A stretch of DNA of 64,000 nucleotides from Eubacteriaceae bacterium (GTDB lineage Bacteria; Bacillota; Clostridia; Lachnospirales; Lachnospiraceae): contig CAJTDQ010000007.1 in the NCBI GenBank assembly GCA_910574895.1, forward strand, positions 62,001 to 126,000, read 5' to 3'. Below, piece by piece: positions 1 to 64,000 of the stretch (position 1 is its first letter; each line of letters begins with the position of its first letter). The notes under the pieces were generated by a model. It worked only from the letters and a program-made list of their open reading frames with translations. It did no database searches and was not told the origin of the DNA. The position numbers and the translations under genes were made by a program.

Positions 1-581
1 TGTTTCTTTCTCATATATCTGACAATCGCCTCATCAAAATCATCTCCTGCAACCTTAACGGATGTACTGACAACAGTACCACCCAATGAAATGACAGCAA
101 TATCTGTAGTTCCACCGCCAATATCAACAATCATATTTCCACATGGTTTTTTAATCTCTATTCCCGCACCTATCGCTGCTGCCAATGGCTCTTCCACTAC
201 AAAAACCTCTCTGGCTCCTGCCTGAAATGCCGCATCCTGAACAGCCTTTGTTTCCACCTCTGTAGCCCCGCTTGGAATACAAACGCAGATACGTGGTTTC
301 TTATAAGAGCGCTTACCCATAGACTTCTGAATAAAATATCGAATCATCTGCTCTGTCACTGAATAGTCAGAAATAACGCCCTGTTTTAACGGTCTTACCG
401 CAACAATATTCCCAGGAGTACGTCCAATCATCAGTCTTGCTTCTTCACCAACTGCTTTAATTTTCTCTGTGTCTCTGTCAATAGCCACTACCGATGGTTC
501 TTTTAAAACAACACCTTTTCCTTTAATATAAACAAGTATACTTGCAGTTCCCAAATCTATTCCAATATCTGTATTAAACAT
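1..581 (-). CDS. mbl: MreB/Mbl-type rod-shape actin (partial, left edge)
   Basis: Bacterial actin homologue that directs cylindrical cell-wall synthesis at the membrane. About 193 codons from the start are visible; the C-terminus lies outside the window. The ATG is preceded by an AAAGGAG site. The N-terminus [18 protein letters not shown] carries the phosphate-1 loop DLGTA. The stretch [15 protein letters not shown] and the phosphate-2 motif DIGGGTTD also match MreB. Its position directly downstream of spoIIID is the arrangement of spoIIID-mbl in Bacillus, so Mbl is a more likely orthologue than MreB, although the two cannot be separated reliably from half a protein. A TATACT-like -10 lies near 654-659. 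Confidence 0.93.
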
Positions 582-814
582 TTGTTACTCCTTTGGTCAT
601 TCTTTTTTTCAAAATATAATCTTATATATTTTAGAATATCCACACTACACTAAAGTATAACAATTTTTTCTCATTATGTACATGTTTAATTTTGATTTTA
701 TTCCAAAAGATTCCTGTTATCTCTTTTACATTTTTCTAATTACATTTATTTTCGTCAATTTTCGAGTTTTTTTACAATTTGTTCATATTCTGTTAACATT
801 TATACTATAGTATA

Positions 815-975
815 CTAATTGTACTACTTAGGTAGTGCACATAGTTTGTATACGTCATACCCTATAATGGCGTATTTTAAGTTTTTCATACTCAACCTAG
901 TGGGTGAGATTCCCACTAGGTCCCCCGAAATCAACAGCCTTGAGTGAGAATTCACCCAAGGCTTTTCTTATTATT
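815..975 (+). ncRNA. Candidate three-hairpin small RNA
   Basis: There is no ORF here, but the plus strand holds three consecutive stem-loops. Hairpin one is ATACGTCAT (850-858) with ATGGCGTAT (867-875). Hairpin two is CCTAGTGGG (896-904) with CCCACTAGG (912-920), a perfect 9-bp stem. Hairpin three is AGCCTTG (936-942) with CAAGGCT (957-963), with an inner GTGA/TCAC, followed by a T-rich tail like an intrinsic terminator. A plausible sigma-A promoter, TTGTTC (779-784) and TATACT (801-806) with a 16-nt spacer, lies just upstream. I do not recognise the RNA family. Alternatives are a cis structure of the minus-strand spoIIID-mbl transcript or a degenerate mobile element. Confidence 0.4.
936..975 (+). 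terminator. Intrinsic terminator of the candidate sRNA
   Basis: The stem AGCCTTG/CAAGGCT with inner GTGA/TCAC is followed on the plus strand by TTTTCTTATTATTTTG. The minus strand has no comparable U-tract after the stem, which favours plus-strand use. Confidence 0.55.
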
Positions 976-1029
976 TTGTTTTTTCATCTGATATTATTTT
1001 AGCCGGAAAAAAATAATATTCTTTACTAA

Positions 1030-1284
1030 CTATCCTCTTTTTCTTCTATATTTTTCTCTCGTAGCCATCCCCCCTCGAATATGTCTCTCACTCTTATTTT
1101 TATCCAGAACTTCTTTTACTTTAGATGCCATAACCGGACTAATCTGTGTCAAACGCTCTGAAACATCTTTATGGACTGTACTTTTACTTATTCCAAACTG
1201 CTTTGCACAGCTTCTAACTGTGGCTTTATTATTAATTATGTACTTAGCACTTTCCAGTACCCTTTCTTCGATATATGCTTTCAA
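1030..1284 (-). CDS. spoIIID: Sporulation transcription factor SpoIIID
   Basis: Mother-cell DNA-binding protein that modifies the sigma-E programme during sporulation. The 84 aa compare with about 90 in Bacillus. The helix-turn-helix is AKQFGISKSTVHKDV, preceded by the typical N-terminus with YIEERVLESAKYI and followed by a basic tail (TREKYRRKRG) that contributes to DNA binding in the family. Translation begins at a TTG with an AGAGG site upstream; no ATG is available in a suitable place. It lies upstream of the mbl/mreB gene in the same direction, a classic Firmicute neighbourhood. The gene strongly implies an endospore-forming lineage. Confidence 0.95.
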   Translation of the reverse strand: MKAYIEERVLESAKYIINNKATVRSCAKQFGISKSTVHKDVSERLTQISPVMASKVKEVLDKNKSERHIRGGMATREKYRRKRG

Positions 1285-1385
1285 AAAAACCTCTGCCTAA
1301 TACATACTTTGTACATCTTATGCAGAAGTTTTATAATTCATTCTAAAATTACAGCAAACTGGTAATTCTCTTCCTGTCTATACTG

Positions 1386-2330
1386 TCATTTATCTCCGTT
1401 ATTTACAACATAAATACCAATACATACCAGTCCGAGTGCAACAAGTGTCTGCCAGCCCATTTGACTTTTTTCCTGTAAAAGAAGAAAAGAGAGCAATACT
1501 CCAAATATAGGATTCATAAATTTATACGCTGAAATCTTTGAAACCGGATTATACTTCAACAAAATACTCCATAGCGTATATGCCGCCGCTGAGATAAATC
1601 CCATATACACGAGCAATATCCAACTATTATAGGAAACACTATACAATCTCCCGCCCGTGATATACCCAAGAAACGTCATGATTAGACCGCCAGCTAAAAA
1701 CTGATAACCACTCAACATTACCACATCTGCATCTTTCGAAAATTTCTTAATAAACGACGAAGAAAATGCGGACGAAAGAGTGGATATTAGTATAAATCCT
1801 TCTCCCAAAAAACTGAAACGCAAATCCATTTCACTTCCCACAAGATTAACTATGACAATACCAAAAAATCCCAATATACTTCCCAAAATCTTTTTTTCTG
1901 TTAACTTTTCCTGTCCAAACACAAGGCACGAAACAAGTATTGTCACAAACACTGCAGAGCCATTAATGATTGATGATTTCACTCCGGTAGTATGTGCCAG
2001 CCCAATATAAAAAGGCACATACTGCAAAATTGTCTGAAAGCAGCTAAGCGTAGCAATTTTTGCAGGACTGGATGGTAATATAATTCTTTTATTTTTAATA
2101 CTAAAAAATAAAATGACCATTGTGCCCGCCAAAGCAAACCTTATCCCTGCAAATAAAATCTGTGATGCAGTATCACCACCTGCTATTTTAAATAAGCGAT
2201 AACCTATTTTTATGCATGGAAACGCTGAGCCCCATAACAAACAGCAGATACCCGCTACCAGAATTACTATAGGCGTCCATGCTAATTTATTTTGTTTTAT
2301 TATTCTAAAATTCTTATTGCTTTCTGCCAC
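1386..2330 (-). CDS. DMT-superfamily (EamA) permease
   Basis: Inner-membrane transporter of the drug/metabolite family, probably an exporter of an amino acid or other small metabolite; the substrate cannot be told. The 314 residues have about ten hydrophobic segments in two EamA repeats. Early in the first repeat is LLWGSAFPCIKIGY, the usual family start with W-G-S-x-F. Start is GTG with AAGGTAA upstream. It is followed by no gene of related function; the stop is about 100 bp from spoIIID, so it may be read into that region. Confidence 0.85.
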   Translation of the reverse strand: MAESNKNFRIIKQNKLAWTPIVILVAGICCLLWGSAFPCIKIGYRLFKIAGGDTASQILFAGIRFALAGTMVILFFSIKNKRIILPSSPAKIATLSCFQTILQYVPFYIGLAHTTGVKSSIINGSAVFVTILVSCLVFGQEKLTEKKILGSILGFFGIVIVNLVGSEMDLRFSFLGEGFILISTLSSAFSSSFIKKFSKDADVVMLSGYQFLAGGLIMTFLGYITGGRLYSVSYNSWILLVYMGFISAAAYTLWSILLKYNPVSKISAYKFMNPIFGVLLSFLLLQEKSQMGWQTLVALGLVCIGIYVVNNGDK

Positions 2331-2369
2331 TTACCTTAAATCCTTTTTAAACTTATCTCTCAATTCATA

Positions 2370-2996
2370 TTAACGGCTTATTATTTTAAGCCTTATATCA
2401 CTATTTTTCATTTTTTTCAAATATTCTATACTGACACCCCTGTAACTTTCCAATGTTTCTTTTTTAAAGTTTCTCTTCATAATCCTGCTATTCATATAAT
2501 TTTCATCAAATAACATCCCAGATTCAAAATCTTTTATCATCAGCTCAGGTGCTCTGTCAATAAAATAAATTTCTTCAGCCATATCTAAAAATCTATCCGG
2601 TATGGTATTTCGAATAGCAATTCCTGTTACTCTTTTAAAACTCGGATTGATACTTTCAAATCTTTTAAGATTTGAAGAGGTATATACATCAATTCCTCTA
2701 GCCAGTAATTCCTCAATTACCTGATAGACAAACCCTTGATTTTTCACCTTCATCCCCATTTCATCCATAACGACTAAATCCGGTTTCTTCTCCAATATCT
2801 CTATCAATGACATTCCCTTGCCGGAATCTCTTCCCTGAATGTCATTATCTTCTAATATTTTCGATATGTCTCTATGTCCACTGTGAAGAAATCCTACCAC
2901 TACATTTCTGCCTTTTTTTCTTTCTTCAATTGCCTTTTGTACCATTGCATAACTTTTACCTGCACCTGGCGTATAACTGGTAAATATCGTTAACAT
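2370..2996 (-). CDS. Stand-alone KdpD N-terminal-type P-loop ATPase
   Basis: A 208-aa cytosolic protein that matches only the N-terminal domain of the potassium sensor kinase KdpD. It has no transmembrane, GAF or histidine-kinase part. Visible are the Walker A loop TPGAGKSYAM (9-18), VVVGFLHSGHRD in place of the usual VVGYVETHGR, a Walker B-like DLVVMDEMG, the segment ARGIDVYTSSNLKRFESIN (family: GIDVWTTLNVQHLESLN), and RNTIPDRFLDMAEEIYFID. In known family members this domain binds ATP and, in some Firmicutes, c-di-AMP. No kdpABC or kdpE lies nearby; the neighbours are a DMT transporter and a WYL regulator. The role is therefore unknown, possibly nucleotide-second-messenger sensing. Confidence 0.8.
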   Translation of the reverse strand: MLTIFTSYTPGAGKSYAMVQKAIEERKKGRNVVVGFLHSGHRDISKILEDNDIQGRDSGKGMSLIEILEKKPDLVVMDEMGMKVKNQGFVYQVIEELLARGIDVYTSSNLKRFESINPSFKRVTGIAIRNTIPDRFLDMAEEIYFIDRAPELMIKDFESGMLFDENYMNSRIMKRNFKKETLESYRGVSIEYLKKMKNSDIRLKIISR

Positions 2997-3058
2997 CTTT
3001 CACTTCTCTCCAAATTTTTAATAGACAAATTTTCCTCTCCTTCTTAAAACCACTACTT

Positions 3059-4054
3059 TTAATCTACTTCATATTGTTCTTTCAATCTTACAATCTCACC
3101 TTTTAATTTCTCTACTACATTTTCGGGTCCCAATATTTTCACTCCTTTGCCCAGACCAATAATCCAGCTAAAAAACATATTGCTGACACTAACATTTACA
3201 TTCACTGTAAACGTGTTATTATCTTTCGGAACAATCATAATATCTTTTCCAAACCGGTCAATTACCACTCCAATAAATTTATTATCGAACTGTATCTTCA
3301 CATGCTGCTCATCCCCAGTAAACATACCAAACATCTTTTTTGCATACAACGCCATATCAAATTCTTTAAATTCATCTTTTCCGTCACGTGATGCTTCAAG
3401 AAACTTTATTTTACGCATCTTGTCAACACGGTAATGTTTAATCAAACCACTTTCACCATCAAACGCAACCATATAATAATTTTCATCATCCCATGTAAGT
3501 GCCCACGGACTAATATCCGTCTTATGTCCATTTTCTCTAATTTTCATTTGTTTATTTAATGTCCATTCATAATAATCAAATTGAATTTTACAATTATGAT
3601 TAATTGCAAGGTTTAAATCATCTACATTACACAAAACACTATCGTAATTCGTTTTGACTCTATTCGCCACATAAACCTGTCTCTGTAATTCCATTGCCTG
3701 ATATTTACTTGCCTGGTCTTCAATCTTTTTAATCAGTTCATTAGAACGCTTTTGCGATATAAACTTTGATGCCTGTACAGCATCTACTAAAAGTTTTAAT
3801 TCAGATAATTCAAAACTTCTATGTATTAATTTATAATAATATGTACCGCTTTCCTTATTCCCCTGAATATCAAATCCATATTCTTTCAGGACATTAATAT
3901 CCGCATAAATGGCTTTTCTCTCTGCTTTAATTCCTTTTGACTCCAATTCTGATATAATCTGAACCATTGTTATGCCGTGTTCATCATCTGTATTCTTTTT
4001 TAATATATCTAATAACGCCAATACCTTTTGTTTTTGATTTTCAGATCTTGCCAT
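3059..4054 (-). CDS. WYL-domain helix-turn-helix transcriptional regulator
   Basis: A 331-aa regulator of the YafY/DeoR-like WYL family. An N-terminal winged helix (about 1-70, with GITMVQIISELESKGIKAER) is followed by a central WYL domain (about 145-230, KIQFDYYEWTLN then SPWALTWDDENYYMVAFD) and a C-terminal WCX-like extension. WYL domains sense nucleic-acid or nucleotide ligands and often govern DNA-damage or defence genes; the target here is unknown. The start has a TAGGAG site. It is 62 bp upstream of the KdpD-N-like gene and in the same direction, so the two could be co-transcribed. Confidence 0.88.
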   Translation of the reverse strand: MARSENQKQKVLALLDILKKNTDDEHGITMVQIISELESKGIKAERKAIYADINVLKEYGFDIQGNKESGTYYYKLIHRSFELSELKLLVDAVQASKFISQKRSNELIKKIEDQASKYQAMELQRQVYVANRVKTNYDSVLCNVDDLNLAINHNCKIQFDYYEWTLNKQMKIRENGHKTDISPWALTWDDENYYMVAFDGESGLIKHYRVDKMRKIKFLEASRDGKDEFKEFDMALYAKKMFGMFTGDEQHVKIQFDNKFIGVVIDRFGKDIMIVPKDNNTFTVNVNVSVSNMFFSWIIGLGKGVKILGPENVVEKLKGEIVRLKEQYEVD

Positions 4055-4100
4055 CTTTGCTTCTCCTATTTAATGTATTTTTCTTCGCCCCAATCAACAT

Positions 4101-4598
4101 TTAATAACTTCTGATTGTATCGCTCTCTTCTTCTCCCGTGTTTTCTATGGACTTAATCACTACATAATAACTATAATTATCATTGACTTTTATTTCAACT
4201 CTGTCTCCTGCTTTATGCCCCATAAGTGCCGCTCCTATTGGTGATTCACTGCTGATTCTTCCTTTAACGGAATCTCCTCTCATTGTACTTACAATTTTAA
4301 AAGTTTCTATCTCGTCATCTTCCTCAAAATACACTTCAACAGTATTATTCAGCCCTACTTCATCACTTTCCGATTCGTCAGAAATAATAGTAGCTGTTTT
4401 TAAAATTTTTTCCAAATATCGAATTCTGCTCTCGTTTTTATTCTTATCTTTCTTTGCTGCATGATATTCAAAATTCTCACTTAAATCGCCATGAGCCCTT
4501 GCCTCTTTTACAGCCTCTAACGCTTCTTTTCGCACGACAAGTTTTCTATATTCTATCTCTTCTTTAATTTTATCAATATCACTATTTGTTAATTTCAT
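4101..4598 (-). CDS. greA: Transcription elongation factor GreA
   Basis: Stimulates cleavage of backtracked RNA by RNA polymerase. The 165 aa comprise an N-terminal coiled coil with the conserved acidic tip GDLSENFEYHAAKKDK, then the FKBP-like C-terminal domain (SPIGAALMGHKAGD). The start was set at the ATG at 4598 because GGAGG lies five bases before it; a longer in-frame version from 4631 would place that site inside the coding region. It follows the citrate synthase gene after a hairpin at 4619-4650. Confidence 0.93.
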   Translation of the reverse strand: MKLTNSDIDKIKEEIEYRKLVVRKEALEAVKEARAHGDLSENFEYHAAKKDKNKNESRIRYLEKILKTATIISDESESDEVGLNNTVEVYFEEDDEIETFKIVSTMRGDSVKGRISSESPIGAALMGHKAGDRVEIKVNDNYSYYVVIKSIENTGEEESDTIRSY

Positions 4599-4618
4599 AA
4601 TTTCCTCCATAATTCTAT

Positions 4619-4650
4619 AAAGCCACACCACTTACAAGCGGCATGGCTTT
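4619..4650 (-). terminator. Hairpin between citrate synthase and greA
   Basis: AAAGCCA (4619-4625) pairs with TGGCTTT (4644-4650), and on the minus strand the stem extends to about 14 bp with G-U pairs. The U-tract is short, so it may be a weak terminator or processing site separating gltA from greA. Confidence 0.45.
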
Positions 4651-4653
4651 ATT

Positions 4654-6015
4654 CTATCTATTATCCATCTTATGATATTCATTATAACCACAATTACTTA
4701 CGTACGCAGGGCGCATAATTTTATCAGCATTGACTAATTCTTCAATTCGATGAGCACTCCATCCTACAATTCTGGCAATCGCAAACATTGGAGTAAACAA
4801 CTCTTCGGGAATGTCCAACATACTGTAAACCAATCCGCTGTAAAAATCTACATTGGCGCTAACACCTTTATACATCTTGCGTTCCTGAGCAATCACTTCC
4901 GGAGCGAGACGCTCAATCATACTATAAAGAGCAAAATCTTTTTCACGTCCTTTCTCAATTGCTAACTTTTCAACAAACGCTTTAAAAATATCTGCCCTTG
5001 GGTCTGACACCGAATAAACAGCATGCCCCATACCATATATTAATCCCTTTTTATTAAATACTTCTTTGTGTAAAATTTTTCTAAGATATTCCTTCACTTC
5101 CGCTTCATCTGTAATATCAGACACATTCTTTTTAATATCCTTAAACATTTCCACAACCATAATATTGGCCCCTCCATGTCTAGGTCCTTTCAAAGAAGAT
5201 AACGCTGCCGCAATGGTTGAATATGTATCAGAACCAGAGGAAGTTACAACTCTTGTAGTAAAAGTAGAATTATTTCCACCACCATGTTCCATATGAAGCA
5301 CTAATGCCAAATCCAATACTTTCGCCTCTAATTCTGTATATTGTTTATTGGGTCTAAGCATTCGCAAAAGATTTTCGCTTGTAGATAAATCCGATTTAGG
5401 TCTGTGTATATAGAGACTTCCATTCTTCTTATAATGATTATACGCCTGATATCCATAAACCGATAACATCGGGAATAATGCAATTAACTGAATACACTGA
5501 CGTATTACATTCTCGATAGAAGTATCTGAGACATTCTTATCATATGATGCCAATGTCAGTACACTCTTTGTCAATGAATTCATAATGTCAGAACTCGGTG
5601 CTTTCATAATAACATCTCTGACAAAATTTGTAGGTAATCTTCTTCCTGTAGAAAGCATTTCCTGAAACTCTCTTAAATTTTCCTGAGTCGGCAGCTCCCC
5701 AAAAACTAAAAGATATGCAATCTCTTCAAATCCATATCTGCCTTCTTCCATAAATCCTTTTACCAGTTCCTGAATGTGATACCCTCTATAGTATAACTTT
5801 CCGGGACATGGAACAGTTTTTCCGTCTACTATTTCTGATGATTCAATTCTTGAAATATTTGTAATACCAGTTACAACACCTTTCCCGTTAAGATCCCGTA
5901 ACCCTCTTTTGACCCCATATTCTGTAAATAAATCTTTTTCTACACTATCGTTTTTCTTACACACTTTACTATATTTTTCTGTAAAACCTCTAACGTCTTC
6001 TTTTTTTAATGTCAT
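4654..6015 (-). CDS. gltA: Citrate (Si)-synthase family enzyme
   Basis: Condenses acetyl-CoA with oxaloacetate in the cytosol, the entry to the oxidative branch leading to glutamate. The 453 aa are of the long type with an N-terminal extension of about 60 residues. Catalytic motifs are HMEHGGGNNSTF and GMGHAVYSVSDPRA (both His) and NVDFYSGLVY (Asp). The start has a GAGGGG site. No aconitase or isocitrate dehydrogenase lies in the window. 2-Methylcitrate synthase is an alternative that cannot be excluded by sequence reading. Confidence 0.9.
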   Translation of the reverse strand: MTLKKEDVRGFTEKYSKVCKKNDSVEKDLFTEYGVKRGLRDLNGKGVVTGITNISRIESSEIVDGKTVPCPGKLYYRGYHIQELVKGFMEEGRYGFEEIAYLLVFGELPTQENLREFQEMLSTGRRLPTNFVRDVIMKAPSSDIMNSLTKSVLTLASYDKNVSDTSIENVIRQCIQLIALFPMLSVYGYQAYNHYKKNGSLYIHRPKSDLSTSENLLRMLRPNKQYTELEAKVLDLALVLHMEHGGGNNSTFTTRVVTSSGSDTYSTIAAALSSLKGPRHGGANIMVVEMFKDIKKNVSDITDEAEVKEYLRKILHKEVFNKKGLIYGMGHAVYSVSDPRADIFKAFVEKLAIEKGREKDFALYSMIERLAPEVIAQERKMYKGVSANVDFYSGLVYSMLDIPEELFTPMFAIARIVGWSAHRIEELVNADKIMRPAYVSNCGYNEYHKMDNR

Positions 6016-6042
6016 AAATACCCCTCTTACATCTTGAAATAG

Positions 6043-6921
6043 TTAATAAATAAAATTGACAGCATCATGAATCACCTTAAAATCCACTACTGCCCGTCCT
6101 TTTTCTTTCTCTCCATCCAGCGACCAATCTATATCTGTACAATCAGTAATTCTTGCAGATTTAATCTTTTCTAATGTTATCTTTCCAGTAAATTGCTGTG
6201 TAAATATCTTGACTGCCAGTCTGATAAATTCTACAGGATTCTTTGGAAATTCAACCAGCATCAATTCAAATTCTCCATCATTAAACTCTACCGCTTCCTT
6301 ATCTAATTTCATAATCCCGCCAACTTTGGTAGCATTATTAATCGCGGCAAAAATATATTTTCCTTCGTGGGTCGTATGTTCCAATTCAATTTTCAACTTC
6401 AAACTTCTAATGCGAAATAACTCACGGCTGCCATGTAAAATATATGCAAAATGACCTAACCTGTTTTTCATTTTCTGTGGTGTAGAATATGAAGTTTCAG
6501 TAAATATACCAGCTGATGCTGTATACACAAAATAGCGGCCATTAAACATACCCATATCCAAAGGCTTTGCCTCATGAGAAACAATAAACTCAGCCTGTGT
6601 TTTCGGATTAGAACTCAATCCAAGACTTGCAGCAAAATCATTGGTTGAACCAGCCGGTATGTAACCAAGAGGTGTTGCAATCTCCTTCTCAGCCATTCCC
6701 TGAATAACCTCATTCAGCGTTCCATCTCCCCCCATACACACAACCAAATCCACTCTTGCTCCATGCTCTCTGGCAATATTAGTGCCATCTAATCTTTTTT
6801 TTGTATACTTTATTCCAACCTTATAACCAGCTTCTTCAAATACCTGAACAGCCTCATCAATATAATTTCTATTCTTTTTTAATCCTGCCTTAGGATTAAC
6901 AATAAATAAAAGCTTTTTCAT
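6043..6921 (-). CDS. Diacylglycerol/lipid kinase, YegS/DgkB type
   Basis: Phosphorylates diacylglycerol or a related lipid at the membrane face, recycling lipid for phosphatidic acid. The 292 aa start with KKLLFIVNPKAG, the family N-terminus, and include the nucleotide-binding motif GGDGTLNEVI and GYIPAGSTNDFA. The second ATG (6921) was preferred over the one at 6927 because AGGAG lies seven bases from it and only one base from the first. It sits between proB and citrate synthase, both in the same direction, with no evident functional link. Confidence 0.88.
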   Translation of the reverse strand: MKKLLFIVNPKAGLKKNRNYIDEAVQVFEEAGYKVGIKYTKKRLDGTNIAREHGARVDLVVCMGGDGTLNEVIQGMAEKEIATPLGYIPAGSTNDFAASLGLSSNPKTQAEFIVSHEAKPLDMGMFNGRYFVYTASAGIFTETSYSTPQKMKNRLGHFAYILHGSRELFRIRSLKLKIELEHTTHEGKYIFAAINNATKVGGIMKLDKEAVEFNDGEFELMLVEFPKNPVEFIRLAVKIFTQQFTGKITLEKIKSARITDCTDIDWSLDGEKEKGRAVVDFKVIHDAVNFIY

Positions 6922-7009
6922 AACCATACTCCTTGGTATATCAATAACAATTTTACCTCATATTTCCACTCAATTGTGTGAAAGAAAATTGAACATTTTG
7001 TAAACATCG

Positions 7010-7801
7010 TTATTTATTCTTCGCCTGAAAAAAAGTTCCAACCTGATGTCCTTCTAAAACTTTATAAATATTTTCAGGCTCATTTCCACTCATTACAATC
7101 GTATCTATTCCTGCCTCTGTAGAAATCTGTGCCGCCTGAAGTTTTGTAACCATTCCACCTGTGCCAAATTTTGAACCCTTTCCACCGGCAATTTTGAATA
7201 ATTCCGGAGTAATTTCCTCAACTACCGGAATAATTCTGGCATATTCATCTTCATTCGGATTTCCATTATAAAGTCCATCTATATCTGTTAATATCAATAA
7301 TGCATCAGCGCCAATTAATTTTGCAACAATAGCAGACAAACTATCATTATCACCATATAAAATCTCTTCAATGGCAACAGCATCATTCTCATTGATAATT
7401 GGAATGGCGCCCATATGAAATATCTCTTCAAATGTATTTATAAGGTTTTCTCTGCACTCACTGTTTTCCACATCTCGCTTTGTCATCAAAAACTGTCCTG
7501 TAGTATGTCCATACTCGCCAAACATTTTATCGTACATAAACATTAATTCACACTGCCCAATTGTAGCCGCAGCCTGTTTTCCGGCAGTAGTAGTAGGTCT
7601 GTCCTTTAATCCTAATTTTCCTGCTCCCACACCAATGGCACCGGAAGTTACTAAAGCTACCTGCTTTCCTGAATTAACAATATCTGATATAACAGTTACT
7701 AACTGTTTCATTCTCCGTATATTTGCTTTTCCTGTATCATGTGCTAACGTGGAAGTTCCCACTTTTATGACAATTCGTTCTACATTATTTAATGTTGCCA
7801 T
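7010..7801 (-). CDS. proB: Glutamate 5-kinase, catalytic domain only
   Basis: First step of proline synthesis: ATP-dependent phosphorylation of glutamate. The 263 aa cover only the amino-acid kinase fold and lack the C-terminal PUA domain that many ProB proteins carry. Visible are ERIVIKVGTST, LVTSGAIGVGAGKL, NENDAVA, LLILTDIDGLY and GTGGMVTKLQAAQI. The nearest Shine-Dalgarno (AGGAG) is about 14 bases from the ATG, which is unusually far. No proA lies beside it within the window. A small hairpin, GAAGAGT/ACTCTTC, lies in the upstream region (7843-7869). Confidence 0.93.
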   Translation of the reverse strand: MATLNNVERIVIKVGTSTLAHDTGKANIRRMKQLVTVISDIVNSGKQVALVTSGAIGVGAGKLGLKDRPTTTAGKQAAATIGQCELMFMYDKMFGEYGHTTGQFLMTKRDVENSECRENLINTFEEIFHMGAIPIINENDAVAIEEILYGDNDSLSAIVAKLIGADALLILTDIDGLYNGNPNEDEYARIIPVVEEITPELFKIAGGKGSKFGTGGMVTKLQAAQISTEAGIDTIVMSGNEPENIYKVLEGHQVGTFFQAKNK

Positions 7802-7908
7802 TATTATCGTTTATTCTCCTTTGTCCTTCTCATACATATCTATCGAAGAGTTTCACCTGAGGTGGACTCTTCTTTATTATTTTAAAGGTAATTCCAACTT
7901 TTGTAAAC

Positions 7909-8775
7909 CTATATCTCACTTTTAAAATGGGACTTAAACCCTTCTCCAAATACTTCATTCGCTGAAGACACTATCACAAAGGCATTTGGATCTACTTCTT
8001 TTAATATATTTCTGACTTTTATTAAATTTTGCTTTCTCATGACGCACATGATAATTTCAGTAGAAGTATTACTATACGCTCCCATTCCCTGCATCATAGT
8101 CACTCCCACATCCAATTCTTTCATCATACGTGTAGCGATTGTTTTACGTTTTTCACTAATAATGTATACAAGTGTTGCCTGATCCCCTCCATATATTGCC
8201 TTATCCATTACAACAGTTGACACATATATTGCAACAGTTGCAAATAAGGCTACTTCGATATTATGAAATGCTATCGCCGATGCCGCCAGTACTGCAAGAT
8301 CAAGCAGCATATATATTTGTCCTGTCCTCATATGGGGTTTCCTCTGCCGAACTATTTTTACAATAACATCCAATCCGCCTGTTGTAGTTTCCATTCTGAA
8401 CATAACCCCCATGGCTACACCAAATAATGCTCCCCCCATCACGGCAGCTAACATCATGTTGTCCGTCACCGATTCTATACCTGTCAATGAAGGTAAAATA
8501 TCAATGAAAATTGACGAAACTATAAGAGAATATATCGTAGAACAAATAAATCTGCCTCCAAACTTCCACGCTCCCAATATCATAATAGGAATGTTCATTA
8601 TCAATATGAGCATACCCAATCCTGGCAAAAAAGGAAATACACTCTTCAGTACAATTGCTATACCCGAAACACCACCTGGCGCCAACTGATTTGGATTAAG
8701 AAAAAAAGCAATACCGGCAGCATATAGCAATGCAGCAAGAGTAATAGTCGTATATCTACTCAAAAACTTTAACAA
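7909..8775 (-). CDS. YitT-family membrane protein
   Basis: A 288-aa integral membrane protein of the YitT (DUF161/DUF2179) family. The N-terminal two thirds hold about five hydrophobic segments, including AALLYAAGIAFFLNP and GGVSGIAIVLKSVFPF. The C-terminal soluble part (about 205-285) fits DUF2179, with GVTMMQGMGAYSNTSTEIIMC. Function is not established; members of the family are widespread in Firmicutes. The start has AAGGAGGG. The leader contains a 12-bp inverted repeat described separately. Confidence 0.87.
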   Translation of the reverse strand: MLKFLSRYTTITLAALLYAAGIAFFLNPNQLAPGGVSGIAIVLKSVFPFLPGLGMLILIMNIPIMILGAWKFGGRFICSTIYSLIVSSIFIDILPSLTGIESVTDNMMLAAVMGGALFGVAMGVMFRMETTTGGLDVIVKIVRQRKPHMRTGQIYMLLDLAVLAASAIAFHNIEVALFATVAIYVSTVVMDKAIYGGDQATLVYIISEKRKTIATRMMKELDVGVTMMQGMGAYSNTSTEIIMCVMRKQNLIKVRNILKEVDPNAFVIVSSANEVFGEGFKSHFKSEI

Positions 8776-8797
8776 AAAAATCCCTCCTTAAAACAAT

Positions 8798-8854
8798 TAT
8801 AACTTATCATTAGGATATCCTTTTATAACAATTCAATCCTTCTGATAAGTTATA
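8798..8854 (-). promoter_or_regulatory. Inverted repeat in the yitT leader
   Basis: TATAACTTATCA (8798-8809) and TGATAAGTTATA (8843-8854) are perfect 12-base inverted copies with 33 bases between them, a short distance upstream of the yitT ribosome site. It could be an RNA hairpin in the leader or a paired operator. No known riboswitch was recognised. Confidence 0.35.
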
Positions 8855-8945
8855 TGAAAGAAAATAATTTTTGTTTCTAAATATATATACCGTATTTTTC
8901 TCTACGACCTCAAAATATTTGTAAAGAAATAATTATATTAATTTC

Positions 8946-9164
8946 TTACATTTCATCGTCTCCAGGAAGTTCGGCTGTTGGTACACTACATGCTGTAGGA
9001 TTTATAGAACATTCTGCACAGCCTCTTATTACTGATTTTTCTTTTTTCACTTCCTGTGATTCTTCCACTATTTCATTTACTTTTACATTAATATGCCCAT
9101 CACCTTTTTGCATACTTCCATCTAACATAGCAACAATATCATCTATCATTTTTTCTTTATCCAT
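8946..9164 (-). CDS. Small acidic Cys-containing protein, unknown
   Basis: A 72-aa protein beginning MDKEKMIDDIVAMLDGSM. The start at 9164 was chosen because GGAGG lies five bases upstream; an earlier ATG at 9176 overlaps that site. The C-terminal part has CAECSINPTAC followed by SVPTAELPGDDEM, so three cysteines in a C-x2-C-x5-C pattern. There is no signal peptide. The spacing suggests possible metal or cluster binding, but this is inference. I do not recognise a named family. It stands alone, downstream of the repeat-bearing surface region. Confidence 0.6.
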   Translation of the reverse strand: MDKEKMIDDIVAMLDGSMQKGDGHINVKVNEIVEESQEVKKEKSVIRGCAECSINPTACSVPTAELPGDDEM

Positions 9165-9230
9165 AATATCCTCCAAATTGATTTTTTAATAGTATATCAT
9201 TTTTCACAGTTTTTTTCCATAACAAGTAAA

Positions 9231-9452
9231 AGAAAGCACGAGACGAACCTCGATTCCGCTCCGCTTCTTCTCGGTCTCGTGCCTCGACTTTTTCTCCTTT
9301 ACTTTTCTAGAAAGCACGAGACGAACCTCGATTCCGCTCCGCTTCTTCTCGGTCTCGTGCCTCGACCTATATAAATAAAAACAGACACCCACAAGAGTGC
9401 AAGCACTCTCTGGGTGTCTATTTTTATTTATGCACGTCTCGTGCTTTCTAGA
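9231..9452. repeat. Palindromic repeat block, locus 1 (two units)
   Basis: Two head-to-tail copies of a unit built around GCACGAGAC...GTCTCGTGC, about 78 bases apart. The second copy begins with TCTAGAAAGCACGAGACG at 9306. The exact reverse complement of these 18 bases ends the block at 9435-9452, so the last unit plus the terminator are bounded by an 18-bp inverted repeat. The first copy lacks the TCTAG start. Nearly the same block, with three units, recurs at 13079-13381. It resembles a REP/MITE-like element rather than a gene. Confidence 0.8.
9376..9432 (-). terminator. Strong bidirectional terminator, locus 1
   Basis: AGACACCCA pairs with TGGGTGTCT, with an inner GAGTGC/GCACTC, and the stem is flanked by A-rich and T-rich tracts on both sides. 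It ends the transcript of the 46-codon gene and the 1068-aa protein. The same structure occurs at 13304-13361. Confidence 0.85.
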
Positions 9453-9588
9453 ACAATCCTGTCCAGCCCTGTTCTTCATTGGCTGATTCACCTGTAAAAC
9501 TGTCAAGGATGCTAGGACTTGTTGTAATCACATCTTTTGTGTCAAATTCTACAACTTCTGCCTCTGGGCTTGTATAAAATTTTCTCAT
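9448..9588 (-). CDS. 46-aa mini-protein, copy 1
   Basis: A short gene of 46 residues beginning MRKFYTSPEAEVVEFD and continuing TKDVITTSPSILDSF, ending GWTGLF. A strong GGAGGAGG site precedes the ATG, and the ORF begins only 17 bases after the stop of the 1068-aa secreted protein, so the two are co-transcribed. The stop TAG lies inside a TCTAGA that also starts the flanking inverted repeat. There is no signal peptide and no cysteine. The product is identical to the copy at 13377-13517 despite base changes (one silent GGC/GGT). Short proteins with a similar P-E-x-E-V-x-E-F ... D-V-I-T-T-S plan occur in Clostridia; their function is unknown to me. Confidence 0.7.
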   Translation of the reverse strand: MRKFYTSPEAEVVEFDTKDVITTSPSILDSFTGESANEEQGWTGLF

Positions 9589-9605
9589 TTCTATCCTCCT
9601 CCTTA

Positions 9606-12600
9606 TTATTTAATAAATGAATCAATTATTGACTGATTTTCTACTGCAATACCAGGATATCCTGCTGCCTTCACTGCTGCCGCTACCTGGCTGATGCTTC
9701 TTACAGGTCCCATGCTTGAGTACACTGTTACTGCATCTGCATTTTCATAATTAACTGTTACATATGCTCTTGCTGTAAAGTTTCTGATATAGTTTGATTC
9801 CACTACATCACAGATTGAACCACAGTATGTTCCTACTGTTCCGTTATACCATCCGCTGTTCTTTACATCAAGTTTTGTATAATCACTTGTCAGTGTCAAA
9901 GGTGTTCCCTTTGCTTCGTAAATATCATTTGCTGTAATCAATGTTCCTTCTGTAATTGCATCTGATGCTACTGCATCCATGTTATCTGATGCAACACTTG
10001 CCTGAAATCTGATTCCTGCACTTCCCGCATATCTGATTCCTGCTCCATTTGCCATTGTTACATTTAATTCATTTACTGATGTAAAAGCCATATCCTCTGC
10101 AATTTCAACTGCTGTATCCGGTGCATACATCTTTCCATTGCAGAAATATCCATACTCAGCATCACCAAGTGTTACCTTACCATCTACTATTTCAACTACT
10201 TCACCATCTACTGTTACGTTAAATTCCGGTTCTACAACCTTTTCAGGACCAACAACCTTTATTACAAATGGAGCCACATCAGATCCTACTGCTGTAATAG
10301 TAAAGTATTTTGTTTCATCTTCCTGTGCTTCGAATAAAGCCTGATTGATGTAAACACAGTCAGCACCAATAAACACCTGAGTATTTCTAGCATCTTTTGC
10401 ATTTACATATTCTGTATCACCAATAATAATGCTTGTAGCATTACCACCAGTTGTAACAAATCCAAATACTGGAACATTTTCAATTGCTGTACCTGCTCTA
10501 TTCCAATTTGGCTCACCATTATTATGGAATCCTCTAAGTCCTGCATTACCCATACCTTCCACAGATGATACATACACTTTTGAGCCATTTAATGACACAC
10601 TTTTATCTGCATCTAATTCAATCCATTCTGCTATTGTATCTGGATTTATTGTTGTATCTGCAACCTTTTCTGTTGCGTCTGGTGCCATTGGGGCATCAAC
10701 TTTAATTGCAAATGTCTTCATTGTACCATCATTTAATACTAATGTAATAACATTCTGCTTTTCTGTTAATACATCTGTTGAAATTTCAGCACAATCACCT
10801 TGATTGTTAAATGCTGTTGATGGATTTTCATATTTCTTTCCATTTACCCAGATTTCTTTTATATTACTCTGCTGGAAAACAAATGCTGATGCTTCTCCTA
10901 AAATACACTTGTCACGTTCACCATGATAAGGAGCTTTAGAGTGTGGTGCATAAATTCCCCACCAAACACCTTCACTTAAACCGTGTGTTGTATTTACAGA
11001 ATATACGTTTTCTAATACTGAACCTTCTTTTGCCTCAAGAGTTTTCCAAGAGCTTGTATCAACGTTTGTAATATCATGTTCTGGTGGTGCAGCTTCAGGA
11101 GCATCCTCAACAACGACTTCCTCACTTTCAATACCAACCGAAACATTTCCTTCTTCATCTACAGCTCTTACTTTTATAACATGAGTTCCTGCTTCAATAT
11201 CTGTAAGTGTATGAACTCCTGCTTCTACATTCTGTAATACTCTTACTCCATCTAAAAGAATATTGTATTTATATTCCGGATGTGCTGCATTCGCTTCAAC
11301 ATTAACAGTAATTGTATTGTACGCATCAGAAATTGCTGTAACGCCTGCTGGCTCTTCAACTTCTTTTTCCTGTACAATTGTAGCGTCCTTTACGTCTACA
11401 TTTAAAGCAACTGCTATTTCATTAATAACATATCCCCAGCCAGCTGCTCCATCAGCTAATGTTAACTTAATATATCTAACTGCATTATTTTCATAATTAG
11501 CAATATTATCTAACTTAACAATATTAAAGTCTGCTGTTGCCGCATTATCTTTTGCTGGAACATAACCTGAAGTTGATGCAACCTCTGTATATTCAACATT
11601 ATCTGCTGAAAAAGCTACTTTTGTAGAAGCTGCATATGTTCTTGGGTTAGAATAACCTAATAAAACTCTGTCAAATTCTGACGGTTTATAGTTATCCCCT
11701 AAATCTATTACAACATCAACCGGTGTTCCGCTTGTTCTAAGTGCTCTATCTGCACCTTCACCTGTTCCAATAATTCCATCCAATGCAACTTTTGCTGTTT
11801 CAAGTGTATGTCCTTCATAAAAAGCTGTAACAGATACAATTTCAGAAGCAGGGTTATTCTTTGTAGCTGCAATATTTTTAGTTCCTAAGACTAAATCTTC
11901 AATCATCTCAGAAATGTCTTTAACTTCTACATTCTTCTGAATACCCATTGAACGATTTCCTTCTGCATCTACAGAACGAACTCTAATCATTCGTGTTCCT
12001 GCTTCAACCTTAGATATTGTATATGTACCAGCTTCAACACCACTATACTGTCTCATTCTATCCATAAGAATATTATATTTATATTCTGGATGTGCGGTAT
12101 TTCCCTCAATTGTTACAGTAATTGTATTATAATCTTCAGATACTACCTCTACATTAGCAGCTTCTTCTGGTAAATTTGTTTCCGGCTCTGCTATTGTAGC
12201 ATCACCATCAACGTCAAACACACCGATTTCTGTAACCTGTGCACCATATGCTACAGCATTTGGATAATAAACTCTGACATATCTAACTACAGGCATCTTA
12301 GATGCTGCATCTGATACGTCTGAAACAATACTAAAAGGTGCACCTTCCTGTGATGTACGCTGTGCATTAAATTCCTCTTGTGTCATTTCAGAAACAGTTG
12401 TATATTCTGTATCATATCTGGAATATTCTATTCTACATCCGCCATTTTCCGGCCATGTACCACCAATAGCTGAACGATACCATACAACTATATTTTCAAT
12501 GCTGTCTGCATTATACTCTTTCCCCAAGTCAATAATATGGTATGATCCAGCTTTGTTTTTTGACGCAGTAACATAATCAGTGCCGCTAATAACACCATTT

Positions 12601-12812
12601 GTCACACTACTGTCTGCTCCTCCGGTTTCCGGACTTACAACACATCCTAAAATGTGTGTTGCACCCAGCGCAAGATTCTTGCTTGAATCTGTAACCATCT
12701 CTGCAAATGAACCATCTTCTGCCTTTGTCGTTATATTATATACTGTGATTGATGTAATAATCATAGCAAGTGATAATACAACTGAAAGGACCTTTTTGAA
12801 AGTCTTCTTCAT
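9606..12812 (-). CDS. Large secreted multidomain surface protein
   Basis: A 1068-aa secreted protein. The signal peptide (1-31) is followed by two discoidin-like (F5/8 type C) modules, about 45-205 and 310-470, each followed by a fibronectin-III-like repeat (about 215-300 and 485-575) with the shared phrase NTITV and HPEYKYNIL. Two further related beta-rich modules (about 585-715, 725-865) precede a C-terminal domain of about 190 residues with GIRYAGSAGIRFQASV and NFTARAYVTVNYEN. That last domain is nearly identical in the 641-aa protein at 13535. F5/8 modules usually bind carbohydrate; no catalytic domain is evident. There is no LPXTG motif. Start has AGGAGGGAG. Confidence 0.8.
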   Translation of the reverse strand: MKKTFKKVLSVVLSLAMIITSITVYNITTKAEDGSFAEMVTDSSKNLALGATHILGCVVSPETGGADSSVTNGVISGTDYVTASKNKAGSYHIIDLGKEYNADSIENIVVWYRSAIGGTWPENGGCRIEYSRYDTEYTTVSEMTQEEFNAQRTSQEGAPFSIVSDVSDAASKMPVVRYVRVYYPNAVAYGAQVTEIGVFDVDGDATIAEPETNLPEEAANVEVVSEDYNTITVTIEGNTAHPEYKYNILMDRMRQYSGVEAGTYTISKVEAGTRMIRVRSVDAEGNRSMGIQKNVEVKDISEMIEDLVLGTKNIAATKNNPASEIVSVTAFYEGHTLETAKVALDGIIGTGEGADRALRTSGTPVDVVIDLGDNYKPSEFDRVLLGYSNPRTYAASTKVAFSADNVEYTEVASTSGYVPAKDNAATADFNIVKLDNIANYENNAVRYIKLTLADGAAGWGYVINEIAVALNVDVKDATIVQEKEVEEPAGVTAISDAYNTITVNVEANAAHPEYKYNILLDGVRVLQNVEAGVHTLTDIEAGTHVIKVRAVDEEGNVSVGIESEEVVVEDAPEAAPPEHDITNVDTSSWKTLEAKEGSVLENVYSVNTTHGLSEGVWWGIYAPHSKAPYHGERDKCILGEASAFVFQQSNIKEIWVNGKKYENPSTAFNNQGDCAEISTDVLTEKQNVITLVLNDGTMKTFAIKVDAPMAPDATEKVADTTINPDTIAEWIELDADKSVSLNGSKVYVSSVEGMGNAGLRGFHNNGEPNWNRAGTAIENVPVFGFVTTGGNATSIIIGDTEYVNAKDARNTQVFIGADCVYINQALFEAQEDETKYFTITAVGSDVAPFVIKVVGPEKVVEPEFNVTVDGEVVEIVDGKVTLGDAEYGYFCNGKMYAPDTAVEIAEDMAFTSVNELNVTMANGAGIRYAGSAGIRFQASVASDNMDAVASDAITEGTLITANDIYEAKGTPLTLTSDYTKLDVKNSGWYNGTVGTYCGSICDVVESNYIRNFTARAYVTVNYENADAVTVYSSMGPVRSISQVAAAVKAAGYPGIAVENQSIIDSFIK

Positions 12813-13078
12813 CGTAAACTCTCCCTCCTATACATTTTTTTACATTATAATAGTAACACACCTTTTTTTTGCAATCAATTCAGTTCAGTCATAAAAATTT
12901 TTTTATTTCTTTCTTATTCGCAATCAATAAAATTGTTTTTATAATAACGTTTTTTCCTTTATTTGCGAGAGATATAAGTTGTTTTTTTAATCATAAAAAC
13001 AGTTTTATAGATGCATTTTTGTTTTATTTTTATAATCGCTCTTTATTTATTTGTACCTAATGATGTATAAAAACGACT
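12813..13078. other. AT-rich promoter region, no gene seen
   Basis: This is the upstream region of the 1068-aa protein gene. It is extremely A/T-rich with long T runs. I see no credible gene, and short open frames here are compositional. A promoter for the minus-strand gene is expected but no hexamer pair stands out. Confidence 0.5.
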
Positions 13079-13381
13079 TCTAGAAAGCACGTGACGAACC
13101 TCGATTCCGCTCCGCTTCTTCTCGGTCTCGTGCCTCGACTTTTTCTCCTCTACTTTTCTAGAAAGCACGAGACGAACCTCGATTCCGCTTCGCTTCTTCT
13201 CGGTCTCGTGCCTCGACTTTTTCTCCTCTACTTTTCTAGAAAGCACGAGACGAACCTCGATTCCGCTTCGCTTCTTCTCGGTCTCGTGCCTCGACCTATA
13301 TAAATAAAAACAGACACCCACAAGAGTGCAAGCACTCTCTGGGTGTCTGTTTTTATTTATGCACGTCTCGTGCTTTCTAGA
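13079..13381. repeat. Palindromic repeat block, locus 2 (three units)
   Basis: Three units start with TCTAGA at 13079, 13157 and 13235, an exact 78-base period. Each carries GCACGAGAC...GTCTCGTGC (unit one has GCACGTGAC). The block ends with the inverse sequence CGTCTCGTGCTTTCTAGA at 13364-13381. Units two and three differ from locus 1 by C-to-T in CGCTTCG against CGCTCCG. Open frames on both strands across the block arise from the repeat itself and should not be treated as genes. Confidence 0.85.
13304..13361 (-). terminator. Strong bidirectional terminator, locus 2
   Basis: Same stem as at locus 1: AGACACCCA/TGGGTGTCT with inner GAGTGC/GCACTC and A/T tracts on both sides. It lies just after the second 46-codon gene. 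Confidence 0.85.
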
Positions 13382-13517
13382 ACAATCCTGTCCAACCCTG
13401 TTCTTCATTGGCTGATTCACCTGTAAAACTATCAAGGATGCTAGGACTTGTTGTAATCACATCTTTTGTGTCAAATTCTACAACTTCTGCCTCTGGGCTT
13501 GTATAAAATTTTCTCAT
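13377..13517 (-). CDS. 46-aa mini-protein, copy 2
   Basis: The encoded protein is identical to the one at 9448-9588 (starts MRKFYTSPEAEVVEF, ends GWTGLF). It has the same GGAGGAGG site and begins 17 bases after the stop of the 641-aa secreted protein. DNA differences from copy 1 are few and silent, for example GGT for GGC in the final Gly codon. The stop again overlaps TCTAGA. The repeated pairing of this ORF with a secreted protein bearing the same C-terminal domain suggests a functional link, such as an export partner, a signal or a modified peptide; all of these are inference. Confidence 0.7.
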   Translation of the reverse strand: MRKFYTSPEAEVVEFDTKDVITTSPSILDSFTGESANEEQGWTGLF

Positions 13518-13534
13518 TTCTATCCTCCTCCTTA

Positions 13535-15460
13535 TTATTTAATAAATGAATCAATTATTGACTGGTTTTCTACTGCAATACCAGGATATCCTGCTGCCTT
13601 AACCGCTGCCGCTACCTGACTGATGCTTCTTACAGGTCCCATATTTGAGTACACTGTTACTGCATCTCCATTTTCATAATTCACTGTTACATATGCTCTT
13701 GCTGTAAAGTTTCTGATATAGTTTGATTCCACTACATCACAGATAGAACCACAGTATGTTCCAACCTGATTTTGGAACCATCCACTGTTCTTTACATCAA
13801 TCTTTGTATAATCACTTGTCAGTGTCAACGGTGTTCCCTTTGCTTCGTAGATATCATTTGCTGTAATCAATGTTCCTTCTGTAATTGCATCTGATGCTAC
13901 TGCATCCATGTTATCTGATGCAACACTTGCCTGAAATCTGATTCCTGCACTTCCCGCATATCTGATTCCTGCTCCGTTTGCCATTGATACAGATAATTCT
14001 TTTACAGATGTAAACGCCATATCTTCTGCAACTTCAACTGCTGTATTCGGTGCATACATCTTTCCGTCACAGAAATATCCATATTCAGCATCACCAAGTG
14101 TTACCTTGCCATCTTCTACAGTTACTTCTTCTCCATCAATTGTTACCTTATTTGTTGGCGCAGGGTCTGAAAGAACCTCAACACCTGTAACTACACCTTC
14201 TGGAACTTCATTATATGTTGTAAGTTTTTTTGTCTCAAAATCCAATGTTGCAGCTTCAGCAACTGAGCCTAAATAAATATCAAAATTACCATTATCTGTA
14301 CTCTTTGTTGCTTCAAATACATATGTAATCTTTACTTTACTTCCTGCTGCAATGTCAACTTCATAACCTGCATCAGCATCAACAAAATCCCAAATATTAA
14401 CTCTTTGGAATATTAACTTAATCTTCTTATCAACATTCGATGATACAACAACCTCTGCAACGTATTTCTTACCTTCAACATAGTTTACGGGTGCATTATT
14501 AAATTCAGCCTGCCAATAATCTCCTCCTGTGAAGGCTGGAACTTCCTTAACGCCTGAATCATCTACTAAAACTGCACCATCTACATATGGAGCTTGAGTT
14601 GTAGATTCTGGTGTTGTTGTTTCAGCTTCTTTTTCAGCTTTAACCCACATAGTAACTGTTTCATTTCCATAAAAATCTGTAACTTCAAGTTTATTAAATC
14701 CTTCTTTAAAACTTGTCTTTGGAATTTCAATATCTGCACCATCTCTTGGTGTAACTGCTTCATCATTCAATGTAACTGATTTAAACTTTGCTGCTAAAGC
14801 AAATGCAGCATAAAATGTATCTCCATGCATTTCAGGTTTTACACTTACTTTACTAATTTTTCCATCCATTACGCAATATGACAATGTTGTTGAATTCATA
14901 ACCTTTGTCCAATCTGTAATTGTACTTGGATCAAATTCCACACCTGGAACTGTAGTAATCGGTGCCAGTGTAGTTGTTGGTACCGGTGTAGTTGTCGGTA
15001 CTGGAATAGTCGTAGGTGCATCAGGATCAGGAGTTGTCGTTTCACCTTCTTCTCCTTTTTCATTATATACATAACATGTAGAAACACCACCAGCATATGT
15101 AACTGTAAACTCTGTTACTTTCTTAACAAATACATTTACATGAATAGCAATTCCAGCTCCCTGGATATCATAATTTTCTGTTCCTAATGAACACTCACTG
15201 ATTCCAGCAGGAAAAGTCACATAAAAACTACTTCCATTTGCAAATCCAGGTTTCTGAATATTAACCAGTTCACCTTCTGCACTGTAAAACTTATATGTAT
15301 TTGCTAAAGCTCCACCTTCAGCACCATCGCCAGCCCAAGTAATTGTTGACCAATCCGGTTCTGCTGCTTTTACATCAGCACTTCTGTAAACTGTTACTGA
15401 TGTTACAACCATTGCAATTGCACAAACAACTGCAATTATTTTTTTGAAACGTCTGTTCAT
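13535..15460 (-). CDS. Secreted surface protein sharing C-terminal domain
   Basis: A 641-aa secreted protein. The signal peptide is residues 1-32. A beta-rich module (34-140) leads to a Thr/Pro linker (about 140-175, repeated VPTTTPVPTT) and a second module (175-285). A carbohydrate-binding-like module follows (about 295-435, DYWQAEFNNAPVNYVEGKKY). The last 190 residues match the C-terminus of the 1068-aa protein almost exactly, including TARAYVTVNYEN and SISQVAAAVKAAGYPG. No catalytic domain or sortase motif is visible. AAGGAAGGAG precedes the ATG. Likely a cell-surface or secreted polysaccharide-binding protein. The matching tails may result from gene conversion. Confidence 0.8.
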   Translation of the reverse strand: MNRRFKKIIAVVCAIAMVVTSVTVYRSADVKAAEPDWSTITWAGDGAEGGALANTYKFYSAEGELVNIQKPGFANGSSFYVTFPAGISECSLGTENYDIQGAGIAIHVNVFVKKVTEFTVTYAGGVSTCYVYNEKGEEGETTTPDPDAPTTIPVPTTTPVPTTTLAPITTVPGVEFDPSTITDWTKVMNSTTLSYCVMDGKISKVSVKPEMHGDTFYAAFALAAKFKSVTLNDEAVTPRDGADIEIPKTSFKEGFNKLEVTDFYGNETVTMWVKAEKEAETTTPESTTQAPYVDGAVLVDDSGVKEVPAFTGGDYWQAEFNNAPVNYVEGKKYVAEVVVSSNVDKKIKLIFQRVNIWDFVDADAGYEVDIAAGSKVKITYVFEATKSTDNGNFDIYLGSVAEAATLDFETKKLTTYNEVPEGVVTGVEVLSDPAPTNKVTIDGEEVTVEDGKVTLGDAEYGYFCDGKMYAPNTAVEVAEDMAFTSVKELSVSMANGAGIRYAGSAGIRFQASVASDNMDAVASDAITEGTLITANDIYEAKGTPLTLTSDYTKIDVKNSGWFQNQVGTYCGSICDVVESNYIRNFTARAYVTVNYENGDAVTVYSNMGPVRSISQVAAAVKAAGYPGIAVENQSIIDSFIK

Positions 15461-15653
15461 TTCAAATCTCCTTCCTTATTAAGAATCATTAATCTCATGA
15501 ATATAACTCTGTCAGTTTTTCTATTTGTGTCTCCTATCCATAATCTAAGTATATTTTATATATAATGGTGTATTTTTTATAGTGCAATATTTTTATTTTA
15601 GTATCTTTTTTTATAAAAACATTTCATTTTCCTTTATTTTCTATTTACATCGT

Positions 15654-16892
15654 TTATGAAACCAAGATATCCATTCTATCTGACCATTTTGTATATATTG
15701 TTTTCCCCTGCATTTTTTTGAGAGCTCTATAACGTATAAAATATTTTTTATTCTTTTTTAGTTTTAATATTTTAACCTTCGTCTTTTTCGTCAAAATCTT
15801 ATTTGCTTTCCTAAAGTTTCTTTCTGTTGAAAATTGTATTATATATTTCACTTTATTTTCTATTTTTTTTAATACAAGCCTGTTGCCTTTAATTTTAATA
15901 ATCTTAGGACTTTTTATTTTGAACTTTGCTCTTTTACTTTTCGTAGAAAATTGTTTTTTGTCAGATTTATAATCATACTTTGCCATTGGGTATTTCCCAT
16001 AGAATATATAATCATTATAATTGTCAAAACGAATATGATTAGAAAAATTATCACCTTTCAAAAAATTTTTATAACCATATCCTTTCTGATAGTTGCCTGC
16101 ATCCCAAGTAACATCAACATTATAAAAATATTTACCTATCTTTACAATATTCCATCCGTGCAATTCTCCGTTTGCATATCCGGGAATTAAGCGGACCGGC
16201 ACATCAACCTCTCTCAATATCTTATACATTAATTGCGCATATCCCTGACATACTGCGTTTTTATAAAACAATGCCGAATACGCTGTAAATGTAATATTAC
16301 TTTCGGAATTATATGCATATTGGACATTTCTGCAAATATACTCATAAACTCGTTTTACCTTATGATAATTAGACATTCCATCACGAATTCCCAATTCCTT
16401 AATAACAGACTTTATTTTCTTGTCGAGTTTTTTTCGCTGTGCCAGAGTTGTATAATACTCATAATAAATCTGAAACTCATAGTAATAAAATGTTTTCCCC
16501 TTTTCAGTTAACGGGAAATAAATATAGTTTGGAACTTCCTGTTTTATATTCCAATACATATAATCCCCTTCACTGCTGTCACCTGTTTCTTTAGTAAGTT
16601 CAGATTTAAATTTTTCATAAACCTTTTCCGGAGAGGCTATAGTAGTTTTTAAAAATACATTTATATTTTTTTTATTCTTTGCCACCTTTGGTCTGACCTG
16701 ATTAGCTGCTTGTTCTATGGTTACATATTTACTGGTATCTAATTCTGTAACATGTGATAATAATTTTACATTTTCCTTTATAGGAAGTACCTTAAGATTA
16801 TCCCGCTCTTCATTTGCCATAACCATGGCATTACTGTATAACATTATCAATATCAACAGTAATGCCATTACTTTTAACTTTATTCTTTTCAT
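15654..16892 (-). CDS. Secreted transglutaminase-like domain protein
   Basis: A 412-aa protein with an N-terminal signal peptide (about 1-27). A transglutaminase/protease-like core is at about 175-275, with the catalytic triad visible as C215 in NAVCQGYAQL, H245 in GELHGWNIV and D260 in YNVDVTWD. The C-terminal part (about 320-410) is a very Lys-rich fibronectin-III-like domain (NKKYFIRYRALKK). Such extracellular proteins may be peptidases or crosslinkers of surface proteins; the substrate is unknown. It follows the TPR membrane protein by 16 bp and is probably co-transcribed with it. The ribosome site (AGGGG) is unusually close to the ATG. Confidence 0.82.
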   Translation of the reverse strand: MKRIKLKVMALLLILIMLYSNAMVMANEERDNLKVLPIKENVKLLSHVTELDTSKYVTIEQAANQVRPKVAKNKKNINVFLKTTIASPEKVYEKFKSELTKETGDSSEGDYMYWNIKQEVPNYIYFPLTEKGKTFYYYEFQIYYEYYTTLAQRKKLDKKIKSVIKELGIRDGMSNYHKVKRVYEYICRNVQYAYNSESNITFTAYSALFYKNAVCQGYAQLMYKILREVDVPVRLIPGYANGELHGWNIVKIGKYFYNVDVTWDAGNYQKGYGYKNFLKGDNFSNHIRFDNYNDYIFYGKYPMAKYDYKSDKKQFSTKSKRAKFKIKSPKIIKIKGNRLVLKKIENKVKYIIQFSTERNFRKANKILTKKTKVKILKLKKNKKYFIRYRALKKMQGKTIYTKWSDRMDILVS

Positions 16893-16908
16893 TCCCCTAC
16901 TGTCTCAC

Positions 16909-18681
16909 TTATTTTGATTTCTTTTTATATTTTGAAGTATATGTTTTCTTATCGTACCTTTGAGCACGAATCATTTTCTTACCTCCCTTTAAAGTATAAG
17001 CAAACTTCTGATTATGAAATTTTCTTAATTTAAAGTGAAGTTTATAAGTACCTATCTCAATTTGAGACACCTTATTTTTACTACTGATTACTGTATCAAA
17101 TCCTAGTACTTTATTATTTTGGTCTTTAATTCTTAAACAAGGCTCTCCTTTAAACAATACTGTTGAGATATAAATTTTATATACTTTCTTCTCACCGTTT
17201 ACAATTCCCTTATGACTCCATGTTCCTACCCAGAATCTTACTTTATATTCAAAATTCTTAATACGTTGATATAACTTATCAGCATTTTTATTTTCTTTTC
17301 TTACTGACTTCAGCAAATTCACAGCTTCCGTCATTTTACCACTTTCACCTAATTTAACTGCCTGTTTATAAACATTCTCGTTTAAATTTTCCGCTTTCGT
17401 ATACTGGGCAATTTCTTTATAAAGCGTCATACCTTCTTTTATTTTCCCGCTGTCTACCAGTTTTTTTGCATATGCATAGCCGTATGTCCCATACACACTC
17501 TCATAAGACTGATCCTTTGCAAATACATTTTTAATTGTATTCCACGCTGTATTATAATCACCCTTTAGATAATAAACTTGTGCCATTCCTGCACTCGCCT
17601 TATTTACTAAGTTAAAATCGGAAGCTGCATTTGCACTCGCCTTAAACAACTCCATGGATTTATCGTATTCTTTTGAATCTAATGCTGCCACGCCGTCATA
17701 ATAATCCAAAAATGCACCTGCCATTATACCATGCTGCGATTTTTTATCTGCATCATGACTCTTTTTAAAATAATCTATTGCTGTTTGTTCGTCTTTTTCC
17801 ATTGACTGTAATCCGAGATTATAATATGCTTCCGATAAATATGCTTCACTCTTCAGAAAACCTTTTAATGTTGAAAATTCTTTTACAGCCTGTTCATATT
17901 TTTTATCACTCAACATTTTCTTTGCATCTTTATATTTGTTATTTGGTATCATGAAAGCCATTACTCCGGCAGTAATAATACCAACAATTACAACTGTGAT
18001 AACAGATGTGATGATGTATTTCTTTTTAACTGATTTTCTTCTATGAGCTTTTTTATCCTCGATTCTTTTTCTTCTTTCTTCTGTATTCTTTAATACATTA
18101 TATTTATGCTCAGTATCCCTTAAAATCTTTTCTGAATCCTTATACCATGAAATACGTTTTAATATTTCAATACCATTGCCCATATTAATATAGTCTTCTC
18201 TTGATATATCTTCTTTTGCTATAATATAATTATCTTCATAATCCTTATTTTTCGCCTTGGCAAACACCTCAAGATCTTCAATATCTCCTGTACTTTCATA
18301 AACAGCTTCTTCTTTTTTCCAAACCGTTCCATCATCAAACACTACTTTACCAACGGAAACAGATACATTTGTGTCACTATGTATTTCAGCAGATACGATA
18401 ATTACTTCTGACTTTGATTGTAAATATCCAAGTTTCAAATCTGTATAATTATGTTCCGCCTTATTCTCTTCTCCTTCAGAATCTATAATATGTATCTTTA
18501 TTGTCATTTCTTCTATAGTTTTCTCAAAAATATTAGCAAATGTTAATGAAAAATCTACTGCTGCTTCTTCAGAACTCTCGCATATTACACACGTTTCAAA
18601 AATAACCGGACTTCCATAAGTCCATAAATTTTTTTCCAATGTTTTTAAAATTTCTTTTTCTACATTTGTATTTTCTTTCAT
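16909..18681 (-). CDS. TPR-containing single-pass membrane protein
   Basis: A 590-aa protein with a soluble N-terminal half (about 1-215), one transmembrane helix (KKYIITSVITVVIVGIITA, about 222-245), and an extracytoplasmic part. That part carries several tetratricopeptide-like repeats (about 250-470, for example YEQAVKEFSTLKGF and AYYNLGLQSMEKDEQTAIDY), followed by a basic beta-rich C-terminus. The start at 18681 was preferred to 18693 because GGAG lies six bases before it. TPRs mediate protein contacts; its proximity to the transglutaminase-like gene suggests a surface assembly role, which is inference. Confidence 0.72.
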   Translation of the reverse strand: MKENTNVEKEILKTLEKNLWTYGSPVIFETCVICESSEEAAVDFSLTFANIFEKTIEEMTIKIHIIDSEGEENKAEHNYTDLKLGYLQSKSEVIIVSAEIHSDTNVSVSVGKVVFDDGTVWKKEEAVYESTGDIEDLEVFAKAKNKDYEDNYIIAKEDISREDYINMGNGIEILKRISWYKDSEKILRDTEHKYNVLKNTEERRKRIEDKKAHRRKSVKKKYIITSVITVVIVGIITAGVMAFMIPNNKYKDAKKMLSDKKYEQAVKEFSTLKGFLKSEAYLSEAYYNLGLQSMEKDEQTAIDYFKKSHDADKKSQHGIMAGAFLDYYDGVAALDSKEYDKSMELFKASANAASDFNLVNKASAGMAQVYYLKGDYNTAWNTIKNVFAKDQSYESVYGTYGYAYAKKLVDSGKIKEGMTLYKEIAQYTKAENLNENVYKQAVKLGESGKMTEAVNLLKSVRKENKNADKLYQRIKNFEYKVRFWVGTWSHKGIVNGEKKVYKIYISTVLFKGEPCLRIKDQNNKVLGFDTVISSKNKVSQIEIGTYKLHFKLRKFHNQKFAYTLKGGKKMIRAQRYDKKTYTSKYKKKSK

Positions 18682-18843
18682 AGTAATCTCCATTCCGCCG
18701 TTAATACGACCATATAATTCATAATGAAATGCTAACTTTCATACTATTTTCATCTTTTTATAAACTTTCAATTTGCCATTTATCATTTTAACATATTTCA
18801 TTATAAAAGGACACCTTGTTTACCGAAAAATTGTACAGAAAAA

Positions 18844-18879
18844 AATCCCAAATATCGGATCACTCCAATATCCAGGATT
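18844..18879 (-). terminator. Terminator after the GH16 gene
   Basis: On the minus strand AATCC...GATATTGGA pairs with TCCGATAT...GGGATT, followed by TTTTTTTC. It lies directly after the stop of the glucanase gene. Confidence 0.75.
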
Positions 18880-18887
18880 CTTTACAT

Positions 18888-20060
18888 TTATTTTTTAATC
18901 TTAACCCTTTTCACTTTAGACCATGCCCCATAAAGTTTTCTGCCACTAGATACTTTATATGCTCTGACTTTAATAAAATATGTTGCCTTCTTTTCTAATC
19001 CTCTTAATGTGTACTTTGTCTTTGATGTTCTTTTCTCTTCATATCCGTTAAACTTTTTATTATCACACCAACGAACCTGATATCCTTTTACACCTTTTAT
19101 CTTTTTAAACTTGATGTTTATTTTTTTCTTCTTAACATTCTTTGCCTGTGTAATTTTTACTCTTTCCGGCTTTGTGATTTTTGTTATTGGCACATCTTTC
19201 TTTGTTGTCGGTTGAATATTCTGAGCCGGTTTTTCTTTATAATATCTTACATAGTCCACTTCCATCACTGCTTTCCATTCTGGATTATATGGAGGGACTC
19301 CACCTGCCAGATTTCCACCGCAGGCAATATTAAATAAGATATAATAATCATCATTTAATACAGAACGTTTACCAGCCATCGCGCCTGTTGCTAAATCCTC
19401 TGTAGAAAACTCGTGTAAAAGAACTCTATCAATATAAAAAGCAATTACTTTTCCATCTCTATAACATCCAAATGTATGCCACTGTGTTTTGTCATATTTG
19501 TCAGTATAGGAAAACGTATAAACATCTTTACCAGACCAATTCGGATAATGAATAGTACTTTGTAATGTTGGTCTTGTATTAAACGCTTCCATAATATCTA
19601 TCTCACCATTCGCAGGCCATGTCTTTCCGTTAGTTCCTAACATCCAAAATGCCGGCCAAATTCCCTGAGATGAAGGAATCTTAATTCTAGCCTCAACATA
19701 ACCTAAGCCTACATGAACTAATTGATTACTAGTAATTCTAGCCGAAGTCCAATTATAATTGTTTCCCATATATGTAGTCGGCTCATACTTTGCAGTAATT
19801 TTCATCGTTCCATTTGACACAGAAATATTATCCTCTTTATAATTCTGTTTTTCATTATTTCCCCAACCAGCTATGCCGTACGCAGAACCATTGCCAATCT
19901 GCGGTGTCCAATAAGAGCGGTTTAATTCCGTACCATCAAACTCATCAGACCATTTAATTTCCATATTATTAACATTCAAATCAATTGGGGCTGCAGAGAT
20001 TGTCGTTCCCAGTGCAACTGTTGCTACCAAAACTGCTGCCAATAAAATTAATTTCTTCAT
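18888..20060 (-). CDS. Secreted GH16 beta-glucanase with Fn3-like tail
   Basis: A 390-aa secreted glycoside hydrolase of family 16. The signal peptide (1-23) precedes the GH16 fold (about 30-280). The catalytic motif is GEIDIMEA, with E153 as nucleophile, D155 as helper and E158 as acid/base, by family rules. The extra residue in EIDIME is the form usual in laminarinases (beta-1,3- or mixed-linkage glucanases), though lichenase activity is possible. A Lys-rich fibronectin-III-like domain (about 300-390) follows and may attach to the cell wall. The ATG has an AGGAGG site. It suggests use of fungal, cereal or yeast glucans. Confidence 0.9.
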   Translation of the reverse strand: MKKLILLAAVLVATVALGTTISAAPIDLNVNNMEIKWSDEFDGTELNRSYWTPQIGNGSAYGIAGWGNNEKQNYKEDNISVSNGTMKITAKYEPTTYMGNNYNWTSARITSNQLVHVGLGYVEARIKIPSSQGIWPAFWMLGTNGKTWPANGEIDIMEAFNTRPTLQSTIHYPNWSGKDVYTFSYTDKYDKTQWHTFGCYRDGKVIAFYIDRVLLHEFSTEDLATGAMAGKRSVLNDDYYILFNIACGGNLAGGVPPYNPEWKAVMEVDYVRYYKEKPAQNIQPTTKKDVPITKITKPERVKITQAKNVKKKKINIKFKKIKGVKGYQVRWCDNKKFNGYEEKRTSKTKYTLRGLEKKATYFIKVRAYKVSSGRKLYGAWSKVKRVKIKK

Positions 20061-20399
20061 GTTATATTTCCTCCTATATTGTTATTTTAAAGCCATGAAA
20101 ATTATAACATGACAACATTTTCAATAACAACATCCGCTAAAAAATGATACCCTTTAATAAAAAAATTACACCTGTTTATCAGGAATAAAGAGTTCGCTTG
20201 TCAACTTTCGCGCGAGGCGCAGGTTCATAAGAACCAATACACTTCCGCGCCTCTGCGATCCTGCGGAGCATTTTTCTATAATAGGAATTCCAAAGGATTT
20301 TTCTATTATAGAAAAAAATCCTGACGAATATTTTTACGGTTACAATTACAAAAAATTGTAACCGTAAAAATACTCATCAGGATATTTCATTTATATACA
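20061..20399. other. Structured intergenic region upstream of GH16
   Basis: No gene is seen. The region holds a GC-rich patch (about 20208-20276) with GAGGCGC/GCGCCTC enclosing GGTTC/GAACC, then TTTCTATAATAG/CTATTATAGAAA, and the ldhA terminator. The GC-rich patch contrasts sharply with its A/T-rich surroundings and may be an extragenic repeat; this needs a genome-wide comparison. Confidence 0.5.
20318..20384 (-). terminator. Long-stem terminator of ldhA
   Basis: ATCCTGA/TCAGGAT encloses a perfect 19-bp stem starting TATTTTTACGGTTACAATT with a six-base loop. On the minus strand the stem ends in ATTTTTTTC. It lies 16 bases after the ldhA stop. Confidence 0.85.
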
Positions 20400-21389
20400 T
20401 TATTTTACAATATTATTTTCAATAATATCGCCTTTCATATATGCCTTGGCATTTTCCATTGTCGTATAACAGATTGCATCAAGAGCTTCCTCCGTCAGGA
20501 ATGCCTGATGTGATGTGATAATAACATTCGGAAAAGATAGCAGCCTTGAAGTTACGGAAGTCTCCAAAATATCATCTTCTCTGTTTTCAAAAACATTTTC
20601 TGTTTCTTCTTCATAAACATCGAGTCCAACGCTTTGGAACTTGTGGTCTCTGATTCCTTTAATTAAATCTACCGTATCTATCAGCGCTCCCCTTGATGTA
20701 TTAACTAATACTACATTATCCTTCATTTTCTTAATGCTTTTTGAGTTAATAATATGATAAGAGTCATCTGTCAACGGACAATGCAGGGAAATCAAATCAC
20801 TTTCCTCTAACAGCTTGTCCAATTCTACGTATTCTACAAAATCCAGTTCAGGATTCTGGTAAATATCATAAGCAATAACTCTCATACCAAATCCTCTGCA
20901 AATACGGCACATTGCTGCTCCGATTTTTCCCGTCCCAATAATTCCGGCAGTCTTTTGGTGAAAATTAAAACCTTTCAGACCTACCAGACTAAAATTATTT
21001 TCGCGGACTTTAATATAAGCTTTATGAATATGGCGGTTGCACGCTAATGCCAATGCCATTGCATGCTCTGCCACAGCCTCCGGAGAATATCCCGGTACTC
21101 TGAGAATCGTTATCCCATGTTTTTCACACGCTTTTAAATCAATGTTATTAAATCCGGAACATCTCATAAGAATCAGCTTTATATTATTTTCTGCCAGAAC
21201 TTCAATAACTTTTTTGCTTAAATCTGAACTTACAAATGCACAGACTGCGTCAAATCCTTTTGAATATTTCGCCGTACGTTCAGAAATGTCCGCCTCAACA
21301 TATTCTATTTCTATGCCTTCGTACTTTGGTAAAATCTTATCAAAAGACTCTTTATCATACTTTTTTGTATCATAAAACAGTATTCTCAT
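20400..21389 (-). CDS. ldhA: D-lactate dehydrogenase (D-2-hydroxyacid family)
   Basis: Reduces pyruvate to D-lactate with NADH, a fermentative redox outlet in the cytosol. The 329 aa have the NAD-binding motif GTGKIG (about 151-156), the catalytic Arg in NTSRGALID, Glu in LDVYEEE and His in ITSHQAFLT. Similarity to fermentative LdhA is highest in the N-terminus (ILFYDTKKYDKESF). The start has AAGGGG. It stands between the V-ATPase operon and a strong terminator. 2-Hydroxyisocaproate or related dehydrogenase activity is an alternative. Confidence 0.9.
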   Translation of the reverse strand: MRILFYDTKKYDKESFDKILPKYEGIEIEYVEADISERTAKYSKGFDAVCAFVSSDLSKKVIEVLAENNIKLILMRCSGFNNIDLKACEKHGITILRVPGYSPEAVAEHAMALALACNRHIHKAYIKVRENNFSLVGLKGFNFHQKTAGIIGTGKIGAAMCRICRGFGMRVIAYDIYQNPELDFVEYVELDKLLEESDLISLHCPLTDDSYHIINSKSIKKMKDNVVLVNTSRGALIDTVDLIKGIRDHKFQSVGLDVYEEETENVFENREDDILETSVTSRLLSFPNVIITSHQAFLTEEALDAICYTTMENAKAYMKGDIIENNIVK

Positions 21390-21448
21390 AACAACCCCTT
21401 ATCCAGTTCCACTCTGTCTAATGTATTTTCAGTCATGAGCCTGATTTC

Positions 21449-22108
21449 CTACACCTGACTTTGTTTCGCTTTAATATTTTCTTCAATCATCATATCTTTA
21501 ACTTTCATTAGACGAATCTGTGTACTACGTTCATTTTCATCTAACTTCATCGTTATATATTTTATATTGTCCAAAGCTTCCGGAATTATTACATGTTCAA
21601 GAGCATTTACTCTTCTTCTTGTCTTTTCTATTTCCGCTGCCATCAACTGACAGGACTTCTCGACCTCTGCCAGCTTTAACATATCTAAAAAAACTGTCGA
21701 CAAAGAATACACGGCATCATCCAAATCACCTGCCGTAAATGCATATCCATAAGAATAAATATCATTGCCGCTTATGTCACCCTTCGCAGAAAACTGTGGA
21801 ATATCAACACTCATGATGTTTTTGATGTCCTGCTTTATTTCCAGCGTTTTGCTCGTAGCCATCAATGCCGTATTTAAGACTTCGTCACTCATTCCTGCTC
21901 TTGCTACAGCAAATTCCATATTGGCAGCTTTTAAGCCCTTCTCAACCTTTAACCGTAAGTCCATATTCACCTTTATCAAATCCATAAACTGACGAACCAG
22001 TTCATCTCGTTTATCTTTTAAAAGTTTATGCCCTCTGGTGGCCGATGTAAGCTTCTTTTTTTGCTTTGTAAGTTCCATTCTGGTTGGATTTACTCTTGTA
22101 CCTGCCAT
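21449..22108 (-). CDS. ntpD: V-type ATP synthase subunit D
   Basis: Central rotor shaft of the V1 sector, a long coiled-coil protein linking the catalytic head to the membrane ring. The 219 aa start GTRVNPTRMELTKQKKKL, the standard family N-terminus, and have extended helices at both ends (NALEHVIIPEALDNIKYI). Last gene of the ATPase operon, 14 bp after subunit B. Confidence 0.95.
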   Translation of the reverse strand: MAGTRVNPTRMELTKQKKKLTSATRGHKLLKDKRDELVRQFMDLIKVNMDLRLKVEKGLKAANMEFAVARAGMSDEVLNTALMATSKTLEIKQDIKNIMSVDIPQFSAKGDISGNDIYSYGYAFTAGDLDDAVYSLSTVFLDMLKLAEVEKSCQLMAAEIEKTRRRVNALEHVIIPEALDNIKYITMKLDENERSTQIRLMKVKDMMIEENIKAKQSQV

Positions 22109-22122
22109 AAACTGTCCTTTCT

Positions 22123-23493
22123 TTATTTATTGTAATACTTTTCTAAGTATTTATCATCGATACGTTTTAATTCTGACTTAGGAAGCATGGATAGGAGTTT
22201 CCATCCAATATCCATTGTTTCTATAATCGAACGGTTTGCATCATAACCTTGGGAAACATATTCTTTCTCAAACTCATCTGCAAACTTTGCATATATCAAA
22301 TCAATGTCAGATAACGCCGCCTCGCCTAAGATCGTCATTAATTCTTTGGCGTCTTTTCCTCTGGCATAGGCAGAGAATAACTGATTCATTACATTACTGT
22401 GGTCTTCTCTCGTCTTTCCTTCACCAATACCTTTATCTTTTAGACGGGATAATGAAGGTAAAACGTCGATAGGCGGAGTCACGCCCTTTCTATAAAGTTC
22501 ACGGCTTAATATAATCTGACCCTCTGTAATGTATCCTGTTAAGTCAGGAATTGGATGCGTCTTGTCATCCTCCGGCATCGTGAGAATCGGAATCATTGTA
22601 ATACTTCCGTCTTTTCCCCTCTGACGTCCTGCACGCTCATACAATGTAGCAAGGTCTGTATACATGTATCCCGGATAACCTCGTCTGCCCGGCACTTCCT
22701 TTCTGGCTGCTGATACTTCACGAAGTGCATCTGCATAATTGGTAATATCTGTAATGATAACCAATACATGCATTCCCTTTTCAAAAGCAAGATACTCTGC
22801 CGCCGTAAGTGCCATACGAGGTGTCGCAATACGTTCTACTGCAGGGTCATTTGCCAGATTCATAAACATAACCGTTCTGTCTATCGCCCCTGTCTCTTTA
22901 AAACTATTTACAAAGAAATTGGACTCCTCAAACGTAATACCGACTGCTGCAAATACTACAGCAAAAGGTTCGTCAGTACCTATAACTTTTGCCTGTCTGG
23001 CAATTTGTGCTGCAAGATTCGCATGCGGCAGACCGGATGCCGAGAAAATCGGAAGTTTTTGTCCTCTAACCAATGTATTCAATCCGTCAATTGCTGAAAT
23101 ACCAGTCTGTATAAACTCAGACGGATAATTTCTCGCTGCAGGATTCATAGCAATTCCGTTAATATCTTTTCTCTCGTCAGGAAGTATTTCCGGTCCATTA
23201 TCGATTGGATTTCCCAGTCCGTCAAATACACGTCCCAACATATCCATAGATACGCCAAGCTCCATACTTCTGCCAAGAAATCTTACCTTACTGTTTGAAA
23301 GATTGATTCCTGTTGAATCTTCAAACAACTGAACCAGTACATTATTTCCATTGACCTCTAAAACTTTACAGCGGCGTGTTTCGCCGTTTGCCAGTTCTAT
23401 TTCACCCAATTCGTCGTAAGTCACACCTTCTACATCCCGCACAAGCATCAATGGACCTGCGACTTCCTGTATTGTTCTATACTCTTTTGGCAT
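22123..23493 (-). CDS. ntpB: V-type ATP synthase subunit B
   Basis: Non-catalytic nucleotide-binding subunit of the V1 head. The 456 aa start [18 protein letters not shown]. Recognised stretches are [27 protein letters not shown] and [20 protein letters not shown]. No canonical Walker A loop is present, as expected for B. The ATG at 23493 lies one base after the subunit A stop, and the GGAGG site is in the last codons of A, so the two are translationally coupled. Confidence 0.96.
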
Positions 23494-23494
23494 T

Positions 23495-25267
23495 TTAGAA
23501 TTCCTCCTTACTGAATGTATTTGCAATCTCTACAGATAACTGATTATTTATTCTTGTGAACTCACGATCAAGGCTATCCTCCGGAGTATATTTAAATCTG
23601 CCAATCGCTTCACGAACAGGCATCTTAATTAATCCTTCTACATCTGCTCCTTCGCTTAATGCTTCCGCTGACTGCTCATAAAATCCGATAACCAGTTCCA
23701 TCATCATTTGCTGTTTTTTCAGAGATGTATAAGTATCAATCTCATGGAAAGAATTCTGATGCAGATAATCCTCTCTGATAGAACGCGCTGCTTCCATCTT
23801 TAATCTGTCCGGTGCGGATAAAGCATCCATACCAACCATTTTTACAATCTCTTCTAACTCCGCTTCCTCCTGGAGCAGGCTCATCAACTTCTGACGAAGT
23901 TCCAACCATTTCGAATCTACATTCTCTGTAAACCATGGACCAATACTGTCCACATAAAGAGAATAACTTGTCAACCAGTTAATTGCCGGGAAATGTCTCT
24001 TGTAAGCAAGAGCGGAATCAAGTCCCCAGAACACTTTTACAATACGAAGTGTTGCCTGAGATACCGGCTCAGAAATATCTCCGCCTGGAGGAGATACTGC
24101 ACCAATCACAGATAATGCTCCGTCTCTTCCTTCCTTACCTAAGGTTACAACATCGCCTGCACGCTCATAGAACTGTGCTAAACGACTTCCAAGATATGCA
24201 GGATATCCTTCCTCTCCCGGCATTTCCTCCAAACGACCGGACATTTCACGAAGTGCCTCTGCCCAACGGGATGTCGAATCCGCCATTAATGCTACAGAAA
24301 ATCCCATATCTCTAAAATATTCAGCAATCGTAATACCTGTATAGATAGATGCTTCTCTAGCTGCAACCGGCATATCTGATGTATTTGCAATCAAAACTGT
24401 TCTCTCCATCAGAGACTGTCCTGTCTTTGGATCTTTCAACTCTGGGAACTCATTCAAAACGTCTGTCATCTCGTTTCCACGCTCTCCACAGCCGATATAT
24501 ACAACAATATCAGCCTCTGCCCATTTTGCTAACTGATGCTGGATAACTGTTTTTCCACTACCAAATGGTCCCGGAACAGAAGCAACACCGCCTCGGGCAA
24601 TCGGGAATAATGTATCTACAACTCTCTGTCCCGTAATCAATGGCTTATTCGGATTTTTCTTTTCCTTATAAGGACGTCCCTTTCTAACAGGCCATTTCTG
24701 CATCAATGTCACTTCTTTTTCGCCCTCTTCTGTCTGAATGGTCGCTATCACTTCTGTTACATCATATGTTCCTGCATTGATGCTTGTAATCTGTCCTTTG
24801 ATACCATAAGGTACCATTATCTTCTGGGTAACTACTGCAGTTTCTTTCACAGTTCCAAGAATATCTCCTGCTTCAACTACGTCTCCCTTCTTTGCTGTCG
24901 GCACAAACTCCCATTTTAGTTCTCTTTTCAGAGAGGGAACCTGAACACCACGCTCTAAAAGGTTGCCTGAAACCTTCATGATATCATCTAAAGGTCTCTG
25001 TATTCCATCATAAATGCTTCCAATTAATCCCGGTCCCAGTTCAACGGACATTGGTGCCCCTGTTGATACAACAGGCTCCCCTGGTCCCAGGCCGGTTGTT
25101 TCTTCATAAACCTGAATAGACGCCTGATCTCCATGCATCTCAATAATCTCGCCAATCAGTTCTTTGTCGCTTACACGAACCACATCAAACATATTGGCAT
25201 CACGCATCCCATCGGCGATAACCAATGGTCCTGCCACTTTTTTTATTACTCCTTTGCTCAATTCCAT
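23495..25267 (-). CDS. ntpA: V-type ATP synthase catalytic subunit A
   Basis: Catalytic ATPase subunit of the V1 head. The 590 aa have the P-loop [13 protein letters not shown] (about 235), the V-type-specific insert region before it ([17 protein letters not shown]), and [15 protein letters not shown]. The start at 25267 has GGAGG six bases upstream; an upstream in-frame extension to 25309 lacks a site. Between subunits F and B in the operon. Confidence 0.96.
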
Positions 25268-25277
25268 GCTTTGCCTC

Positions 25278-25598
25278 CTACTTATTTCCGAAAACAATAT
25301 CCGAACCAATGGCCTGTTCTACAGAATCTTTGACTCCCTGTACGCCCGCTCCTGTATTTCCCAATACACCGGGAATCAAAATAATTGCCGGTGTGACCAT
25401 TTCTTTATACTTTTCTATTTCTTCCTCTATCTGTCCTGCCAGCGCTTCTGTTATATATATAATCGGATACTCCCCGCCTGCCAGTTTTCTTAGCAAATGT
25501 GCAGCTTCTGCCTTATCATCCGCAGGATAAATATCAAGACCAAGAGCCCCAAAGCCATATATACTATCATAATCGCCCATTACTGCTGCTTTAAGCAT
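25278..25598 (-). CDS. ntpF: V-type ATP synthase subunit F
   Basis: Small stalk subunit of V1 that contacts the D shaft. The 106 aa start [19 protein letters not shown] and carry [14 protein letters not shown] and [12 protein letters not shown], both conserved in the family. It overlaps the end of subunit C by eight bases, indicating coupling. Confidence 0.93.
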
Positions 25599-26559
25599 AC
25601 ATCACCCTTACCCTTTCCTTGATAAACTCATTATCAAATCCGTTTAATTTTCCTGACAATATAATCTTAACCGTTTTTATCTCATTTTCTCTGGCAATCA
25701 TGTAAGCTACAATCGGACCAATCGAAAATGCATTATATTTTTCCGGTTTGATATCTTCAATAATTTTATTGTCGCACCAACATTCAAATACAGATTTTGA
25801 CTTTTTAAAAGCCTGTACTGCATCTGACAAGCCTACACTCTCCAGATAATCACAGACACCTGTAATACCATTCTCCACTGCCATTGTCAAATCTGTTACA
25901 CTGATTCCATTACATGGAACAAGGCACTTCTTTGTAAACTGACTATCTTTTCCTGTTGTAGCACATCTGACAGCGATTTTAATATCCGCTGTCATCACCT
26001 GGGAATCTGCATATTTTTTAATCAGACTATTTTCAGAATTATTTCCGGCTTCTCTGATTGCCTCTAATGCTGCCCTGTCAATAATCACATCACAAAGCTG
26101 ACCACTTCCTGTTTTTAACAGAACCTCTGTAGCCTCTCTTGCTGCAGATGCCATGTTATCCGGAAGACTGCTGTATTCCCCCTGTTTGATACAGTTTTGA
26201 AGGTATTCCGGTTCTAACTTACAATGAGAATAATAAATGTCCTCTGTTTCATCTGCTGTGCAGACCTGTTTAATTGCCGCTTTTAAATTGTGAAACTCAT
26301 CCTTGATTGTCAAAATATCAATCGCATCTCTGTCTTCTACTAAATCATTTAGAACTTTTTGTGCTTTTGCCTTCTCTTCACTTAACATTTCCGGAAGTGT
26401 CTGCTCAGGGCTTCCATTTCCCCAGCCTTTATCCCGTAGGAAATTAATACAATCATCATATGTTTTGCACTGCAGCAAAGCTGTAATTGTATCGTCTGTA
26501 AAAAGACTGCTCTCTAAAGCTCTGATTCTGGCAACGCCATAAGTATATTCTAATTCCAT
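25591..26559 (-). CDS. ntpC: V-type ATP synthase subunit C
   Basis: Socket protein joining the V1 shaft to the membrane rotor ring. The 322 aa begin ELEYTYGVARIRALESSL, the usual start, and end with [15 protein letters not shown], the typical C-terminus. The start has GGAGG. It is 11 bp after subunit E in the operon. Confidence 0.93.
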   Translation of the reverse strand: MELEYTYGVARIRALESSLFTDDTITALLQCKTYDDCINFLRDKGWGNGSPEQTLPEMLSEEKAKAQKVLNDLVEDRDAIDILTIKDEFHNLKAAIKQVCTADETEDIYYSHCKLEPEYLQNCIKQGEYSSLPDNMASAAREATEVLLKTGSGQLCDVIIDRAALEAIREAGNNSENSLIKKYADSQVMTADIKIAVRCATTGKDSQFTKKCLVPCNGISVTDLTMAVENGITGVCDYLESVGLSDAVQAFKKSKSVFECWCDNKIIEDIKPEKYNAFSIGPIVAYMIARENEIKTVKIILSGKLNGFDNEFIKERVRVMYA

Positions 26560-26570
26560 GGCATTACCTC

Positions 26571-27164
26571 CTATCCAAACAACTGCTGATTTGCAATATC
26601 TTTTAATCTGTCTATGTCTGCATCAAACAGTGCCTTTATCTGACAGTTCTCTTCAATCTCTCCATAAGCTAATATAAACCCATTATTTACGCTGTCTCTG
26701 TCTGATGAAATCATTATCTGGCCGCCTCTCTGTTCAGCAGCCTTTTCAATTTTTTCTTTAAAATCCACCGGCATTCTGTTGATATCTTTTTTACTCAAAT
26801 ACATGATTCCCTTCTGAGGCTGTACATTTTTTTCAAAAAGCTTTATTAGAAAATCAAAATATTGTTTATCCGAAAGATTCACTAACTTTTCCTGTGCCTT
26901 TGTTATCGCTTCCTCAATACTCTGCTGTCTTATTTTTAAAACTGCATTACGCTCACGAAACTGTGCCCCGGATTTCGTTTTCTCTTCATAGAGATTCCTT
27001 TCTGATTCCTTTTTCTTTCGAAACTGTTCTACTTCCTTTTGAACCTTCTCTCTGACACCTGTCATATATTCATTACAATACTGGTCAGCTTCCTGTAAAA
27101 TAGTTTCTGCTTCTGCCTTTGCACTTGCCTGGATTTCTTTAATAATATTATCTAATCCACTCAT
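26571..27164 (-). CDS. ntpE: V-type ATP synthase subunit E
   Basis: Peripheral stalk subunit. The 197 aa have a long N-terminal coiled coil rich in Glu, Lys and Ala (about 1-90), then a globular domain with DSVNNGFILAYGEIEENC, typical of the C-terminal head. It lies between subunits K and C. Confidence 0.93.
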   Translation of the reverse strand: MSGLDNIIKEIQASAKAEAETILQEADQYCNEYMTGVREKVQKEVEQFRKKKESERNLYEEKTKSGAQFRERNAVLKIRQQSIEEAITKAQEKLVNLSDKQYFDFLIKLFEKNVQPQKGIMYLSKKDINRMPVDFKEKIEKAAEQRGGQIMISSDRDSVNNGFILAYGEIEENCQIKALFDADIDRLKDIANQQLFG

Positions 27165-27184
27165 ATTTTACTTCCTTTACTCTT

Positions 27185-29688
<2,504 letters not shown>

Positions 29689-29696
29689 AAGACCTC

Positions 29697-30011
29697 CTAT
29701 ATTAAAGCATCAATCACAGCATCGACTGCCACACTCATTTTTTGATCTGACTGTGCTTTTAATTCTGCAACCCTTTTTTCGATTTGTTTTTCCTGAGCCA
29801 AATCATATTCGTTACATTTTTTCACTACCTCATTCATTTCCTTGTCCGCCTGAGCCTTTGCTTCCCGCATCTGTTCTTCACGGTAAACTGACTCTTTCAT
29901 TTTCACCTGGTTCTTTTCGCCTTCTGCATTCTCCTTTGCTGTGGCAATCTGTCTCTCAGCTTCCATCTCGGCTACGCGAACAGCATCTACTGTCTCTTTT
30001 ATCAAATCCAC
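29697..30011 (-). CDS. ntpG: V-type ATP synthase subunit G/H
   Basis: Peripheral stalk subunit pairing with E. The 104 aa are almost all coiled coil (TAKENAEGEKNQV, AKAQADKEMNEVV), as expected. The start is GTG with AGGA four bases upstream. First gene of the operon, whose order is G-I-K-E-C-F-A-B-D. Confidence 0.88.
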   Translation of the reverse strand: MDLIKETVDAVRVAEMEAERQIATAKENAEGEKNQVKMKESVYREEQMREAKAQADKEMNEVVKKCNEYDLAQEKQIEKRVAELKAQSDQKMSVAVDAVIDALI

Positions 30012-30440
30012 ACCGTCCTTTCTATCATGCTCTATTCTGTTTTTGGACTAATCCTCCGGTAACTTTTACCTGATACAATTCCAAATCAACAATTTTACAC
30101 AATCATATAATGTTATATTTTTATATACAAGTTGCAATTTTTATCGTTTGTATTATTTTATTACACCTTATAGTTATTGTATATATTTTCCATATTTATC
30201 AATATCTACTAATATACCATATTTTAAAATTAAGATGTGAAAAATTTAAGAACATATTGTTTCTATTCTTTTATTATTTCTTATCTTTATTATTATTTTT
30301 TCTTACTAAATTAATAATATTCATTCCACACCTTTTCATACTTAAAATTTATTTTAACTTTTTTTCTAAACTGTATACTCATTATTATTAGCAAATATTA
30401 ACATTTAGTTACTATTTGTAATACTTTTGTAACATTCACC
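30012..30440. other. AT-rich divergent intergenic region
   Basis: It separates the leftward ATPase operon from the rightward NlpC/P60-like gene. Long runs of A/T give spurious hydrophobic open frames on the plus strand. I see no gene and no convincing promoter for the ATPase operon, although one is expected between 30020 and 30120. Confidence 0.5.
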
Positions 30441-30469
30441 TTGTCTTTGTAATATATTTGTGTTAATAT
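30441..30469 (+). promoter_or_regulatory. Sigma-A-type promoter of the NlpC/P60-like gene
   Basis: TTGTCT (30441-30446), a 17-base spacer and TAATAT (30464-30469). An AGGAG ribosome site follows at 30490-30494, before the ATG at 30506. Confidence 0.55.
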
Positions 30470-30505
30470 AGTAACACTTTACACTTAACAGGAGAATTTT
30501 ATTAT

Positions 30506-31561
30506 ATGAAGTTTTATAGATTAGTTACATTTATATTGATTGCATTCTCGCTCTCATTTTCACTCCAACTAAATGTTGATGCTGATGAGAGTACAAAAAT
30601 AATAACTGCTGCTAATTTTCCATATTCGCAGACAAATGCAATATCTGTTCCAGAGATTCCTAGTACCTATATCAAAAGTATTATCGAAACCAATTCCGGC
30701 ATAAAGATTACCTGGAAGAATGTAAATGCAGCAAAATATCAATTATATCGAAGCAAAAAGAAAAACAAAGGGTTTCAATTAATAGCAACTGTCAACAACA
30801 GCAAATGGATTGATTCAAAAACAACCCCCGGTACAGTTTATTATTACAAGGTAAGATGTTATGAGAATCAAAGAACCTCTGCTTATTCAAAAACAGTAAA
30901 CTTTAAAACACCAGCGAAAAAGCCCCGCCTGAATTTTGAAAGGAATTTAAAATCATTTATAAAAAAACATGTGTACCGCCATTATCCCTGCAATGTCCTT
31001 GTTAACAAATATGTAGAATCCTGCAATTCTCTTACTTCCGGAAAAAAAGCAAAACACTCCCGGCAATTTAATAATGTTAAACTGCAGGGCTCCCCAAGAG
31101 CAGATAACTGGAAACATGGTAATGCCAAATTATCATTGAAGTATACAACAGCAAAAAAATACTATAATGAAAATGGAACTGTAAAATCAAAAACTTTTCC
31201 TTTAAAGTCATCTGGCACAAAAAAAGTGATCTCCCGCTATGAGCCAGACATGAGCAGGCTGAAAAAAGGCGATATCATCACATACAGTCGTAATGGAAGA
31301 GGAAGTCATGTTGCAATTTACATCGGAAAATTTAGCAATAAATCAAAATTAATAGATTACTTAAATAATGAAGTAGGTATAAAATGTAATAACAAAACAT
31401 CATGGATTAAATCGTGGAATGGGAATTGTAAATACTGGGTACTTCAAGGCGGAATGGGTTATAATAATCAGGTATATATCTGTAACAATGCCAATATAAC
31501 CACCACGAATGATGGAGGCAGCAGACTCTCCCACAGTATTTCTTTATTTGAAAATGAATAA
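30506..31561 (+). CDS. Secreted NlpC/P60-like amidase with Fn3 domain
   Basis: A 351-aa secreted protein. The signal peptide is about 1-26; a fibronectin-III domain spans 55-135. A cysteine peptidase or amidase-like fold follows (about 145-315), with C162 in RHYPCNVLVNKYV as the candidate nucleophile. H268 lies in GRGSHVAIYIG, after KKGDIITYSRNG, the usual block in NlpC/P60 and the related amidase_6 group. The target may be peptidoglycan peptides. It is one of few plus-strand genes and has its own promoter and terminator, so it is transcribed alone. Confidence 0.75.
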   Translation: MKFYRLVTFILIAFSLSFSLQLNVDADESTKIITAANFPYSQTNAISVPEIPSTYIKSIIETNSGIKITWKNVNAAKYQLYRSKKKNKGFQLIATVNNSKWIDSKTTPGTVYYYKVRCYENQRTSAYSKTVNFKTPAKKPRLNFERNLKSFIKKHVYRHYPCNVLVNKYVESCNSLTSGKKAKHSRQFNNVKLQGSPRADNWKHGNAKLSLKYTTAKKYYNENGTVKSKTFPLKSSGTKKVISRYEPDMSRLKKGDIITYSRNGRGSHVAIYIGKFSNKSKLIDYLNNEVGIKCNNKTSWIKSWNGNCKYWVLQGGMGYNNQVYICNNANITTTNDGGSRLSHSISLFENE

Positions 31562-31582
31562 TTAATATATTTTTACAATGAA

Positions 31583-31620
31583 AAAAACATGGAGTCTCTG
31601 ACAGACACCATGTTTTTTAT
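31583..31620. terminator. Bidirectional terminator, NlpC/P60-like gene and degV
   Basis: AAAAACATGG (31583-31592) pairs with CCATGTTTTT (31608-31617), with inner GTCT/AGAC. A/T tracts on both sides serve both of the converging genes. Confidence 0.85.
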
Positions 31621-31636
31621 TTTATGTGTAATTAAT

Positions 31637-32482
31637 TTATTCCTTTTCAAAAGATATTATCAGTCCCTTATTTTCTGCATAATAACTGCACAGGCCACTA
31701 GTTGGCATTACCTCTGCTTCAACATCAGGAAAACTTTCCTTAATTATATCTAAAAAGAATTGCACCCTTTCTTCATTAAAGCAATGACTGATAATAACTT
31801 TTCCACCCTGATAACCGTTTGCCAGCATATCATCAACTGTTTTTCTATATATTACATCTTTTCCTCTTGTTTTTCTTAGCAGTTCAATCGTTCCTTCCGA
31901 ACTTGCCTGTCCTAATATTTTTATTCCCAATATTCCGGCAAGTTTTCCTGCGATAGCACTGACCCTTCCACTTTTAACAAGATTATCCATTGACTCCAAT
32001 ATAAAAAATACTTTAATCTTCTTGCAGTATTCTGTAATATTCGCTACAATCTCTTCAAAATCCATCTGCTGTTTAATAAATTCCTGCAATTTTCTTACAA
32101 TCATTGTAAGCCCTGAACCGGCAGCTTTGGAATCAATAATATGAATTTTTTTATTTGGAAAATCTTCTAATATCATATTTTTAGCTACTACAGCACTGCT
32201 GTAAGTACCTGATAAAGCACTTGTGATTGTCACGGCAAAAACTTCATCTGCCTTTTCAAATGCATTATACCATTCCTGGGGACTTGGTGCCGCAGTACCT
32301 GTCGCCTCAGAACACTCGCTCATTTCTTTCATAAAAGACACGATATCTAAATCATAGTCATCAATATATTCTTTCTCTCCCACTCTTAACTTTAATGGTA
32401 CTCTTGTCATAAATGTATCATTTGTATAATTATCATCAATATACATATCGCAACTAGAATCCACTATAATTGCATATTTCAT
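31637..32482 (-). CDS. DegV-family fatty-acid-binding protein
   Basis: Binds a fatty acid and, in characterised FakB members, presents it to the kinase FakA for incorporation in phospholipid. The 281 aa start AIIVDSSCDMYID and have TSALSGTYSSAVVAK and the region ESMDNLVKSGRVSAIAGKL, all family hallmarks. A strong AAGGAGG site precedes the ATG. A TetR-type gene is divergent from it, separated by about 180 bp, and may regulate it. No fakA is in the window. Confidence 0.92.
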   Translation of the reverse strand: MKYAIIVDSSCDMYIDDNYTNDTFMTRVPLKLRVGEKEYIDDYDLDIVSFMKEMSECSEATGTAAPSPQEWYNAFEKADEVFAVTITSALSGTYSSAVVAKNMILEDFPNKKIHIIDSKAAGSGLTMIVRKLQEFIKQQMDFEEIVANITEYCKKIKVFFILESMDNLVKSGRVSAIAGKLAGILGIKILGQASSEGTIELLRKTRGKDVIYRKTVDDMLANGYQGGKVIISHCFNEERVQFFLDIIKESFPDVEAEVMPTSGLCSYYAENKGLIISFEKE

Positions 32483-32666
32483 ATTGCCTCCTTATATTTT
32501 GAGAATTTTTCTCGTAACAATCTTATAAATTATATTATATGTAGTTTTTATTACTACATACTATTGTATCACTTACTTTGTTATGCTACAATTTACACTA
32601 TTGATTAATATGTAAACTTTAAAGAACAATTAGAAATGTAATAATAGATTTAAGAAGGGATCTTAT

Positions 32667-33200
32667 ATGCAGAAATTTTCTATCAGCAATTTTACAAAAA
32701 GAAATAAATTTACCCGGATGTGTATAGGTGAAGCTGTCATCGCATTGATGAAAGAAAAAATATTTGACAAAATAACCATTTTGGATATCACACGCAAAGC
32801 CGGAGTTTCCAGAATGACATTTTACAAATATTATCATTCTAAAGAACAGGTAGTAGAATCTTATTTACAGGAGATTATTTCCGGATATGTTGAAAAGTTT
32901 GGTGACAATTTTTCAGATGATTTTCCTAATTTTGACAACACACTGGCGGCACTGAACTATTTTGACGAATATGCAGACTTCTTTTTGGAAATCACACATG
33001 CAGGACTCTACAATCTTTTGATTAATGCATTGAATCTATACATGGAAGAAACGATTGTTCCTCGTTATAATGTATCTCCCTATAAGATTTATTACTATGC
33101 CGGAGCATTACTGAATATTTTTATTAAATGGGAAGAGTCCGGAAAAAATATTGATGCAGAAACGATTGCAAAAACCATTGCTTCTATTAAATTAAACTAA
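32667..33200 (+). CDS. TetR/AcrR-family transcriptional regulator
   Basis: A 177-aa repressor. The N-terminal helix-turn-helix is KITILDITRKAGVSRMTFYKYYHSK at about 35-59 with the typical F-Y-x-Y-Y ending. The C-terminal ligand domain is short. The site AAGGGA lies before the ATG. Being divergent from degV, it may control that gene in response to fatty acids or another lipid-related signal; that link is inference from position alone. Confidence 0.87.
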   Translation: MQKFSISNFTKRNKFTRMCIGEAVIALMKEKIFDKITILDITRKAGVSRMTFYKYYHSKEQVVESYLQEIISGYVEKFGDNFSDDFPNFDNTLAALNYFDEYADFFLEITHAGLYNLLINALNLYMEETIVPRYNVSPYKIYYYAGALLNIFIKWEESGKNIDAETIAKTIASIKLN

Positions 33201-33251
33201 AAAAGAGGATATTTTCAAAACATTTTTATATTTTGAAATATCCTCTTTTTT
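33200..33251. terminator. Bidirectional terminator after tetR gene
   Basis: AAAAGAGGATATTTTC pairs with GAAATATCCTCTTTT with one bulged base, flanked by A and T tracts. It lies between converging genes. Confidence 0.85.
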
Positions 33252-33279
33252 AGTTTATATTCAAGAAAGTACAATCACT

Positions 33280-34611
33280 TTACTTTTCTACGAATGTAAA
33301 TCCATTATTATTTGCAAATGTCTCTGCATAACTTCCTTTTGTACCTTTAATTGTCTTTAATGCTGTACATTCTTCAAATGCATTTGCCGCAATATTCGTT
33401 ACACTGGCAGGTATCGTTATTTCTTCTAAAGTTGTGCAGCTACTAAATGCATACTCTTCAATTGTTTCAACAGTTTCCGGAAGAATTACTTCTTTTAACA
33501 AAGAACAACCGTAAAAAGCCATCTCTCCAATCGTTTTTACTGCTCCTTTTATTTCTACACTTTCCAAACCTGAACAGCCACTAAACTGTGATTCCTCTAT
33601 TGTTGTAATAGACAACGGCAGTACAATAGCTTTTAAACTGCTGCGGTATGCAAAAGATGGTAAGATTGTTGCACCTTCATCAATTGTAACGTACTGTAAA
33701 TTTGAACATCCACTAAATGGTGATAGTCCAACGCTTACCAAGTCTACCGGAATATTAATTGATGTCATTGTCTGACACCCTGCAAATGCATATTCTCCCA
33801 TACTCTGCACTGTTCCCGGAAGCTTTACAGACTGCAGTGAACTATACTGGTCAAACGCCTGATTTCCAATAGTCTTTAAACCATTTCCTTGAATCTCTAA
33901 TGTTCTCAAAAATTTGCAATAAGCAAATGCCAATCTTCCGATGCTTGTTACAGTCTCCGGAATTACTACACTTGTAATTCTTACTGCACTGTAATCAGAT
34001 TCCTGAAAAGCTGTTTCACTGATGCCTGTTACCGGTTTTCCATTGATTTTCTCCGGGATTACTACTGCTGTTGACTTTCCTTTATATTGATTAATTGTAA
34101 CTGTACTTCCAGTAACTCTATACCCAAAATCGTTCACTGCAGGATCCGGCTGTGATGGTGCTGTTGTAGGTACTTCCGGCATTGTAGTCTGCTCTGGAAC
34201 ATTTGGTTTTGTCGGCTGTTCCGGTTTCGTTGTTTCTACAGGTTTTGTAGTCTGAATCGGTTTAACACTTTTCTTCTTTACAATAACTCTGCATTTATAT
34301 TTTTTCTTTCCTACTTTTGCAATGATATAAGTCTTACCTGCTTTTTTACCTTTTACCTTACCCTTCTTTGTTACTGTTGCAACCTTCTTATTCTTTGAAC
34401 TCCATTTTACTTTTTTCTTATTATTCTTAACTTTAAGTTTTACTGCCTGTCCAACTCTAATTGTTACTTTCGTTTTGTTCAATTTGTTTTTTGCCGCAGC
34501 GTTTGTATTCATACCAGTAAGCATGGTAAGAACTAAAACGATGGACATAAACATTGACAAAAATTTCGATGTTTTTCTCATGATTTTCTTTGGATTGTTA
34601 AAAGTATTCAT
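33280..34611 (-). CDS. Secreted BIG2-like and leucine-rich-repeat surface protein
   Basis: About 443 aa. A signal peptide (KFLSMFMSIVLVLTMLTGM) is followed by a Lys-rich bacterial Ig-like domain (VKWSSKNKKVATVTKKGKV, typical BIG_2). A Thr/Pro linker follows, then about ten BspA-type LRR_5 repeats with the pattern IPETVTSIGRLAFAYC and a short C-terminal segment. These proteins act as adhesins or wall-associated binders. The start is uncertain: in-frame ATGs at 34680, 34611 and 34581 all lack a good ribosome site, and the signal peptide begins after 34581. No LPXTG is visible. Confidence 0.8.
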   Translation of the reverse strand: MNTFNNPKKIMRKTSKFLSMFMSIVLVLTMLTGMNTNAAAKNKLNKTKVTIRVGQAVKLKVKNNKKKVKWSSKNKKVATVTKKGKVKGKKAGKTYIIAKVGKKKYKCRVIVKKKSVKPIQTTKPVETTKPEQPTKPNVPEQTTMPEVPTTAPSQPDPAVNDFGYRVTGSTVTINQYKGKSTAVVIPEKINGKPVTGISETAFQESDYSAVRITSVVIPETVTSIGRLAFAYCKFLRTLEIQGNGLKTIGNQAFDQYSSLQSVKLPGTVQSMGEYAFAGCQTMTSINIPVDLVSVGLSPFSGCSNLQYVTIDEGATILPSFAYRSSLKAIVLPLSITTIEESQFSGCSGLESVEIKGAVKTIGEMAFYGCSLLKEVILPETVETIEEYAFSSCTTLEEITIPASVTNIAANAFEECTALKTIKGTKGSYAETFANNNGFTFVEK

Positions 34612-34780
34612 TTTATATTTTTCAAGCACAATATAAAATACTCTTGCTTCAATCCTGCTCCTTTCCTTTTTTTCCATCATATAAACTACGATAACATATC
34701 TATTTAAAACAACGGTCTATATTTTATATGGTGTCCTTTTTTTATTTGAAAGAGAATTTCAAATAATTTTTATATGTAAA

Positions 34781-34810
34781 AAAAGAACCAGTCTTTCGAC
34801 TGATTCTTTT
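34781..34810 (-). terminator. Terminator of tRNA-Trp
   Basis: AAAAGAACCAGTC and GACTGATTCTTTT form a stem with one mismatch and a TTTC loop. On the minus strand it is followed by a T-run and lies directly after the tRNA. Confidence 0.8.
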
Positions 34811-34812
34811 AG

Positions 34813-34883
34813 CAGGGGCACTAGGAATCGAACCCAGCTCTGGAGTTTTGGAGACTCTTATTCTACCGATGAACTATGCCCCT
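34813..34883 (-). tRNA. tRNA-Trp (anticodon CCA)
   Basis: A 71-nt cloverleaf read on the minus strand. The acceptor AGGGGCA pairs with TGCCCCT, the D-stem is GTTC/GAAT, the anticodon loop is CTCCAAA with CCA, and the T-arm is CTGGG-TTCGATT-CCTAG. The discriminator is G and CCA is not encoded. The anticodon stem AGAGT/ACTCC has an A-C mismatch at positions 27-43, and the T-stem includes a G-T pair. The gene stands alone, with its own terminator. Confidence 0.93.
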
Positions 34884-34945
34884 ATCTGCAATTTTGCACA
34901 AGGATATTTATACCATAATCCATCGGTCTTGTCAACTTTCTTTCA

Positions 34946-36634
34946 TTATTTATTATAAAACCAAAATTTATCAAAATCATATTTATAACAGCGATAAGTA
35001 TAACCTTTTGACGGGCTTATAAATCTTCTGATTAACTTCCCATCACTATCAAACTCATTAATCACGTGTGGATTTCCACTTAATGTTATAATATTTTCCT
35101 TATATACCTGTGCACTACTTAATATAGAAGAATATTTTACATCAATAGAATCAACAAGTTTAACAGTTCTTCTTTTCTCATCTACTAAATATTTATAGTA
35201 ATAAGAAACAACATTCTCCCCTTTTCCACTTTTAGTAAATCCCTGATTATAGTAATTCTTATCATTTCTCCAATTATAAAGAGTCGCTCCATAAGTAGAA
35301 TTCGTATAATTGTTATTATATAATACAAGATAATACTGACCATTTTTTAAACTTTCATCATTAATCACTTGTAGTGAATGCTGCCCGCCTTGTAGCGAGA
35401 ACTTTCCAATCTTTTTTAATACTTTTGTTTTGTATTCCGTTTTTTTATAGAACTTTTTCGAACCAATCAGATAGTCTATATTCTTACTTCCATATGGTTC
35501 TTTCACTTTAATAATGGTTGAAGTCTCTCTGGCACTTATCAGCAGACCTCCATCAGATGTAAACTCCAACGAATTAATATGAATCCAGTCTAAAATTCCT
35601 CTATAATCTCCCCAAACTGCATTGTCGTAATAATCCGATAAAAGTTTTTTCATATCAATAAATTCTGCAACTTTTCCACTTTCTAAATTTACTGATATAA
35701 TCATATCCTCTTCTACATCACTGTCTCTCGTTGTTGCACATACTAACAAGTCGTTCTTTTTTCCAAAAATCATATCATGATGCAGATTATAGATACCGGT
35801 ATCATAAATTCGGTTCACGTATCCTGTCGGCTCCATTCTGACGATTTTATTTCTGCTTACTTCAAGATACATTCCTTCTTTGTCAAACAACAACCTATTT
35901 GTTCTATAATTGATAATTGGAATAATACATCGTACAACCCCCTCGTTATCAAACATTACTGTACAAATACCACCTGAACTTTTTGTAATATCATTTCTAA
36001 ACATTACATAAAGACCATTCGACAATTTCTGGTGACTCTTTCCATCTTCTACCTGCTTTTGATAACCATAATCATTTTTTATTTTTTCTGGAACAAATCT
36101 AAATTTTACTGAACGTACCCGCTTACCTTTTTTATTCAATTTATATAAAGTAATTACATTTTTTTCTCCCGGTATTGCTCCCAGTAACATATACTCATGT
36201 TCTGTGGACAAATTGTTGTTTCTGCCGTTATTTAACTTGGCTTTATAATCCGGATATCCTTCTGTGCTTACTTTATACTCAAAACTTCTCTCCCTTTTCG
36301 TTCGAAAAAAGATATATAACCCGTTGGATATTGTTCCATAAGGGTTTTCCACCAAAAGTGGGGATTTCATTGTATACTTACGTTTCTTCTTCAAAGTCTC
36401 AATCTGAGTCTTTTTATCTTTCTGATAATTTGCTTCATAAATCTTAGATGTATCATTTTTTACATCATTAAGCTGTTTGATATCTATTCCCTGTTTTCTC
36501 TGCTCGTTATAAATCTGTTTGCTGATTTCTTTATTCTGGCTGGTATCAGATTTTTGAGAATCATCACTACATCCTGCTGCTGTAAATAACACAAATAAAG
36601 CCAGTGCAATTATCAATATGTTTTTTATCTTCAT
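34946..36634 (-). CDS. Aryl-sulfate sulfotransferase lipoprotein, paralogue 1
   Basis: Would transfer sulfate from an aryl sulfate ester to a phenolic acceptor outside the cell. The 562 aa begin with a lipoprotein signal peptide with the lipobox TAAGC (Cys about 22). The ASST active-site blocks are kept: NLHHDMIFG, HINSLEFTSDGGLLISARE (His, Asn and Arg) and GQHSLQV, matching the His residues and Arg described for E. coli AssT. The ATG touches the stop of the upstream paralogue, and the ribosome site (GGGAGAA) is in that gene's end. Tandem duplication is evident. Confidence 0.85.
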   Translation of the reverse strand: MKIKNILIIALALFVLFTAAGCSDDSQKSDTSQNKEISKQIYNEQRKQGIDIKQLNDVKNDTSKIYEANYQKDKKTQIETLKKKRKYTMKSPLLVENPYGTISNGLYIFFRTKRERSFEYKVSTEGYPDYKAKLNNGRNNNLSTEHEYMLLGAIPGEKNVITLYKLNKKGKRVRSVKFRFVPEKIKNDYGYQKQVEDGKSHQKLSNGLYVMFRNDITKSSGGICTVMFDNEGVVRCIIPIINYRTNRLLFDKEGMYLEVSRNKIVRMEPTGYVNRIYDTGIYNLHHDMIFGKKNDLLVCATTRDSDVEEDMIISVNLESGKVAEFIDMKKLLSDYYDNAVWGDYRGILDWIHINSLEFTSDGGLLISARETSTIIKVKEPYGSKNIDYLIGSKKFYKKTEYKTKVLKKIGKFSLQGGQHSLQVINDESLKNGQYYLVLYNNNYTNSTYGATLYNWRNDKNYYNQGFTKSGKGENVVSYYYKYLVDEKRRTVKLVDSIDVKYSSILSSAQVYKENIITLSGNPHVINEFDSDGKLIRRFISPSKGYTYRCYKYDFDKFWFYNK

Positions 36635-38353
36635 TTATTTAAACCATTCTCCCTTTAAATCGTACTTATAGCATCTGTAAATATAACCTTTTCCAATGCC
36701 TGTAAATTTCGCAATTAATTTTCCTTCACTGTCATATTCTGCTATACTCTTCTTCATTCCACTGCAGGTAACGACATTTCCATTGTTCAGCAACTGGGCA
36801 CTGCTTACGATTGCCGAATAATCTACAGGAATTGAATCAACTAATTTAAAAGTCTTTTTATTCTCATCAACTAAATATTTATAATAGTAAGAATCTACTT
36901 CATCATTATCAACAACTTTTCCTAAAAACGTTGCACCAAAATAATTATCATCCGCACTCCAATCATATGTTGTTGCACCGTAAGTAGAATTTGCCATATT
37001 GTTATTGTAAAGCGTTAAATAATACTGACCTTTTTCCAGCCTCTCATCAGTTATATAATCAACAGAATGCTGTCCGGTGTGTAAAGAGAACTTTTCTCCA
37101 ACCGGCTTATATAAATACTTCTCATATTCTGTATCCTTAAAAAAGTTGTCTGAACCTAATATATATTCAATCTTTGGCTCATTATATATATCAGTTATCT
37201 TTAGAATAATAGAAATTTCTCTTGCGCTGATAATCAAATCGCCCTCATCTGTCAATGTCATGCCATTAATATGAAACCAGTCTAAGCGTTTACTTGTAAA
37301 TTTTCCCCATGTTGTATTATTATAATATTCAGAAAACATTTCTCTAAAGTCAACCATCTTCTCAACTTCGCCGGTCACTCTGTCTATTGTTATTATCAGA
37401 TCCTCTTCACTTTCACCGCTTTTTCCTGTTCCGCAAAGGATAATCTTATTGTTTTCTCCCATAATTACATCATGATGAAGACCATAATTACCTGTATTAT
37501 ATACATTTGAAACATAACCTGTTCTTTCCATTCTTACCAGTTTATATTTACTCGCAGCGTAGTATAAACCACCATCTTCATCAAACACCAACCTGTGTGT
37601 CATAAAACTTTCAATCGGCATAATACATCTTATGACACCATCATTATCAAACATTGACATTCCATAATAGTCGGATTTTTTCTCGACACCTGCCTCATCC
37701 CCCTTTTCGGCTTTTGTATATACATTTCTAAACGATACATACAGACCATCAGACAGTGCCTGGGAACTGTCTCCTTTTTCCATTTTGCATTGATATCCAT
37801 AATCATTTGCCAATTCTAGAGCATTATAATCAAATTTAATTGTGGATACTAATTGATTTTCTTTATTATATTGGTTTAATGTAATTTTATTTTTCTGACC
37901 CGGAATTGAACCAATAAGCATATATTCATGCTCGGTAGCTAAATTATTTTCACAATCATTATTCAGCGTTCTCGTAAAGGAACCATACCCTTCTGTTTCA
38001 ACAGTATACTCTATATACGATGCATCTTCTGTTTGAAAATAAAGATATAAACCATTATCAACTGTTCCAAATGGATTGTATATTACCAACGGTTTATCTA
38101 TACTGTAACTGCCGGATTTTTTTAATGTATTTATCTGTTCTAATACATTATTCTGAAACTTCTGTGAAAAAACTTCGTTCATTTGTTTGTAACTGTTTTC
38201 AATACTCTTTAAACTAACTGCAACTTCTTTTTCCTGCACCTTTTCTATTACAGGCTGTGTTGTTTTGTCTGATACATTTTGGGTATTACCACAACCTGAC
38301 ATTCCTATACAAGCCAGCATGATTCCTGCAATAACAATATTTAGTTTTCTCAT
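36635..38353 (-). CDS. Aryl-sulfate sulfotransferase lipoprotein, paralogue 2
   Basis: A 572-aa second copy, similar throughout to its downstream neighbour. The lipobox is IGMSGC. The blocks GLHHDVIMG, FHINGMTLTDEGDLIISARE and GQHSVDY are intact, so it is likely active. The start at 38353 has GAGGAG eight bases upstream; an ATG at 38380 overlaps that site. The pair probably handles sulfated phenols in the gut. No DsbA/DsbL-type oxidase accompanies it. Confidence 0.85.
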   Translation of the reverse strand: MRKLNIVIAGIMLACIGMSGCGNTQNVSDKTTQPVIEKVQEKEVAVSLKSIENSYKQMNEVFSQKFQNNVLEQINTLKKSGSYSIDKPLVIYNPFGTVDNGLYLYFQTEDASYIEYTVETEGYGSFTRTLNNDCENNLATEHEYMLIGSIPGQKNKITLNQYNKENQLVSTIKFDYNALELANDYGYQCKMEKGDSSQALSDGLYVSFRNVYTKAEKGDEAGVEKKSDYYGMSMFDNDGVIRCIMPIESFMTHRLVFDEDGGLYYAASKYKLVRMERTGYVSNVYNTGNYGLHHDVIMGENNKIILCGTGKSGESEEDLIITIDRVTGEVEKMVDFREMFSEYYNNTTWGKFTSKRLDWFHINGMTLTDEGDLIISAREISIILKITDIYNEPKIEYILGSDNFFKDTEYEKYLYKPVGEKFSLHTGQHSVDYITDERLEKGQYYLTLYNNNMANSTYGATTYDWSADDNYFGATFLGKVVDNDEVDSYYYKYLVDENKKTFKLVDSIPVDYSAIVSSAQLLNNGNVVTCSGMKKSIAEYDSEGKLIAKFTGIGKGYIYRCYKYDLKGEWFK

Positions 38354-38517
38354 AATGTTTTCTCCTCTCATAATAAACAAGGTATTACTTTTTTATACCT
38401 GGATATGATAATATCAAATATTATTTATATAACTTTGAGAGAAAAGCGATAACAATTTGAGATTTGTGTTTTATTTAAAATAATATGCTCTTTTTTTTAA
38501 GAATTATTATTTATGAC

Positions 38518-39876
38518 TTATGCTAAAATTTCCCCGGCTTCCCTGATATTACTTACCCCCACAACTTCAATTCCATCTATTTTTTTCATTGCCTTCATAG
38601 ACACTTGCGGAAGAATACATCGTTTAAATCCTAATTTTTTTGCTTCCATCACTCTCTGCTCCGCCTGAGATACCGCACGAACCTCGCCCGACAGACCAAC
38701 TTCACCAAATACCAATGTTCCGGAATCCACTGCACGGTTTTTATAACTGCTGATTAAAGCCATAACTAATGCTAAATCCATTGCCGGTTCATTAATTTTC
38801 ATTCCTCCTGCCACATTTACATATGCATCGTAATCTCCCATCTGTATGCCGATTCTCTTTTCAATAACTGCCATCAAAAGATTCACACGATTATAGTCTG
38901 TTCCAACAGAAGTACGCCTAGGCATCCCAAATGCAGTATGATTAATCAACGCCTGCACCTCAACAAGAATCGGTCTGGTTCCTTCCATAAGACAGGAAAC
39001 GACAGAACCTGATGCATCTGTAGGTCTTCCCTCCAACATAAATTCTGACGGATTCAACACCTGCTGCAAACCATCCTCCCGCATTTCAAAAACACCGATC
39101 TCATTCGTTGAACCAAACCTGTTTTTTACACCACGTAAAATACGATATGCAGCATGCCTGTCTCCTTCAAAATAAAGAACAGTATCAACCATATGTTCTA
39201 ATACTCTGGGACCTGCAACAACTCCTTCTTTTGTCACATGTCCTACAATAAAGACAGGAATTGTGTTTCCCTTTGCCATCTGCATTAATGTATTGGTAGA
39301 CTCTCTTACCTGACTGACACTACCTGGTGCCGAACTGATATCTTCCCTGAAAATTGTCTGGATAGAGTCAATTACCACCGCATCCGGTTTTGTTTCCACA
39401 ACAACAGCTTCAATGGCATCCAGACTTGTCTCAGCCAAGAGACTTAGATTATCTGAGAACTCTCCCATTCTATTGGCACGAAGCTTTATTTGTTTCAAAG
39501 ACTCTTCACCTGATATGTAAAGAATTTTCTTTCCATCACCTGACATATTTCTGCAAACCTGCAAAAGTAATGTAGACTTCCCTATCCCAGGGTCTCCGCC
39601 GACGAGAATCAGACCACCGGGAACAACACCACCACCCAGTACACGGTCAAGTTCACTAAACCCTGTACTGATTCTCTCTTCATCATTTGCAGTTACTTCA
39701 TTAATGACTACCGGCATACTGTTCAAAAGGCTGCGCCTGACGATTTTATTTCTCGGGCCGGTTGGTTCTTCAACAAAAGTACCCACTTCTCTGCATCCCG
39801 GGCACTGTCCCAGCCATTTCGCAGATTCATAACCACATTCCTTGCAAAAAAATACTGTTTTATCTGATTTTGCCAT
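38518..39876 (-). CDS. radA: DNA repair protein RadA/Sms
   Basis: RecA-like ATPase that promotes branch migration in recombination repair. The 452 aa contain an N-terminal zinc finger (FFCKECGYESAKWLGQCPGC), the Walker A loop GGDPGIGKSTLLL, the RadA signature KNRFGSTNEIG and a Lon-like C-terminal domain ending near VVGVSNIREA. The leader includes an unusual long hairpin (39911-39977). Confidence 0.96.
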   Translation of the reverse strand: MAKSDKTVFFCKECGYESAKWLGQCPGCREVGTFVEEPTGPRNKIVRRSLLNSMPVVINEVTANDEERISTGFSELDRVLGGGVVPGGLILVGGDPGIGKSTLLLQVCRNMSGDGKKILYISGEESLKQIKLRANRMGEFSDNLSLLAETSLDAIEAVVVETKPDAVVIDSIQTIFREDISSAPGSVSQVRESTNTLMQMAKGNTIPVFIVGHVTKEGVVAGPRVLEHMVDTVLYFEGDRHAAYRILRGVKNRFGSTNEIGVFEMREDGLQQVLNPSEFMLEGRPTDASGSVVSCLMEGTRPILVEVQALINHTAFGMPRRTSVGTDYNRVNLLMAVIEKRIGIQMGDYDAYVNVAGGMKINEPAMDLALVMALISSYKNRAVDSGTLVFGEVGLSGEVRAVSQAEQRVMEAKKLGFKRCILPQVSMKAMKKIDGIEVVGVSNIREAGEILA

Positions 39877-39910
39877 ATTTCACTCTTCCTTCTCTTTCTG
39901 CTTAAAAGTA

Positions 39911-39977
39911 AGAATGTCGCATCAAGTCTTTTGTCGGAATACTTTCTCTTCCAACAAAACGATTGATGCGACATTCT
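39911..39977. promoter_or_regulatory. Long hairpin in the radA leader
   Basis: AGAATGTCGCATCAA (39911-39925) and TTGATGCGACATTCT (39963-39977) form a perfect 15-bp stem. Inside it, TTTTGT-GGAA pairs with TTCC-ACAAAA. It ends 34 bases before the radA ATG and 15 bases after the upstream gene's stop. There is no U-tract on either strand, so it is not a normal terminator. A protein-binding RNA or a mobile palindrome are options. Confidence 0.5.
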
Positions 39978-39992
39978 GCTCATATATTCACT

Positions 39993-40406
39993 TTATGCTG
40001 CTACGACCTTTACCATTGCCATAGCACCCTCTTGAAGTTCCACATCAAATGTAAGCTTTCCACCAATATCTGTTTTTGAAACTCCCAGTTCTCTCTCCCC
40101 AACAATAACTTTGTATTCTTTATTTGACTCTAACTCTAAAGTAATCTGTGTATTACCTGTGCCATCCACAAAAAAACTTACTTCATCTGTTGTCTCCTTA
40201 AATACATTTACTGCTGTACCCGGAATTGATTCATAAACGAAAGTACCATTTCTCTCTAATTTTGTAATCTCACTCCATGTCTTTACTTTATACATATCAC
40301 CGGAAACTTCAAAATCTGAGAGCTTCTTTTTCTCACTTAACTGATAATTTCCAAAACTGATTGTACCATTACTTTCTTTTTTGATTAATTCCTTTATAAT
40401 TGCCAT
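39993..40406 (-). CDS. Conserved Clostridia protein, unknown function
   Basis: A 137-aa soluble protein starting AIIKELIKKESNGTISFGNY and ending AMAMVKVVAA, predicted all-beta. I recall that homologues in Clostridia are often labelled endosialidase. Nothing in the sequence supports such an enzyme: there is no signal peptide, and it is far shorter than a sialidase. A strong AGGAGG site precedes the ATG. It is monocistronic or precedes radA. Confidence 0.75.
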   Translation of the reverse strand: MAIIKELIKKESNGTISFGNYQLSEKKKLSDFEVSGDMYKVKTWSEITKLERNGTFVYESIPGTAVNVFKETTDEVSFFVDGTGNTQITLELESNKEYKVIVGERELGVSKTDIGGKLTFDVELQEGAMAMVKVVAA

Positions 40407-40506
40407 TTCATCCTCCTGTTTTCATTCGCCCTGAGCGACTTTATCTTATAAGATATTCTATCATATCATGTCAAATTTTACATCATTTTTTTACACTTTC
40501 CATTAC

Positions 40507-42972
40507 TTAACTTTTCACTGTGAAATTAACCTGATTATTTTTGTATCCGACACTGACCTGCTGCCCTTTGCACACATTTCCAGCCAGTATTTCCTCTGCA
40601 AGCTGATCTTCCACTTTATTCTGAATCATTCGCCTTAACGGTCTTGCCCCATACTTTTTATCATAACTTTCCTTTGCAATGTACGCCTTTAGACCCGCCG
40701 TAAATGTCAAATAAATATCCATCTGTTCCTGAACCTGTTTTGCTAGGCCTTTCAACATCAGCCCCACAATATTTTTCACTTCATTTTCAGATAATGTATG
40801 GAATACAATAATGTCATCAATTCGATTAATAAATTCTGGTTTAAACATTTGTTTAACTTCTTCCATGACACTGGACTTCATTTTCTCATAATCCTGTTTC
40901 TCTGTATCTCCCTGACGAAATCCCAGACGTTTTGGATCCACAATCCGGTTCGCCCCTGCATTACTTGTCATAATAATGATTGTATTTTTAAAACTCACTT
41001 TTCTTCCTTTAGAATCAGTAATATGTCCATCATCTAATACCTGAAGCAAAACATTAAACACATCGGGATGTGCCTTCTCAATTTCATCAAACAGAACTAC
41101 AGAATAAGGATTCTGGCGGACCTTGTCACATAATTGACCTCCGTCCTCAAACCCAACATACCCTGGAGGTGAGCCTATCAGTTTTGATACACTGTGTTTC
41201 TCCATATACTCCGACATATCTACTCTGACAATGGAATCCTCTGTACCAAACACTGCCTCTGCTAAAGTCTTTGAAAGTTCTGTCTTTCCTACACCTGTAG
41301 GACCAAGGAATAAAAAAGAACCAATTGGTCTGTTCGGATTTTTCAATCCTACACGTCCTCTTCTTACCGCTTTTGCTACAGCACTGACTGCCTCTTCCTG
41401 TCCAATCATTCTCTTATGAAGAATGTTCTCTAAATCAAGAAGACGCTTCTGCTCATTTTTCTCTAACTTAGTCACAGGAATCCCTGTCCACATAGCAACA
41501 ATATCCTCGATAGAGCTTTCTGTTATTTCCGGCTTATGCTCTTCCGATCTGCCTTCCCATTTTGCAACCGCACGACTTAATCTGTTTTGAGCCTTATCTA
41601 ACTCTTTTTTTATCTCTGTAGCCATCTTAAAATCAGAATGCCTGATACACATTTCTAATTCTAAATTCAATTCTGCTACATCCAATTCACGTTCTTTTAC
41701 GGCCTTTGGTTTTGGCACTTCACGGATTCTTATCTTTGAGCATGCTTCATCTACTAAGTCAATCGCTTTATCCGGCAGATTTCTGTCGTTGATATATCTC
41801 GACGAAAGTTTTACCGCTGCATGAATTGCTTCATCAGTGATTTTCACATTATGAAACTCTTCATAAGAACTTCTCAATCCCTTTAAAATTTCTACTGCAT
41901 GCTCCTCAGTAGGCTCCTCTACATGTACCGGCTGGAATCTTCTCTCAAGAGCCGCATCTTTTTCAAAATATTTCCGATATTCTGAAATAGTAGTTGCTCC
42001 GATAATCTGTAATTTTCCTTTTGTCAAAGATGGCTTTAATATGTTTGAAGCATCCATAGAACCTTCTGCCCCACCGGCACCAATTATTGTATGAATCTCA
42101 TCTATAAATAAGATTACATTCCCTGAATTTTCAACTTCATCAATAATCTTTTTCAGGCGTTCCTCAAACTCTCCCCGATACTTTGACCCTGCTACTGCAC
42201 CTGATAAGTCCAGACTAAACACTCTCTTTCCCGACATTGTTTTTGGCACAGTTCCTTCACAAATACGCCAGGCAATAGCTTCTACAATCGCAGTCTTTCC
42301 CACTCCCGGCTCTCCCATCAGGCACGGATTATTCTTTGTTCGTCTGTTAAGAATCTGTATAATTCTCTGTATTTCATTTTCACGTCCCACAACCGGATCC
42401 AACTTATTAGCTTTTGCCTCTGCCGTCAAATCTCTTCCATATTTCTCTAATGTAGGAGTTGATGTATTAGAACTTGCTCTTCCTTTTTTTTCAGGTTTAA
42501 TATATTTTTTTACATCACTGACATCTCTGTTAGTAAGTCTCAATATATCAGCACAAATTTTTTTCATATTAACACCAAAACTGGCTAATATGCAGTACGC
42601 CTCACAATCAGTATCTGCTATGATAGCTAACAACAGATGTTCCGTACCAATCTGTGGCAATCCCTGTTCCAATGCTTCCTGTGCTGCTCTTCCCATTAAT
42701 GAATGTGCCCTGTTAGAAGGCATAATGTTCTTTGCTCTGGATTTCGACCGAACCTTTGACTTTATTCCCATATCTTCTTCGATAGCAGAGATAATATCAT
42801 TGTAGACTAAATTGTAATTATATAAAATATTAGCTGCCACACCATCTGTAACCTTCGATATTCCAGCTAATATATGCTCTGTACCAATGTAATTCATCCC
42901 CAGATCAATAGCCGCATTTTTTGCATAACCAATAGCCTCTACTGTCTGTCTGGTAAACTTATTACTTCCCAT
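40507..42972 (-). CDS. clpC: ATP-dependent Clp protease ATPase ClpC
   Basis: Hsp100 unfoldase that feeds proteins to ClpP for degradation in the cytosol. The 821 aa have the N-terminal double Clp repeat (1-150) and a first AAA domain with [14 protein letters not shown] middle coiled-coil domain (about 410-470) and a second AAA domain with [14 protein letters not shown] and [13 protein letters not shown] follow. GGAGG precedes the ATG. The usual mcsA, mcsB and ctsR genes are not adjacent, so regulation differs from Bacillus. Confidence 0.96.
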
Positions 42973-43047
42973 GTCTATTCCTCCATGATGTTTTTAGAAC
43001 CACATTATATTCCTAAAATGTGTCCATTATTTTAAAATTTTTTAAAT

Positions 43048-43083
43048 AAAGGGTAATTCTTTATTATTCAAGAATTACCCTTT
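43048..43083 (-). terminator. Terminator between acidic-tail protein and clpC
   Basis: AAAGGGTAATTCTT (43048-43061) and AAGAATTACCCTTT (43070-43083) form a perfect 14-bp stem, followed on the minus strand by a T/A-rich tract. clpC therefore needs its own promoter. Confidence 0.82.
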
Positions 43084-43094
43084 ATCATCATACG

Positions 43095-44828
43095 TTAATC
43101 TAAATCAATAAACTGAAAATCATCATCATCGTCATCATCCTGCTCATCCGGTAACAATGATTTCATTGTCTCTTTTAAGTCCTCTTCATCATCTGCGTTC
43201 TCAGAAACTTCAGCATCATTCTTTGCATCTTGTACATCATCGTCATCATCTACAATATCAATAAAGACCTCATCCTCTTCATCTACTTCTCCACCGTAGA
43301 ATCCTTCTTCAGACTGTTTATCTGTTCCAAAAGTCGGCTCATCTCCATACGGAACTGATTTTGGTGTTCTGCCAAGAATCCCTCTTTTTGGAACTTTCTC
43401 AACTTCACTTGCATCCTCTTCAAGAGCTTCAACTTCTTCTGATTTATTTTCATCTTCTAAGTCTACAATAGGTGAAACATCATCTTCTGAAATTTCTCCG
43501 GATATTTCCGCTTCAATTTCATCACCGATTTTATTTAAATCATCTTGTATGCCTGCTTCTAATTCATCCTTTTGTTTTTTTTCTTCCTCCTGCCCAATTG
43601 CAATTCCTGAATCAATATCGTCATCATCCTGTTCATATTTCTGATTCTTTTTCTCTTTCTTTGCTTCTTTTTTTGCAGCCTTTTTTTCTGCTTTAGATAA
43701 CTTTTCATTGCTTTCATCATCTGATGAATAATGGTCATCATTTTTAATCTTCTTCTCTTTCTTATTTAAAGCAAGATTTATCACAACGAAAACTAATATA
43801 ATAATAATTATTACAAGACCACACAAAATTTTAATTAAGACATTATATTTATCTACCAGCTTATTATAATCTTTCTGCAGCTTATTATAAGCTTTTGCTG
43901 CCGCCTCTGACTGCTTGTTGGCATCAGAAGAAGTAAGATATCTCTGGAAACATTTTTCATTGTCATCATAACAGTATAGGTTTGTATCTCCATTCCAGTT
44001 CATTGCATAAACAAGATACATTCCTTCTTCTTCATCAAGTGCCCATGCTTTAATTTCCTGATCAATGATAGTCACTTTCTTTTTCTTATATGCTTCAACA
44101 ATACCATCTGTTTCTTTCGGTTGTACAATTGTGTACATTCTGCTCTTTATCTTTATGTTGGACATCGCATAGAACTTATCTTTATCTTTATCATAAATAT
44201 AAAATCCCTCATTCTCATCTCCATAAAGATAAAATGCTGTAATATCTTTTACTTCACCCTTAATTCCGGTATATTTTTTGCCTTTATACTTCTGTGTGGA
44301 TTTCTTAAATCCTTCAGGAATTTTGTCACTGCCAAAGGATGAAGTGATTTTCATTTTAGATTTTCCAACTTTTACAGATGTATCAGTTGCAGTTTTCTTT
44401 GTAACTTTATTTGCTTCTGTTTCCGGCTCTTTATACGTAGCTTCCTCAGCTGTTGTTAATTTCTTTGTGTTTAAAGTATACTTTTGTACAACTCCTGCCC
44501 TTGATGTTACAGCCACGATAGTCTTGTTCATGCCCGTATCCATTTTTGTATTAATGCCATCTTTTTCGATAATCCAATTTGAAGTACTATCTTTTGTCTT
44601 TGCCTCTATCTCGATAGATGTCACATCAGATTTCACCGTCAGATCATACTCATATGTTGTTGCATTAAAACTCATAGGTACTTCTGTTTTCGTTCCTGAA
44701 GCATTAACACCATATACCTTCATTTCTGATAAATCTGTAGTCTCATCTGCATGAACCGAAAAAACCATAGCTATCATCATTGTAGATACAACCACTGTCA
44801 TCATTAACAGATTTTTTATTTTCTTCAT
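43095..44828 (-). CDS. Membrane protein, cadherin-like domain and acidic tail
   Basis: A 577-aa protein with a signal peptide (1-28) and a cadherin-like beta-sandwich domain (about 30-120, with SEMKVYGVNASGTKTEV and YEYDLTV). A middle extracellular region (to about 335) precedes one transmembrane helix (VIIIIILVFVVINLAL). The cytoplasmic tail of about 200 residues has a Lys-rich coiled coil (LSKAEKKAAKKEAKKEKK) and then runs of Asp and Glu, ending DDDDDDFQFIDLD. The start at 44828 has AAAGGA seven bases upstream. Function unknown; a sensor or scaffold is possible. Confidence 0.7.
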   Translation of the reverse strand: MKKIKNLLMMTVVVSTMMIAMVFSVHADETTDLSEMKVYGVNASGTKTEVPMSFNATTYEYDLTVKSDVTSIEIEAKTKDSTSNWIIEKDGINTKMDTGMNKTIVAVTSRAGVVQKYTLNTKKLTTAEEATYKEPETEANKVTKKTATDTSVKVGKSKMKITSSFGSDKIPEGFKKSTQKYKGKKYTGIKGEVKDITAFYLYGDENEGFYIYDKDKDKFYAMSNIKIKSRMYTIVQPKETDGIVEAYKKKKVTIIDQEIKAWALDEEEGMYLVYAMNWNGDTNLYCYDDNEKCFQRYLTSSDANKQSEAAAKAYNKLQKDYNKLVDKYNVLIKILCGLVIIIIILVFVVINLALNKKEKKIKNDDHYSSDDESNEKLSKAEKKAAKKEAKKEKKNQKYEQDDDDIDSGIAIGQEEEKKQKDELEAGIQDDLNKIGDEIEAEISGEISEDDVSPIVDLEDENKSEEVEALEEDASEVEKVPKRGILGRTPKSVPYGDEPTFGTDKQSEEGFYGGEVDEEDEVFIDIVDDDDDVQDAKNDAEVSENADDEEDLKETMKSLLPDEQDDDDDDDFQFIDLD

Positions 44829-44934
44829 GTCTTTTTCCTTTCTACGTATCGCATTAAATTGATTCACAATACACTTTTTCACTTTTGTTTCCTTCATCGT
44901 ATTTTAACAGTGCCACTCACTGCTGCTTTTTTAT

Positions 44935-46206
44935 TTAAGCTTCATCAATTGCTTTTCCGATATCGCTGCGCATATACTTATTATCAAAATCAATCAATTT
45001 TGTTGCTTCATAAGCATTTGCTCTCGCCTCTTTTAAGTCGCTTCCCTTTGCAGTAACACCAAGAACTCTTCCGCCATTCGTTACTATTTTTCCATCTTTC
45101 AAAGCTGTTCCGGCATGGAAAACGTAATAACCTTCTTTATTATCAAACTGTTCCAGCCCCTTAATTTCAAATCCTTTCTCATATGAAACAGGGTATCCGT
45201 CACTGGCTAAAACCACACATACGGCTGCATTATCTTCAAACTCTAAATCTATTGTATCCAATTCTCCATCAACACATGCCTCAAATACATCAATTATATC
45301 GTTTTTCATTCTCGGCAATACAACCTGTGCTTCCGGGTCTCCAAATCTGGCATTATATTCCAATACCTTTGGACCTTCTTCTGTCAGCATCAGTCCAAAG
45401 AAAATAATACCTTTAAATTCTCTATCCTCAGCTGCCATCGCATCTACTGTTGCCTGATAAATATATTTTCTACAAAATTCGTCAACTTCTTCTGTATAGA
45501 AAGGACTTGGTGAAAAAGTTCCCATTCCCCCGGTATTCAATCCCTGGTCTCCGTCCTTTGCCCTCTTATGATCCTGCGCTGATGTCATAATCTTAATCGT
45601 CTTTCCATCTACGAAAGATAATACAGAAACCTCACGACCTGTCATAAATTCCTCAATTACAATCGTATTTCCTGCACTGCCAAACTTCTTATCAAGCATT
45701 AATTCCTTAACACCATCCATGGCTTCCTCTTTTGTATTACAAATAAGAACGCCTTTTCCAAGTGCCAGACCATCTGCCTTTAGAACAATCGGATATTTTG
45801 AAGATTCAAGATATTCCATTGCAGCTTCCGGTGAATCAAAATTCTCATATCCTGCTGTTGGAATATCGTATTTTTTCATTAAATCTTTAGAAAATGCCTT
45901 TGAGCCTTCTAAAATAGCTGCATTCTTCCTTGGTCCGAATACTCTAAGTCCTGCATCCTCAAACTTATCTACAATACCGCCTACCAATGGATCATCCATA
46001 CCGACAACTGTCAAATCAATTTCTTTTTCTTTGGCAAACTCCACTAACTTATCAAACTCCATTGCACCAATGTTTACACACTCTGCAATCTGTCCGATGC
46101 CGGCATTTCCCGGTGCACAGTATATTTTATTAACTTTTGAACTTTTTGCCACCGCTGTCGCAATCGCATGTTCTCTTCCACCACTTCCTACAATTAAAAC
46201 CTTCAT
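44935..46206 (-). CDS. purD: Phosphoribosylamine-glycine ligase
   Basis: Second step of purine synthesis: joins glycine to phosphoribosylamine with ATP. The 423 aa start KVLIVGSGGREHAIATAV and contain the ATP-grasp core (DGLALGKGVLICN, GGMGTFSPSPFY, FGDPEAQVVLPRM). Last of purE-M-N-D here; the spacing to purN is about 20 bp. Confidence 0.97.
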   Translation of the reverse strand: MKVLIVGSGGREHAIATAVAKSSKVNKIYCAPGNAGIGQIAECVNIGAMEFDKLVEFAKEKEIDLTVVGMDDPLVGGIVDKFEDAGLRVFGPRKNAAILEGSKAFSKDLMKKYDIPTAGYENFDSPEAAMEYLESSKYPIVLKADGLALGKGVLICNTKEEAMDGVKELMLDKKFGSAGNTIVIEEFMTGREVSVLSFVDGKTIKIMTSAQDHKRAKDGDQGLNTGGMGTFSPSPFYTEEVDEFCRKYIYQATVDAMAAEDREFKGIIFFGLMLTEEGPKVLEYNARFGDPEAQVVLPRMKNDIIDVFEACVDGELDTIDLEFEDNAAVCVVLASDGYPVSYEKGFEIKGLEQFDNKEGYYVFHAGTALKDGKIVTNGGRVLGVTAKGSDLKEARANAYEATKLIDFDNKYMRSDIGKAIDEA

Positions 46207-46227
46207 AATGTACCTCTTTACTTTATA

Positions 46228-46821
46228 TTATAATTCACCATTCGCAATTGCATTAATCGCTGCAGGCAATATTTTCCATTCCGCCTGCTCCATAACACGT
46301 TTCTGCAATATTTCCGGTGTATCTCCCGGTAGAACCTCTACAGCTTTCTGATAGATAATCGGTCCTGTATCTGTGCCCTCGTCCACGAAATGAACTGTTG
46401 CACCGGTCACCTTTACCCCACGCTCCAATGCCTTTTCATGTACACGCAGTCCATAAAACCCATTTCCACAAAAAGACGGAATCAATGATGGATGTATATT
46501 AATAATTTTATTTCTATATTTTGCGATGAACTCTGGTGGTAATACAACTAAAAATCCTGCAAGAACAATCAAATCAAGATTGTATGCATCAATCTTTTCG
46601 ATGAACGCCCTATTAAATTCATCCCTTGTCTCATAATCTTTGATGCAGACACATTCTGCTGCAATATTATTATCTTTTGCTCTGGTTAATGCATATGCAT
46701 CCTTTTTATTACTGAGAACTACTTCCAACGATGTATTCGTTATATCACCATTCTTTACCGCATCAATAATCGCCTGTAAATTTGTACCCCCGCCGGATAC
46801 CAAAACACCTACTCTAATCAT
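46228..46821 (-). CDS. purN: Phosphoribosylglycinamide formyltransferase
   Basis: Third step of purine synthesis, formyl transfer from 10-formyl-THF. The 197 aa start RVGVLVSGGGTNLQAI, and the catalytic region NIHPSLIPSF (Asn, His) and HFVDEGTDTGPI (Asp) is present. It is 23 bp after purM. Confidence 0.97.
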   Translation of the reverse strand: MIRVGVLVSGGGTNLQAIIDAVKNGDITNTSLEVVLSNKKDAYALTRAKDNNIAAECVCIKDYETRDEFNRAFIEKIDAYNLDLIVLAGFLVVLPPEFIAKYRNKIINIHPSLIPSFCGNGFYGLRVHEKALERGVKVTGATVHFVDEGTDTGPIIYQKAVEVLPGDTPEILQKRVMEQAEWKILPAAINAIANGEL

Positions 46822-46844
46822 AAACCTTCACTCTACTGTACTTT

Positions 46845-47870
46845 CTATATAAGTTCTACGGATTTTTCTCCTGCGTTAATCTCACCAACTAAGAAACATT
46901 TTTCTCCAGCTGCTTCAATTGCTTTCATTGTAGCATCAACATCTTTTTCATCCACTGCAAGCAACATTCCAATACCCATATTGTATGTGTTATACATCAT
47001 TTCTTCTGCAATATCACCTGTCTTCTGTAGCAATGTAAAGATTGGTGGAATATCATATGAATCTTTCTTTACAACCGCCTTCACACCATCCGGCAGCATT
47101 CTAGGAATGTTTTCATAAAAACCACCGCCTGTAATATGACTGCAGCCATGAATTGTTACACCTGCTTCTCTGATTGCATTTAATGCTTTTACATATATAA
47201 TAGTTGGAGCAAGTAATGCCTCTCCCAATGTAGTTCCTAATTCATCATAATATGTATTCAATGACTCTTCTGTCATATCGAAAACTTTTCTAACCAATGA
47301 GAAACCATTACTATGAACCCCTGATGATGCGATACCGATTAATTTGTCACCCGGTTTAATATTTTCTCCTGTAACCAAATCTTTCTTATCAACAACGCCC
47401 ACTGCAAAACCTGCCAGGTCATAGTCATCTTCAGGCATTAAGCCCGGATGCTCTGCTGTCTCTCCTCCGATCAGTGCACAGCCTGACTGCTTGCAGCCTT
47501 CTGCCACGCCTTTTACGATTTCTGCAATCTTTTCCGGAAAATTCTTTCCACATGCAATATAGTCTAAGAAAAATAATGGTTCTCCACCACCACAGACAAT
47601 ATCATTTACACACATTGCAACACAGTCAATTCCGATTGTATCATGTTTATCTAATACAAAAGCAAGCTTAATCTTTGTTCCAACACCATCTGTTCCTGAA
47701 ACTAAAATCGGCTCTTCCATATTTTTAAATGCACTCATATCAAATGCACCTGCAAATCCTCCAATGCCTCCTAAAACTTCCGGTCTCACTGTTTCCTTTA
47801 TAGAACCCTTTATTAATTCTACTGACTTATAACCTGCCTCAATATCTACGCCTGCTTTCTTGTAATCCAT
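46845..47870 (-). CDS. purM: Phosphoribosylformylglycinamidine cyclo-ligase
   Basis: Forms AIR, the fifth step of purine synthesis. The 341 aa include [50 protein letters not shown] and [14 protein letters not shown], all PurM signatures. Located between purE and purN. Confidence 0.97.
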
Positions 47871-47954
47871 TTTGTTGTTTCCTCCTGATTTTCGTGAAAT
47901 GTTTCTTACAACTTCAAACTATCTTGTGTTGTGACTTTTTACATTCTATATTAT

Positions 47955-48455
47955 TTAATAATTTTTATAACCTACTTCTTTTAACTTTGCATCTTTTGCT
48001 TCTACTTCAGACTTCATCTGTTCTGCATAATCCTTAACCTTAGCTAAAAGTTCTTCGTCTGATGTGGCAAGTATCTGTGCCGCAAGAATTCCTGCGTTCA
48101 TACCACCATTAATCGCTACTGTTGCAACCGGCACACCGGAAGGCATCTGAACGATAGAATAAAGAGAATCAACACCGCCCAAATCTGATGTTTTCATTGG
48201 AATACCTATCACCGGCATTTTAAATAATGCTGCACACATTCCCGGCAGATGCGCTGCCTTTCCTGCTCCGGCAATTATGACTTTAATACCTCTGTCTTCT
48301 GCACCTTTCGCCCATTCAAAGAATATATCCGGCTCTCTGTGTGCTGAGATAATTGTCATCTCATATTCTATTCCAAATTGTTCCAAAATATCTGCTGCTT
48401 TACTCATGATAGGCATATCTGAATCACTGCCCATTACAATACCAACTTTTGCCAT
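47955..48455 (-). CDS. purE: N5-carboxyaminoimidazole ribonucleotide mutase
   Basis: Class I PurE, converting N5-CAIR to CAIR. The 166 aa start AKVGIVMGSDSDMPIM, with SAHREPD and GAGKAAHLPGM as active-site motifs. The start at 48455 has AAGGAG; an earlier ATG at 48491 does not. First of the purE-M-N-D run. No purK, purC, purF, purL or purH is in the window. Confidence 0.96.
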   Translation of the reverse strand: MAKVGIVMGSDSDMPIMSKAADILEQFGIEYEMTIISAHREPDIFFEWAKGAEDRGIKVIIAGAGKAAHLPGMCAALFKMPVIGIPMKTSDLGGVDSLYSIVQMPSGVPVATVAINGGMNAGILAAQILATSDEELLAKVKDYAEQMKSEVEAKDAKLKEVGYKNY

Positions 48456-48545
48456 GTTGCTCTCCTTTTTAGTTTTATTTATCAAAATCAACCTTTATTT
48501 TACCATAAAACCTTGACTTCGAAAAGACAATATCTTCCTTATTAT

Positions 48546-50573
48546 TCACTTATATGACTTTTTTTCATTATTTTCAAATGGTTCGTTTAATATTTCACAT
48601 CCCTCCAGAACAAATCTTCCGTCCTGAATAACAGCAGTCTCTTCGCCTTCTGCTGTCACTGCCACAATTTCTCCCAATTCATCATAAGGAATGGTTATGT
48701 CTGTGTGACATCCAAAGTATGCATTCCTGCTGTCCGTTTTTCTCAAAGCCGAAACCTCATTATCCCGTGCGATAATCTCTTTTCCATCAGGATTATATAC
48801 TTTCACGTCTTCCTCGAAACTGTAGCATGTGTCTCCTACTGCAAAATGTGGCCCCATTTTTTCTACTATGAGAATCGGCAGTTTATATACAACATCATAT
48901 TTATTCGCAATAACATATGCTGTCGTATTTGTTCCTATTGCAAACTCACCGATTGAGAGTGAATCATGATTGAACATTACATTTTCTTTGATATATTTTT
49001 TATTTTCTTTCTCTGTATCGAAATTCTTACATGTGTAGTCTTTTATCATTCCATTCTCAAACCGAATCTCCAAATCTTTGTAATTCAGTTCGCCTAAATA
49101 TACTTCACTCACATGAAGAACACCGTTTGTTCCTTTTAAAACAGGAGATGTAAAGACCTCACCCAAAGGAATATTGACATCTGCAAGACAGTTTTCAAAG
49201 TTTGTTTCCTTTTCAGGATTGTTTAAATGATGCAGCTGCACATTCATATACGTCTTGTTGTTTCCTTTTCCTACAACTCTCACATATTCTGCCCTGTCCA
49301 ATGCATCAATAATTTTTTGCTGGACTTTTCCATATTTGTCTGCATCCAGTGTATTAATCTTTACCGTTGCATCAAACATCTCTTCAAATTTATCACCGAA
49401 CTCCGGAATCGGAAAAGCAATAATTGTAAAACTTCTTTCTTCTCCCTTGATATATTGCTGAACAATACGTACATATTCTGTTCTGTAATTCACACTTAAC
49501 TTCTGCTGCTCCTCCGTAAAAGATAAAGCTTCTTTTTTATTTTCCGGCTCAAATGGATTCTCTCCGAAAATCTCAATCACTGCCGGACCAGCCATTTTCC
49601 CGGCGAGCTCTTTTCTTTCCTCATATGCCTGTTTTGTAACTTCTAATTTGCGCTTAACAAAGGCCTTATCCAAATATAACGCCTCATCAAACTTATGGTC
49701 AAACCAATACTGTTTGTTCGGCATGGTCGTATTATATCCTCCGGGATAAATGACCGGCTCAAGCCCCATTGCTTTAAAATCAGCAATCGCAGCTTTCACA
49801 ATCCGCTCAAATCCTATATTATACCGAATATCCACCGTCTCTTTAATTGACAAATCTTTTCCTGCGTTCTCAAAGCCCCGGCGATACCCTTCTGTGTAAA
49901 CATGTGCAAGTAAATCTATTTTTTCCTGTTCCAGACTGTCAAGATACTCTGCCATCTGAATTTCATTATCTCCCACATGCTCCCCATATTGATATAGATA
50001 TCTTATATCAGACAAATCGCTATTCATAACAATATCTACCGCAAAACGTTTTTCAGGATTGACCGCCTCATCTACTTTCTGCTCCATAAAAATCTCTGTA
50101 TTATCTTTTTCAAAAGAATATACACTCTCTCTGATATTGCTATATTGTAATTCTTCTTTGTCTTCAAAATGATTATAAATTTCTATAAACAACTCGATTC
50201 GTAAAGTAACAATCTCCAATTCCTGGCGATAAATATTTCCTATTAAATCTCGTATACTTTTATAAAGATAGCATAGAATCTTTCCATACTCTTCTCCAAG
50301 ATTTTTTACTGCATAGGAAGGATTTGCAAAGCTTCTTGCGTAATTTTCAGGATAAATATCCTGATACAATTCTTCATTCTGATGCTGAAGCTGTTCTAAT
50401 GTATCGTTTTTTAATTTGTTGGATTTTATGTCCTTATTTAACTTGTCCAATTTTAAAATAAACTGTGAAACTGTACAGAAATATTCTATATATTGTTTAT
50501 CTACCACTTCTTCTGTTCTGATTTCTTTGATTCTGTCTATCGCAATCTGATAACGCTCATCAATAATATTCAT
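48546..50573 (-). CDS. M29-family metallo-aminopeptidase
   Basis: Thermophilic-type (M29) aminopeptidase with an N-terminal extension of about 250 residues not found in short members. The 675 aa have the metal-site blocks NIPLGEVFTSP (Glu), SIGEFAIGTN (Glu), GPHFAVGDTC (His) and GCHTDITIPYD (His and Asp) near the C-terminus. It would trim peptides in the cytosol. About 90 bp separate it from purE, so it may share that transcript. Confidence 0.88.
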   Translation of the reverse strand: MNIIDERYQIAIDRIKEIRTEEVVDKQYIEYFCTVSQFILKLDKLNKDIKSNKLKNDTLEQLQHQNEELYQDIYPENYARSFANPSYAVKNLGEEYGKILCYLYKSIRDLIGNIYRQELEIVTLRIELFIEIYNHFEDKEELQYSNIRESVYSFEKDNTEIFMEQKVDEAVNPEKRFAVDIVMNSDLSDIRYLYQYGEHVGDNEIQMAEYLDSLEQEKIDLLAHVYTEGYRRGFENAGKDLSIKETVDIRYNIGFERIVKAAIADFKAMGLEPVIYPGGYNTTMPNKQYWFDHKFDEALYLDKAFVKRKLEVTKQAYEERKELAGKMAGPAVIEIFGENPFEPENKKEALSFTEEQQKLSVNYRTEYVRIVQQYIKGEERSFTIIAFPIPEFGDKFEEMFDATVKINTLDADKYGKVQQKIIDALDRAEYVRVVGKGNNKTYMNVQLHHLNNPEKETNFENCLADVNIPLGEVFTSPVLKGTNGVLHVSEVYLGELNYKDLEIRFENGMIKDYTCKNFDTEKENKKYIKENVMFNHDSLSIGEFAIGTNTTAYVIANKYDVVYKLPILIVEKMGPHFAVGDTCYSFEEDVKVYNPDGKEIIARDNEVSALRKTDSRNAYFGCHTDITIPYDELGEIVAVTAEGEETAVIQDGRFVLEGCEILNEPFENNEKKSYK

Positions 50574-50627
50574 TTACAATCCCTTCCTGACAAACATTTA
50601 ATTTTCAGCTTTTTGCATGGCTGAATG

Positions 50628-50999
50628 TTATACAAAAATTAAATATATTCCTAATATAAAAATCCATATTGCGGCATTTGCAATGGTTCCTATGTATGTA
50701 TATCTCATAAACCTGTTTTCTTCATCAAAACTTTTAATGCCTATTCCAAACCCTATGGCTGAAGCAATCAATGAAACAAACAGCATCAATCCAACATAGA
50801 TTCCTGCATGCCCCCTCATCAAAGTAGAAATCAGCACTGCCAGAACAATCATTACCAGACTGCCTAACGCTGTCAGTGACGATATCTTTCCACCTTTTGT
50901 GTACTTGCGAAGAGGTATACGCTTTGCCGGCTTATCCTCTTTTTCATCTAATTTTATTTTTTTCTTTTTATCCCAAAATTTCAAATTCATAATACTCAC
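50628..50999 (-). CDS. Small membrane protein, DUF6142-like
   Basis: A 123-aa protein with a basic N-terminal tail (LKFWDKKKKIKLDEKEDK) and three transmembrane helices (about 42-62, 67-89, 100-121), the first followed by a short loop and GIYVGLMLFVSLIAS. Resembles the DUF6142 group of Clostridia. The function is unknown. The start is likely GTG at 50999 or the ATG four codons later. It is nine bases after the VanZ gene, so the two form an operon. Confidence 0.65.
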   Translation of the reverse strand: MSIMNLKFWDKKKKIKLDEKEDKPAKRIPLRKYTKGGKISSLTALGSLVMIVLAVLISTLMRGHAGIYVGLMLFVSLIASAIGFGIGIKSFDEENRFMRYTYIGTIANAAIWIFILGIYLIFV

Positions 51000-51008
51000 T
51001 GTACTTTA

Positions 51009-51464
51009 CTAAATATGCTTTCTAACTCTTGTCAGTTTCATAAAAATATAACCTGCCAGTCCTCCGACCGTATTCAGAAATATATCGTCCACATCAAAAG
51101 CACCCACTTTCATTAATAACTGGGCGGTCTCAATTCCTAGACTAAAAAGCATCGCCATTAATGTTACACTCAGAAAATTCTTAAAAATTTTCTTTCTTGA
51201 TACTGTTGGTAATAAAAATCCAAACGGCATAAAACATACTACATTTCCTAAAAGATTTACAATTGTCACATGCCATCCATACGTATATCTCATGTTCCAG
51301 AATCTGTTTATTTCTTTAAACAATGTAAGGTTATACCGATATTCATCACTTACTCTTGTCCTGTCCAATGTTTCTGAAAAAAACATAAAATATAAAGCAA
51401 GTATCATATACAACACAAAAAATATTCTACCGAAAATCCGGACTTTCCTATCTGTTTTCGTCAC
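51009..51464 (-). CDS. VanZ-family membrane protein
   Basis: A 151-aa membrane protein of the VanZ group, several helices, with LLGNVVCFMPFGFLLP and the acidic motif GAFDVDDIFLNTVGGLAGY, both diagnostic. VanZ proteins can confer teicoplanin tolerance, but most chromosomal members have no tested role. GTG start with GGGAG seven bases upstream. Follows pyrE by 18 bp. Confidence 0.87.
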   Translation of the reverse strand: MTKTDRKVRIFGRIFFVLYMILALYFMFFSETLDRTRVSDEYRYNLTLFKEINRFWNMRYTYGWHVTIVNLLGNVVCFMPFGFLLPTVSRKKIFKNFLSVTLMAMLFSLGIETAQLLMKVGAFDVDDIFLNTVGGLAGYIFMKLTRVRKHI

Positions 51465-51482
51465 TTTTAATCTCCCTGAATT

Positions 51483-52160
51483 TTATTTTGCGCCATACTG
51501 CTCATAATATTTATCAATTGCAGTCTTTATCTCGTCGTTTATTACAACCTTTCCATTACAATCTTTGTTATAAAGATGTTCTACAACATCTGCCATGGAC
51601 ACGATGGCAGATGCATCAAATCCGTATTTTTCTTTTATTTCTTCTAATGCACTCTTATCACTGTCGCGGCCCTTTTCCATTCTGTTAAGAGAAACCATAA
51701 GACCTAAAATCTCTACATTTCCCTGTGCCTTTATAATAGGAAAAGTTTCTTCAATAGATTTACCGGATGTGGTAACATCTTCTATAATTACAATCTTATC
51801 TCCATCTTTGATTGGACTACCAAGAAGAATTCCTGCATCACCATGGTCTTTTGCTTCTTTTCTGTTAGAACAGTACTTGATTTCTTTACCATATAATTCG
51901 CTGAATGCGATACATGTAGCAACCCCGATAGGAATTCCTTTATATGCCGGTCCGAATAATACATCAAAGTCCTCTCCGTAATGTTCGTGAATCGCTTTTG
52001 CATAATACTGTCCCAGTTTATGTAATTGTGTTCCTGTGACATATAATCCTGCATTCATAAAGAAAGGAGACTTACGTCCACTCTTTAATGTAAATTCTCC
52101 AAACTTTAATACGTCACTTTCTACCATAAATTCTATAAATTCCTGCTTGTATGCTTCCAT
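51483..52160 (-). CDS. pyrE: Orotate phosphoribosyltransferase
   Basis: Attaches PRPP ribose to orotate to give OMP. The 225 aa include LKSGRKSPFFMNAGLY, VLFGPAYKGIPIG and the PRPP loop VIIEDVTTSGKS. It lies about 6.2 kb from pyrD, although the two are usually adjacent; a mobile island and a GT2 gene lie between. Its upstream region ends with the integrase remnant. Confidence 0.96.
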   Translation of the reverse strand: MEAYKQEFIEFMVESDVLKFGEFTLKSGRKSPFFMNAGLYVTGTQLHKLGQYYAKAIHEHYGEDFDVLFGPAYKGIPIGVATCIAFSELYGKEIKYCSNRKEAKDHGDAGILLGSPIKDGDKIVIIEDVTTSGKSIEETFPIIKAQGNVEILGLMVSLNRMEKGRDSDKSALEEIKEKYGFDASAIVSMADVVEHLYNKDCNGKVVINDEIKTAIDKYYEQYGAK

Positions 52161-52219
52161 TTTTTTAATCTCCTTTATAAACAGGCATTTCTGCCCTTAT
52201 TTTTTATGAAATAGTGCTA

Positions 52220-52333
52220 CTACACCACTTTCTCCACCATCTTCATTGCTTCAAACAATGTATCATCTGTCATATGACAATACAAATCCATTGTCATCTT
52301 CATATTGTGCTTCCTTCCTGATGTGAAATAGTC
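52220..52333 (-). pseudogene. Tyrosine-integrase 3' remnant
   Basis: A short open segment on the minus strand encodes SGRKHNMKMTMDLYCHMTDD followed by TLFEAM and a TAG. This matches the C-terminal end of ICE-type tyrosine integrases, which carry a V-T-M-x-x-Y-x-H-x-T-x-D-T-L pattern, including the catalytic Tyr. The rest of the integrase is missing. It lies 60 bp from the pyrE start and beside an excisionase gene. Confidence 0.6.
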
Positions 52334-52475
52334 AGGATAGAATCATCAAATATCCTTTTTATATTATCACGAAAAGCCGACTTTCACAATCAGTTAAACC
52401 TATCTATTTCACATTCTTTTTACTTTATTCCCTTATTTCGTCACAGGACTTACATGGTGTTTCACAAAAACCAGT

Positions 52476-52667
52476 TTATCTAATTTGATTTAATAGCCAC
52501 TCATCTAATTTTTCTTTGTGTGCATACAAACGATTTCCAATACAAATGGTAAAGTTGTTCTTCGGATTGCTTAAAAGTTCCCGTGCGTTTGTCTGACCTA
52601 TTCCCCAATAACTGCACATCTCCTTTACAGATAAAAGTGCATTTTTATTTTTCTTAAATTCCATCAT
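52476..52667 (-). CDS. xis: Excisionase-like DNA-binding protein
   Basis: A 63-aa basic protein with a MerR-like winged helix, resembling the Tn916-type excisionase: LLSVKEMCSYWGIGQTNARE, a hydrophobic ICIGNRLYAHKEK, and a C-terminal LDEWLLNQIR. These proteins steer integrase towards excision. The usual partner integrase survives only as a 3' stub, so this is a relic of a mobile element. The first AT-rich section of the island starts here. Confidence 0.75.
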   Translation of the reverse strand: MMEFKKNKNALLSVKEMCSYWGIGQTNARELLSNPKNNFTICIGNRLYAHKEKLDEWLLNQIR

Positions 52668-52740
52668 TTAAACTCTCCCCTAAGTATAAATTATTTCTAT
52701 CCAAGAATTCTTTATCTCTCGGATTTAGAAATATTATAAT

Positions 52741-52866
52741 TCATTTGTATTTGTAATAAGAGTTCATTACACTCCTTTTGGGGGAATGCTTCTCCTCAAC
52801 GCCAAATTTATTTACAAATTCCATCTGCTCCTCATAGTTCTCTAAAGGAATTGCGAGATACGCGTT
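52741..52866 (-). pseudogene. Gene fragment of unknown mobile-element protein
   Basis: An open segment of 41 codons without a start gives AYLAIPLENYEEQMEFVNKF and continues GVEEKHSPKRSVMNSYYKYK to a stop. It looks like the 3' end of a former protein gene, cut at 52867. I cannot assign a family. Confidence 0.4.
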
Positions 52867-53000
52867 TTATGGCCAAAACGCCTTTTCTCGTTAGGGATTA
52901 TTCCCTAAAACTCTGAAACGCAAAAAAGTTATAACTTTCCAACGACTTTTTGCATTTTTACTATAACTTTTACTAACAAGTGGGTCGGGATTTACTAACA
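52862..53000. repeat. Cluster of inverted and direct repeats
   Basis: Several small structures lie together: GCGTTTT/AAAACGC (52862-52881), TTAGGGA/TCCCTAA (52891-52908), AAAAGTTATA (52924-52933) with TATAACTTTT (52962-52971), and direct repeats TTTACTAACA at 52969-52978 and 52991-53000. Such clusters occur at the integrase-binding or transfer sites of integrative elements; no function can be proved here. Confidence 0.45.
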
Positions 53001-53036
53001 CTTTTTTATTCTGCATTTTTCTGTCTCTATTATTAA

Positions 53037-53870
53037 TTTAATTGGGATAATTTGCCTTATGAGAAGGTGGGCGATAATGAACCCGTGTGTATAGCGGATG
53101 AAGTGCCGTTTAATATACCTGATAGTTGGGAATGGGCAAGACTTGGAACAATTTTCGCACATAATACAGGTAAAGCATTAAATCAAACCAATAAGAATGG
53201 AAAAATGCTTGATTATATTACCACATCGAATCTATATTGGAATAGATTTGAGTTAGATAATATAAAGCAGATGTATTTTAAGCAGTCTGAACTTGAAAAA
53301 TGTACTGCCACCAAAGGTGATTTATTAGTGTGTGAGGGCGGTGATATCGGACGTGCTGCTATCTGGAATTTTAAGTATGACATTAGAATTCAAAATCATA
53401 TTCATAAGCTTCGTGCCTATACAAAGATATGTACAGAGTATTATTACTATTTATTTTTTTTGTATAAATGTGCAGGTTGGATAGGTGGAAAAGGAATAGG
53501 AATTAAAGGATTATCTGCAAATGCATTACATAATTTATTATTTCCACTACCGCCTGTAAATGAACAGTATCGTATTGTAGAGAAAATCAAAGGGATTAAA
53601 CCATTTACAGACAAATATGAAATTAACAACATAAAACTTCACACTTTGAACAATGGATTTCCTGAACGCCTTAAAAAATCAATTTTACAGGAAGCTGTTA
53701 TGGGAAAACTTGTACCCCAAGATGAAAATGACGAGCCTGCTTCGGTATTGTTGGAACGTATAAGAGCCGAAAAACAAGCGCTTATTAGGGCAGGAATAAT
53801 CAAAAAAAATAAGCACGAATCTATTATTTTTAGAAGGGATAATTCTCATTATCGGAAGTTAATTCTTTAA
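53037..53870 (+). pseudogene. hsdS: Truncated type I restriction specificity (HsdS) cassette
   Basis: About 277 codons, open from 53037 just after a stop, without a good start (only a TTG at 53052). It has PFNIPDSWEWARLGTIF, then one target-recognition domain (TRD), LPPVNEQYRIVEKI and the conserved helix KKSILQEAVMGKLVPQ. It ends in HESIIFRRDNSHYRK and a premature stop where the second TRD should begin. GGGATAATT motifs bound the segment at each end (53044 and 53836). No hsdM or hsdR accompanies it and it is opposite to its neighbours. Likely a silent or broken TRD cassette. Confidence 0.8.
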
Positions 53871-54036
53871 AAATAATGAGTTTATTTCAACCCATTTTCT
53901 CCGCTCATCATGCTAATTTGATATCTTATTGTATCATGATATGACATATTTTACCACATAAAAGAAAATAAGCATTCATACACTTACATTCGTATAAGTG
54001 TACAAATGCCACATTTTTATCTTTGAAATATATTTA

Positions 54037-54723
54037 TTATAATATCGGATTTTCTTTAAAATATAGATTTAAATTTGTATGTCTTTCCAGCGAATGAAGC
54101 TCTTCCTTAATATATCTCCATGACGAAGGAAATGAATCCGGAACTCCATTCACCACAACTTTATTTAGGAACTCTACAAACAATATTTCTTTATCTAAGA
54201 ACATATCATAAAAATCATCTGCATAATCCCTCTTTTCTTCCTCAGACAAATTCAACTTGTCATATAATGCATGCTCAAGATTGCTTGATAGATAGTAACA
54301 TTTATACGGAATATTTCTTATAGTAGAAACTTTTAATAAATAATCCATAATTGTTCTCTTTTTAGAATTTCTCTCTTTAACTTTTTCTATATTATTACAA
54401 CTAATATTTGTAGTTGAATATACAAATTTCGAACTACTTCCCTCTATAATATTGTCATCTGGAATATATGCCCCATCCATATCAAATATATGCACTATTT
54501 GCCATACGTCACTTACCTTAAGTTTTTGATCCTTCAAATACGCATTTATTAGATTGAATATTTCATTTTCTACATTATTTATATTTATTTTATCATTTGT
54601 AGTAATATCCCCATCAGTAACTTCATAATGTATATTTTTATTTCTGTATATTTTCTTGAATATCTTTTCCAAAGTTCTCTTGTCAGTTTGCCCTTCTACA
54701 ATAAAAATAACAACCTTCTTCAT
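54037..54723 (-). CDS. TOPRIM-like nuclease partner of AAA ATPase
   Basis: A 228-aa cytosolic protein starting KKVVIFIVEGQTDKRTLEKI. E10 and the pair D81-x-D83 in HIFDMDGAYIPDD have the layout of a TOPRIM fold, as found in OLD-family nucleases and in the AriB partner of PARIS systems. It starts 14 bases after the stop of the AAA ATPase gene and has an AGGAGG site. Together they resemble two-gene anti-phage modules such as PARIS (AriA/AriB) or AbiL, but I cannot assign a known type. It has no resemblance to the RloB start. It appears intact. Confidence 0.65.
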   Translation of the reverse strand: MKKVVIFIVEGQTDKRTLEKIFKKIYRNKNIHYEVTDGDITTNDKININNVENEIFNLINAYLKDQKLKVSDVWQIVHIFDMDGAYIPDDNIIEGSSSKFVYSTTNISCNNIEKVKERNSKKRTIMDYLLKVSTIRNIPYKCYYLSSNLEHALYDKLNLSEEEKRDYADDFYDMFLDKEILFVEFLNKVVVNGVPDSFPSSWRYIKEELHSLERHTNLNLYFKENPIL

Positions 54724-54737
54724 GAGTGATACCCCTC

Positions 54738-56213
54738 CTAATTATCATTGTCATTAATATTTTGCATAAATTCCTCCAATGCAGTTAAATTAGTTTTTTT
54801 TGTATTTGGAGAACCAGCTCTTCTAAATGCATACCCCATATCTTGAAGGTCTACATCTTCGTACAATTTTTCCTCTTGACCACCTAGAATAAGTGTTCTG
54901 ATATAGAAATCACGTCTATTGTGAGTTTTTTCTATTCCCTTTAGCGAAATATATCTATTTGCAGGATTTATTGTTGAACAAATTATATTTTTCTTATCTA
55001 ATTTTTCCATTATTCTCAAATTATGCGAAGTGAATATTAATTGTCCTTTAGCCTCTTTAGATAATACTCCTATCATCTCTCCCAACAAATATTCAAATAT
55101 TCCTGCATCCAATTCATCTACTACCAAGCAGACACCTGAATTATTGTATAAGGAAATCAAATAACTTAACAATGAAATAATTCTCTTGATTCCGTCTGAT
55201 TCGTATTTTACAAGAAACCGTTTTCCATCTCTATTCGAATACACTTCAGCCTGAATCATTACTATTCCTTCTTTATTTTTTTCTTCAGCTATTTTAACTA
55301 TTTCTATTTCAAGATTAGGTACTATTGCTTTTAGCGCAATATTTATTGCCTTTTCTATATCTTTCATCTTTTCAAATATGAAATCTGGAAATTCACCCCT
55401 ACCATTAATAAACAGAGGAATGCACCCCTGCATTATTTCATTTTCAGATTCAAGCTGAACATTCATCGGAATTATTGTATTAGAGTAATTCGCACCCAAT
55501 TGATTAACCTTAACCACTTGAAATCTAACTCTTGCAAAATATAATAAAGCCTTTGCTATTGAAGAAAATATTTTCTCTTCTTCATTCTGTTGTAATGAAT
55601 TATAGTGTTTCTCTATATATTCATTAAAAAATAATGATATATTTTTTTGTGCACACATAACAGCAATATTTTGAATTGATTTAAAAAATCTTATTTCCAA
55701 AATATTCTTTATAGAATCAGATTCAATACTTGCTTCTTTATTTTCAAGAATAGAATCTTCACTATAGAATGGATTAGAGAATTTAATATTTCTTTCTGAT
55801 TTCCAAGAAGATCCTTTCTGCCAGTATGTTAATTCCTCTGATACTATTTGAATTTGCTTATTATCCTTATCCGGTTTCAAAACAGTAACATACTTAACTT
55901 TATATTGTTTTCCATTATTCTCAATAAAAAAAATATTTGTTACCTTTGCAGATTTTTTTTCGCTAAACATCCCTGCATATTCATTATAATCTGCTGATGT
56001 CCCACTCATAATCTTTTGTAAGATATCCAATGCTTCTATTATTGCTGTTTTCCCAGAGCCATTTTGTCCATATATTCCGTTAATATCTGATTTTTTTATT
56101 ATTCCTCGCACATTGGCATTAGAATAGTTAAAATATTTAATATCTCCATACTTAACATTCTTAAAATTCTCAATTTTTGATTCAATTAACCTTACAATAC
56201 TTGCTTGCTTCAT
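54738..56213 (-). CDS. AAA/ABC-type ATPase of putative defence module
   Basis: A 491-aa ATPase of the AAA15/OLD-like class. The Walker A loop GQNGSGKT (49-56) is preceded by DINGIYG. A signature-like ESDGIKR (338-344), a Walker B VCLVVDELDAG (361-371, with D366 and E367) and TSHN (395-398) as the switch region follow. The 150-residue insertion between them is unlike RecF or SMC proteins. It forms an operon with the TOPRIM gene downstream. The DNA is A/T-rich, and neighbours are mobile-element relics, both usual for defence islands. Confidence 0.7.
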   Translation of the reverse strand: MKQASIVRLIESKIENFKNVKYGDIKYFNYSNANVRGIIKKSDINGIYGQNGSGKTAIIEALDILQKIMSGTSADYNEYAGMFSEKKSAKVTNIFFIENNGKQYKVKYVTVLKPDKDNKQIQIVSEELTYWQKGSSWKSERNIKFSNPFYSEDSILENKEASIESDSIKNILEIRFFKSIQNIAVMCAQKNISLFFNEYIEKHYNSLQQNEEEKIFSSIAKALLYFARVRFQVVKVNQLGANYSNTIIPMNVQLESENEIMQGCIPLFINGRGEFPDFIFEKMKDIEKAINIALKAIVPNLEIEIVKIAEEKNKEGIVMIQAEVYSNRDGKRFLVKYESDGIKRIISLLSYLISLYNNSGVCLVVDELDAGIFEYLLGEMIGVLSKEAKGQLIFTSHNLRIMEKLDKKNIICSTINPANRYISLKGIEKTHNRRDFYIRTLILGGQEEKLYEDVDLQDMGYAFRRAGSPNTKKTNLTALEEFMQNINDNDN

Positions 56214-56590
56214 TTCATCATCCCTTTACTTTTTTCAGATTTTTTATCGTTTTTATCACTATAATATATACCATCTGTCCCTTAATTATATATCATTTCC
56301 GATAAAATATCCAGTTTATTTTAAAATTTTGTATTTTATTTTTTTAACTCTACATTTCAGAAATCTCTTGCCTAAATCTAGTCTATTTTTATTTTGTTTC
56401 TACTCTATATTGACTTCGCCATCAAACTCCCCACTCTTTTTATTTTTTCAATATGAGATGAACATCCCAACAACAATAACACACAACATATTATCATAAT
56501 TTATAGGTCATTCTCATCATATCACTTTTTAAAACCAGGTAATTATTTAATCTCCTTGCAATTTTGTGCCTAGTTCATTTAGTGTAAAAT
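56214..56590. other. Intergenic upstream of AAA gene
   Basis: No gene is seen. This is the likely promoter region of the AAA-TOPRIM pair, with many A/T tracts, and no clear hexamer pair. The IS200-related sequence starts at about 56570. Confidence 0.4.
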
Positions 56591-57097
56591 TGGGAATTAA
56601 TAGTGCATTCATACCCCGTCAAACGGGTGGTTTGTTCCCCCCTATAATAGGCAGTTACCTACCAGCACCTAAAAACACTAGCTTTCACTTTGTTCAAGTC
56701 TTAAAGCCCTTGACTCGTCTCCGACCTTAAAATGGTATTTGTCTTACCGCTCACCCTTAAAAGAGTCCTCGTATTCCTTTGCTCTTAATTTATCCATTGC
56801 AATATCATTCTTTTCCTGTTCTTGAATATACTTTCTTATTATTGCCTCATTCAATCCTACTGTACTTACATAATATCCCTCTGCCCAGAAGTGCCTGTTT
56901 CCATACTTATACTTTAAGTTTGCGTGCTTATCGAATATCATAAGTGCACTTTTTCCTTTGAGATATCCCATAAACTGTGATACACTAATTTTCGGTGGAA
57001 TGCTCACTAGCATATGGACATAATCATCCATTAAATGTCCTTCCAGCATTTCCACTCCTTTGTATCTGCATAGTTGTTTCAATATATCCCATATACT
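56570..57097 (-). mobile_element. IS200/IS605-family remnant
   Basis: The 3' part of an IS200-type element: the truncated TnpA sequence (see pseudogene) and a downstream region with the hairpin CCCGT/ACGGG at 56617-56629 and a T-rich stretch, as seen at IS200-type right ends. The left end and transposase N-terminus are missing, so it is immobile. Confidence 0.65.
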
Positions 57098-57302
57098 CTC
57101 TTTGTATACTTGCTCGATGTTATTAATAAATTTATCTGTTATCTCTGCTTCTCTAAATAACGGCAGGTATTTTTCAAAAGCATTGCTTACTTTTCTGAAC
57201 ATTGTAACCTTAATACCATCCCCAAATTCTTCGAAAAGTGGCTCTGACAAGCCATATTCTGCGCTCCTATTATATAAACTTGGTTTTCCAGTTCCCCAAT
57301 CT
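56744..57302 (-). pseudogene. Chimera of RecG-like regulator tail and IS200 TnpA
   Basis: An ORF from a TTG at 57250, which extends open to 57302. The first part, with DWGTGKPSLYNRSAEYGLSE and PLFEEFGDGIKV, matches the C-terminal end of RecG-like ATP-binding regulators. From about codon 52 it becomes IS200 TnpA with KGVEMLEGHLM, FMGYLKGKSALMIFDKHANL and the catalytic Tyr (Y141, in RKYIQEQE). The first His of the HUH motif is replaced by Tyr (DDYVHML, residues 75-81; family DHVHML), and the N-terminus of TnpA is lost. Two gene fragments were joined by insertion or deletion. Not functional. Confidence 0.75.
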
Positions 57303-57343
57303 AAAAAAGTATAGCAAGAATCTAATTCTCACTATACTTTTTT
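57303..57343 (-). terminator. Terminator of the GT2 gene
   Basis: AAAAAAGTATAG (57303-57314) pairs with CTATACTTTTTT (57332-57343). It lies just after the GT2 stop and marks the edge of the mobile island. Confidence 0.8.
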
Positions 57344-57345
57344 AA

Positions 57346-58281
57346 CTAATTATTTTTATTTGTCTCAGCCACAATATAATGTGGACGTTTTTTTACTTCT
57401 ACATAAGTCTTCGCCAGATACTGCCCTATAATTCCCATACAGAATAACTGCACTCCGCCAATAAATGTAATAATACACGCTAAAGACGGCCAGCCTTCGA
57501 CCGGGTCTCCCCAGATAAACTTCCTAACCATGATAAATATAATGGCTATAAAAGAAATAAATGTAAAAAACAATCCGATTAATGATGCGATCTGAAGTGG
57601 TGCCTGAGAAAAATTAAATATTCCATCTAGTGAATATTTAAACAACTTCCAAAAATTCCATTTGGTCTCTCCTGCTGCCCTTTCTACATTTTCAAAAGGT
57701 AGCCATTTTGTCTTGAAACCTATCCACCCAAAAATACCTTTGGAAAATCTGTTCTGTTCTCCGATTTCTACAATAGCATCTACCATCTCCCGTTTCATCA
57801 ACCGGAAGTCTCTCGCTCCATCCACGATATCTGCATCTGAAATTTTATTAATCAACTTATAAAATCTTCTGGCAAAAAAAGAGCGTATCTTTGGTTCTCC
57901 CTGCCTGGACACTCTTCTGGTAGCAACGCTGTCATACTCTCCACTTTCCAGATAAGACATCATTTCAGGTAATAATGACGGCGGATCCTGCATATCTGCA
58001 TCCATAACTGCCACATAATCACCTGATGCATGACAAAATCCAGCATACATCGCTGCCTCTTTTCCAAAATTTCTGGAAAAAGAATAATAGACAACTCGCT
58101 CATCCTGTTCTGCCATCTCTTTTAAGATTTTTAACGTATCATCTTTGGAACCATCATCAACAAAGAGTAGTTCAAATGAATGCTGGTTCATCTGACTGGT
58201 TACCTTTTTTAATTCTTCATATAATATCCCCAAAACTTCCTGTTCATTATAGCAAGGGATAATTAGTGTAATTTTTTCCAT
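57346..58281 (-). CDS. Family 2 glycosyltransferase, polyprenyl-sugar type
   Basis: Membrane enzyme transferring sugar from a nucleotide sugar to undecaprenyl phosphate (GtrB-like), feeding wall or surface polysaccharide decoration. The 311 aa start EKITLIIPCYNEQEVLG, contain the DxD motif in VAVMDADMQDPP, RRVSRQGEPKIRS, and two C-terminal transmembrane helices (about 230-290). It fits with the DUF2079 gene at the right edge, which may act in surface glycans. A terminator separates it from pyrD. Confidence 0.9.
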   Translation of the reverse strand: MEKITLIIPCYNEQEVLGILYEELKKVTSQMNQHSFELLFVDDGSKDDTLKILKEMAEQDERVVYYSFSRNFGKEAAMYAGFCHASGDYVAVMDADMQDPPSLLPEMMSYLESGEYDSVATRRVSRQGEPKIRSFFARRFYKLINKISDADIVDGARDFRLMKREMVDAIVEIGEQNRFSKGIFGWIGFKTKWLPFENVERAAGETKWNFWKLFKYSLDGIFNFSQAPLQIASLIGLFFTFISFIAIIFIMVRKFIWGDPVEGWPSLACIITFIGGVQLFCMGIIGQYLAKTYVEVKKRPHYIVAETNKNN

Positions 58282-58325
58282 TTTTCAATACCTCACTATT
58301 CATTACTTTACTATATATCAAATGC

Positions 58326-58361
58326 AAAAGCAACCTGTAGTATAAGTATACTGCAGGTTGC
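58326..58361 (-). terminator. Terminator of the pyrC-F-K-D run
   Basis: GCAACCTG pairs with CAGGTTGC, enclosing GTAT/ATAC, and on the minus strand is followed by TTTTGCATTT. It lies directly after pyrD, so the GT2 gene has separate transcription. Confidence 0.8.
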
Positions 58362-58371
58362 CATAGCAACT

Positions 58372-59274
58372 TTACTTCACCAGTCCTATTAAATCATGTA
58401 TATCATCAACATTGTGCCTTCTCATATAATCCTCGATACCTTCAATCACTTCAATTGTTGTATTCGGATTATTAAAATTCGCTGTACCCACAGATACCGC
58501 TGTTGCACCTGCTAAAATAAACTCAATAGCATCTTCTGCACTGGCAATACCCCCCATTCCGATAATCGGGATCTTTACGGCATTCGCAGTCTGATATACC
58601 ATACGTACTGCTACGGGTTTCACTGCCGGACCGGAAAGTCCGCCGGTTTTATTTGCTAATACAAACTTTTGTCTTTCAATATCAATCTGCATTCCAGTCA
58701 ATGTATTAATTAAAGATAACGCATCTGCACCGCCCGCTTCCGCTGCCTTTGCCATCTCTGTAATATCAGTTACATTTGGACTGAGTTTCATAATGACAGG
58801 CTGTTTCGCTACTCTCTTTACTTCTCTTGTGATTTCTTCTACTGCTTTCGGGTCCTGCCCAAAAGCAATACCACCGTGTTTTACATTCGGACAGGAAATG
58901 TTTATTTCTAATAAATCTACATTTTCATGCCCTAACTTTTCCACGACATCAATATAATCCTCTGTCGTTCTGCCACATACATTTACAATAATATTCGTAT
59001 CAAACTGTTGCAAATAAGGAATATCCCTTTTCGCAAACAATTCATATCCCGGATTTTGAAGTCCTACCGCATTCAGCATACCACCATATGTTTCCGCAAT
59101 ACGTGGAGTAGGATTTCCCTCCCAAGGTACATTTGCCACACCTTTCGTAGTTACAGCTCCTAATCTGTTTAAATCTACAAAATCACTATACTCTGCACCG
59201 GAACCAAATGTTCCAGAAGCTACTGTTACAGGATTCTTAAATTCTACTCCTGCAATATTTATCTTCGTGTTCAT
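58372..59274 (-). CDS. pyrD: Dihydroorotate dehydrogenase B, catalytic subunit
   Basis: NAD-linked FMN enzyme oxidising dihydroorotate to orotate with PyrK. The 300 aa include VTVASGTFGSGAEYSDF, the catalytic Cys in EINISCPNVK, and PIIGMGGIASAEDAIEF. The ATG overlaps the pyrK stop by one base (TAATG), so translation is coupled. Confidence 0.97.
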   Translation of the reverse strand: MNTKINIAGVEFKNPVTVASGTFGSGAEYSDFVDLNRLGAVTTKGVANVPWEGNPTPRIAETYGGMLNAVGLQNPGYELFAKRDIPYLQQFDTNIIVNVCGRTTEDYIDVVEKLGHENVDLLEINISCPNVKHGGIAFGQDPKAVEEITREVKRVAKQPVIMKLSPNVTDITEMAKAAEAGGADALSLINTLTGMQIDIERQKFVLANKTGGLSGPAVKPVAVRMVYQTANAVKIPIIGMGGIASAEDAIEFILAGATAVSVGTANFNNPNTTIEVIEGIEDYMRRHNVDDIHDLIGLVK

Positions 59275-60068
59275 TATAGTTCCACCTCCTGTGCTAAAAA
59301 TACCGGACCATCCTTGCAGATTCTTTTGTTATTAACATTCGTATGGTGATCTTTCTCTTTTGACTTACAGACACATGCAAGACATGCACCGATACCACAT
59401 GCCATTCTTTCTTCCAAAGAAATCTGACACTCAATATTCTTTTCTAAAGCATACTCTTTAATTGCCTTAAGCATCGGTGTCGGACCACATGCATAAATCA
59501 CATCGCCTTCCACTGCCTGTTCTTTCATAGCATCAATAACAGTTCCTTTTGTACCTGTACTACCATCTTCTGTAGCGATACACAAACTCACACTGTTTTC
59601 TATTTCTTCTGTTAAAAATAATTCATCACGATAACCTGCAACTACCTGAACATAATCTTTTGAATCTAACCCCTGCTCTTCTGCCTTTGCTTTCAAACTT
59701 TCTGCCAGTCCGACCATCGGTGGAATACCAATACCACCGCCAATCAAAATTGCTTTTTTCCCTTCTCTCTGCATAAAACCATTTCCCAGAGGTCCAATCA
59801 GTTCAATATCGTCTCCTGCCTTGTATGTAGACATCTCTTCTGTACCACCGCCTACAACACGATAGACAATACGCAGGATACTTTCTTCTTTATTAATCTG
59901 ACAGATGCTGATTGGCCTTGGAAGCAATTTTGTTTTGTCCTTACAGTAAACAGAAATAAACTGTCCCGCCACCGCTTCTTTTGCAGCCTCTGTTTTTATC
60001 ATCATGCTGTAAACACCGGTACCAATACACTCTTGGCTCACAACTTTTGCAATCTCTTTTTGTCTCAT
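59274..60068 (-). CDS. pyrK: Dihydroorotate dehydrogenase electron-transfer subunit
   Basis: Carries FAD and a 2Fe-2S cluster, passing electrons from PyrD to NAD. The 264 aa have RPISICQINK and the Cys cluster CGIGACLACVC with a distal C in KRICKDGPVF. The start at 60068 is supported by GGAG; an ATG at 60080 is possible. Confidence 0.95.
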   Translation of the reverse strand: MRQKEIAKVVSQECIGTGVYSMMIKTEAAKEAVAGQFISVYCKDKTKLLPRPISICQINKEESILRIVYRVVGGGTEEMSTYKAGDDIELIGPLGNGFMQREGKKAILIGGGIGIPPMVGLAESLKAKAEEQGLDSKDYVQVVAGYRDELFLTEEIENSVSLCIATEDGSTGTKGTVIDAMKEQAVEGDVIYACGPTPMLKAIKEYALEKNIECQISLEERMACGIGACLACVCKSKEKDHHTNVNNKRICKDGPVFLAQEVEL

Positions 60069-60118
60069 ATGTTTCTCCATTCTGCTTCCATTTGTTTTAT
60101 CTGAATTTTCAATTTCAC

Positions 60119-61036
60119 TTAAAATATTGAATTAATATCCTCAATCATATCAATCACAGCCTGACGTGATGCATCTGCATAATTTTCAGCACCAAACTTC
60201 GCATACTGTTCCTGCTTGTATGCACAGATAATTCCTCTGGATGAGTTTACAATAGCTCCAAGTCCATCTTCATTAAAGTAAGGTTTTAATCCTTCTGCCG
60301 TTCCGCCCTGTGCACCATATCCCGGTACGAGAATATAACTCTTTGGCATAATCTGACGAAGCACCTTACCCATTTCAGGGTATGTTGCACCTACCACAGC
60401 TCCAATATAACTGTAATCATCACCCATATGTTCTTCACCCCATTTTGCAACCTGCTCTCCTACCCATTCATAAAGTGGTCTTCCGTCAATTAATCTGTCC
60501 TGAAATTCTCCACTGGATGGATTTGATGTTTTTACTAAAATGAACAATCCTTTGTTTTCTTCTTTACACACATCTACAAACGGTTTAATTCCGTCAGTTC
60601 CAAGATAAGGATTTACTGTTGCAAAATCTTCATCAAACAAAGAATATGTTTTACTTCCTACCTGAACCTTACCTAAATGACCTGTGGCATATGCTGCTGA
60701 TGTCGAGCCAATATCTCCACGCTTCACATCACCGATTACAACTAAATCCTTCTCTTTCGCATATTTCACTGTCTTGTCAAATGCTGCAAGTCCAGGAATT
60801 CCAAACTGCTCATACATTGCAATCTGTGGTTTTACGGCTGGAATCAAATCGTAAGTGGCATCAATAATGCCTTTATTATACTGCCATATTGCCTCTGCTG
60901 CTCCTTCTAATGTCTCGCCAAACTCATCAAAAGCTTTCTTCGTAATATGCTCTGGAAGATAACTCATCATTGGGTCAAGCCCCACTACCACCGGTGCATT
61001 TGTTTTTTTAATCTTGTCAACTAACTTATTAATCAT
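60119..61036 (-). CDS. pyrF: Orotidine-5'-phosphate decarboxylase, type 2
   Basis: Last step to UMP. The 305 aa are the longer type 2 form, with VVGLDPMMSYLP and the catalytic Lys in VIGDVKRGDIGSTSAAYA, and ILVPGYGAQGGTAEG. It follows pyrC by 108 bp and precedes pyrK by about 50 bp. Confidence 0.96.
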   Translation of the reverse strand: MINKLVDKIKKTNAPVVVGLDPMMSYLPEHITKKAFDEFGETLEGAAEAIWQYNKGIIDATYDLIPAVKPQIAMYEQFGIPGLAAFDKTVKYAKEKDLVVIGDVKRGDIGSTSAAYATGHLGKVQVGSKTYSLFDEDFATVNPYLGTDGIKPFVDVCKEENKGLFILVKTSNPSSGEFQDRLIDGRPLYEWVGEQVAKWGEEHMGDDYSYIGAVVGATYPEMGKVLRQIMPKSYILVPGYGAQGGTAEGLKPYFNEDGLGAIVNSSRGIICAYKQEQYAKFGAENYADASRQAVIDMIEDINSIF

Positions 61037-61144
61037 ATCTGTTCCTTTCTCTTTCTCATATTCTTATATTCACTCAAATACTATAAGAAATACATTTTTG
61101 TACTCATCAGCATTTTTTATAAATCAAATCATATATACTTCTTA

Positions 61145-62425
61145 CTAGTTGTCATTCTTATAGACTACTTTACCGCCAAGAATTGTACATTCCACTTCTC
61201 CAAACACTTTATATCCATCAAACGGAGTATTTTTTCCTTTCGACACAAAAGTATTCACATCAATCGTATATTCCTTATCAGGATTAATAATTGTAATATC
61301 TGCTATTGCACCTTCATTCAAAGTACCCTTATCAATTCCTAATACCTTTGCAGGATTGTAGCTCATCTTTGCCGCCATCTGAAGAGGTGTGATATAACCT
61401 TTTTTCACAAGATTAGTTAAGGTTAATGCCACCGAAGTTTCCAGTCCCACAATTCCAAACGGTGCATGTTCTAAATCTCTCGCTTTTTCTTCTGCACTAT
61501 GAGGTGCATGGTCTGTAGAAATTACATCCATAATATCATCACTTAATCCCTTGATTAATGTTTCCATATCTTCTCTACTTCTAAGAGGAGGATTCATTTT
61601 AAAATTACTGTCATTCCCTGTGATATCATCGGTACACATAGAAAAATGATGTGGACAAACTTCAGCTGTTACCTTTATTCCTTCTGCCTTTGCCTGTTTT
61701 ACCATCTCTACACTATCCTTTGTAGAACAGTGACAGAGATGAAGTGTTGCTCCCGTCTCTTTGGCAAGCATAATATCACGCATGGCAATCACATCCTCGA
61801 CAGCATTGCTGATACCCTTTACTCCCAGTTCTTCCGACTTATCACCTAAGTTAATAACCCCACCTTCTACGAGATTAATATCTTCACAGTGTGCCATGAC
61901 AGGTACATTCAATCTGGCTGCCTCTTTCATTGCCTTTCTATAAACGCCGGAATTCATAACAGATTTTCCGTCCTCACTGATGGCACAGATTCCTGCCTCT
62001 TTTAACTTTTCAATATCCGTAGTTTCCTTACCAGCCATTTGCATTGTTACTGCACCTACCGGCAGCACATTAGTCAGTCCCACTTCTTTGGACTTGTCCA
62101 CAATGTATTTTACTGTTTCTGCGCTATCCACTACAGGTTTCGTATTTGGCATACAGCATACTGTTGTAAACCCACCTTTCGCTGCTGCTCTGCTGCCTGT
62201 CTCTATGTCTTCTTTATATGTGAGCCCCGGGTCCCTGAAATGCACATGCAGGTCAATTAAGCCCGGCATTACATAACACCCTTTTGCATCAATTACTTTA
62301 TCTGCATTTTTTTGTATATTCTCTGCTCTTTCCTGAATCATTCCATCCCGAACATAAATATCCATTACTTTATCCATGTTTTCTGAAGGATTCAGTACAC
62401 GTCCATTTTTAATTAATATCGTCAA
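61145..62425 (-). CDS. pyrC: Dihydroorotase
   Basis: Third step of pyrimidine synthesis, cyclising carbamoyl aspartate. The 426 aa are type I, with metal-site motif GLIDLHVHFRDPG and downstream VISTDHAPHSAEEK. The start is taken as the TTG at 62425, which has AGAGG seven bases upstream; another TTG at 62449 gives a longer, less usual N-terminus. First of the pyrC-F-K-D run. I see no PyrR-type binding site. Confidence 0.95.
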   Translation of the reverse strand: MTILIKNGRVLNPSENMDKVMDIYVRDGMIQERAENIQKNADKVIDAKGCYVMPGLIDLHVHFRDPGLTYKEDIETGSRAAAKGGFTTVCCMPNTKPVVDSAETVKYIVDKSKEVGLTNVLPVGAVTMQMAGKETTDIEKLKEAGICAISEDGKSVMNSGVYRKAMKEAARLNVPVMAHCEDINLVEGGVINLGDKSEELGVKGISNAVEDVIAMRDIMLAKETGATLHLCHCSTKDSVEMVKQAKAEGIKVTAEVCPHHFSMCTDDITGNDSNFKMNPPLRSREDMETLIKGLSDDIMDVISTDHAPHSAEEKARDLEHAPFGIVGLETSVALTLTNLVKKGYITPLQMAAKMSYNPAKVLGIDKGTLNEGAIADITIINPDKEYTIDVNTFVSKGKNTPFDGYKVFGEVECTILGGKVVYKNDN

Positions 62426-62508
62426 AATAATACCTCTTTTTCTATACAATCATCAAATATTTCTACTATGATAAAACATAAAAATCCACTTAGAAGTATA
62501 ACAAAAAA

Positions 62509-62592
62509 ATACATCTCTTTCAACACAGAACTCCCCTTTCTATTGTCCAGCGACTTGTGGGTTAAGAGTTCTTAGTCAAAAGAGATATGTAT
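62509..62592 (-). terminator. Terminator with a long apical region
   Basis: ATACATCTCTTT (62509-62520) pairs with AAAGAGATATGTAT (62579-62592) with a two-base bulge, and inner AGAACTC (62527-62533) pairs with GAGTTCT (62566-62572). On the minus strand a seven-T run follows. It lies between the DUF2079 gene and pyrC, with about 45 unpaired bases at the top, far more than usual. Confidence 0.7.
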
Positions 62593-62595
62593 CTT

Positions 62596-64000
62596 TTATT
62601 TTTTGTGATATACACTTACCAAATTTGGTTCATTGTAAATCAAATCATATTGCCCTGTATTTAGTACATCATTAAATTTTTCTTTTTCACTGCCACGTTC
62701 ATCAATTACAAGATATTCTACCATTTTCATTTCTGTAAGATGATTTTGATCATACATATCTAAATGGTCTGCCAGATGCGGCACCAAAAATCCGGAAGCT
62801 GACACCGAAGCCCCTGCCGGTACTAAGTCGATTGCTTTATTTATTTTTTCATAATCAGCCTTGCCCTCACTGTACTTTGTTACATAATAATCCATCTTTG
62901 GAAAAATAGAACCTGCAAACATAATACTTGTACAAATCACAGAAACAACAGCAAATGTCTTCGCTTTTTCCAATTTAATTTCAGAAAGATTTAAAATCAT
63001 TAAATACATAAATAATGCAATGATACCAAAATTGTACTGAAATGAAATGTCATGGAGATATACATATGTTGTAAACACATTGAAAACTATAAAAGGCGAC
63101 ATTAAAATATATCTCGAATATTTCCTGCCTGTAGCAAATATCACTGCTGCCACCGGAACAATCATAATTATCAGATATCCGATTTTATCCATCTGATTAA
63201 CATCACTATTCGATATTATCTGAGCTAATACATATCCTGGATTTGATAAAATTGTCTGAATAATCTGTCCCAGCCCGGCATTTGGATCAAAGTATAAGTT
63301 TCCAAACCGGTTGTCTAATATTCCCAATCCAAAACTATTTACAATGGCAATTGCAACAACAAAGTATATAGCTGATGTAATTATTAATATTATTCCACGC
63401 TTTTTGTCTCTTCTGGAAAACAATAAATATGCTCCAAATACCATTATATATACTGCTGCATCCTCTTTTACCAAAAATACAAGAAGCACTGCAAAGATTG
63501 TCAAAATATCTTTCTTTTTCTCTACAGCATAAATCGCTAAGAGAACAAAAAATGTCAGGAAACAATTCTCATGAATATCATAGAATGTTCCACCCGCTGT
63601 TGCCGGATACAATGCATATAACAATACCATAGCCACACTCATCCAATGTGACATTTTATAATGTCTGCAAAGCAAAACAATCGGAAGCACTGGCAATGCT
63701 ACCATTATCGCCTGAATTAATTGCACGGTAACCGGACTTGGAAATACGAAATAGATTGGAAGTGCAATATAAAATATTGGCGAAAAATGTACTCCAAAGT
63801 GAGAAAGCAAAGTGTTTCTCTCTACTGTTGTATTCATCAATCCTGTCTGTTTCATATTTTCATACATCTGCGCAAATATTCCAAAATCAAATGTCGAATT
63901 ACTATAAGTAATATATCTATATACAGTGACAATTCCAACAAAAGCAAATAAGAACACTCCAATTAAAATAAAGATAATCCTAGCTTTTATTTTATCAATT
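62596..64000 (-). CDS. DUF2079 polytopic membrane protein (partial, right edge)
   Basis: At least 467 codons, cut by the right edge. The frame is open from 64000 and a GTG at 63957 is only internal. It has many hydrophobic segments and the DUF2079 features FDFGIFAQMYENM, LSHFGVHFSPIFY and GGTFYDIHENCF, and a soluble C-terminal part. The family is thought to include glycosyltransferase-like membrane proteins, which is inference. It may work with the GT2 gene. Confidence 0.82.
   Translation of the reverse strand, partial: IDKIKARIIFILIGVFLFAFVGIVTVYRYITYSNSTFDFGIFAQMYENMKQTGLMNTTVERNTLLSHFGVHFSPIFYIALPIYFVFPSPVTVQLIQAIMVALPVLPIVLLCRHYKMSHWMSVAMVLLYALYPATAGGTFYDIHENCFLTFFVLLAIYAVEKKKDILTIFAVLLVFLVKEDAAVYIMVFGAYLLFSRRDKKRGIILIITSAIYFVVAIAIVNSFGLGILDNRFGNLYFDPNAGLGQIIQTILSNPGYVLAQIISNSDVNQMDKIGYLIIMIVPVAAVIFATGRKYSRYILMSPFIVFNVFTTYVYLHDISFQYNFGIIALFMYLMILNLSEIKLEKAKTFAVVSVICTSIMFAGSIFPKMDYYVTKYSEGKADYEKINKAIDLVPAGASVSASGFLVPHLADHLDMYDQNHLTEMKMVEYLVIDERGSEKEKFNDVLNTGQYDLIYNEPNLVSVYHKK

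What the first reader, a model, noticed from the sequence alone, without database searches (positions are those of the whole stretch)
54037..56213. AAA ATPase + TOPRIM pair: candidate two-gene defence system of unassigned type
Two adjacent, intact-looking genes, 14 bp apart, encode an OLD/AAA15-type ATPase (Walker A 49-56, Walker B 361-371) and a 228-aa protein with a TOPRIM acidic layout (E10, D81-x-D83). That combination is used by PARIS, AbiL and OLD-like immunity. The second protein does not show the RloB start and is shorter than typical AriB as I remember it, so it could be a new type. The setting, a decayed mobile island with an hsdS cassette, supports a defence role.
Basis: partly seen in the sequence, partly recalled or inferred. 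Interest (0 to 1): 0.72.

Follow-up and report, generated by a model that had tools for sequence, protein, structure and literature searches.

The report
Unnamed ATPase–TOPRIM two-gene phage-defence module
Two neighbouring genes in a gut-type bacterium make an ATPase and a likely nucleic-acid-cutting enzyme that nearly always travel together, sometimes inside phage genomes, and look like an unnamed cousin of known bacterial anti-phage suicide systems.

Summary
Genes 54738-56213 (ABC-type ATPase, "A", 491 aa) and 54037-54723 ("T", 228 aa) are intact and 14 bp apart. T is a TOPRIM protein by invariant acidic residues (E10, D81, D83 in 27 of 27 aligned homologues), predicted topology and weak profile matches, but it belongs to no Pfam or NCBIfam family and hits PADLOC and PHROGs only weakly. 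The pair is a conserved module: of 392 genomes of the order, 40 have T and 39 of those have A; 32 have both intact and adjacent. T-partner ATPases form one clade (100/100), next to the RloB-partner (AbiL) ATPases and away from PARIS-type partners. Relatives lie beside phage tail genes (L002, L040), near terminase and primase genes (L044), in a Clostridioides phage record and on plasmids. T is broken beside an intact A in 6 loci; the reverse was seen once (L040). Best reading: an abortive-infection or toxin-antitoxin-like module, a third ATPase-TOPRIM lineage next to AbiL and PARIS. It fails AbiL (no RloB) and PARIS (no DUF4435) membership. Function is untested.

The parts
54738..56213 (-). Gene A: 491-aa ABC/OLD-type ATPase (AAA_21/AAA_15), clade next to AbiLi-type ATPases; first gene of the pair
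54037..54723 (-). Gene T: 228-aa TOPRIM protein of an unnamed family, predicted nuclease effector
54724..54737 (-). 14-bp gap between A stop and T start; -17 to +30 bp over 32 loci, starts chosen by script
53971..54010 (-). Terminator-like hairpin (18 pairs, then TATTTTCTTT) just after T; fits one A-T transcription unit
   Evidence: 5 terminator-like sites in the stretch, 0.5 expected
53052..53870 (+). Orphan hsdS gene with a single specificity domain, not part of the module
52476..52667 (-). Excisionase-like ORF (HTH_17 and Tn916-Xis, both below cut-off), likely scrap of a mobile element, not part of the module
52220..52333 (-). Possible integrase C-terminal scrap (by eye; no Pfam match), not part of the module
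56744..57250 (-). IS200/IS605 Y1 transposase flanking the island

Best explanation
A and T are a two-gene abortive-infection or toxin-antitoxin-like anti-phage module. Shown here: conserved pairing, divergence in step, complete ABC-ATPase motifs, TOPRIM active-site residues and predicted topology, carriage on phages and plasmids. Suggested only: T decays more often than A. Inferred: A dimers bind T and hold it inactive; a phage-made signal changes the nucleotide state or shape of A; T is released, dimerises and cuts nucleic acid with metal ions, most likely RNA such as tRNA, as AriB does; translation stops and phage spread is blocked.
For: T homologues in 40 of 392 genomes of the order, 39 of these also with A at E<=1e-40. 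32 of those 40 genomes have both genes intact and adjacent (list counted). E10, D81, D83 invariant in 27. T model: pLDDT 85.6, pTM 0.84, order b-a-b-a-b...a-b. Profile comparison lays T's N-terminal core on RloB (probability 75%), DUF4276 (58%) and DUF4435 (32%). A has the ABC motifs; T-partner ATPases are one clade next to AbiL ATPases. Relatives lie beside tail genes (L002; L040), near terminase small subunit and primase (L044), near an anti-repressor in a Clostridioides phage record (L037), and on plasmids. T broken with intact A in 6 loci (G385:C3, G385:C79, G342, G233, L055, L130), the reverse in 1 (L040): p=0.005 by gene length, 0.06 at even odds. Literature: AriB is a TOPRIM tRNase (PMC12409363, abstract and sections 3e, 3f); AAA-neutralised TOPRIM toxins were validated in E. 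coli (PMC10440598, sections 6 and 11); F. nucleatum AbiLii is toxic in E. coli (PMC3985639, passages).
Against: No functional data for this family. Foldseek found 0 PDB matches with E<=0.001; chains of the AriA-AriB and PARIS complexes (305-306 aa, presumably AriB) come only at ranks 7 and 9 with E 0.11-0.15 and TM about 0.2, among unrelated folds. TOPRIM profile scores are below the cut-off. The ATPase model is poor (pLDDT 64). L040 has an intact T frame with only the last 53 positions of A left, against strict toxicity of free T. The bias in decay is weak and has no control. In PARIS, deleting ariA was non-toxic (PMC9122126, passages); lactococcal AbiLii was not toxic in E. coli, and F. nucleatum AbiLi did not neutralise its AbiLii (PMC3985639, passages). 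A NetFlax AAA pair with another toxin gave no phage protection in E. coli (PMC10440598, section 11). The RNA target is guesswork.
Confidence: 0.65

Rival explanations
1. A and T are simply a divergent AbiL system: AbiLi plus an AbiLii that has drifted beyond recognition.
For: A's best PADLOC model is AbiLi (4e-28; 27 of 27 A homologues match it). Tree: next to RloB-partner ATPases, 97/95. T's best profile match of the three tried is RloB; an RloB-like viral model is rank 7 for T.
Against: 0 of 27 T proteins match AbiLii at E<=0.01, while 4 of 4 RloB proteins tested do. RloB and AbiLii searches of this genome found nothing. The T profile matched no ORF of the fetched RloB loci at E<=1. The two ATPase clades sit on long branches (2.04 and 1.49).
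Confidence: 0.15
2. A plain addiction (toxin-antitoxin) module that keeps mobile elements in place, with no phage-specific trigger.
For: Carriage on plasmids and phages, T broken more often than A, published AAA-neutralised TOPRIM toxins (PMC10440598).
Against: A is large with complete ATPase motifs, which suggests sensing; A without recognisable T persists (G238, G304, L129, L049); an intact T without A exists in L040.
Confidence: 0.2
3. A DNA repair or housekeeping ATPase-nuclease pair (RecF/Rad50-like) with no defence role.
For: Fold hits of the weak A model are mostly Rad50 and SMC heads; the archaeal OLD protein Cran1 has a cell-cycle role (PMC12796447, passages).
Against: Patchy presence (40 of 392 genomes), mobile-element settings, low GC against the host, insertion at a site that is bare in 6 of 12 genus mates fetched.
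Confidence: 0.06

Closest known systems
AbiL (AbiLi ATPase + AbiLii RloB-type TOPRIM)
   Same: Two-gene ATPase then TOPRIM order; ATPase clades adjacent in the tree; both second proteins are short
   Different: T is not RloB and has no PADLOC AbiLii match; A scores 96 bits on AbiLi against 262-290 for four RloB partners
PARIS (AriA + AriB, OLD class 4)
   Same: ATPase and TOPRIM on separate adjacent genes; E and DxD acidic layout
   Different: T lacks DUF4435 (no hit in this genome); 228 aa against about 300 for most DUF4435 proteins fetched; ATPases fall in a different part of the tree (3 DUF4435 partners only)
NetFlax AAA(D29):TOPRIM_OLD(D60) of S. agalactiae 2603V/R
   Same: AAA ATPase neutralising a TOPRIM_OLD toxin, validated in E. 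coli (PMC10440598, section 11)
OLD/GajA, Septu PtuA, retron I-B ATPase-TOPRIM
   Same: Same ABC-ATPase superfamily; TOPRIM domain in OLD, GajA and I-B (recalled)
   Different: Fused domains or another effector (recalled); only weaker profile matches of A

Membership tests
AbiL | AbiLi-type ATPase | tested here: inconclusive
   Best model, but 96 bits against 262-290 in four RloB partners; adjacent clade, not inside
AbiL | AbiLii / RloB-domain second protein | tested here: not met
   0 of 27 T match AbiLii at E<=0.01; AbiLii and RloB searches of the own genome found nothing
PARIS | DUF4435 (AriB) second protein | tested here: not met
   No DUF4435 hit in own genome; no AriB match of T in PADLOC; hhalign 32% over 61 columns
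PARIS | AAA_15/AAA_21 ATPase encoded next door | tested here: met
   AAA_21 49.9 bits (cut-off 27), AAA_15 35.2 (cut-off 32.1)
TOPRIM superfamily | Glu at end of strand 1 and DxD at end of strand 3 in a b-a-b-a-b-a-b core | tested here: met
   Invariant E10, D81, D83; predicted topology
TOPRIM superfamily | Curated profile score or significant fold match | tested here: inconclusive
   PF01751 20.1 bits against 23.1 cut-off; 7 of 27 members at E<=0.01; no PDB match at E<=0.001
OLD classes 1-3 | ATPase and TOPRIM fused in one protein | tested here: not met
   Separate genes in the window and in the 32 loci with both
Toxin-antitoxin / abortive infection | T toxic alone and neutralised by A; phage protection | not testable with these tools
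   Only indirect: T broken with A intact in 6 loci, the reverse in 1

The most novel reading that the evidence does not exclude
A third lineage of two-gene ATPase-TOPRIM immunity, separate from AbiL and PARIS, spread through Clostridia and some Bacilli and carried by phages as a cargo pair, at least twice in the tail region, with its own TOPRIM RNase, target and phage trigger. The ATPase clade may swap effectors: one viral-contig copy (L049) has no T and a different gene downstream.
Probability: 0.5. Interest if true: 0.65.

Novelty: new variant of a known kind. Interest (0 to 1): 0.5.

Why it matters
ATPase-TOPRIM pairs are a growing class of bacterial immunity in which a sensor ATPase controls a nuclease that can stop translation. 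A lineage found in about one in ten genomes of this bacterial order (40 of 392), with a second protein that Pfam and the 2023 PADLOC models do not recognise, is a gap in current defence catalogues and gives a fresh test of how the ATPase restrains and fires the TOPRIM enzyme.

Tried and rejected
Sequence searches of the PDB with T or its profile gave only chance-like matches. Foldseek of T gave no significant PDB hit; the best viral model is an uncharacterised 460-aa protein (A0A8S5REI5, E 1.4e-3, probability 0.99) and an RloB-like protein is rank 7. NCBIfam gave T members only scattered single hits to unrelated families. The A model was too poor to use beyond the ABC/Rad50 head. The hsdS neighbour as proof of a restriction island was rejected. 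A promoter for A could not be claimed: 24 sites found against 20.7 expected. The gene after A in L049 looked GNAT-like to me by eye, but Pfam gave no match at E<=0.05; the label 'GNAT' in the tree is only that guess. Repeats around the island showed no clear attachment site.

A stronger claim was withdrawn on recheck: I had counted 8 loci with broken T and intact A and none of the reverse (p-values). One search showed that A in L043 is itself frameshifted (both damaged), that the T scrap in L129 is not significant (E about 0.03; nothing by profile), and that L040 has an intact T frame with a truncated A. The count is now 6 against 1, and confidence in the best explanation went from 0.7 to 0.65. 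Other sorting: both damaged G102, L056, L043; contig ends L017, L031, L054, G182, G290, G056; G382 not counted because its T break falls at contig ends. In one search, rows L008 and L022 (broken T) and L017, L031 (contig ends) were missing from one or both alignments. In the tree, RloB and DUF4276 partners were those that matched the A profile (E<=1e-3, 350 aa or more), which favours the nearer ones; the three DUF4435 partners were picked by adjacency; two rows labelled T (L008, L022) have a broken T; the root is a midpoint. No control for decay was run on AbiL or PARIS loci.

Literature searches behind the novelty statement. Apart from NetFlax, I saw nothing in their listings that describes this family, but I opened only six papers (PMC10440598, PMC12409363, PMC10568477, PMC9122126, PMC12796447, PMC3985639), in part. 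DefenseFinder models were not available, and the NetFlax D60 sequence could not be compared.

Full report
Observation. The two ORFs are present as described: A at 54738-56213 and T at 54037-54723, both on the minus strand, 14 bp apart. A has Walker A (49-56), an ABC-signature-like ESDGI (338-342), Walker B/D-loop (361-371) and the H-loop histidine H397, nearly or fully invariant in 27 homologues (motif names recalled). T has invariant E10, G11, D14, D39, D81, D83 and G84, and further invariant residues in its C-terminal half (K122, Y140, N148, H151, W202, S211, R214, N217 among them) in 27 rows. A terminator-like hairpin follows T.

What T is. Pfam Toprim gives 20.1 bits against a cut-off of 23.1. 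NCBIfam gives nothing for T. PADLOC's best hit is PDC-M38B at 8e-4 over the N-terminal 86 residues, and PHROGs' best is 1e-3 to a family of unknown function. Across 27 homologues, 7 hit Pfam Toprim at E<=0.01 and none hits AbiLii or AriB in PADLOC at that limit. An AlphaFold2 model from 10 sequences has mean pLDDT 85.6 and pTM 0.84, with strand 4-9, helix 12-25, strand 30-35, helix 51-65, strand 73-81, helix 112-130, strand 138-145. That is the TOPRIM order as I recall it, with E10 after the first strand and D81/D83 at the end of the third. Foldseek against PDB had no significant match; chains of the AriA-AriB complex (8v46) and the PARIS complex (8ux9) are ranks 7 and 9, both weak and among unrelated folds. 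Against viral models the top row is an uncharacterised protein (E 1.4e-3) and an RloB-like protein is rank 7 with probability 0.77. Profile comparison on sets fetched here laid T's N-terminal part on RloB (75%, 74 columns), DUF4276 (58%, 39 columns) and DUF4435 (32%, 61 columns). The best reading is a TOPRIM protein of its own family.

Conserved pair. In 392 genomes of the order, T was found in 40 and A (E<=1e-40) in 41. Thirty-nine have both, one has a T fragment at a contig edge only (G182), and two have A only (G238, G304). Of the 40 T genomes, 32 have both genes intact and adjacent. The other 8 have T broken or split (G385:C3, G342, G233, G382), both partial (G102), or contig ends (G056, G290, G182). 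The gap runs from -17 to +30 bp in 32 loci (starts chosen by script). A and T diverge in step (r=0.92, 25 rows). In a draw of 398 genomes of the phylum 7 had T, counting this one, so the family is concentrated near this order. Three plasmids (Ruminococcus albus, Lysinibacillus, Paenibacillus) and one Clostridioides phage record carry the pair.

Place among known systems. RloB rang in 34 of 246 genomes, DUF4435 in 9 of 246 and DUF4276 in 9 of 146. A maximum-likelihood tree of 69 ATPases puts the 36 rows labelled T partners, plus L043 and L049, in one clade with 100/100 support. The clade next to it is that of 22 RloB partners (100/99), the two joined at 97/95, apart from three DUF4435 partners and six DUF4276 partners (one long-branch row, L125, is placed weakly; midpoint root). 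Four RloB-partner ATPases score 262-290 bits on PADLOC AbiLi and their RloB proteins 44-106 bits on AbiLii; A scores 96 bits and T none. AbiL and PARIS membership both fail on the second protein.

Setting. The pair lies in a 5.2-kb insertion between pyrE and a glycosyltransferase gene. I fetched this stretch from 12 of the 21 other genus genomes with a pyrE match. In 6 of the 12, pyrE is within about 100 bp of that gene or of pyrD; in the other six there are other genes, or no pyrD within the stretch or before the contig end. A and T have 28.5% and 27.2% GC against 35.4% for the window. Beside them are an orphan hsdS, an excisionase-like ORF, a possible integrase scrap and a Y1 transposase. 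The nearest relative, L002 (65-68% identical; Lachnoclostridium sp. UBA7097), lies between a 1375-aa ORF and phage tail genes (Dit and minor tail protein). In the viral contig L040 the T gene again follows tail genes. L044 lies after primase and terminase small subunit genes. This fits phage-borne defence cargo.

Decay. T is broken by a stop, deletion or truncation while A stays whole in six loci: G385:C3, G385:C79, G342, G233, L055 and L130. In Paenibacillus sp. 37 (L130) flanks are 85-95% identical to those of P. amylolyticus (L036), but T after about residue 57 is gone. The reverse was seen once: L040, a 4.6-kb viral contig, has an intact T frame behind only the last 53 positions of A. L043, L056 and G102 are damaged in both genes. 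Six against one gives p=0.005 by gene length and 0.06 at even odds; within the order sample alone it is four against none (0.01 and 0.06). This leans towards T being costly without A, but it is weak, indirect and lacks a control.

Mechanism. By analogy, AriB is a two-metal TOPRIM tRNase (PMC12409363, abstract and sections 3e and 3f read) that AriA holds until a phage trigger (recalled). NetFlax reports AAA ATPases that neutralise TOPRIM toxins from C. algidicarnis and S. agalactiae (PMC10440598, sections 6 and 11 read). F. nucleatum AbiLii is toxic in E. coli, though its AbiLi did not neutralise it, and lactococcal AbiLii was not toxic there (PMC3985639, passages). Against a strict antitoxin role, ariA deletion was non-toxic in PARIS (PMC9122126, passages). 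I favour a restrained TOPRIM nuclease released on infection (0.65 for the abortive-infection/TA-like class); the nucleic-acid target and the trigger are open.

Novelty. New variant of a known kind: an ATPase-TOPRIM pair with an unnamed TOPRIM family and a distinct ATPase clade. The main threat to novelty is NetFlax D60, which could be the same family.

Noticed in passing
L049:5001-7175: A viral contig carries an ATPase of this clade with no recognisable T; a roughly 200-aa ORF with no Pfam match follows it, a possible swapped effector.
   Followed up: partly
window 52160-57346: The stretch upstream of pyrE is a variable site in this genus: bare in 6 of 12 relatives fetched, with other genes or no pyrD within reach in the other six.
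   Followed up: partly
window 53052-53870: Orphan hsdS gene with a single specificity domain and no other HsdS-like match in the genome.
   Followed up: partly
L130 (Paenibacillus sp. 37 plasmid pART37) 5278-5448: T lost after about 57 residues with an intact ATPase and 85-95% identical flanks, compared with the P. amylolyticus plasmid.
   Followed up: yes
L040:2303-3377: Viral contig with an intact T frame behind a 53-position stub of A, directly after phage tail genes; a natural T-without-A case or an assembly join.
   Followed up: partly
L038:5930-7252: A second AAA-type ATPase ORF (by eye) lies just downstream of the A-T pair in a viral contig.
   Followed up: no
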